From: Candidatus Actinomarinales bacterium
GTDB taxonomy: Bacteria > Actinomycetota > Acidimicrobiia > Actinomarinales > Actinomarinaceae
Length of the DNA stretch: 41,697 bases
Direction of reading: 5' to 3'
Assembly: GCA_004214055.1 (NCBI GenBank)
Contig: SGYT01000004.1
Location: 1-41,697 of the forward strand
In this document: positions 1-41,697 of the stretch, in pieces
How positions within the stretch are numbered: position 1 is the stretch's first letter
Layout of the letters: each line of letters begins with the position of its first letter
Translations under genes and position numbers: made by a program
Notes under the pieces: generated by a model
Told to the model about the DNA's origin: nothing
Seen by the model: the letters and a program-made list of their open reading frames with translations, nothing else
The model's database searches: none

Positions 1-9
1 GAAGAGCGC

Positions 10-258
10 TTGGCTAAGAAGGCTGATAGAAATATTGGTCAATATTCAGGTGAAAAAGTTTCAAGACTAAAAAGAATTAGCAACTATATATTAGAAGTTA
101 AAACAGAGCTTAGTAGGGTCAACTGGCCTTCTGCGGATACACTTTCAACTTTTACTATTGTTACAGTTGTTACAATTATTACTATGACATTATTAATCTT
201 TGGAATGGATTTTGGTTTTAAGAATACATTGATTAACCTTTTATCTTTTGGAGAATAA
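10..258 (+). CDS. secE: Preprotein translocase subunit SecE
   Basis: 82 aa, single C-terminal TM, ELSRVNWPSADTL motif, directly upstream of nusG; TTG start, exact start uncertain at window edge. Confidence 0.9.
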   Translation: MAKKADRNIGQYSGEKVSRLKRISNYILEVKTELSRVNWPSADTLSTFTIVTVVTIITMTLLIFGMDFGFKNTLINLLSFGE

Positions 259-262
259 ATAA

Positions 263-883
263 ATGTCTGAAGAAGTATTAATAGAAGAACAAGAAGAAAA
301 TGAAAGTGTTGAGGACTTTTCCACCAAACAACATCCGTATGATTTACCAGGTGAGTGGTTTGTTTTAAATGCTCAGTCAGGGCATGAAAAGAAAGTAAGA
401 ACCAACATCTTAACGAGATTAAAGAATCTCCATTTAGAGGATAAAGTTTATGAAGTAGTAATACCAACAGATGAAGTTGTTGAGATACGTAATGGTAAGA
501 AAGTTAACGTAGAGAAGAAAACTTTTCCAGGGTATGTTCTTGTAAGGATGGATTTAGACGACGAAACATGGTATCAAATAAGAAACACACCTTCAGTAAT
601 TGGATTTGTTGGTTCAGGCAAGATGCCTATATCCCTATCAAAAAGAGAAATTGAAAGAATATTAGGGACCAATGAAGAAGTAGAAGTTAAAAAAGAATCT
701 CCAAAGTTTAAACCAGACTTTGAAACGGGTGAAACTGTAAGAGTTACTACTGGACCATTTGCTGACTTTAATGGAATTATTGAAGAAATTAATTTAGACC
801 AGTCAAAAGTCACAGTTTTGGTTAATATATTTGGACGGGAAACTCCAGTCGAACTTGGATTCACAGATATAGTTAAAAATTAG
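263..883 (+). CDS. nusG: Transcription termination/antitermination protein NusG
   Basis: [43 protein letters not shown] and C-terminal KOW domain. Confidence 0.97.
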
Positions 884-890
884 GATAACA

Positions 891-1451
891 ATGGCTAAAG
901 AAATAAAAGCAAAACTTAAATTACAAATACCCGGTGGGGGAGCAACACCTGCTCCACCAGTTGGCTCAGCACTCGGTCAGTACGGAGTAAATATTATGGA
1001 TTTTGTACAAGCATTCAACAATGACACTTCAAGCAGACAAGGAGAAATTGTCCCAGTAGAAATTACTATTTATGAAGATAATTCATTCTCATACACAACA
1101 AAGACAGCTCCAGCTTCATATTTAATTAAAAAAGCAATAGGTCTTAATTCTGGATCTCCTGAACCCCATAAAGAAAAAGTAGCTAACATTACTACTTCAC
1201 AACTTGAAAGCATTGCAGAGGCAAAGATGGAAGATTTAAATGCAAATGATATATCTGCAGCAGTTAAAATTATTGCTGGAACAGCAAGATCAATGGGTGT
1301 TACTGTAGACGGTGAAGCAATAGATGTTTTAGCTTCAAATGAAGCTGCAGAAAGCAGAGCTTCAGAAGAACCAGAGACAGAAGATTCAGTTCAAGATGAA
1401 GATCATTCGGAAGAGACTGTTGCTGTAGAAAGTAGCACAGAAGAAAATTAA
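891..1451 (+). CDS. rplK: 50S ribosomal protein L11 with acidic C-terminal extension
   Basis: [35 protein letters not shown] core; about 40 extra acidic residues at the C-terminus. Confidence 0.97.
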
Positions 1452-1456
1452 TAGAT

Positions 1457-1490
1457 AGTTTGGGAGATTATTTAATCGTTTGAACCAAAA
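1457..1490 (+). promoter_or_regulatory. Candidate L1-binding hairpin between rplK and rplA
   Basis: TTTGG (1459-1463) pairs with CCAAA (1485-1489); inner GATT/AATC stem; asymmetric internal loop resembling L1-binding sites; SD GGAG follows immediately. Confidence 0.4.
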
Positions 1491-1498
1491 GGAGTTAT

Positions 1499-2185
1499 AT
1501 GAAAAAATACGGAAAAAGATACAATCAGGCAAAAGAAAATATTTCTGATTCAGAAACATCAAAAGAAGACTCAATTAATATCTGTAAAGAAAATGCAACG
1601 GCTAATTTTGATGAGTCGGTAGACGTTGTTTTTTCTCTAGGTATAGATCCTGAAGATGCTGAGCAAAATATAAGAACAACAGTTTCACTTCCAAACGGAA
1701 CAGGAAAAGAAGTAAAAATTGCAGTTTTTGCTGGTGGAGAGCAGCTATCTGAAGCTGAAAGTGCTGGGGCAGATATTGTTGGAGGAAAAGAGCTTGCAAC
1801 AAAAGTTACTTCGGAAGAAAAATTAGATGCAGATGTTGTCATTTCTACGCCTGAAATGATGGCTGAGGTTGGTCAGTTAGGTAAAATTCTTGGTCCTCAA
1901 GGGTTAATGCCAAATCCAAAAACAGGAACAGTCACAACGAATGTAGCTAAAGCTGTTGAAGATTTTAAAAAAGGAAAAGTCGAAATAAAAAATGATAAAT
2001 TAGGGAATGTTCATTTAGCTATTGGAAAATCATCATTTGATACAAATAAATTATTAGAAAATTTTAATGAGGTGATAGCAGTAGTAGAAAAAGCAAGGCC
2101 AGCTTCTACTAAGGGTGATTATGTAAAATCAGTTCATATTTCATCAACTATGGGACCTTCTTTATCTGTTGATATAAATTTATAA
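1499..2185 (+). CDS. rplA: 50S ribosomal protein L1
   Basis: MAEVGQLGKILGPQGLMPNPKTGTVT signature. Confidence 0.96.
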   Translation: MKKYGKRYNQAKENISDSETSKEDSINICKENATANFDESVDVVFSLGIDPEDAEQNIRTTVSLPNGTGKEVKIAVFAGGEQLSEAESAGADIVGGKELATKVTSEEKLDADVVISTPEMMAEVGQLGKILGPQGLMPNPKTGTVTTNVAKAVEDFKKGKVEIKNDKLGNVHLAIGKSSFDTNKLLENFNEVIAVVEKARPASTKGDYVKSVHISSTMGPSLSVDINL

Positions 2186-2191
2186 ATTTCA

Positions 2192-2219
2192 TTGCTCATA
2201 AATTTTTTAAGACTATATT
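2192..2219 (+). promoter_or_regulatory. Putative sigma70-type promoter for rplJL
   Basis: TTGCTC (2192-2197), 16-nt spacer, TATATT (2214-2219), upstream of L10 leader. Confidence 0.55.
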
Positions 2220-2236
2220 ATTTAAGAACAATTAAA

Positions 2237-2312
2237 ACCAAAGACCGATAGTGGCGTGCCTTAATATCTATCGCAGGTATACAGTAGGTCCTTGGTATGC
2301 AAGGATTTTTTT
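2237..2312 (+). ncRNA. L10 leader (ribosomal protein leader RNA)
   Basis: Position upstream of rplJ; ACCAAAGACC (2237-2246) pairs with GGTCCTTGGT (2287-2296) with one mismatch; internal GATAG/CTATC stem; GTGCCTTAAT...GCAGGT resembling the L10-leader core. Confidence 0.8.
2289..2312 (+). terminator. Terminator-like/SD-sequestering hairpin in L10 leader
   Basis: TCCTTG (2289-2294) / CAAGGA (2300-2305) followed by 7 T ending at the rplJ ATG. Confidence 0.55.
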
Positions 2313-2909
2313 ATGGTAAGAGAAGAAAAAGTAGAAGCAGTAAAAGAATTAGAAGAAATTTTTAAATCTGCAGGTACATTAGTAATGGCTGAATACAGAG
2401 GGCTTACTGTAAGTCAGCAAACACAATTAAGAAAAGATTTAAAGAATGCCGGTGCATCTTTTAGTGTAGTAAAAATGAGCCTTGCAAAGAGAGCTGCTGA
2501 AAATGTTGGTTATAAAGATATACTTGAATACTTTGCTGGACCGACAGGGGTAACTGTTATTGAATCAGATCCTGTTGAAGCTGCGAAAGTCCTAAAAGAA
2601 TTTTCCAAAGAAAATGAAGCTTTTATAGTTAAAGGTGGATTAATGGATAAAGAGCCATTAACAATCGAGCAATTAAATGTTTTAGCTTCTATTGATTCCA
2701 GAGATGTTTTACTAGCAAAAATTGCAGGAGGCTTTAACGCACCAGTGTCTAAATTAGCAGGAACTTTAAAAGCAGTTTTAAATAAATCTGGTTTTGCATT
2801 TAAGGCACTAATTGAAAAGAAAGAATCGACAGGAGAAATAAGTTCTGAAAGTGAAAAGTCTGAAGTTTCTAATGAAGCTGAGGAAGAAATTAAGAAAGAG
2901 GAGGAATAA
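2313..2909 (+). CDS. rplJ: 50S ribosomal protein L10 (start moved from ORF start 2292 to ATG 2313)
   Basis: [42 protein letters not shown] at 2301-2305; the upstream ATG at 2297 lies within the leader hairpin. Confidence 0.93.
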
Positions 2910-3295
2910 TGGCAAAAATGACAACAGAAGAGTTGCTCGCTATTTTCGAAGAAATGTCAGTCTTAGAATTAAAAGAATTCTTAGATGCTTTTGAGGAAAA
3001 ATTTGATGTAACTGCTGCTGCTCCAATGGCTGTAGCTGCTGCACCAGCTGGTGGAGGAGACGGTGGAGGCTCAGAGGAGGAGAAAGATTCATTTGATGTT
3101 GTTCTTGCAGATGCTGGTGGACAAAAAATACAAGTAATCAAAGAGGTAAGAGGCCTAACGAGTTTGGGACTTAAAGAAGCAAAAGAACTTGTAGATGGTG
3201 CACCATCAGACATTCTTACAGGTGTTTCTAAAGAAGATGCTGATAAAGCGAAAGAAGCACTTGAAGGAGCTGGCGCAACTGTAGAACTCAAATAA
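2909..3295 (+). CDS. rplL: 50S ribosomal protein L7/L12
   Basis: Conserved C-terminal domain [27 protein letters not shown]. Confidence 0.97.
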
Positions 3296-3311
3296 TTCTC
3301 ATATTATTTGT

Positions 3312-3339
3312 TTGCTTATATAAAAAGTACTAATATACT
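3312..3339 (+). promoter_or_regulatory. Putative promoter for rpoBC
   Basis: TTGCTT (3312-3317), 16-nt spacer, TATACT (3334-3339). Confidence 0.5.
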
Positions 3340-3380
3340 GTGTTCTTCGGTACCACTTATTAATTTTTTGAGGAGGATAG

Positions 3381-6300
3381 TTGTCCGCTGTTCAGAATTC
3401 TAGGCTTTCGTTTGCAAAAATTCCCAAAGTTCTAGAAATTCCAGATTTATTAATTGTTCAAAAAGATTCATTTCGTTGGTTTATGGAAGAAGGCTTAAAA
3501 GATATCTTAAATGAGATTACTCCAATAGAAGATTTTTCCGGAAGATTCTCTTTAAAGTTTTTAGATCATAAGTTCGAGGAACCTTTAAAAACTTTAGAAG
3601 AATGTAAAATAACTGATGCTACTTACTCTCAACCTCTTTATGTTATAGCGCAGTTTCTAGATAGGGAAACTGGACAATTGAAAGAGCAGACAGTCTTCCT
3701 TGGTGATTTCCCAATAATGTCTGATACTGGAACTTTTATTATCAATGGGACAGAGAGAGTAATTGTTAGTCAACTTGTTAGATCACCAGGAGTTTATTTT
3801 TCTTCTGAAATTGAAAAAACATCTGACAAAGAAATATATATTGGAAAAATGATTCCAGGAAGAGGAGCTTGGTTAGAGTTTGATACTGATAAGAGAGACA
3901 CGGTCGGAGTTAGAGTTGATAGAAAAAGACGTCAACATATTACATCATTTTTAAGAGCACTATATGCAGTCGACCCAGAAAAGTGGGGTAAATATAAAAT
4001 TGAAACAAAAGAAGATGCAATTGATTTGTTTGGAGACTACCCATCAATATTAAACACTATTGAACGTGATTCTGATACCAGTGCAGAAGAAGCTTTAGTT
4101 GATCTTTATAGAAAATTGAGACCTGGTGAGCCAGCAACAGTTGAGTCAGCAAGAAATCTGGTTAAGCAAATGTTTTACACTCCAAAAAGATATGACTTAA
4201 CAAAAGTAGGAAGGTATAAAGTCGAGCAAAAACTTGGAAGAGACTATGGAGAAAAAGATGCTGAGACTTACTCAACAGAAGTAGACGGAATGATAAGAAT
4301 CGAAGATATGATTGATTCAATAAAATATGTAATTGCTTTACATGCTGGAGAGAATACTTTTAGTAATCACTTAAACAGGGAAATACAAGTTCGTTTAGAT
4401 GATATTGATCATTTTGGAAATCGAAGAATTAGGACAGTTGGAGAACTTGTACAGAACCAAGTAAGAGTTGGATTAAGCAGGCTCGAAAGAGTTGTAAGGG
4501 AAAGAATGACAACTCAAGAACCAGAAGCAATAACTCCACAATCTCTGATCAACATAAGGCCAATTCAAGCTTCTTTAAAAGAATTTTTTGGAACAAGTCA
4601 GTTGAGTCAATTTATGGATCAGCCAAACCCAATAGCTGCACTTACACACAGAAGAAGGCTTTCAGCTCTTGGACCAGGAGGTTTATCAAGAGAGAGAGCA
4701 GGTTTTGAAGTAAGGGATGTCCATCCTTCTCACTATGGAAGAATGTGTCCAATTGAAACTCCAGAAGGTCCAAATATTGGCTTAATTGGAACTTTAGCTA
4801 CATATGGAAAAGTTAATAAGTTTGGCTTTATTGAAACTCCATATTGGAAAGTTGAAAGTGGTATTGTTAAAACAAATAAAGCAGTTTATTTGACCGCTGC
4901 TCAAGAGGATGATTTTACAATTGCCCAAGCAAATGCACCATTAAATGAAGACGGTACTTTTAAAAATAAAAAAGTTTTATGTAGGCAAACTGATGGTCAA
5001 ATTTCTTTCATCAACCCAAAAGAAATTGACTACATGGATGTAAGCCCAAAACAAATTTGTTCAGTTACAACTGCTCTTATTCCATTTCTAGAACATGATG
5101 ATGCAAACAGGGCTCTTATGGGTTCTAATATGCAACGACAAGCTGTTCCCTTGGTTAAGACTGAAGCACCTTACGTTGGAACAGGAATGGAAGAAAATGT
5201 TGCTCGTGATTCAGGAGAAGCTTTAATTTCAAAGATAAACGGAGAGGTGGAATCTGTAACTGGTGATGAAATTACTGTTAAGGAACAAGGAACAAATAAA
5301 AAGATTTCACACGAGATAAGAAAATTTAAGAGGTCAAATCAAGCAACATCAGTTAATCAGAAGCCGCTAGTCAGAGTTGGTGTAAAAGTAAAACCTGGAG
5401 ATGTTTTAGCCGACGGACCAAGTACCCAAGGAGGAGAATTAGCTTTAGGCAAGAATCTTTTAGTTGCATATATGCCTTGGGATGGATACAACTATGAAGA
5501 TTCAATTGTAATTTCTGAAAGGCTTGTAAAGGAAGATATTTTAACATCAGTACATATAGCTGAACATGAAATTGAAGCGAGGGATACGAAACTAGGAGAG
5601 GAAGAAATAACCAGAGACATACCTAATGTAGCAGAAGAAGTTCTTATGGATTTAGACGAGATGGGAATAGTTAGAATTGGTGCTGAAGTAACACCAGGAG
5701 ATTATCTTGTTGGAAAAGTAACACCTAAAGGTGAAACAGAGTTAACTCCTGAAGAAAGATTATTGAGAGCTATTTTTGGAGAAAAAGCAAGAGAAGTTAG
5801 AGATACTTCATTAAGGGTTCCTCACGGTGAAAGAGGAAAAGTTATAGATATACAGATTCTAAAAAGAGATGATGGAGCTGACCTACCACCTGGAGTCAAT
5901 CAAAAGGTAAGAGTATATGTAGCGATACAAAGAAAAATACAAGTAGGAGATAAATTATCAGGTAGGCATGGAAACAAAGGGGTTATTTCTAAAATTAATA
6001 CAATTGAAGACATGCCTTTTCTCGAAGATGGGACACCAGTTGATATTTTGCTTTCTCCTTTAGGTGTACCAAGTCGTATGAATTTAGGTCAAATTTTAGA
6101 AACTCATCTTGGATGGGCTTCTGATCAGGGGTGGCAAGAGTTTAATGGTTCTTCAAAAGCTTCAGAAGGAGCTGACCCAGGAACTTTGATTTCAACTCCT
6201 GTTTTTGATGGTGCAGAAGAAGAAGAAATTCATGAAATTTTGAGAAATGTTAATCCAAATAGAGATGGGAATAGATTAGTTGATGAAGATGGGAAAGCTA

Positions 6301-6800
6301 CTTTATTTGACGGAAGAACTGGTGAACCATTTGATTCAAGGATTACAGTTGGATATACATATATATTAAAACTTATACATTTGGTTGATGAAAAGATTCA
6401 TGCAAGATCTACAGGGCCTTACTCAATGATTACACAGCAACCACTTGGAGGTAAAGCTCAATTTGGTGGCCAAAGATTTGGAGAAATGGAAGTTTGGGCC
6501 TTAGAAGCTTATGGAGCTAGTTATGCTTTACAAGAATTATTAACTATTAAGTCAGATGACACAGTAGGTCGTGTGAAAGTATATGAATCCATCGTTAAGG
6601 GTGATAATATTCCTGAACCTGGAATTCCAGAATCTTTTAAAGTTTTGTTAAAAGAAATGCAGAGTCTTTGTTTAAATGTTGAGATTCTTTCAGCAGGAGA
6701 AGAAATTTCTATGAAAGAAATAAGCGATGAATATGTAAAGACTGCCGAGACTTTAGGTATTGACATGACAAGACCAGAAGAAGACGAGGCAGAGGTTTAA
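3381..6800 (+). CDS. rpoB: DNA-directed RNA polymerase subunit beta
   Basis: 1139 aa; [40 protein letters not shown] start after AGGAGG. Confidence 0.98.
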
Positions 6801-6809
6801 GGAAAACTA

Positions 6810-9800
6810 ATGGAAAAAGTATTTGATGAACTAAGTATAAGTTTGGCAACGACAGAACAAATGAGAAGTTGGTCTTTCGGGGAAGTAAAAAAGCCTGAAA
6901 CAATTAACTATAGAACACTCAAACCTGAGAAAGAAGGCCTTTTTGATGAAAGAATATTTGGACCAACAAAAGATTGGGAATGTTCATGTGGAAGGTATAA
7001 GAGGATTCGTTATAGAGGAATTATATGTGAAAGATGTGGGGTAGAGGTTACTAGGAGAGAAGTAAGAAGAGAAAGAATGGGTCATATTGAATTAGCTGCT
7101 CCGGTTACACATATTTGGTATTTTAAAGGAGTTCCTAGTCGTCTTGGTTACTTCTTAGATATGTCTCCTAAAGAATTAGAGAAAGTAATTTATTTTGCTG
7201 CTTATCTTGTTGTTTCCATTGATGATAAAAAAAGAAAAAAAGATTTAAAAGAATTAGAAGAAGCGGTAGTTGCAGAGGTAGAGATTGTTGAAGAAGATCA
7301 AGAAGATTGGGAGAAAAAAAGAAATAAACAAAAAAAATTAGAGCTTAAAGCAATGGAAGATGGGAAAGTTCCTGAAGCTGAAATTCAATTAAGAAGCAAA
7401 GAGATAGATAAAGAAATGAGGCAAAAAAGAGCAAAGTCAGATGCTGAAATAAAAATTATTGAAGAAGCATTTCAAACTTTAAAAACTTTAAAGCCGAAAA
7501 CTTTGATAGAAAATGATACTTTATGGCGAGAGATGATTGATAAATATGATGAATATTTTACTGGAGGAATGGGAGCTGAAGCAGTAAGAGAGCTTGTTGG
7601 GTTAGTCGATCTAAAAAAAGAAATGGAAAAATTAAATTCAGATTTAGATTCTAAATCTGCTCAAAGGCGTCAAAGAGCAATACAAAGAATGAAGGTTATA
7701 AAACCTTTTGCAGACGGAAAGAATCCTCCTGAAGCAATGATTTTGGAAGTTATTCCGGTCATACCACCAGAACTAAGACCCATGGTTCAGCTAGACGGTG
7801 GTAGGTTTGCCACTTCTGATTTAAATGATTTATATAGAAGATTAATAAATAGAAATAACAGACTAAAAAAATTATTAGAACTTGGAGCTCCTGAAATAAT
7901 AATTAGTAATGAAAAAAGAATGCTTCAAGAATCTGTTGATGCATTATTTGACAACGGGAGAAGAGGGAGAGCTGTTGCTGGCGCAGGAGGGAGAGGATTA
8001 AAATCACTTTCCGACATGCTTAAAGGTAAACAAGGTAGGTTTAGACAGAATTTACTTGGAAAAAGAGTTGATTATTCAGCACGGTCAGTGATTGTAGTAG
8101 GTCCCCACTTAGAATTACAACAATGTGGTCTTCCAAAAATGATGGCTTTAGAGTTATTTAAACCTTTTGTAATGAAGAGACTTGTTGAACTTGGTTTAGC
8201 TCAAAACATTAAATCTGCTAAAAGAATGGTTGAGAGATCAAGAGCACAAGTATGGGATGTTTTAGCTGAAGTTATCGAAGAACATCCAGTACTATTAAAT
8301 CGAGCACCAACTTTACACAGATTAGGAATCCAAGCATTCGAACCAATTCTTGTGGAAGGAAAAGCGGTACAAGTACATCCTCTAGTTTGTGAAGCATTTA
8401 ATGCCGACTTCGATGGAGACCAAATGGCTGTTCATGTTCCTTTATCTTCAGAAGCACAAGCTGAAGCAAAAATCTTAATGTTAGCAACTAACAATGTTCT
8501 TTCGCCTGCAAGTGGAAACCCAATTGTTTCACCTAGCCAAGATATGGTAATAGGTCTTTATTACATATCTGAGTGTCATGATGATTTAGAATCAGCTGAA
8601 AAGTCTTACGTTGATATGAATGAAGCTCAATTGGCTTATGAAGCAGGGCATATTAAATTGCAGACGCCAATAAAAGTAAGGGTTCATAATCTTGCAGGAG
8701 ATTCAGAATTACACTCTCAATTAAAGAATAGATTTTCAGAACTAATTGGTGATAAACCTGTTAATGGTAATCAATTAATAAACACAACTTTAGGAAGAAT
8801 GATATTAAATACTATACTTCCTGAGGATTTTCCATATATACATTCAACTGTCAGAAAACCAGAGATGAGAAAAATTATTTCAGAAGTTATTGAGAGATAC
8901 AATAAAGCTGAATTGAGATCTTTCTTAGACTCAATGAAAGAAATAGGTTTTAAATTTGGTGCAAAAGCAGGCTTAACGGTAGCTATGAATGATGTAAAAA
9001 CTCCTCCATTGAAAAATGAAATATTAGAAAAATATGAAAAAAAGGCTGAAGAAGTTGAAAAGCAATTTAAGGATGACATTATTACAGAAACCGAAAGAAA
9101 ACAAAAAATTATTGAAATTTGGAATGAGGCAACAGATCAAGTTCAGTATGCAATGAGTGAGGAGCTTGAGTCAGAAAAATTTAATCCAGTAGATATGATG
9201 GTGAAATCAGGCGCGCGTGGAAATATGATGCAAGTTAGACAGTTAGCTGGGATGAGAGGATTAGTTGCGAACCCAAAGGGTGATATTATTGAAAGACCTA
9301 TTAAGAGCAACTTCAGAGAAGGAATGTCAGTATTAGAATATTTCATTTCAACTCACGGAGCTAGAAAAGGGCTCGCTGACACAGCCTTAAGAACTGCAGA
9401 TTCAGGATATCTAACTAGAAGACTTGTAGATGTTGCAGCAGGAATTGTTATCAAGAATAAAGGAGATGAAAATATTGACTGGAGGGGAACAAGTAAAAAA
9501 GTTAGGGAAAAAGACGGAGAAGTAAGTAAATACTTGCACTCAAGTATTTTTGGTAGAGTTTTAAGTGAAGATATAAAAGTCAATAAAAAAGTAGTACAGT
9601 TTGGGGACAAGCAAAAATTAAATAAAGGTACTTATATTGATGCAGAGGCTTTAGATGCAATTGCTAAATCAGGTGTAGACAATATAAAGATACTTTCTCC
9701 ATTTAACTCACTTGATCCAGAATCAATGGAAGCATTATGTTATGGATTTAGTTTAGCTACTGCAAGACCTGTTGAAGAGGGAGAAGCAGTAGGGATAATA

Positions 9801-10733
9801 TCTGCACAATCTATTGGAGAACCTGGAACACAATTAACAATGAGAACATTTCATACTGGCGGTGTTGTTGGTTTAGATATTACGTCAGGATTACCAAGAA
9901 TTGTAGAATTATTTGAAGCAAGAACACCTAAAGGAAAAGCAGTCCTATCTGATATAGAAGGTAAAGTGAAGTCTATTGAGATTAATGAAGAAGGAAATAG
10001 AATTGTAACAATCACAAGTGATAATGGAGAAAAAGAAATCCCTGTTTTAAGAAGGCAGACATTATTAATTGATCAAGGAGACAAAGTTGAAGCCGGTCAA
10101 GCTTTGACTAATGGACCTAAAGACCCGAAAGAAGTTTTACAGATAAATGGTGTTAGAACATGCCAAGAATATCTTGTAGATGAAGTGCAAAAAACTTATC
10201 GTGATCAAGGAGTTGAAGTTCATGATAAGCATGTTGAAATGATAGTTCGACAAATGTTAAGAAGAGTGAGAATTGTTAAAACTAATGATTCCGATTTCTT
10301 ACCTAATGAATTAGTTGATTCAACTTTGCATAGAGTTGCTAGTAATGAACTAGTAAAGAAAGGAAAAGCACCTGCTGAGGGTAGACCAGAACTTATGGGT
10401 ATCACCAAAGCTAGTCTTGCAACAGATTCATGGTTATCAGCAGCTTCTTTTCAAGAGACAACAAGAGTACTAACGGAGGCAGCTATGAAAAAGAGCACAG
10501 ACGCTCTTACAGGCCTTAAGGAGAATGTAATTATTGGTACATTAATACCTGCTGGAACAGGTTCGGATGCTTATCAAAAATTGAATCCTTCTTTACCTGG
10601 TGCTCCTGAAGTTTCTGAATTAGGATTTATGGAGGTTTCTTCAGAAAATCAAGATTCTGAAGATGATTCTCTTCCAAATCCTGCACAATGGCTAGCTATG
10701 TTAGGCGATGAAGGAGATGAAGAAACAGAGTAA
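6810..10733 (+). CDS. rpoC: DNA-directed RNA polymerase subunit beta'
   Basis: [16 protein letters not shown] catalytic motif; first zinc site CSCG...CERCG intact; second zinc site degenerate; insertion typical of actinobacterial RpoC. Confidence 0.98.
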
Positions 10734-10751
10734 AAACTTGTGAATAATTCA

Positions 10752-10780
10752 TTGTTGTAAGTTTGAATCTGTCATATACT
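10752..10780 (+). promoter_or_regulatory. Putative promoter for the str operon
   Basis: TTGTTG (10752-10757), 17-nt spacer, TATACT (10775-10780). Confidence 0.5.
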
Positions 10781-10823
10781 TCTTTTTCGGTAAGAAAAAT
10801 ACTAATTTTAGATTGGAATAATA

Positions 10824-11198
10824 ATGCCTACCACACAACAGTTGGTTAGAAAAGGACGAAAATCTAAAGTGTCTAAAGAAAAGACACCTGGATTAAGAGG
10901 AGCACCTCAAAGGAGAGGTGTTTGTACTCGTGTATACACAGTTACCCCAAAAAAACCTAATTCGGCTTTAAGAAAAGTTTGCAGAGTAAGACTTTCAACA
11001 GGTACTGAAGTTACTGCCTATATTCCAGGGGAAGGTCACAATCTTCAAGAGCACTCAATTGTTTTAGTTAGAGGAGGTAGGGTCAAAGATCTTCCAGGGG
11101 TAAGATATAAAGTTATTAGAGGTGCTCTGGACACCGGAGGTGTGGCAGAAAGAAAGCAAGCTAGATCAAGATACGGAAGTAAAAAAGATCAGTCATGA
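10824..11198 (+). CDS. rpsL: 30S ribosomal protein S12
   Basis: [12 protein letters not shown]...[14 protein letters not shown]. Confidence 0.98.
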
Positions 11199-11662
11199 GA
11201 AGAGGACCATCATTAAAAAGAAAGCCAGAAGCAGACCCTTTATTTAATAGTATTTTGGTATCTCAGTTAACTAATCAAATTTTGTTAGATGGAAAAAAGG
11301 ATACAGCTAGGAATATTGTTTATAAAGCGCTTGAGCTTGTTGAGAAGCAAGTTGGAGGAGACCCATTAAATACCTTGAAAGAAGCTTTTGAAAATGTGAA
11401 ACCTCAAATTGAAACAAAATCACGCAGAGTAGGTGGAACTAATTATCAAGTACCTATGGAAGTTCCACATAGAAGAGGCACAACTTTAGCAATCAGGTGG
11501 ATTGTTGACGCATCAAGGAAAAGAGGCGAAAAAACAATGCATGAAAGACTGGGTCGTGAGATTCTTGATGCTAGTAAGAATTCAGGTGCTTCAGTTAAGA
11601 AAAGAGAAGATGTTCATAAAATGGCAGAATCAAACAGAGCTTTTGCTCACTATAGGTGGTAA
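11195..11662 (+). CDS. rpsG: 30S ribosomal protein S7
   Basis: [19 protein letters not shown]; 4-nt overlap with rpsL. Confidence 0.98.
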
Positions 11663-11664
11663 TC

Positions 11665-13755
11665 ATGGGTGCAAGATCTATAGAGCTTGAGAACTTAAGA
11701 AATATTGGAATTATGGCACACATAGATGCTGGAAAGACAACCCTTACAGAACGAATTCTTTATTACACAGGAAAAACATACAAGATAGGAGAAGTTCATG
11801 ATGGTGCTGCAGTAATGGACTGGATGGAACAAGAGCAAGAAAGAGGAATAACTATTACCTCTGCTGCTACTACTTGTGCTTGGAATAATCATACGATTAA
11901 TATAATTGATACACCAGGCCATGTAGATTTTACAGTTGAGGTTGAAAGATCACTTAGGGTTTTAGATGGTGCAGTTGCTGTATTTGATGGAGTAGCAGGA
12001 GTTGAACCACAATCAGAAACAGTTTGGAGACAGGCAGATAAGTATAATGTTCCAAGAATATGCTTTATAAACAAACTTGACAGAACGGGAGCGGATTTTG
12101 ATTTTGATGTTGAGTCTATTGTTGAAAGATTAGAGGCAAGGCCCGCAGTCCTTCATATACCTATCGGTTCAGAAGCAAATTTTGTTGGTGTTATTGATTT
12201 GGTAGAGATGAAAGCGCACACCTGGACTAAAGACGATGGTTCAGAATGGGACATCTCGGATATTCCAGAAAATAAACTAGAAGAAGCAAAATTAAAAAGA
12301 CAAGAACTATTAGATATTGTTGCTGAAGCTGATGATGAGGTTCTAGAAAAATATTTAGGAGACGAAGAGCTAAGTACTGATGAAATAAAAAGAGCAATTA
12401 GGAAAGGAACTCTAGAAGGATTATTTGTTCCTGTTTTGGCTGGCAGTGCATTTAAAAATAAAGGTGTTCAGTTATTATTAGATGCCGTTATTGATTATTT
12501 ACCATCTCCATTAGATATAGAGCCAGTAAAAGGATTTAAACCAGGGGACGAAGAAAACGAAATCGAAAGAAAACATTCAGATGAAGAACCATTTGCAGCT
12601 TTAGCTTTTAAAGTTGTAAGTGACCCGCATGTAGGTAAATTAACTTATTTTCGAGTATATTCAGGGGTTCTAAATAAGGGAGATAAGGTACAAAACACTA
12701 GTACGGGAAAAGACGACCGCCTTGGTAGAATATTGAGGATGCATTCAAACTCAAGAGAAGATATAGATTTTATTTCAACAGGAGATATTGTCGCAGGCGT
12801 TGGTTTAAAAAATGCTAAGACTGGAGATACGCTTTCTGATTCTTCTAACCCGATTCAGCTTGAGTCTATGACATTTCCTGAGCCTGTTATTTCTGTTGCT
12901 ATTGAACCAAAGTCAAAGGCTGATGAAGAAAAGTTATCAGAAGGATTACAAAAACTAGCAGAAGAAGATCCAACATTTAGAGTAAATTCTGATGAAGAAA
13001 CTGGACAAACAATAATTTCAGGTATGGGTGAACTACATTTAGATATTCTTGTAGACAGACTAAAGAGAGAGTTTAGAGTAGAAGCAAATATTGGCAAGCC
13101 ACAGGTTGCATATAGAGAAGCAATAAAAAAACAGGTAAATATTGAAGCTAAATACATAAGACAAAGCGGAGGTAGGGGTCAATATGGTCATGTAGTAATG
13201 GAACTTGAACCTATTGAAGAAGGCTATGAATTTGTAGATTTAATAAAGAGCGGGAGAATTCCTAAAGAGTACATCCCATCAGTTAATGCTGGGGTAGAAG
13301 CAGCAATGGAATCTGGAGTTTTAGCTGGATATCCTTTAGAAAATATAAAAGCTACATTAGTAGATGGCTCATATCATGATGTTGATTCATCTGAAATGGC
13401 TTTTAAAATTGCCGGATCAATGGCATTAAAAGACGGAGCTAAAAAAGCAGGAGTTAAGTTATTAGAGCCAGTAATGACTGTAGAAGTCGTTACACCAGAA
13501 GATTTTATGGGAGATGTTGTCGGAGATCTGTCCTCAAGAAGGGGAAAGATCGCTGAAATGGAACAAAGAGGATCTGCAAAGGTCGTCAATGCAAAGGTTC
13601 CATTATCAGAAATGTTCGGATACGCTACAGACTTGCGTTCAAGAACACAAGGCCGTGCAACATTTACGATGCAGTTTGATAGTTATGAAGACGTTCCCGA
13701 CGCAATAACTAAAGAGATAACTGCAAGTATTCGTGGAGTAGAGGTTGAAGTTTAA
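11665..13755 (+). CDS. fusA: Elongation factor G (start adjusted to ATG 11665)
   Basis: [24 protein letters not shown]; full EF-G length. Confidence 0.96.
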
Positions 13756-13771
13756 ACTTGCATAGCAAGTT
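13755..13771 (+). other. Perfect 7-bp stem, 3-nt loop in fusA-tuf intergenic region
   Basis: AACTTGC-ATA-GCAAGTT, no T tract. Confidence 0.5.
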
Positions 13772-13798
13772 GAGACTTTTATAAAAAGGAGAAGAAAT

Positions 13799-14983
13799 AT
13801 GTCAAAAGAAAAATTTGACCGAAGCAAGCCTCATGTGAACATCGGTACAATGGGCCACATTGACCATGGTAAAACCACATTGACGGCCGCGATAACAAAA
13901 GTTTTAGCCGAAGCTGGTTCAGGTGACGTTACAGCTTTTGAAGATATCGACAAAGCCCCTGAAGAGAGGGAAAGAGGAATAACAATCCAGATTGCACATG
14001 TTGAGTATGAAACTGAAAATAGGCATTATGCTCACGTGGATATGCCTGGACATGCTGATTATGTTAAAAACATGATTACTGGTGCTGCTCAGGTAGATGG
14101 AGCAATTTTGGTAGTCTCAGCAGCTGATGGGCCAATGCCTCAGACTAGAGAACATGTTCTTTTAGCAAGGCAAGTAGGTGTTCCATCAATAGCTGTATTT
14201 CTTAACAAAGTTGACCAAGTTGACGATGATGAACTTCTTGATCTAGTAGAAATGGAAGTTAGAGAGCTATTAAATGAATATGATTTCCCTGGAGATGATG
14301 TTCCGGTAGTAAAAGGTTCAGCCCTAGCAGCTCTTGAAGGAAAAGAAGATGGGATTAAAGCTGTTCTTGAACTAATGGAGAGCGTAGATTCCTATATTGA
14401 AGAACCAACAAGAGTAGTCGACAAGCCTTTCTTGATGCCTGTTGAAGATGTATTTTCTATTACAGGTAGAGGGACAGTTGTAACAGGAAGAATTGAACAA
14501 GGAATTGTTAATGTTAACGAAGAAGTAGAGATCGTTGGTATTAGAGAAACTACAAAATCAGTATGTACTGGTGTTGAAATGTTCAGAAAGCTTCTTGATG
14601 AAGGTAGAGCTGGTGACAACGTCGGATTATTATTACGAGGTATTGATAAAGAGGATGTTGAAAGAGGTCAAGTTATTGCGAAGCCTGGTTCAATAACCCC
14701 TCATACTAAGTTTGAAGCTGAAGTTTATGTTCTCACAAAAGAAGAGGGTGGAAGACACAATCCATTCTTTAAAGGATATAGACCACAGTTTTACTTTAGG
14801 ACAACAGATGTTACTGGTGAAGTAACTCTTCCTGAAGGTACTGAAATGGTAATGCCAGGTGACAATGTATCTATCTCTGTAGAACTTATATCTCCAATTG
14901 CAATGGAAGAAGGAGTTAAGTTTGCTATCAGAGAAGGCGGTAGAACAGTAGGGGCAGGACAAGTAACAAAAGTTATTGAGTAA
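13799..14983 (+). CDS. tuf: Elongation factor Tu
   Basis: [22 protein letters not shown]; 394 aa. Confidence 0.99.
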
Positions 14984-14990
14984 TAAAAAT

Positions 14991-15025
14991 AACCGGGAGT
15001 AGAATTAAACTCCCGGTTTTTTTTT
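14991..15025 (+). terminator. Intrinsic terminator/attenuator between tuf and rpsJ
   Basis: AACCGGGAGT (14991-15000) pairs with ACTCCCGGTT (15009-15018); T run 15017-15025; immediately followed by rpsJ SD GAGGA. Confidence 0.9.
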
Positions 15026-15034
15026 GAGGAAAAG

Positions 15035-15349
15035 ATGGTAAAACAAGATCAGCAAATAAGAATAAAGTTAAAAGCTTATGACAATTATGTTGTAGATGAA
15101 TCTGCACGCAAAATTGCTGAGACAGTAATGAAAACTCAAGCAAAAGTCAAAGGCCCTATACCTCTCCCAACACAGATACATAGATATTGTGTAATCAGAT
15201 CTCCCCATGTTGATAAAAAATCAAGAGAACATTTTGAAATGAGAATTCATAAAAGGTTGATTGACATTATTGAGCCAACCCCTAAAACAGTTGATTCTTT
15301 AATGAGGTTAGATTTGCCAGCTGGAGTAGAAGTGGAAATTAAGTTATGA
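15035..15349 (+). CDS. rpsJ: 30S ribosomal protein S10
   Basis: [20 protein letters not shown]. Confidence 0.98.
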
Positions 15350-16053
15350 ATACATTAATTGCTAAAAAAGTAGGAATGACCCAAGTTTTTGATGAAAATG
15401 CATCTGCTTTAGGTGTAACAGTACTGGATGTTTCAAATTGTAGAATTGTACAAATTAAATCTCAGGATAAAGATGGATATGATGCTGTACAATTAACAAT
15501 TGGGACTGCAAAAAATGTCAACAAACCAATAAATGAGCATTATAAAAAATATAATGTTGAACCAGGTCAAGGGTTATATGAAGTACCTATAGAACCTGAC
15601 TCAGGCCTTGAATCAGGTATGAAAATAAATGTTTCTGATTTTTTTGAAGTAGGTCAAAAAGTAGATATTACTGGTTTTTCAAAAGGACATGGATTCACCG
15701 GAGTGATGAAAAGACATAATTTTTCAGGTCAAAAAGCAAGCCATGGAGTTCATAAAGTCCATAGAGCAGGTGGATCTATTGGAAATGCATCCTATCCTGG
15801 GCATGTTTTTAAAGGTCAAAAGATGGCAGGGAGAATGGGAAATGAGAAAAAGACTATACAGTCAGTTACTGTTGTCGGTATAAATGAAGAGAAAAATTAT
15901 ATTTTAGTAAACGGTTCTGTACCTGGAAAAAAAGGAAATGTAGTTCAAATTAAAGCTGCAGTAAAAATTAAATCTAATGATGGTGGAGCTTTAACATCAG
16001 GGAAAATTATAGAGAGATCCCAAAGCCAAATGGGAGTTTCAGAAGAAGAGTAA
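15346..16053 (+). CDS. rplC: 50S ribosomal protein L3
   Basis: [40 protein letters not shown]. Confidence 0.98.
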
Positions 16054-16056
16054 ATT

Positions 16057-16680
16057 ATGACTGTAAAATTAGATACATATATTACAAAAGAAAATAAAGT
16101 ATCAAAAAAACAATATCCTATTGATGTTTCTACTGAAATCAATATAGGTTTAATGCATCAAGTTGTTACTTCAAATAGAACAAATCATAGAAATAATACA
16201 GCGTCAGTTAAAACAAGAGCTCAAGTCTCAGGAACAGGAGCAAAGCCATGGGCTCAAAAAGGAACAGGAAGAGCAAGACAAGGATCTCTTAGGTCCCCAC
16301 AATTTGTTGGAGGAGGAGTTGCTCATGGCCCTGGTGGAAGAGTTTATAAAGACAGAACTCCAAAAAAAATGAAACGAAAATCTTTAAATATGGCTTTAAC
16401 TCAAAGAATAAAGGAGAATTCTGTTTTTGTAATTGATGCAACTGATATGGATAAACCATCATCTAAATTAGCTTCGTCAATCCTTGGAGAGTTTAAGGTA
16501 GATAAGTCATTTACTTTTGTTTATGGAGATAATGATGATGTTCTCTTGAAATCATTTAGAAACCTAGATAAGTCAAATATTGTATCTTATCTAAAGCTTG
16601 CAACCTTTGACGTTGTATCAACAGATTTTACAATTTTCTCTCAGAGTGCAATTAATTTAATAACAGGTGATAAAGAATGA
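16057..16680 (+). CDS. rplD: 50S ribosomal protein L4
   Basis: GTGAKPWAQKGTGRARQGSLRSPQFVGGGVAHGP. Confidence 0.97.
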   Translation: MTVKLDTYITKENKVSKKQYPIDVSTEINIGLMHQVVTSNRTNHRNNTASVKTRAQVSGTGAKPWAQKGTGRARQGSLRSPQFVGGGVAHGPGGRVYKDRTPKKMKRKSLNMALTQRIKENSVFVIDATDMDKPSSKLASSILGEFKVDKSFTFVYGDNDDVLLKSFRNLDKSNIVSYLKLATFDVVSTDFTIFSQSAINLITGDKE

Positions 16681-16964
16681 AATATTTAGAAGATGTATTA
16701 ATTGAACCACTGATTTCAGAGAAATCTTATGACAGAATTGCTGATTCAAATTCGTATACCTTTTTTGTCCACGCAGATTCAAATAAACCAGAAATAAAAA
16801 GAGCAGTACAAGAATTATTTAATGTAGATGTTCTTTCAGTTAACACTATGTATAGAAAAGGAAAGAAGAAAAGATTTGGATATGTAATTGGTCAGCAAAG
16901 TACAAGGAAAATAGCAATAGTAACCCTTCAAGAGGGTCAAACTATAGAGGCTTTCGGGGTTTAA
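16677..16964 (+). CDS. rplW: 50S ribosomal protein L23
   Basis: [25 protein letters not shown]. Confidence 0.96.
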
Positions 16965-16966
16965 TT

Positions 16967-17800
16967 ATGGGATCAAAAAAAATTAGACCAGTTACACCAG
17001 GGATGAGAGGACAGGTTTCCGGTGACTTTAAAGAAATTACAAAGTCAAAACCAGAAAGATCACTTCTTAATTCAAAGAAATCTACTGGTGGAAGAAATAA
17101 TAAAGGCCGCATTACCTCCAGACATAGGGGGGGAGGCCATAAGCAAAAATATAGAATAATAGATTTTAGGAGAATAAAGGATGGAATTCCAGCAAAAGTT
17201 GCAGCTATTGAATATGATCCAAACAGAAATGCAAGAATAGCATTACTTCATTACGTCGACGGAGAAAAAGCTTATATAATTGCACCTGATGGATTGACAG
17301 TTGATAGTTTCATTGAATCTGGACCTAAATCTGATATTAAAGATGGAAATTGCTTACCATTAAGAAACATTCCTGCAGGAACTTTTGTGCATGGTGTAGA
17401 GCTTCGTCCAGGTGGTGGAGCAAAAATGGCAAGATCAGCTGGTTCGTCTGTCCAATTAATGAGTAAAGAAGGAGGACTTGCGTTATTAAGATTACCTTCA
17501 GGTGAAATGAGAACAGTCCCTATGGATTGTCGCGCAACTATAGGTTCTGTTGGAAATGCTGAAGCTGAGCTAACAAAATTAGGAAAAGCTGGAAGAAAAC
17601 GTTGGAAAGGTGTAAGACCACAGACAAGAGGTGTTGCAATGAATCCAGTGGACCACCCTCTAGGCGGAGGAGAAGGAAAATCATCCGGAGGTAGAACGCC
17701 AGTAAGTCCATGGGGAAAACCAGAAAAGAAAACAAGGAAAAAGAAAAAATATAGCAATAAATCAATTGTTAGAGGAAGATCTCAGAAAGGTAGAAGTTAG
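16967..17800 (+). CDS. rplB: 50S ribosomal protein L2
   Basis: [38 protein letters not shown]. Confidence 0.98.
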
Positions 17801-17803
17801 GTT

Positions 17804-18070
17804 ATGTCAAGAAGCTTAAGAAAAGGTCCATTTGTTGACAACCATCTTTTGACAAAAGTTGAAAACGCACAAAATAGCGGGGATAAAACAGTAATTAAAA
17901 CTTGGAGTAGACGCTCAACTGTTGTTCCCGAAATGGTTGGATTAACTTTAGCTATTCATAATGGAAGACAACATTTACCAGTATTTATAACAGAAGCAAT
18001 GGTAGGTCATAAATTAGGGGAGTTTTCACCTACAAGAACATTTAGAGGACACCCAGGACAGACAGCATAA
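17804..18070 (+). CDS. rpsS: 30S ribosomal protein S19
   Basis: [16 protein letters not shown]. Confidence 0.98.
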
Positions 18071-18417
18071 TGGAAAATCAAGTAATTAAAGCAAAAAGTA
18101 AATATGTTAGACAATCACCTTATAAAGTTAGGTTAGTTTTAAATTTGATAAGAGGACTAGAGGTAAATGAGGCATTAAATGTTCTTACATTTACAAAAAG
18201 AAAGGCAGCTATTGAGATAAAACAAGTTTTAGAGAGTGCCATAGCTAATGCTGAATCAAATGCAGGTTTAAATTCTTCAAATCTTTTTATATCAAAAGCG
18301 ATTGCTGATGAAGGTCCAACTTTAAAAAGATTTAGACCAAGAGCAAGGGGAAGAGCTGGAAGAATAAATAAAAGGACTTCCCATTTAACAATTGAATTAG
18401 AAAGTGTAGAAGAATAA
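18070..18417 (+). CDS. rplV: 50S ribosomal protein L22
   Basis: [34 protein letters not shown]. Confidence 0.97.
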
Positions 18418-19307
18418 TGGGTCAAAAAACACATCCTTATGCTTTTAGAATAGGTATTGTCAATGATTGGAAATCTAGATGGTTTAGTCATAAAGATTAT
18501 AAAAAATTAGTTAATCAGGATTATAAGATAAGAGAGTTTCTTTCATCCCAACTAATAAAAGGTGCTGTTTCAAGAGTTGATATTGAAAGAACAAGAGATA
18601 AAGTTCAAGTCGATATTCACACAGCAAGACCAGGTGTTGTAATTGGAAGGAAAGGAGCAGAGGCAGACAGGCTAAGAAAGGGATTAGAAAAACTTTCTAA
18701 TCAGCCAGTAAAGTTAAATATTATTGAAGTTAGAGAAGCCGAATTGGATGCCCAGTTACTAGCAAGAGCTATAGCTGATCAACTTGAAAGCAGAGTAGCA
18801 TTTAGAAGAGCTATGAAGAGAGCTGTCTCAGCAGCATTAAAGGCTGGAGCAGAAGGTGTAAGAGTAGAATGTTCAGGTAGATTAGGTGGAGCTGAAATGG
18901 GAAGACGTGAATGGTATAGAGAAGGAAGAGTTCCACTACATACTCTTAGAGCAGATATTGATTTTGGTAAAGCAACAGCCCATACAACAGTGGGGACTCT
19001 AGGTGTAAAAGTTTGGGTTTATAAAGGAGATGTAGTTGCATCAAATAAGCTACGTCAAGAAAAGATAGCTGCAGAAGCAAGCTTAGCGAGTGGAGGACCA
19101 GCAGCAGGAAGAGTAAAATCTGTGAAATCAAGGGTTGAAGCAGCTGTAGGAGAATCTAAAGATTCAAGAATTTTAGAAGCTGGTGGAGGAAAAAAATCGG
19201 GAGAACCGAATTCAAAGATTGTTGAAGCTGGTGGGGGTACAAAAATAACCCCAGTAAAAGCTCAAGAACAGTTTGAAGAAGAAAAGTCAATTTTAGAAGA
19301 AGAGTAG
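18417..19307 (+). CDS. rpsC: 30S ribosomal protein S3 with C-terminal extension
   Basis: [25 protein letters not shown] domain; extended tail containing a duplicated motif. Confidence 0.97.
19161..19244 (+). repeat. Degenerate duplication within the rpsC 3' end
   Basis: GATTCAAGAATTTTAGAAGCTGGTGGAGGAAAAAAA (19161-19196) versus AATTCAAAGATTGTTGAAGCTGGTGGGGGTACAAAA (19209-19244). Confidence 0.7.
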
Positions 19308-19310
19308 ATT

Positions 19311-19721
19311 ATGTTAATGCCAAAAAAAACAAAATATAGAAAATCCCATAGAGGAAGAAGAAAAGGTATGTCAAAAGGAGGCAATGAAGTTCAATTTGGT
19401 GATTATGGACTACAAGCTGTTGAAACCTCATATATAACGGGTAGACAAATCGAAGCTGCAAGAATCACAATCACTAGAACTATGAAAAGAGGAGGAAAGG
19501 TTTGGATTAATATATTTCCTCATAAACCAGTTACACAAAAACCTGCTGAAGTTCGCATGGGGTCAGGCAAGGGAAATGTGGAATATTATGTAGCTGTAGT
19601 AAAGCCAGGAAGAATAATATTTGAAATTTCAGGTGTTCCGGAGGAAGTAGCAAGAGAAGCTATGAGAAAAGCTGGACATAAATTACCAATTAGAACTAAG
19701 TTTGTATCGAGGAATGTATGA
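19311..19721 (+). CDS. rplP: 50S ribosomal protein L16
   Basis: [19 protein letters not shown]. Confidence 0.98.
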
Positions 19722-19936
19722 GTGTTGAAAATTTAAGAGAGCTTTCAATTCTTGAACTAGAGAATAAAATATTGGATCTTAAAAAAGAACTAATGGAATC
19801 AAGATTTGCACTAGCAACTAGCCAGCTAGAGGATACTTCGATATTTAAAAAAATAAAAAAAGAAATTGCACAAACAAACACTATTTTAAATGAAAAAAAA
19901 TATGAAGAAAAAATGAAGGCATCAACTAATGACTGA
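19718..19936 (+). CDS. rpmC: 50S ribosomal protein L29
   Basis: Length, position, [35 protein letters not shown]. Confidence 0.93.
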
Positions 19937-20192
19937 AATACAAAGAACTTCTAGAAAGGTTAGAACTGGTGTAGTGGTCTCTGACAAAAGATTAAATACT
20001 GTCACAGTTGCAATAGAGATTCAATATCCTCATCCAAAATACGGAAAAATAGTTAAAAAAACTCGTAAATTACATGTACATGATGATAAATTTGATTCAA
20101 AGGTTGGGGATACAGTAGAAATTATGGAAACAAAACCAATTTCAAAAACAAAACGCTGGAGAGTTACTGAAGTTATTGAGAGGGCAAGATGA
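19929..20192 (+). CDS. rpsQ: 30S ribosomal protein S17
   Basis: [22 protein letters not shown]...[18 protein letters not shown]. Confidence 0.97.
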
Positions 20193-20557
20193 TACAGAAA
20201 GAATCTAGGCTTAAAGTTGCAGATAACTCTGGAGCAAAAGAAGTTTTATGTATAAAGGTTAAAGGCAGTTCAAGAATTAGATATGCAGGATTAGGGGATG
20301 TTTTTACTGCGACTGTAAAAGACGCTATTCCAGGAGGTCAAATAAAGAAAGGTGACATAGTAGAGGCCGTCGTTGTTAGAACCAGTAAAGAGACTAGAAG
20401 AAAAGACGGAACATATATAAGATTTGATGAGAATGCTTGTGTTATATTAAACGAGCAAGATCAACCAAGGGGTACAAGAATTTTTGGCCCAGTAGGAAGA
20501 GAGCTAAGAGAAAAAAAATTTATGAGGATAGTTTCTCTTGCTCCAGAGGTGATCTAA
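20189..20557 (+). CDS. rplN: 50S ribosomal protein L14
   Basis: [24 protein letters not shown]. Confidence 0.98.
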
Positions 20558-20859
20558 TGAAGATAAAAAAAGGTGATACAGTAAAGATTATTTCTGGGAA
20601 AGATAACGGTAAGGAAGGCAAAGTATTACAAGTTATTCCAGCAAAAAAACTTGTTCTTGTTGAAGGGGTAAATATAGTAAAAAAGCATCAAAAACCACAA
20701 GGTCAAACTATGCAAGGTGGGGTTATTGATAAAAGCATGCCTATAGATATTTCGAATGTTTCATTAGTAGTAAAGAAAAATAGTGGAAGAGTTAGTTATA
20801 AATTTGATAAAAATGGCAATAAATTTAGAGTTCTTTCTAAGACCGGAGATGAAGCATGA
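20557..20859 (+). CDS. rplX: 50S ribosomal protein L24 (start at ATG 20557, not ORF start 20437)
   Basis: [33 protein letters not shown] junction with rplN. Confidence 0.96.
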   Translation: MKIKKGDTVKIISGKDNGKEGKVLQVIPAKKLVLVEGVNIVKKHQKPQGQTMQGGVIDKSMPIDISNVSLVVKKNSGRVSYKFDKNGNKFRVLSKTGDEA

Positions 20860-21401
20860 TACCGAGACTAAAAGAAAAATATAATATAGAAATTTCTGGT
20901 GAAATTCAAAAAGAACTTAATTTAACTAATGTAAATCAAATACCAAAATTAGAAAAAATTGTAATCAATATTGGAGATGGAAAAGCAGCCACTGATGGCA
21001 GAGCTCTGGAGTCCATGATTGATGAGTTAACTGCTATTTCAGGACAAAAACCTATTGTCAAGAGAGCAAGAAAATCTATTGCAGGATTTAAGATAAGAGA
21101 AGGTATGCCTATTGCTACTTCAGTCACTATTAGGGGTGACAGAATGTGGGAGTTTTATGATCGTTTTGTTCAAGTTGTTGTACCAAGGATAAGAGACTTT
21201 AGAGGATTTAGCACAAAATCATTTGACGGAAAAGGCAACTACTCTTTAGGTTTAAATGAGCAACTTGTATTTCCAGAAGTTGAGTATGACAAAGTAAGAG
21301 ATATAAGAGGTATGAATATTACGATCTGTACAACAGCTAACGATAATAATGAAGGATATGTATTATTAAATTCCTTGGGGTTTCCTTTTAGGGAGAATTA
21401 A
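20856..21401 (+). CDS. rplE: 50S ribosomal protein L5
   Basis: [37 protein letters not shown]. Confidence 0.98.
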
Positions 21402-21403
21402 AT

Positions 21404-21709
21404 ATGGCTAAAACAAGTAAAGTAGTTAAAAACAATAAGAGACTGGAAACAGTAGGTTTTTACTATGAACGTAGAAAAGAGTTAATAAAAGTTATAAAAG
21501 ATCCTAATTCTTCATATGATGAAAAAAGAGAAGCTCAAAAAAAGATAGCTAAGATGCCAAGAGATGCATCAGCATCTCGTCATAGAAATAGATGTGAAGT
21601 TACCGGTAGACCAAGAGGCACTCTAAGAAAATTTGGAATGTCAAGAAATACATTTAGAGATCTAGCATTAAAAGGAGAGCTTCCAGGAATAAAGAAAGCT
21701 TCGTGGTAA
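21404..21709 (+). CDS. rpsN: 30S ribosomal protein S14, long Cys-free (zinc-independent) form
   Basis: 101 aa; [44 protein letters not shown]; no CxxC pairs. Confidence 0.96.
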
Positions 21710-21711
21710 TT

Positions 21712-22110
21712 ATGGTTTCAGACCCAATATCAGATTTATTAACAAGGATAAGAAATGCTGTAATGGTATCTAAATCTAATATTGAAATACCTCATTCAAA
21801 GTTTAAATTTCAGTTAACAAGTTTATTGAAAGATGAAGGTTATGTATCAGATGTAAAAATTACAGGCGAGGGTACAAAAAAATTAATTAATATAGAACTT
21901 AAGTACTCAGAAGATGGAGCTTCAGTAATATCTGGTATGAATAGATTATCCAAGCCAGGCAATAGGGTTTATTCAAGTTTTGATAAATTACCAAGAAATA
22001 ATGGAGGGCTTGGGACAGTTGTTGTTTCAACTTCTAGAGGGCTTTTGTCTGATTCTGAAGCTCGAAAAAGAAAACTTGGAGGAGAATTAATTTGTGAGGT
22101 TTGGTCATGA
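21712..22110 (+). CDS. rpsH: 30S ribosomal protein S8 (start adjusted)
   Basis: MVSDPISDLLTRIRNA; STSRGLLSDSEARKRKLGGELICEVW. Confidence 0.97.
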   Translation: MVSDPISDLLTRIRNAVMVSKSNIEIPHSKFKFQLTSLLKDEGYVSDVKITGEGTKKLINIELKYSEDGASVISGMNRLSKPGNRVYSSFDKLPRNNGGLGTVVVSTSRGLLSDSEARKRKLGGELICEVWS

Positions 22111-22661
22111 GTAGGATTGGAAATAAACCCATAAACATACCAGAAAACATTGAGGTAAAAATTAATAATATGGAAATTTCAGTTAAAGGACCAAAAGGAG
22201 AACTAACAACAGCTATTGTTGACGACAGAATAAAATTTGAAATATCTGAGAATATATTAATATTTTCAAGATCTTCTGATGAAAAAGAAGTTAAAAGTTT
22301 ACACGGTCTTTATCGTTCCTTAGTATCAAATAATATAATCGGAGTCTCCGATGGTTATAAAAAAACTTTATCCCTCCAAGGAGTTGGACATAGAGCAGCT
22401 ATTAAAGGTAGTGATTTAGAAATATTATGTGGTTTCTCTCATCCTGTAATTTATAAAAAAGTTGAAAATATAAATTATGAAGTACCTGACCAGAATACGA
22501 TCATTGTCTCAGGGATAGATAAAGCACTTGTGGGACAAGTTGCAGCAAATATAAGGGCAATTAAACCTCCTGAACCTTATAAGGGGAAAGGTATTCGATA
22601 TGAAGATGAGTATGTTAGAAGAAAAGCAGGTAAGGCTGCTGTATCAACCACTGGAGCTTAG
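22107..22661 (+). CDS. rplF: 50S ribosomal protein L6 (start adjusted to ATG 22107)
   Basis: MSRIGNKPINIPENIEV; PEPYKGKGIRYEDEYVRRKAGK. Confidence 0.97.
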   Translation: MSRIGNKPINIPENIEVKINNMEISVKGPKGELTTAIVDDRIKFEISENILIFSRSSDEKEVKSLHGLYRSLVSNNIIGVSDGYKKTLSLQGVGHRAAIKGSDLEILCGFSHPVIYKKVENINYEVPDQNTIIVSGIDKALVGQVAANIRAIKPPEPYKGKGIRYEDEYVRRKAGKAAVSTTGA

Positions 22662-22666
22662 ATAAA

Positions 22667-23020
22667 ATGCAATTAAAAAAGAATCATTCAAGACAAAAAA
22701 GAAAAATTAGGATTAGGAAAAAGATAAATGGTTTAGAGAGCAAGCCAAGATTAGCTATATATAAAAGTAATAAAAATATCTACGTACAAGCTATAGATGA
22801 TCTCAATCAAAAGACAATTGCTACTTCAAGCACTTTAGGTGAAGAATTAAAATCAGAAAAATTATCATTAGAAACAGCTAAAAAAGTTGGTGAAATTATG
22901 GGTGATAAGTTAAGTAAACTTGGAATTAGTGAAGCTGTATTTGATAGAGGTGGATACGTTTATCATGGAAGAGTAAAAGCTTTAGCAGAGGGCATAAGAG
23001 AAAAGGGGATAAAATTCTGA
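22667..23020 (+). CDS. rplR: 50S ribosomal protein L18
   Basis: [45 protein letters not shown]. Confidence 0.97.
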
Positions 23021-23580
23021 TGGCTGAGGTAGAACTCCAGGAAAATGTAATTCATATAAATAGAGTTGCAAAAGTTGTAAAAGGAGGAAGAAATTTTGCT
23101 TTTACAGCTCTTGTCGCTGTTGGGGATGGAAAAGGCAATGCTGGTATTGGGTATGGAAAAGGCTCAGAAGTACCACTAGCTATTCAAAAAGCCATTGAAA
23201 ATGCAAAAAAGAATGTACAGAGTATTCCAATGGCGGGTTCCACTATAGTTCATACAATTACCGGTGAGCACGGTTCCTCAAAAGTTTTATTAAAACCAGC
23301 TGCTCCTGGAACAGGTGTAATTGCTGGTGGAGCTGCAAGACAAGTTTTAGAAGTTGCTGGAGTAAAAGATATTTTGGCAAAATCACTTGGTTCCCCAACA
23401 CATTTAAATGTTGCAAAAGCTACTATGAATGGACTATTAAACCAAAGAACTCCTGACAAAGTTGCTGCGTTAAGAGGCAAGAAACCTTCAGAAATAGCAC
23501 CACAAGGACTAGTTGATGCTTTTGAAAAGACAAAAGCAGAAAGAAAAACAGATTTAAAGGTAAAAGATGGCGAAAGTTAA
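23020..23580 (+). CDS. rpsE: 30S ribosomal protein S5
   Basis: [35 protein letters not shown]. Confidence 0.98.
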
Positions 23581-23746
23581 AATTACATTGAAGAGAAGTC
23601 TTATTGGGCAAGGTCACAAATCAAGGGAAACTATAAAGTCTTTAGGTTTAAAAAAAATTAATTCATCAGTTCAAAGAGAGCTAGATGATAGCCTCTCAGG
23701 GATGCTTAATGTAGTAAGTCATCTGGTAACAGTAGAAGAAGTTTAG
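23567..23746 (+). CDS. rpmD: 50S ribosomal protein L30 (absent from ORF track)
   Basis: [59 protein letters not shown], 59 aa; overlaps rpsE by 14 nt. Confidence 0.94.
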
Positions 23747-23748
23747 CA

Positions 23749-24198
23749 ATGAGTAAATTACGATATCACCATTTAAAACCATCTCCTGGTTCATCAAAGT
23801 CAAAATTAAGAAAAGGCCGCGGTGAATCTGGAAAAAGAGGTAAAACAGCAGGAAGAGGTACAAAAGGTACAGGCGCTAGAAAAACAGTTCCGGCATATTT
23901 TGAAGGTGGCCAGATCCCACTTTATAGAAGGATACCGAAACTAAGAGGATTAAAAAATAAATCAAAGATGTCCTATGTTGTTGTAAACGTATCTGACCTT
24001 CAAGCTAAAAATTTGGAAGGTGAAGTTAATACAGACACACTAAGAGAAATGGGTTTAACAAGAAAAAAAGGGCTAGTAAAGATTTTAGGTAATGGTGAAA
24101 TTACTAACTCAGTTAATTTAAAAGTACATTCAGCAAGTGAATTAGCAAAAGAAAAAATTGAAAAAGCTGGTGGAACAATAGAGATTATAGAGGTTTAA
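23749..24198 (+). CDS. rplO: 50S ribosomal protein L15
   Basis: HHLKPSPGSSKSKLRKGRGESGKRGKTAGRGTKG. Confidence 0.97.
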   Translation: MSKLRYHHLKPSPGSSKSKLRKGRGESGKRGKTAGRGTKGTGARKTVPAYFEGGQIPLYRRIPKLRGLKNKSKMSYVVVNVSDLQAKNLEGEVNTDTLREMGLTRKKGLVKILGNGEITNSVNLKVHSASELAKEKIEKAGGTIEIIEV

Positions 24199-24199
24199 T

Positions 24200-25513
24200 T
24201 TGAAGCTATCAATTTTTAAATATATGTTTAAAATTCCTGATCTTAGGAAAAGAATAGTTTTCACTCTTTTAATGTTTGGTGTATATAGATTAGGTGCAGC
24301 AGTTCCTGTTCCAGGAGTTGACCTTGAAGCAGTTCAAAGATTAACAGAGTCAGGTACTCAGGCAGGAATTTATGGTCTACTTAATTTATTTTCAGGAGGA
24401 GCCCTAGAAACATTTTCTGTATTTGCTTTAGGGATAATGCCATATATTACAGCCAGTATCATACTTCAGCTTTTGACAGTTGTAATTCCGAGATTACAAA
24501 AATTACAAGAAGAAGGAGAATCAGGAAGAAAAATTATTACACAATGGACTCGTTATGTGACTGTTATTCTAGCTCTTCTTCAATCCACAGGATTAACATA
24601 TATATTTTCAAGGGGAAGCCTTACTGGTGGGATTTCATTAATTCCTAACTACACACCTTCAAGAGTAGGATTGATTGTTCTTACTATGACAGCAGGAACT
24701 GCATTTATAATGTGGCTTGGAGAATTGATTTCACAAAGAGGTATTGGTAACGGTATGTCTTTAATAATTTTTGCAAGTATTATTAGCCAATTACCTGCAA
24801 GTTTTGGCGGCGCTTACCAAGTAACAGCAGGCCAAGGAAGGATAGGTCAGTTTTCTGTATTAGTACTTATGTTTTTCTTAATGATTGTTGGGATTATTTA
24901 TGTTGAACAAGGACAAAGAAGGATTCCAATACAGTTTGCAAAACGTGTTAGAGGCAGGAAAGTCATGGGAGGACAAAGCACATATATCCCATTAAAGGTT
25001 AATAGTGCTGGAGTGATTCCAGTTATATTTGCTACAAGCGTTTTATTTTTTCCAGCATTAATTGCAACATCCTTACCCCAAGATAATAGAGTTACTGCAG
25101 CAATTAGAAACTGGATTGATGTAAATTTAGCAAACTCTCAAGGAACAAGTTGGTTTTATATATTTTTTCTAGGAATGCTGATTATATTTTTTACTTATTT
25201 TTATACAACTATTCAATTTGATCCTGTAAGGCAATCAGACATGATAAGAAGACAGGGAGGGTTTATACCAGGAGTAAGGCCGGGTATTTCAACAACTAAT
25301 TATTTATCCCATATTATTAATAGGATTACTTTGCCAGGTTCTGTATTTTTAGCATCTGTTGCTGTTCTCCCATCAATAGCATCTGCTATTTGGGATATAC
25401 CTCTTGGATTTAGTGGGATTTCAATTTTGATTACTGTTGGTGTTGCTTTAGAAACTATGAAGCAAGTGGATAGCCAATTAAGTATGAGAAACTATGAAGG
25501 ATTTATTGATTGA
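24200..25513 (+). CDS. secY: Preprotein translocase subunit SecY
   Basis: Multi-TM; LGIMPYITASIILQLL, GERGIGNG-like region, TTG start. Confidence 0.97.
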   Translation: MKLSIFKYMFKIPDLRKRIVFTLLMFGVYRLGAAVPVPGVDLEAVQRLTESGTQAGIYGLLNLFSGGALETFSVFALGIMPYITASIILQLLTVVIPRLQKLQEEGESGRKIITQWTRYVTVILALLQSTGLTYIFSRGSLTGGISLIPNYTPSRVGLIVLTMTAGTAFIMWLGELISQRGIGNGMSLIIFASIISQLPASFGGAYQVTAGQGRIGQFSVLVLMFFLMIVGIIYVEQGQRRIPIQFAKRVRGRKVMGGQSTYIPLKVNSAGVIPVIFATSVLFFPALIATSLPQDNRVTAAIRNWIDVNLANSQGTSWFYIFFLGMLIIFFTYFYTTIQFDPVRQSDMIRRQGGFIPGVRPGISTTNYLSHIINRITLPGSVFLASVAVLPSIASAIWDIPLGFSGISILITVGVALETMKQVDSQLSMRNYEGFID

Positions 25514-26067
25514 GTGATTTAGTAGTTTTTTTAGGGCCTCCCGGCGCTGGAAAAGGCACACAAGCATTAAGAATAGCTAAAAAATTTAACTTAACTCACA
25601 TTTCGACAGGTGATATGTTGAGAGATCATGTAAGTAGGCTTACTAATTTAGGAAAAGAAGCAAAATCTTTACTAGATGAAGGTAAATTGGTTCCCGATAA
25701 TCTTGTAATAAAAATGCTTACTGAAAAACTCAGAGAAGGAGATTCATCTAGAGGAGCCATACTTGATGGATTTCCTAGAACTTTAAAACAAGCTGAAAGC
25801 TTAGATGAAATTAGAGATAATTTTCCTGTAAAAAAAGTAATAGTCTTTGAAGCAGGTAAAGATGAATTGATTAAAAGAATATTACTAAGAGGGAAAACTA
25901 GCGGAAGGTCCGACGATACAGAGGATTCAATTACTGTAAGGCTTGAGGTTTATGAACAAGATACAGAACCTTTAATTGATTTTTATGAGCAAAAAGCAAT
26001 GGTTATAAGAATTAATGCTGTAGGTGGTGTTGATGATATTTATAAACAAATCTCTAAAGAATTTTAG
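25510..26067 (+). CDS. adk: Adenylate kinase (short-lid form)
   Basis: FLGPPGAGKGTQALRIAKKFNLTHISTGDMLR; TTGA overlap with secY. Confidence 0.97.
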   Translation: MSDLVVFLGPPGAGKGTQALRIAKKFNLTHISTGDMLRDHVSRLTNLGKEAKSLLDEGKLVPDNLVIKMLTEKLREGDSSRGAILDGFPRTLKQAESLDEIRDNFPVKKVIVFEAGKDELIKRILLRGKTSGRSDDTEDSITVRLEVYEQDTEPLIDFYEQKAMVIRINAVGGVDDIYKQISKEF

Positions 26068-26076
26068 ATTTAGGAT

Positions 26077-26844
26077 ATGTTAACTTACAAAACTTCCGAA
26101 GATTTTATAAAGATGAGTAAAGCTGGAAAGGTAGTTTCAAATATACATTATGAAATATATCAGAATACAAAACCTGGTATGAAACTAAAAGAGCTTGATG
26201 ATATTGCAAAAAAAATAATTGAAAAATCTAATGTCGAATCAAGTTTTTTAGGATACCCCCAACCAGGGACGATAGATTTTCCAGGATATATATGTGCATC
26301 ACCAAATGAAGTTATAGTACATGGAATACCTAATGAATATGTAGTTCAAGACGGAGACATACTTTCAATTGATGCAGGAGTAATTTATCAAGGTTATCAC
26401 GCAGACGCAGCTTTCACTTTTGGAATAGGAGAAGTGTCAGAAAAAGATAAAGAATTAATGAAAATCACTAAATATGCTTTAAATGAAGGAATTAATTTGG
26501 TTCAGGATGGTCAAAAATTAGGAACCATTGGCCATAGAATAGACGAAATTGCATCAAAAAATAACTTTGGCAACGTTCGAAATTATGTCGGACACGGAAT
26601 TGGCTTAGAGATGCATGAAGCGCCACAAGTTCCACATTATGGTGAAAAAGATACAGGTTTTGAACTTAAAACAGGTATGGCTATTTGTATTGAGCCAATG
26701 TTTAACATTGGTTCTGAAGAAACAGTGGTTGATGAGGATGGATGGACCGTCAAAACGGCAGACTCATCAAAATCTGCACATTTTGAACATACAATTGGAC
26801 TAACAGAAGAAGGAACACGTGTTTTCACTGAAAACTTATTTTAA
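26077..26844 (+). CDS. map: Type I methionine aminopeptidase
   Basis: DILSIDAGVIYQGYHADAAFTF; YVGHGIGLEMHEAPQVPHYG. Confidence 0.97.
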   Translation: MLTYKTSEDFIKMSKAGKVVSNIHYEIYQNTKPGMKLKELDDIAKKIIEKSNVESSFLGYPQPGTIDFPGYICASPNEVIVHGIPNEYVVQDGDILSIDAGVIYQGYHADAAFTFGIGEVSEKDKELMKITKYALNEGINLVQDGQKLGTIGHRIDEIASKNNFGNVRNYVGHGIGLEMHEAPQVPHYGEKDTGFELKTGMAICIEPMFNIGSEETVVDEDGWTVKTADSSKSAHFEHTIGLTEEGTRVFTENLF

Positions 26845-26852
26845 ATTAATGT

Positions 26853-26880
26853 TTGTAATAGATTCAAATCGCATTATTCT
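26853..26880 (+). promoter_or_regulatory. Putative promoter upstream of infA
   Basis: TTGTAA (26853-26858), 16-nt spacer, TATTCT (26875-26880). Confidence 0.45.
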
Positions 26881-26909
26881 GGTAAGTCGGTCTTAAAATC
26901 AAGGTTAAT

Positions 26910-27134
26910 TTGGTAGAAAAAGAAAAAAATATAATAAAGGTTCAGGGAAAAGTAACTGAAACGTTACCAAACGCTTCTTTTAAGGTTGAGCTTGAAAGTG
27001 GTGCTGAAATATTAGCTCACGTATCGGGTAAAATGAGGATGAGATATATAAGAATCCTTCCTGGCGACATTGTTGAGATGGAAGTATCACCTTATGACCC
27101 TACAAGAGGTAGGATAACTTGGAGACATAAATGA
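26910..27134 (+). CDS. infA: Translation initiation factor IF-1
   Basis: [54 protein letters not shown] start. Confidence 0.97.
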
Positions 27135-27247
27135 AAGTAAAAGCAAGTATTAAAAAGAGGGGCCCCAACGACCAGATTGTAAGAAGAAAAGGGAAGCTTT
27201 ATGTTATTAATAAAAGAAACCCTAGAAACAAACAGAGACAAGGTTAA
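27131..27247 (+). CDS. rpmJ: 50S ribosomal protein L36, Cys-free form (absent from ORF track)
   Basis: [38 protein letters not shown], 38 aa; ATGA overlap with infA; no cysteine. Confidence 0.95.
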
Positions 27248-27253
27248 ACAGTA

Positions 27254-27631
27254 ATGGCTAGAATTTCGGGAATAGACATACCTAGAGAAAAAAGAGTTAT
27301 AGCTTCGTTAAGATACATTCATGGTGTTGGAGCAAAAAGAGCAGAGGATATTTGTGTTGACTTAAAAATTGACCCAGATATAAGAGTTAGTAATTTAACA
27401 AACGATGAAATTGCACAAATTAGAAAATACATTGAAGCAAACTTTAGAGTTGAGGGAGACTTAAGAAGAGACGTATCACAGAATATAAGAAGAAAAACTG
27501 AAATAGGAACATACCAAGGTGCTAGGCATAGATCAGGACTTCCTGTTAGAGGACAGAGAACACATACCAATGCACGAACAAGGAAAGGCCCAAGATTTGC
27601 AGTTGCCGGTACGAAAAAGGTACTTAAATAA
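27254..27631 (+). CDS. rpsM: 30S ribosomal protein S13
   Basis: [26 protein letters not shown]. Confidence 0.98.
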
Positions 27632-28014
27632 TGGTTGATGCAAAGTCAAAAAAGAAAAACAAAAGAAGAGTATCTTCAGGAGTAGCACATATTAAGGCAA
27701 GTTTTAATAATACGATTATAAATATTGCAGATAAAAACGGAGAGACAATTATTTGGACATCTGCTGGCTCCGTAGGATTTAAAGGTTCTAGAAAGTCAAC
27801 TCCTTACGCTGCACAGGTTGCAGCCGAAGAAGCCGTCAGAAAAGCAACCGAATTTGGTGTACATAAATTAGATATTGTAATTAGTGGTACAGGCGCTGGA
27901 AGAGAAACAGCAGTAAGAACTTTACAAAATATGGGCATGGATGTAGGCACAATAAAAGATATAACACCAACACCACACAATGGGTGTAGACCGAAGAAAA
28001 GGAGGAGAGGATAA
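27631..28014 (+). CDS. rpsK: 30S ribosomal protein S11
   Basis: [46 protein letters not shown]. Confidence 0.98.
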
Positions 28015-28628
28015 TGGCTAGATACACTGGTCCAAGAGTTAGAGTCTCTAGGAGGATTGGTTTTAATGTTTTTGAAAATAAAAAAGGAGACAAAGCACTC
28101 CAGGATAGACCCTACCCGCCAGGTGAAAATGGAAGAAAACGAATGCGTGAGACTGATTACGGGACTCAATTAAAAGAAAAGCAAAAAGTTAGGTATATGT
28201 ATGGTGTTATGGAAAAACAATTCCGCAATTATTACAAATTAGCTTCTAGAATGCCAGGAATTACAGGTGAAAACTTACTTATTCTACTTGAGTCAAGATT
28301 AGATAATGTTATATATCGATCAGGATTTGCTTCATCTAGGCCACAAGCAAGGCAGTTAGTTTCTCATCGACATTTTAAAGTTAATGGAAAATTAGTAGAT
28401 ATTCCTTCAATACAGGTAAAGGAAGGAGATAAAATAGAAATTAAAGACAAGAGTCAAGATTTAATAATTATACAGCATAGCATAGATACTGGCCAAGATA
28501 GAGAACAAGCATCATGGCTAAATGTAAATAAAAATAAAAAAAATATAGAAGTTTTATCAGCACCATCAAGGATTGACGCAAGTCAACAAATTGAAGAACA
28601 ACTAATAGTAGAGCTTTATTCAAAATAA
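28014..28628 (+). CDS. rpsD: 30S ribosomal protein S4
   Basis: [51 protein letters not shown]. Confidence 0.98.
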   Translation: MARYTGPRVRVSRRIGFNVFENKKGDKALQDRPYPPGENGRKRMRETDYGTQLKEKQKVRYMYGVMEKQFRNYYKLASRMPGITGENLLILLESRLDNVIYRSGFASSRPQARQLVSHRHFKVNGKLVDIPSIQVKEGDKIEIKDKSQDLIIIQHSIDTGQDREQASWLNVNKNKKNIEVLSAPSRIDASQQIEEQLIVELYSK

Positions 28629-28653
28629 ACTATTTTAGAGAGGAGATTGAAAG

Positions 28654-29613
28654 TTGCTAATACTACAAAGACCAGAAATATCAATTGAAGAGGTAAGTGA
28701 AAATAGGTCAAGATTCACGATCGAGCCTTTAGAGCCAGGTTTTGGCTTAACACTAGGTAACACAATGAGGAGAGCTTTGCTCTCTAGGGTGCCTGGGGTT
28801 GCTGTAACAGGTGTGAAGATTGAAGGTGTTAATCATGAATTTACTTCAATTCCAGGAGTTGTAGAAGATGTATTAGATGTTCTCTTAAATCTGAAAAGGC
28901 TAGTTTTGCAAGTCGAAGATTTAGAAGATCATACTTTAACAGTAAAAGCTAAAGGGCCAGGGGAAGTGAATGCTTCTCAGATTCAATGTCCTGCAGGTGT
29001 AGAAGTAGTAAATACAGATTTAATGATTTGCACTTTATCTAATGATGCAAATCTAGATATGGAAGTTTCTATATCGCATGGTGTTGGCTATATTCTAGCT
29101 GAAAAAAATAAAACAAGTGATCCAGCTTTTATTCCTATAGATTCTATTTTTTCACCAATTATTAAAGTGAATTACTCTGTTTCTCCAACACAAGTTGGTC
29201 AAGTAACAAACTATGATAAGTTAACTCTTGATGTTGAAACTGATGGTTCAATAAAACCAACTGAATCAATATCTTCTGTTGGGAAAACCTTAGGTGAATT
29301 ATGGAAGCTGTTTGCTGATATAGATGAAGGAGTTGGACTTGAACTAGGGGAATTAACAATTTCTGAAGGAAGTTCTCCCGATTTATCATTATCAGTTGAT
29401 GCACTGGACCTTTCAGAGAGGCCAAGAAACTGTTTGGGAAGAGAAAATATTACAACAGTTGGACAAATACTCGAATATACAGAAGATGATTTGTTAAATC
29501 TTACAAATTTTGGCCAAAAAAGTCTTGATGAACTTGTTTCCAAGTTAGATGAATTAGGATTAAGCCTACCTACCAGTTCAGATCTTGATTCTGGAGAAAA
29601 TCCTGATGCCTAA
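28654..29613 (+). CDS. rpoA: DNA-directed RNA polymerase subunit alpha
   Basis: [36 protein letters not shown] and [27 protein letters not shown] start. Confidence 0.98.
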
Positions 29614-29956
29614 ACCAACTAAAGGTAAAAGACTTGGTGGTTCCCCAGCGCATGAGGATCAAATTATTAGCAACCTAATTAGGGCATTAATTCAACATGA
29701 AAAAATTGAAACAACAATTACAAAAGCTAAGATTGTTAAGCCTTACGCAGAGAAAGTTATAACAAAAGCAAAAAAAGGAACGTTACATGATAGAAGGCAG
29801 GTTTTAAAGATGATTCAAGATAAAGCTGTTGTAGCAAAACTTTTTGATGAAATTGGTCCAAAATATGTTGAAAGAAACGGTGGGTATACAAGAATTACAA
29901 GAACAACTCATCGTAAAGGTGATAAAACAGAGTTAGCTGTTATAGAATTAGTTTAA
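29606..29956 (+). CDS. rplQ: 50S ribosomal protein L17 (start adjusted to ATG 29606)
   Basis: [37 protein letters not shown]. Confidence 0.96.
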
Positions 29957-29957
29957 T

Positions 29958-30506
29958 TTGAATACTTTAAAAGAGGTATGGCAACAATTTAAACTTTTTA
30001 TAAGATTTGATATTGATACTTTACAAAAAATAAGTAATGATAGATATGAGTCGGGAAATGCATTTTTCATTGTATTTTTAAGTTTATTTTCTCTCTATTT
30101 TCCAGTAATTCTTAGTGTTAGGACGAACAATTTATCTGATATAGTATTTTTTGGTATTTTAGATGGCGCTTTTGCCTGGGTATTTGCAAGTCTTGGGATG
30201 TGGTTTTTGATAAGTAAAGTTTTTAAAGAGACTTTAGATCTTAATTCAATAATTTCAATAACAGGATATACACACGGATTAGTTTCTTTCATAAGTCTTG
30301 GAGTATTTATACAAGTATATTTTTCGTTCATTGACTTAAGAGCAATTCAAATTTTAACATTAGGGATATTTTTCTGGATGTATTTAGCAATTACAAAATC
30401 ACTAGAGAATGCTTTTTTTATTGAAAAAAACAATGCAAAACTTTCAAGCGCTGTTTTTTTATTTATTATTATTTGGACATCAGGACCTTTAAAAATTGTG
30501 TTCTAA
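29958..30506 (+). CDS. Multi-TM membrane protein, Yip1-like topology
   Basis: 182 aa, about five hydrophobic segments, soluble N-terminus; TTG start 2 nt after rplQ. Confidence 0.6.
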   Translation: MNTLKEVWQQFKLFIRFDIDTLQKISNDRYESGNAFFIVFLSLFSLYFPVILSVRTNNLSDIVFFGILDGAFAWVFASLGMWFLISKVFKETLDLNSIISITGYTHGLVSFISLGVFIQVYFSFIDLRAIQILTLGIFFWMYLAITKSLENAFFIEKNNAKLSSAVFLFIIIWTSGPLKIVF

Positions 30507-31233
30507 ATTTAATAATTATAAAATTGAAATTTCCTACGATGGTTCACATTTTCATGGTTTTCAGAAACAATCAGATCTTAAGACAGTCCAGTCTGTTATT
30601 GAAGAGTCAATTGATTTAATTTTAAACAATTATAAGTTAAATTATGCTGGCAGAACCGATGCTGGTGTTCATGCAAAATCTCAAATTATTAGCTTAAGTA
30701 CAAGTGGCAGCGTAAATACAGCTTTTTTAAAATCTCTCGATTCGCTTGTTGGTCCTGAAATTAAAATCAAAAAAATACAAAAAATTAATAATTCATTTCA
30801 TCCCAGATTTGATGCAAAATCAAGGGTATATAAATATTTTCTTCAGAGTAGTAATACTTCTGAGCCCTATAATCGAAATTACAGTTATTTAGTAAAAACC
30901 AAAATTGAATTGAATGAATTGAAGTCTGTAGAGAGATTATTTATAGGAAAAAAAAATTTTAAAAATTTTTCAAAATTAAGAAAAGGACAAGATCCCTTTA
31001 GAGAGATAACAAAAAGTAAATGGTCAAAGAGAGATGGCTATTTTATATATACTATAGAAGGCAATTCTTTCTTACATAACATGGTGAGAGCAATAGTAGG
31101 TTGTCAGTTGGCGGTTGTTGAAAATAAAATTTCAAAGAAAGAACTAGCAAGTTCATTGATTCAACCGCAAAAAAAACGATTTAATTATATAGCCCCAGCA
31201 CATGGTTTATATTTATGGAAAATAAAATACTAG
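30496..31233 (+). CDS. truA: tRNA pseudouridine synthase A
   Basis: ISYDGSHFHGFQKQ; YAGRTDAGVHAKSQI; SFLHNMVRAIVG. Confidence 0.95.
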   Translation: MCSKFNNYKIEISYDGSHFHGFQKQSDLKTVQSVIEESIDLILNNYKLNYAGRTDAGVHAKSQIISLSTSGSVNTAFLKSLDSLVGPEIKIKKIQKINNSFHPRFDAKSRVYKYFLQSSNTSEPYNRNYSYLVKTKIELNELKSVERLFIGKKNFKNFSKLRKGQDPFREITKSKWSKRDGYFIYTIEGNSFLHNMVRAIVGCQLAVVENKISKKELASSLIQPQKKRFNYIAPAHGLYLWKIKY

Positions 31234-31256
31234 TTTTCTTAAATATGAAAGCAATT

Positions 31257-31262
31257 TATAAT
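31257..31262 (+). promoter_or_regulatory. Putative -10 element upstream of rplM-rpsI
   Basis: TATAAT in the truA-rplM spacer; weak -35. Confidence 0.4.
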
Positions 31263-31294
31263 AAAAGCTCGTTAAGATTCTATGGGTTTACAAA

Positions 31295-31750
31295 ATGAAT
31301 ACAAAAACGACATTTAAAGGTATAGAAGCGTCAGATCGTAAATGGCATTTAGTAGATGCGTCTAACTTGCCACTAGGAAGATTAGCTAGTGAGATAGCAC
31401 AAATTCTAAGAGGTAAACATAAACCAGAATATGCACCACATTTAGATGTTGGAGATTATGTTGTTGTTATAAATGCTGATAAAATTCAAATAACAGGAAA
31501 CAAAGCAGAACAAAAGATTTACTATACTCACTCTGGATATCCAGGTGGAATTAAAGAAGAATCTTTTTCATCACTTAAAAAAAGAAAATCAGAAAAGATT
31601 ATTGAGAGAGCTGTTTGGGGTATGTTGCCAAAAAACAGATTAGGCAGGTCAACTATTAAAAAACTCCATATTTATTCTTTAGACAAACATCCACATGGGG
31701 CTCAAAATCCCGTAGAATTAAATTTTGATATAAAGAAAGTAGAAGAGTAA
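31295..31750 (+). CDS. rplM: 50S ribosomal protein L13
   Basis: WHLVDASNLPLGRLASEIAQILRGKHKPEYAPHLDVGDYVVVINADKI. Confidence 0.98.
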   Translation: MNTKTTFKGIEASDRKWHLVDASNLPLGRLASEIAQILRGKHKPEYAPHLDVGDYVVVINADKIQITGNKAEQKIYYTHSGYPGGIKEESFSSLKKRKSEKIIERAVWGMLPKNRLGRSTIKKLHIYSLDKHPHGAQNPVELNFDIKKVEE

Positions 31751-32139
31751 TGGTAGATGTTTTGCTAGGTACCGGAAGAAGAAAAACATCAGTAGCGAGG
31801 GTAATGCTCTCTGAAGGATCTGGAGAATATACATTTAATGGAAAAAATATAGAAGAATATTTTCCAAGCCCCTCTATGAGGATGAAAATAAATAAACCTT
31901 TTGAAGTAGTTGATTTAGAAAAAAAATTTGATTTGAAAGTAAATCTGAATGGTAGTGGATTATCAGCACAAGCTGATGCAGTAGCCTTAGGTATTTCTCG
32001 AGCACTAATTAAATATAATCCAGATTTGAGAGATAAACTCAAAAAAGCTGGGTTGCTAACTAGAGATGCAAGAAAAGTTGAACGCAAGAAATACGGATTA
32101 AAAAAAGCACGAAGAGCTGAGCAGTTCACAAAACGATAA
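31750..32139 (+). CDS. rpsI: 30S ribosomal protein S9
   Basis: GTGRRKTSVARVMLSEGSGEYTFNGK; KYGLKKARRAEQFTKR. Confidence 0.98.
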   Translation: MVDVLLGTGRRKTSVARVMLSEGSGEYTFNGKNIEEYFPSPSMRMKINKPFEVVDLEKKFDLKVNLNGSGLSAQADAVALGISRALIKYNPDLRDKLKKAGLLTRDARKVERKKYGLKKARRAEQFTKR

Positions 32140-32146
32140 TACCTCA

Positions 32147-33451
32147 TTGAAAAAATATTTTGGTACCGATGGAATCAGGGGAATCCCTGAAAAGTCTCTT
32201 GAAGAAGTAACAGTAAAAAAGATTTGTGCCTCAGTTGAAAAAATACTGGAGCCAAATTCAATAGCTTTAATTTTAGATACAAGACAATCATGTGATCAAA
32301 TTACAGATTGGATTGTAAAAGGTTTTTCAGAAAAAATTACAATAACAAATTATGGAGTTTTGCCTTCAGGGTCTATGCCAATTTTGTTAGAAGCTTTCAA
32401 TGAAGATCTTGGCATTGTAATTTCTGCTTCACACAATCCATCAGAGTACAATGGAATAAAACTTATTGGAAAGAATGGATCGAAGTTAGATGACGATATG
32501 GAGATTCAAATCGAGAAAGAACTTAATAATGTTAAAGAGCCTGATAAGTATTCAAAAGTCAATAATTCAATTAAAGGATATGAAGTTTATCTTGAATTTT
32601 TAAAGAGTGTTAATAATTTAAAATTAGATAAATTTGATTTAATGATCGATGCTGCAAATGGTTCGGCATATAAAATTATTGATGAGCTACTTAATGATAA
32701 AAAAGCTAATTTTAATTTAATTTCTAATAACCCTGATGGAAAAAATATAAATCAAGATTGTGGTGCTACATATCCAGAGAACCTTCAAAAAAATATCTCA
32801 AAGGGGCAAATAGGAATATCGTTTGATGGAGATGCTGATAGATTAATAATGATTGATGAGAATCAGCAAGTTGTTAATGGAGATGTTTTATTGACTATAT
32901 TGTCAAAATATTTGCATGAAAAAGGTAATTTAAATGGTGATATTGTAGTAGGTACAGTTATGTCTAATTATGGATTTAAAGCTGCAATGACTGATTTTGG
33001 TTTTCAACTGATTGAAACTCCAGTTGGAGATAAATATGTTGCTGAAGCTATGAAAAAAAATAATGCAAAACTTGGTGGAGAGCAATCAGGACATATAATA
33101 TTAAAAGATTATTTACCAGTTGGAGATGCCTTAGTTACTTGTCTTTTAGTTTTGGAAGCTATAGATTATTTTGGTATATCTATAGTTGATTTTAGAGAAA
33201 AATATCTAACTGAGTATCCTCAAAAATTATCCAATATTGAATTAGAAAACTCTATTAGCGATGAACAGCTTGAATTTATTAATCAAATAGCACTAGAGAT
33301 GTCAATAAAATTAGATTTAGATGGTAGATATCTGATAAGAAATTCAGGAACAGAGCCATTATTAAGGGTTTTAGTTGAAGCCAGAAGCCAAGATTCAATG
33401 GAAAGTTTCTCTAATGAATTACTTACAAAAATTAATAATTACCTGAATTAA
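32147..33451 (+). CDS. glmM: Phosphoglucosamine mutase
   Basis: KYFGTDGIRGIP; VISASHNPSEYNGIKL; SFDGDADRLIMID; TTG start. Confidence 0.97.
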   Translation: MKKYFGTDGIRGIPEKSLEEVTVKKICASVEKILEPNSIALILDTRQSCDQITDWIVKGFSEKITITNYGVLPSGSMPILLEAFNEDLGIVISASHNPSEYNGIKLIGKNGSKLDDDMEIQIEKELNNVKEPDKYSKVNNSIKGYEVYLEFLKSVNNLKLDKFDLMIDAANGSAYKIIDELLNDKKANFNLISNNPDGKNINQDCGATYPENLQKNISKGQIGISFDGDADRLIMIDENQQVVNGDVLLTILSKYLHEKGNLNGDIVVGTVMSNYGFKAAMTDFGFQLIETPVGDKYVAEAMKKNNAKLGGEQSGHIILKDYLPVGDALVTCLLVLEAIDYFGISIVDFREKYLTEYPQKLSNIELENSISDEQLEFINQIALEMSIKLDLDGRYLIRNSGTEPLLRVLVEARSQDSMESFSNELLTKINNYLN

Positions 33452-33462
33452 AGAATTTAAGT

Positions 33463-33468
33463 TATAAT
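33463..33468 (+). promoter_or_regulatory. Consensus -10 (TATAAT) upstream of the glmS ribozyme
   Basis: TATAAT at 33463-33468; predicted TSS about 33474-33476. Confidence 0.6.
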
Positions 33469-33488
33469 TGCATAACGAGCAAATATTA

Positions 33489-33626
33489 GCGCCAGGCCTT
33501 TGATTAGGTGACGAGGAAGTGTGTTATCGAAACATTCGGCGGATGCACACTCGGCTCTGCAGTCGTAATAGATTGTTTAAAAACAGAAAGAAATTTCTGA
33601 ACAGAGACAATTTAGTGCAGTCTTAT
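33489..33626 (+). ncRNA. glmS ribozyme (GlcN6P-activated self-cleaving riboswitch)
   Basis: GCGCCAG...TGACGAGG...AGTGTG TTATCGAAACATTCGGCGGATG CACACT core plus nested CTGCA/TGCAG, ATTGT/ACAAT and CAGAAA/TTTCTG stems; directly upstream of glmS; predicted cleavage between A33488 and G33489. Confidence 0.96.
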
Positions 33627-33655
33627 TTCAACTTGCTCGTTGGAATGGAGAACAT

Positions 33656-35452
33656 ATGTGTGGAATAGTCGGGTACTCAGGCCCAAAAGAGCCTCTTCCA
33701 ATATTAATAGCAGGCTTATCGAGATTAGAATATCGAGGTTATGATTCTGCCGGAATAGCTGTCTCTGATGGATCAGAGATAACTATTGAAAAAAAAGAAG
33801 GCAAATTAGATGTTCTTAAAGAACATTTAGCTGATAGAAAAATCAATGGAAATGTAGGCATTGGACATACTAGGTGGGCAACTCATGGAGTCCCTAATGA
33901 TGTAAATGCACATCCCCATTCAGACAATAGCCAAGATTTTGCAATTATTCACAATGGAATAATTGAGAATTATGCAGAAATGAAAGAAAGCCTTCTTAGT
34001 GAAAATTATTCATTTAAATCAGATACTGACACAGAAGTAGTTGCAGTTGAACTCAGTAAACAATGGAATGGTAATTTATTAGAAACAGTAATTAATGTTG
34101 CAAAAGATCTGGAAGGAACTTATGCGTTAGTTGTTACAACTACTAAGCAGGAAAATACAATTGTTGCAGGCAGGATGATGAGTCCTTTAGTTTTAGGAGT
34201 TGGAGAAGGAGAAGTTTTTCTAGCTTCGGATTCAGCGGCAATTCTTGAGCATACAAATAAAATGATTTTTTTAGAAAATGGAGATTTTGTAGAGATACAT
34301 GATGGAAGTTATAGATTATTTGATACTGAATTAAAAGAGGTTGAAAGAGAAATCCAAATAATTGATTGGGAAGTTTCAGAAGCAGAAAAATCTGGACATG
34401 AGCACTTTATGTATAAAGAAATATTAGAACAAGCAGAAGTTATAGAAAGAACTATAAATGGAAGACTAGAAGAAGACTCTGTAGAGATACCAATATCTAA
34501 AGAACAAGCACAAAAATATGACAAAATATGGATTGTTGCTTGTGGAACTGCATATCATGCTGGGCTATTTGGAAAAGATTTATTTGAAAAAGTTTTAGGG
34601 GTTCCAGTAAGTGTAGAGCTTGCATCAGAATTTAGATATAGAGAACCAATAGTTGGAAAGAATGATTTAGGTATTGTTATTTCTCAGTCTGGGGAAACAA
34701 TGGATACCATTGCAGCTACGGAACTTTTAAAAGAAAATGGATCTCATGTTTTAGCCTTAGTTAATGTTGTTGGGAGCTCTCTTGCGAGAATGGCAGATAG
34801 TGTATTTTATTTACATGTAGGTCCAGAAATTGGAGTTGCCTCTACTAAAGCATATCTTGGGATGCTAGTTGGACAGCTCCTTTTAGCTAAACATTGGGAT
34901 TCTAAAAAGAAATTAGATGTTTCATTTGAAGATATTAAAGGTTTGCCAGTACTTATAGAAGAGACTCTAAAGTGCGAGCAAGAAATAAATGAGATTGCAG
35001 AGTCGATATATAAACAAAATGATGTGTATTTTATTGGAAGAGGACTGGACTACGCTCTTGCTGCTGAAGGTGCCCTAAAGTTAAAAGAAATATCTTATCT
35101 TCATGCAGAAGCACTTGCAGCAGGTGAGCTGAAGCATGGCACGTTGGCTCTTATTGAAGAAGGAACACCTATTATTGTTACTGCTAGCCAATATCATTTA
35201 CTTGATAAGACAACAAGCAATGTACAAGAAGTGAAAGCCAGGGGAGCAGATGTTATTGCAATAGGTAATAGTTCATCAGAAAAATTAGAAAATATTTCAG
35301 ATAGATATGTTACTTTGCCAGATAGTAATGAAATATTATCAACTATTATTTCTATAATTCCACTTCAATTTATTGCATATCACGTTGCTAATAAAAGAGG
35401 TGAGTCAATAGATCAACCTAGGAATTTGGCTAAATCTGTTACTGTTGAGTAA
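33656..35452 (+). CDS. glmS: Glutamine-fructose-6-phosphate aminotransferase (isomerizing)
   Basis: MCGIVGYSGPKEPLPILIAGLSRLEYRGYDSAGIA; SIS domains; C-terminal QPRNLAKSVTVE. Confidence 0.98.
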   Translation: MCGIVGYSGPKEPLPILIAGLSRLEYRGYDSAGIAVSDGSEITIEKKEGKLDVLKEHLADRKINGNVGIGHTRWATHGVPNDVNAHPHSDNSQDFAIIHNGIIENYAEMKESLLSENYSFKSDTDTEVVAVELSKQWNGNLLETVINVAKDLEGTYALVVTTTKQENTIVAGRMMSPLVLGVGEGEVFLASDSAAILEHTNKMIFLENGDFVEIHDGSYRLFDTELKEVEREIQIIDWEVSEAEKSGHEHFMYKEILEQAEVIERTINGRLEEDSVEIPISKEQAQKYDKIWIVACGTAYHAGLFGKDLFEKVLGVPVSVELASEFRYREPIVGKNDLGIVISQSGETMDTIAATELLKENGSHVLALVNVVGSSLARMADSVFYLHVGPEIGVASTKAYLGMLVGQLLLAKHWDSKKKLDVSFEDIKGLPVLIEETLKCEQEINEIAESIYKQNDVYFIGRGLDYALAAEGALKLKEISYLHAEALAAGELKHGTLALIEEGTPIIVTASQYHLLDKTTSNVQEVKARGADVIAIGNSSSEKLENISDRYVTLPDSNEILSTIISIIPLQFIAYHVANKRGESIDQPRNLAKSVTVE

Positions 35453-36534
35453 TGGATAGAGGATATATATACGTCAATAAGACAAATTATTTAAATAATA
35501 TAAATTATTTAAAAAGTCTTTCAGATAAAGAGCTTTGTTTAGTTGTTAAAGCAAATGGCTATGGTCATGGAATTGAATGGGCTGTTAAAACTGCTATCGC
35601 AGGTGGAGTAAAATGGTTTGCAGTTGCTGCTATTAATGAAGCTATAAAAGTACGCAGTGTTTCAGATAATGTTCGTATTTTGTTACTTACTGAGCCTTCA
35701 TTATCAGAAATAGATAAAATAGTTTCAAACAATATAGATTTAACTGTTTACAATGATTTTTTTATTGAGGGATTAAAGAAATCAGATAATTCATTTAATA
35801 CACACATAAAGATCGATACGGGAATGCACAGAGTTGGATGTGAGCCAGAAGATTTTCAAAAGATATATGAAAAGATTGAATCCTCAGAAAATATAAATCT
35901 TGCAGGAATTTGTACACATTTTCCTGTTGCAGATATAGAAAAGGAACCTACAGATAAATCGATTAAGTTATTTAAAGATCTCATTGCAAATATCGACACA
36001 AATGATTTACTAATTCACGTAGATAACTCAGGATCAACTTTTTATAACTTTGATCCAATTTTTAATCTTTCTAGAGTAGGTTTAGCAGTCTATGGTTGGA
36101 ATATAACTCCTGTTGAAGTGGAGCATAAATTAAAACCCACAATGGAGATCAAAACAAGAATATCTAATATTCAACACAGAAAAAAAGGAGAATCTGTTTC
36201 TTATGGGAAAGCTTTAACACTTGAGAGGGACACGATAGTTGGAACTGCCCCAGTAGGCTATGCTGATGGTTTTCCTTGGAACTCCTTTCCTGAAGGAAAG
36301 GTAATAATTAATAATCAATTCTGTAATTTAATAGGAAGAGTAACCATGGATCAAATTTTATTCGACATCACAGATGTCAATGCTGAAGTAAATAATGAGG
36401 TAGTGATTCTCGGTTCTTCTGAAGATGGCAAGTCAAATATCTCTGTTTTTGATATTGCAGAGTGGAATAAAACTATTGAATGGGAAATCTTGACAAACAT
36501 AACTGAAAGACTTGAGAGAGTAGAAGTTGAATAA
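35452..36534 (+). CDS. alr: Alanine racemase
   Basis: LCLVVKANGYGHG PLP-lysine motif; SRVGLAVYG. Confidence 0.95.
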   Translation: MDRGYIYVNKTNYLNNINYLKSLSDKELCLVVKANGYGHGIEWAVKTAIAGGVKWFAVAAINEAIKVRSVSDNVRILLLTEPSLSEIDKIVSNNIDLTVYNDFFIEGLKKSDNSFNTHIKIDTGMHRVGCEPEDFQKIYEKIESSENINLAGICTHFPVADIEKEPTDKSIKLFKDLIANIDTNDLLIHVDNSGSTFYNFDPIFNLSRVGLAVYGWNITPVEVEHKLKPTMEIKTRISNIQHRKKGESVSYGKALTLERDTIVGTAPVGYADGFPWNSFPEGKVIINNQFCNLIGRVTMDQILFDITDVNAEVNNEVVILGSSEDGKSNISVFDIAEWNKTIEWEILTNITERLERVEVE

Positions 36535-36931
36535 AATTGATGTAACTCTAGATGAACTAGATAACTTTACAAAGGAGTATCTATTAGATTTACCAGTTCC
36601 ATCAGTAGTTGGTTTTCAAGGCAGTTTAGGTGCTGGGAAAACAACAATTATAAAAAATATTATTAAAAATTTAGAAATTGAAGAAATGGTCACATCTCCT
36701 ACTTTTAATATTGTAAGGAGTTATAAGAAAGATGATTTAGATGTATATCATGTGGACCTATATAGAATTTCTTCAATTCATGAATTTTATGATTTAGATT
36801 TGCCTCTATTTAAAGAAAATACCTTATTTTTTATTGAATGGTCTGATCTTCTCCCAGCTGCTAATTTGGACAATTGGAGATTAATAAAGATAGAAGTGAT
36901 TGATGAAAAAACAAGAAAAATTGAGTATTAA
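36527..36931 (+). CDS. tsaE: tRNA threonylcarbamoyladenosine biosynthesis ATPase TsaE
   Basis: GSLGAGKTTIIKNI Walker A; SPTFNIVRSY; DLYRI; TTG start. Confidence 0.93.
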   Translation: MNKIDVTLDELDNFTKEYLLDLPVPSVVGFQGSLGAGKTTIIKNIIKNLEIEEMVTSPTFNIVRSYKKDDLDVYHVDLYRISSIHEFYDLDLPLFKENTLFFIEWSDLLPAANLDNWRLIKIEVIDEKTRKIEY

Positions 36932-36933
36932 TA

Positions 36934-37638
36934 ATGTATAAACTATCTCTTTCAACATCAGGTCAATATATTTCAGCAGCAATTTTTGATGAAAAATTGG
37001 TAAGTAGTTTTATATTTAAATCAGATAAAGGCTCTACAAGTTTACTTTTAAACCAGATTGAGGAACTTTTTAATAAGACAAATATTAAAAGAAAAGATTT
37101 AGATGGTATCTATTTTGATAATGGTCCAGGATATTATACAGGTTTAAGGATAGGTCTTTCAGTTTCTCAAGGAATTTGTGGATCATTAGGAATTCCTATA
37201 GTTCCTGTTAATGGTTTAGATGCTCTAGCATTTGCAGCTCATACAAGTCATAGAAAAATTTGTTCAATAGTAGACATTAAGAGAAATGAGTACGCATATT
37301 GTACATATAATCCCGTACCAGGAGGCGTTGCAAAAGAAACAGAACCAGAGGTTATTACTGTTGACAACCTAGAAATAAAAATTACTGGAGATTCTGATAA
37401 GAAATTATTAGTTGGTAATTGGGATTTATTAAATAATAAAAAAATACTTAATGATAGCAATGCAAAATTAGCTGACCCTAGGTTTGTTACTGCAGAAAAC
37501 ATATTCAATGTAGGGGAAAGACTTTTTCAGAGTAATAATTATCCAAATTTTAATGAAATTCAAATTAATTATATGAGAGAACCAGATGTGACACTTCCGA
37601 AAGAAAATTTAGTAAAGATGGTAAATTTTTATGATTAG
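36934..37638 (+). CDS. tsaB: tRNA threonylcarbamoyladenosine biosynthesis protein TsaB
   Basis: GPGYYTGLRIGLSVSQGICGSLGIPIVPVNGLDALA. Confidence 0.93.
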   Translation: MYKLSLSTSGQYISAAIFDEKLVSSFIFKSDKGSTSLLLNQIEELFNKTNIKRKDLDGIYFDNGPGYYTGLRIGLSVSQGICGSLGIPIVPVNGLDALAFAAHTSHRKICSIVDIKRNEYAYCTYNPVPGGVAKETEPEVITVDNLEIKITGDSDKKLLVGNWDLLNNKKILNDSNAKLADPRFVTAENIFNVGERLFQSNNYPNFNEIQINYMREPDVTLPKENLVKMVNFYD

Positions 37639-38074
37639 TGAAATTATTGATTGCGATAGAAAAACAGCAGAAAACCTTACAGAAATTGAAAAATCTATTT
37701 TTGGAACTGCTTGGGACTCTGAGATTATTAAAGAAAAGATTGATAATAGAAAATTTAAGTATTGGATTTATGAAGTTGAGAATTCAATCAAAGGGTATTT
37801 GGGGATACAGTTTTTAGAAGAAGAAATAGAGATTCTTGGAATTGGAGTGAGTCCAGGGTCAAGGAGGAAAAAAATTGCAACAGAATTGATGGATGAGCTA
37901 GTAACTTATTTTGAAAAGAGTGATTATAGGAAAATAATTTTAGAAGTTAGAGAATCTAATGCAGTTGCTCAGAAGCTATATAAGAAATATGGATTTAACA
38001 AAATATCAAAAAGAAAAAAATATTATGTTGATGAAGATGCTGAGGTTTATCTAAAGGAAAAAATTTATGCTTGA
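37631..38074 (+). CDS. rimI: Ribosomal-protein-alanine N-acetyltransferase (GNAT)
   Basis: ILGIGVSPGSRRKKIATELMDELV; LEVRESNAVAQKLYKKYGF. Confidence 0.92.
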   Translation: MISEIIDCDRKTAENLTEIEKSIFGTAWDSEIIKEKIDNRKFKYWIYEVENSIKGYLGIQFLEEEIEILGIGVSPGSRRKKIATELMDELVTYFEKSDYRKIILEVRESNAVAQKLYKKYGFNKISKRKKYYVDEDAEVYLKEKIYA

Positions 38075-39068
38075 GAATAAAGTCATATTAGGTTTTGAAA
38101 CTAGTTGTGATGAAACAGCTATAGCAATTATGAGAAATGATGACCTGTTAGTTAATAAGATATCTTCTCAAGTAGATATCCACGAAAAATTTGGTGGTGT
38201 AGTTCCTGAAGTAGCTTCAAGAGCTCATTCTGAAATGATAAGAAACTTATTTCACTCAGCCCTAAATGAGGGAGGCATAGAGCTTTCTGAAGTAGATATA
38301 GTTGCTTCAACAGATGGGCCAGGTTTAGCAGGTAGTCTTGTTGTTGGTTATAATTTTGCAAAGTCTGTCGCTTGGTCTTTAGATAAACCATTTTTAGGAG
38401 TAGACCACATGGTTGGACACTTAAGTGCTCCTTTAATAGAAAACCCATCTTTAAAACCACCTTTTTTATCTTTACTTGTCTCTGGAGGTCATACACAAAT
38501 TGTTTTAGTCGAAGAGTGGGGTAAATATAATTTAATTGGAACAACTATTGATGATGCAGCCGGGGAGGCTTTTGATAAGTTATCTAGGTATTGTGGTTTT
38601 GGATTTCCAGGTGGACCAGCTATTCAAAAAATTGGAGAAGGAGGAGATGAAAATAAAATTGATTTCCCCAGACCAAAGACTTCTAACAAGTTTGACTATT
38701 CTTTTTCTGGATTAAAAACCGCTGCTATTTATTACTTACAAGGACTTCCTGATGACCAACCTATAAGTAAAAAAGACTTTGCTGCTTCCTACCAAGAAGC
38801 AATTGTCGATTCTTTAATGTCTATATTTGAAAAAGCAGTAAAAGAGACAAATGTACCTACTATCTCAGGAGGTGGAGGAGTTATGGCAAACTCAAGACTA
38901 AGAGAAAAATTAATGATTTTTGCAGAGGACGAGAACAAAGAGTTATTATTACCGTCACCTCAACTATCTACTGATAATGCAGCCATGATTTGTGTTGCTG
39001 CAAAAAACAATTTAATTACTAATAATTTAGGGCTTGAAGACATTAGATTATCTTCAATAATTACCTAA
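38067..39068 (+). CDS. tsaD: tRNA N6-adenosine threonylcarbamoyltransferase TsaD
   Basis: LGFETSCDETAIAIM; VDHMVGHLSAPL; LLVSGGHTQIVLV. Confidence 0.98.
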   Translation: MLENKVILGFETSCDETAIAIMRNDDLLVNKISSQVDIHEKFGGVVPEVASRAHSEMIRNLFHSALNEGGIELSEVDIVASTDGPGLAGSLVVGYNFAKSVAWSLDKPFLGVDHMVGHLSAPLIENPSLKPPFLSLLVSGGHTQIVLVEEWGKYNLIGTTIDDAAGEAFDKLSRYCGFGFPGGPAIQKIGEGGDENKIDFPRPKTSNKFDYSFSGLKTAAIYYLQGLPDDQPISKKDFAASYQEAIVDSLMSIFEKAVKETNVPTISGGGGVMANSRLREKLMIFAEDENKELLLPSPQLSTDNAAMICVAAKNNLITNNLGLEDIRLSSIIT

Positions 39069-39148
39069 CAATAATAAAAAAAAATACGTATATAAACAAA
39101 ACAGTATTAAATTCACAATGTAGAAAAAAAATTTAGGAGGTAATGTTA

Positions 39149-39442
39149 ATGAATCTTCAACCACTCGGAGACAGGGTTGTTGTAAAACCTATGTCAGAAG
39201 AAGATATGAAGACTCCATCAGGAATTATTATTCCTGATTCGGCACAAGAAAAGCCACAAGAAGGAGAAGTTGTTGCTGTAGGTCCTGGTGAGCCTAATGA
39301 TAAAGGTGAAAAAATTAAACCAGACGTTAGTAAAGGTGACAAGGTTGTTTACTCAAAATATGGTGGAACTGAAATAAAAGTAGATGGCCAAGAGTATTTA
39401 ATTTTATCAAGCAGGGATATTCTTGCAAAACTAGGTAAGTAA
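39149..39442 (+). CDS. groES: Co-chaperonin GroES (start at ATG 39149 by SD spacing)
   Basis: [19 protein letters not shown] at 39135-39140. Confidence 0.97.
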
Positions 39443-41083
<1,641 letters not shown>

Positions 41084-41107
41084 TCATTTCTTAATTTTTT
41101 AAAAAAA

Positions 41108-41132
41108 GGTGGACAATGTCCACCTTTTTTTT
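41108..41132 (+). terminator. Intrinsic terminator after groEL
   Basis: GGTGGAC-AAT-GTCCACC followed by 8 T. Confidence 0.95.
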
Positions 41133-41137
41133 ATAGT
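41132..41137 (+). promoter_or_regulatory. Putative -10 for leaderless aroH mRNA
   Basis: TATAGT, 6 nt before ATG 41144; no SD upstream. Confidence 0.5.
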
Positions 41138-41143
41138 AGAGAC

Positions 41144-41485
41144 ATGAATGGTATACGAGGCGCAATTGCAACAGTAAAAAATAATAAAGAAGATATTATT
41201 GAATCTTCGAAGCATTTATTCTCTGAAATAATAGAAAAAAATAATTTAGATCCAAAAAAAATTGTTTCTGTTGTATTCACTACAACTCATGATTTAACAG
41301 AAGCATTTCCAGCAAAAGCTATAAGAGATTTAGGATATGAATACATTTCAGCAATAGATACTTTAGCTCCAAATATTTCTTCAGATATAGATGGTTGTAT
41401 AAGAGTTTTAGTCATATACAGTGAAGAAATCGAAGTTATACATGTCTATCTAAATGATGCAAAAAATTTGCGTCCAGACAGGTAA
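41144..41485 (+). CDS. aroH: Chorismate mutase, AroH family
   Basis: MNGIRGAIATVKNNKEDI; VFTTTHDLTEAFPAKAIRDLG; CIRVLVIY. Confidence 0.93.
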   Translation: MNGIRGAIATVKNNKEDIIESSKHLFSEIIEKNNLDPKKIVSVVFTTTHDLTEAFPAKAIRDLGYEYISAIDTLAPNISSDIDGCIRVLVIYSEEIEVIHVYLNDAKNLRPDR

Positions 41486-41493
41486 AAATCTAT

Positions 41494-41522
41494 TTGCAAA
41501 CTAGTTATACCTGCTAATATAA
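41494..41522 (+). promoter_or_regulatory. Putative promoter for the aroF leader
   Basis: TTGCAA (41494-41499); TG-C-TAATAT extended -10 (41512-41520), alternatively ATATAA (41517-41522) with 17-nt spacer. Confidence 0.55.
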
Positions 41523-41527
41523 ATTCA

Positions 41528-41572
41528 ATGAAATTAAACAACACATACTTTTACTTTATCGAGCACATATAA
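41528..41572 (+). CDS. Aromatic-amino-acid attenuator leader peptide MKLNNTYFYFIEHI
   Basis: 14-codon ORF with Tyr-Phe-Tyr-Phe run, stop 2 nt before the antiterminator strand, upstream of terminator and aroF. Confidence 0.85.
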   Translation: MKLNNTYFYFIEHI

Positions 41573-41573
41573 G

Positions 41574-41622
41574 TTGCCCTAAAGTTACGTTGTGTGAAAT
41601 CGGGCAAAGGCCCGATTTTTTT
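41574..41622 (+). promoter_or_regulatory. Attenuator: antiterminator strand plus intrinsic terminator before aroF
   Basis: TTGCCC (41574-41579) complements GGGCAA (41602-41607); terminator AAATCGGGC (41597-41605) / GCCCGATTT (41610-41618) with T run 41616-41622. Confidence 0.85.
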
Positions 41623-41636
41623 ATTTAGGAGGAAGA

Positions 41637-41697
41637 TTGATAGTAGTAATGAAACAATCGGCAACTGAAGAAGATGTCGAAAGAATTAAGTCTAAAG
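41637..41697 (+). CDS. aroF: 3-deoxy-7-phosphoheptulonate synthase (DAHP synthase), 5' fragment
   Basis: TTG start after AGGAGG; MIVVMKQSATEEDVERIKSK resembles N-terminus of AroF-type DAHP synthase; truncated by window end. Confidence 0.7.
   Translation, partial: MIVVMKQSATEEDVERIKSK

What the first reader, a model, noticed from the sequence alone, without database searches (positions are those of the whole stretch)
41528..41636. Ribosome-mediated attenuator with a Tyr-Phe-Tyr-Phe leader peptide upstream of a DAHP synthase gene
Seen directly: a 14-codon ORF ATG AAA TTA AAC AAC ACA TAC TTT TAC TTT ATC GAG CAC ATA TAA (MKLNNTYFYFIEHI) ends 2 nt before TTGCCC (41574-41579). TTGCCC is exactly complementary to GGGCAA (41602-41607), which is the 5' strand and loop of the terminator hairpin (41597-41618, T run to 41622). 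The terminator sits 5 nt before the AGGAGG of the DAHP synthase start. Geometry fits classic attenuation: a ribosome stalled on the Tyr/Phe codons leaves TTGCCC free to form the antiterminator, while one finishing at TAA covers TTGCCC and lets the terminator form. Comparable logic is established for pheA and trp leaders; a mixed Tyr/Phe leader on the entry enzyme of the shikimate pathway matches its end products. Regulation itself is inference.
Basis: partly seen in the sequence, partly recalled or inferred. Interest (0 to 1): 0.85.

Follow-up and report, generated by a model that had tools for sequence, protein, structure and literature searches.

The report
Tyr/Phe leader-peptide attenuator before aroF
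In a tiny-genomed ocean bacterium (Candidatus Actinomarina), a 14-codon mini-gene rich in tyrosine and phenylalanine codons most likely acts as a sensor that lets the first gene of aromatic amino-acid synthesis be read only when those two amino acids run short; the mechanism is a known one, but this conserved example had not been described in the papers I could search.

Summary

The window is the end of a contig from a Candidatus Actinomarina genome. Gene order is aroH (chorismate mutase) – leader – aroF (type Iβ DAHP synthase) – tyrA. The leader occurs once in every genus genome whose aroF start is assembled: 33 genomes, 26 distinct leader sequences. Peptides read MK..N(N)x(Y/F)FYFxxHI*. Within the ORF, length differences are whole codons. 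Tyr-to-Phe swaps keep the aromatic run.

- A protector hairpin (1:2) folds in 26/26 leaders.
- An extended −10 promoter sits 7–8 nt before the ATG with no ribosome-binding site, so the leader peptide is probably translated from a leaderless mRNA.
- In silico, the antiterminator forms only when a ribosome stands at or near the Tyr/Phe codons, and vanishes at the stop codon.

Compensatory base changes are absent because the helices barely vary. No expression data exist.

The leader has no Trp codon, and the genus lacks any chorismate-binding enzyme (published as Trp-auxotrophic).

The closest known system is AroR–aroF of Corynebacterium glutamicum (Phe-Tyr-Phe leader). This is a new member of a known kind. 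A looser pattern, Trp codons in aroF leaders only where Trp is made, deserves a test.

The parts
41144..41485 (+). aroH, AroH-type monofunctional chorismate mutase, ends 42 nt before the leader ATG
   Evidence: TIGR01796 96.2 bits over cut-off 82; PF07736 115 bits
41493..41498 (+). candidate -35 element TTTGCA, 16 nt before the -10
   Evidence: read from the sequence; TTTGCA/TTGGCA/TTTGTA-like in most relatives
41512..41520 (+). candidate extended -10 (TGC TAATAT), 7 nt before the leader ATG, which places the transcription start at or next to the ATG
   Evidence: TGnTAnnAT in 25 of 26 distinct leaders (TGnTAnnnT in 26), always 7-8 nt before the ATG; start site inferred, not mapped
41528..41572 (+). 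leader ORF MKLNNTYFYFIEHI*, probably leaderless (no Shine-Dalgarno)
41546..41557 (+). regulatory codons TAC TTT TAC TTT (Tyr-Phe-Tyr-Phe)
   Evidence: (Y/F)FYF in 26 of 26; Tyr codons TAC 44: TAT 1 in leaders against 48: 123 in the downstream aroF genes
41542..41547 (+). outer 5' arm of protector hairpin 1:2 (CACATA), pairs with 41591-41596
   Evidence: register differs between clades
41553..41558 (+). inner 5' arm of hairpin 1:2 (ACTTTA), overlaps the last two regulatory codons, pairs with 41580-41585
   Evidence: 98% of cells paired in 26 leaders; folded in each
41574..41579 (+). antiterminator 5' arm TTGCCC (region 2)
   Evidence: GCCC invariant in 26; pairs with 41602-41607
41580..41585 (+). 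inner 3' arm of hairpin 1:2 (TAAAGT)
41591..41596 (+). outer 3' arm of hairpin 1:2 (TGTGTG)
41597..41618 (+). intrinsic terminator hairpin (AAATCGGGC aaag GCCCGATTT), region 3:4; T run to 41622
   Evidence: region 98% majority-conserved
41602..41607 (+). GGGCAA, region 3, shared by antiterminator and terminator
41627..41632 (+). Shine-Dalgarno AGGAGG of aroF
   Evidence: kept or nearly kept in relatives
41637..41697 (+). aroF start (TTG), type I-beta DAHP synthase, truncated by the contig end
   Evidence: full-length orthologues TIGR01361/PF00793/PF18152

Best explanation
The segment is a classical ribosome-mediated transcription attenuator that controls aroF (and tyrA behind it) by the supply of charged tRNA-Tyr and tRNA-Phe. 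Transcription probably starts at the A of the leader ATG, so the ribosome begins on a leaderless mRNA. When Tyr-tRNA and Phe-tRNA are plentiful, the ribosome runs to the stop codon and covers TTGCCC. The GGGC strand then pairs with the downstream GCCC, the terminator forms and RNA polymerase stops before aroF. When either tRNA is short, the ribosome stalls on TAC/TTT, covers the 5' arm of the 1:2 hairpin and frees TTGCCC. TTGCCC pairs with GGGCAA (the antiterminator) before the terminator's second arm is made, and aroF is transcribed. With no ribosome on the leader, including on read-through RNA from aroH, the 1:2 hairpin holds region 2 and the terminator forms. Shown here: the parts, their conservation and the in-silico switch. 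Inferred: the start site, translation of the leader, tRNA sensing and the effect on transcription.
For: Conserved in every genus genome where the aroF start is assembled. Within the ORF, length differences are whole codons, while the spacer after the stop has a single-base indel. The YFYF-to-FFYF change takes two bases in most cases and keeps an aromatic codon. TAC is used almost exclusively although the aroF genes prefer TAT. The 1:2 hairpin folds in all 26 distinct leaders. Probability of the 2:3 pairing, averaged over 26 leaders, for six footprint assumptions: 0.02 without a ribosome, 0.74-0.99 with the A site on any of the four Y/F codons, 0 at the stop. Every genome has the terminator with its T run and then a ribosome-binding site. 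The same genus has a second leaderless leader-peptide attenuator before ilvB. The AroR (Phe-Tyr-Phe) leader controls aroF in C. glutamicum by stalling under Phe limitation (PMC11802643, PMC4046766).
Against: No compensatory change was seen in either the 1:2 inner helix or the 2:3 helix. The outer 1:2 helix shifts register between clades, and a permutation test of its coevolution, not corrected for phylogeny, is only modest (p 0.014). The antiterminator is short (4-6 bp, -6 to -11 kcal/mol) against a terminator of about -14, so the model depends on kinetics. In the window's own sequence the 1:2 hairpin lacks its closing G-C pair and is weaker than in relatives. No transcript, start site or expression data were available for this uncultured genus.
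Confidence: 0.88

Rival explanations
1. The hairpin is simply the intrinsic terminator of aroH, and the short ORF is fortuitous; aroF has its own promoter elsewhere.
For: The hairpin does lie between aroH and aroF and would stop read-through from aroH in either case.
Against: The ORF's frame, aromatic codons and stop position, and the non-coding GCCCTAAAG between stop and terminator, are conserved across 26 distinct leaders, whereas the spacer after it is only 76% majority-conserved. The extended -10 promoter is 7-8 nt before the leader ATG in all of them. There is no room for another promoter between the T run and the ribosome-binding site.
Confidence: 0.04
2. The leader works through peptide-specific ribosome arrest (a free-amino-acid or drug sensor, as in TnaC-like systems) or slow release at HI-stop, rather than by starvation for charged tRNA.
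For: The last two residues His-Ile are invariant in 26 of 26, and the only changes there are synonymous (CAC/CAT) or stop-to-stop (TAA/TAG), which suggests some constraint on the end of the peptide.
Against: Stalling at the end would cover TTGCCC and favour termination. The aromatic run is conserved in kind rather than letter (YFYF or FFYF), and its Y/F content matches the products of the pathway.
Confidence: 0.05
3. Control is by another RNA element (T-box or riboswitch) or by an RNA-binding protein acting on the same terminator.
For: T-box control of the same gene occurs elsewhere: a Selenomonadaceae relative (L175) has a T-box before its DAHP synthase.
Against: No Rfam family reaches its gathering score in the Actinomarina leaders. 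The leader is about 95 nt from ATG to T run, too short for a T-box plus terminator.
Confidence: 0.03

Closest known systems
AroR-aroF attenuator of Corynebacterium glutamicum (Neshat et al. 2014, cited in PMC11802643; first seen in PMC4046766, 2013)
   Same: Actinobacterial; leader peptide with Phe-Tyr-Phe before a DAHP synthase gene; ribosome-mediated attenuation, with increased expression under Phe limitation reported.
   Different: Actinomarina leader is Tyr/Phe-Phe-Tyr-Phe with a His-Ile end; aroF is followed by tyrA, with aroH upstream. C. glutamicum makes Trp, Actinomarina does not. Sequence homology of the two leaders was not tested (sequence not at hand).
uORFC-13-1 motif before aroF in Acholeplasma (PMC8632094)
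   Same: Short ORF with Phe codons and an intrinsic terminator before the same gene.
   Different: Different phylum and motif; described with a ribosome-binding site and a U run coding for at least one Phe.
E. coli pheL-pheA and trpL-trp attenuators
   Same: Leader peptide with end-product codons, regions 1-4, terminator/antiterminator switch.
   Different: Here the entry enzyme of the whole pathway is controlled, with mixed Tyr/Phe codons and a probably leaderless leader ORF.
ilvBNC leader of Corynebacterium (ilvB-II motif, PMC10272879; leader peptide without ribosome-binding site, Morbach et al. 2000, cited in PMC4046766)
   Same: Leader peptide translated without a Shine-Dalgarno sequence, attenuation of an amino-acid gene.
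   Different: Branched-chain amino acids; its counterpart in Actinomarina is the separate ilvB leader found here.

Membership tests
Classical ribosome-mediated transcription attenuator | Short ORF with a run of codons for the pathway's end product | tested here: met
   (Y/F)FYF in 26/26 leaders
Classical ribosome-mediated transcription attenuator | Intrinsic terminator between the ORF and the structural gene | tested here: met
   termination itself not measured
Classical ribosome-mediated transcription attenuator | Antiterminator mutually exclusive with the terminator and masked by a ribosome at the stop codon | tested here: met
   GGGC shared; simulated pairing 0 at stop, high at Y/F codons; in silico only
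Classical ribosome-mediated transcription attenuator | Protector hairpin 1:2 overlapping the regulatory codons | tested here: met
   no compensatory changes
Classical ribosome-mediated transcription attenuator | Compensatory base changes in the antiterminator | tested here: inconclusive
   GCCC/GGGC core invariant; outer U-A pairs lost in 8 and 2 of 26 leaders, no both-side changes
Classical ribosome-mediated transcription attenuator | Leader ORF is translated and termination responds to tRNA charging | not testable with these tools
   needs expression data
AroR-aroF attenuator (C. glutamicum) | Leader with Phe-Tyr-Phe upstream of DAHP synthase in an actinobacterium | tested here: met
   FYF in 26/26, DAHP synthase downstream; published description
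AroR-aroF attenuator (C. glutamicum) | Common descent of the leader with AroR | not tested
   AroR sequence not available here; no similar leader in 38 other Acidimicrobiia aroF upstream regions of usable length, so independent origin is possible
Leaderless-mRNA leader peptide | Promoter -10 placed so that transcription starts at the ATG, no Shine-Dalgarno | tested here: met
   TGnTAnnnT 7-8 nt upstream in 26/26; start site not mapped
T-box leader | Match to Rfam RF00230 | tested here: not met
   no match in the window or in L004, L012

The most novel reading that the evidence does not exclude
The amino-acid content of aroF leader peptides follows which aromatic amino acids the cell still makes: Trp codons are kept only where chorismate can go to Trp, and leaders of Trp-auxotrophic lineages such as Actinomarina sense Tyr and Phe alone. 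Among the 16 genomes with aromatic leaders that I checked outside Actinomarina, the six with a Trp codon all have chorismate-binding enzymes and the ten without have none, like all 42 Actinomarina genomes. These are only about two versus five independent lineages, one of the ten leaders (L201) is a weak candidate, and C. glutamicum AroR (described as Phe-Tyr-Phe, in a Trp maker) may be an exception.
Probability: 0.35. Interest if true: 0.55.

Novelty: new member of a known kind. Interest (0 to 1): 0.38.

Why it matters
Candidatus Actinomarinales are abundant, uncultured, extremely streamlined ocean bacteria described as having little regulatory capability (PMC7771536). An attenuator kept throughout the genus on the entry enzyme of aromatic synthesis, and a second one on ilvB, suggest that they do keep end-product control in a form that costs about 100 bases and no protein. 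The leader holds exactly the two aromatic amino acids the pathway still makes, which gives a sequence-only readout of auxotrophy that can be tested across phyla.

Tried and rejected
- T-box or other catalogued RNA element: no Rfam match at gathering score.
- Covariation as proof of the helices: inner 1:2 and 2:3 helices barely vary and the outer helix changes register, so column-wise counts are uninformative. A cognate-versus-swapped duplex test gave only p 0.014 without correction for phylogeny.
- Ancestry of the leader in other Acidimicrobiia: 39 aroF upstream regions examined (one only 4 nt long) had no Phe/Tyr-rich short ORF, and one had a weak terminator-like match. The nearest relative G044 has aroH and aroF about 60 nt apart with no leader.
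- Attenuators before pheA and leuA in the same genus: none seen; both lie directly behind other genes.
- The first version of the ribosome scan measured the wrong 1:2 pairs; it was corrected, and the 2:3 values were essentially unaffected.
- Shuffled sequences produced no terminator at all, so they gave no useful chance rate.

Full report
What was checked. Two spacings were off by one base. Of 200 shuffles of the region, one folds as well (z -3.2).

Where it is. The window is contig C32 of a 747-kb, 78%-complete genome. Named relatives of its aroF gene are mostly Candidatus Actinomarina single-cell genomes and MAGs. Upstream lies aroH, a monofunctional chorismate mutase. The contig ends 20 codons into the downstream gene. 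In relatives, that gene is a full-length type Iβ DAHP synthase with its ferredoxin-like domain, followed directly by prephenate dehydrogenase.

Conservation. A pattern for the leader's core hits once in each of 33 of 42 genus genomes, and its reversed control hits none. Eight of the nine genomes without it have no DAHP synthase hit, and the ninth has only the 3' part at a contig end. So no assembled aroF start in the genus lacks the leader. The leaders give 26 distinct sequences. Peptides are MKLNNTYFYF(S/R/G/I)EHI, MKLNN(A/V)YFYF.., MKLNNTFFYFSEHI, MK(I/T)NTYFYFR(A/L)HI, MNLNNTYFYFSEHI and MKTMNTFFYFSEHI. Length differences within the ORF are whole codons, while the spacer after the stop has a single-base indel. 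Tyr codons in the leader are TAC 44: TAT 1, against 48: 123 in the aroF genes. This fits a constraint on the bases, since the second TAC lies in the 1:2 hairpin.

Anatomy. It folds in each of the 26 leaders. The antiterminator TTGCCC/GGGCAA is 4 to 6 bp, with its GCCC/GGGC core invariant. The terminator is about -14 kcal/mol. An extended -10 promoter (TGnTAnnnT) lies 7 or 8 nt before the leader ATG in all 26, with no ribosome-binding site there. Transcription should therefore start at or next to the ATG, and the leader ORF should be translated as a leaderless mRNA. That is an inference, but leaderless mRNAs are common in actinobacteria (33% of mRNAs with mapped starts in C. glutamicum, PMC3890552). 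The ilvBNC leader peptide of C. glutamicum is reported to form without a ribosome-binding site (Morbach 2000, cited in PMC4046766).

How it switches. I blocked the bases a ribosome would cover and folded the transcript up to the terminator loop, for every codon position, every leader and six footprint lengths. With no ribosome, the 1:2 hairpin dominates (0.94) and the antiterminator is near 0. With the A site on any of the four Tyr/Phe codons, the 1:2 hairpin is gone and the antiterminator averages 0.74 to 0.99. At the last codon it is 0.07 or less, and at the stop it is 0. The window's own copy has a weaker 1:2 hairpin, because codon 11 reads ATC where relatives have AGT/AGA/AGC/GGA. This lies near a contig end and could be a real variant or an assembly fault.

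What it senses. Tyr and Phe only; no leader has a Trp codon. No genus genome has any chorismate-binding enzyme (PF00425, 0 of 42, against 14 of 14 control genomes). trpE was not found in the eight genomes searched. The published genome survey calls the order consistently auxotrophic for tryptophan (PMC7771536). Prephenate dehydratase is present in all eight genomes searched, and prephenate dehydrogenase sits behind aroF. The aromatic codons in the leader are thus those of the two aromatic amino acids the pathway still makes.

A second case in the same genus. ilvB is preceded by MKNLAVFISVLVLLLI-like leaders, again starting 7-8 nt after TATAGT, with a hairpin starting at the stop codon and a CCTCCC/GGGAGG-type terminator. 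The window's own genome has it too (L226). The architecture is therefore not a one-off.

Comparison with known systems. The AroR leader of C. glutamicum contains Phe-Tyr-Phe before aroF, and stalling raises transcription under Phe limitation (PMC11802643; PMC4046766). Acholeplasma has a uORF motif before aroF (PMC8632094). A 2005 survey of Actinobacteria found no conserved RNA structures for Phe or Tyr operons (PMC1262725). My literature search found no report for Actinomarina. It works like these attenuators and meets every sequence feature that defines them, except covariation, which was uninformative. Common descent with AroR was not tested.

Limits. There are no expression data, no mapped start sites and no compensatory changes. 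The conclusion rests on conservation, geometry and precedent.

A wider pattern. Aromatic leader ORFs precede DAHP synthase genes in Clostridia, Oscillospiraceae, Synergistota (Pyramidobacter), Lentisphaeria, Planctomycetota and Solirubrobacterales. The six genomes whose leader has a Trp codon all have chorismate-binding enzymes; the ten whose leader lacks it have none. Independent lineages are few and completeness of these genomes is not given, so this is a lead.

Noticed in passing
L226 (G000:C34, upstream of ilvB) and L220-L225: A second, branched-chain-rich leader peptide (e.g. MKKLEILITLLVLVLM*) starts 7-8 nt after TATAGT and is followed by a stop-codon hairpin and a terminator before ilvB, in seven Actinomarina genomes including the window's own.
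   Followed up: partly
L182-L184, L205, L206, also L172, L176, L185, L186, L207 (300 nt before aroF): Most Solirubrobacterales/Thermoleophilaceae aroF genes examined have an aromatic leader ending in a Trp-containing motif close to the stop (mostly W-R-F-x-stop), followed by a G+C-rich inverted repeat without a T run; not in Rfam at gathering score for those scanned.
   Followed up: partly
L189, L194, L169 (Clostridia), L209, L210 (Oscillospiraceae), L196, L197 (Pyramidobacter), L195, L208 (Lentisphaeria), L193 (Planctomycetota): Phe/Tyr-rich leader ORFs, followed by intrinsic-terminator-like hairpins, before DAHP synthase; only the Planctomycetota one has Trp.
   Followed up: partly
42 genus genomes: No chorismate-binding enzyme (TrpE, PabB, isochorismate synthase) found anywhere in the genus; trpB only as below-cut-off relatives of about 460 aa.
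   Followed up: partly
L175, 444-680: A Selenomonadaceae relative has a T-box before the same gene.
   Followed up: no
window 41558-41560: Codon 11 is ATC where relatives have AGT/AGA/AGC/GGA; this removes the closing G-C pair of the 1:2 hairpin in this genome only.
   Followed up: no
window 41564-41569: His-Ile at the end of the leader peptide is invariant in 26 of 26, with only synonymous changes (CAC/CAT) and TAA/TAG stop changes; unexplained.
   Followed up: no
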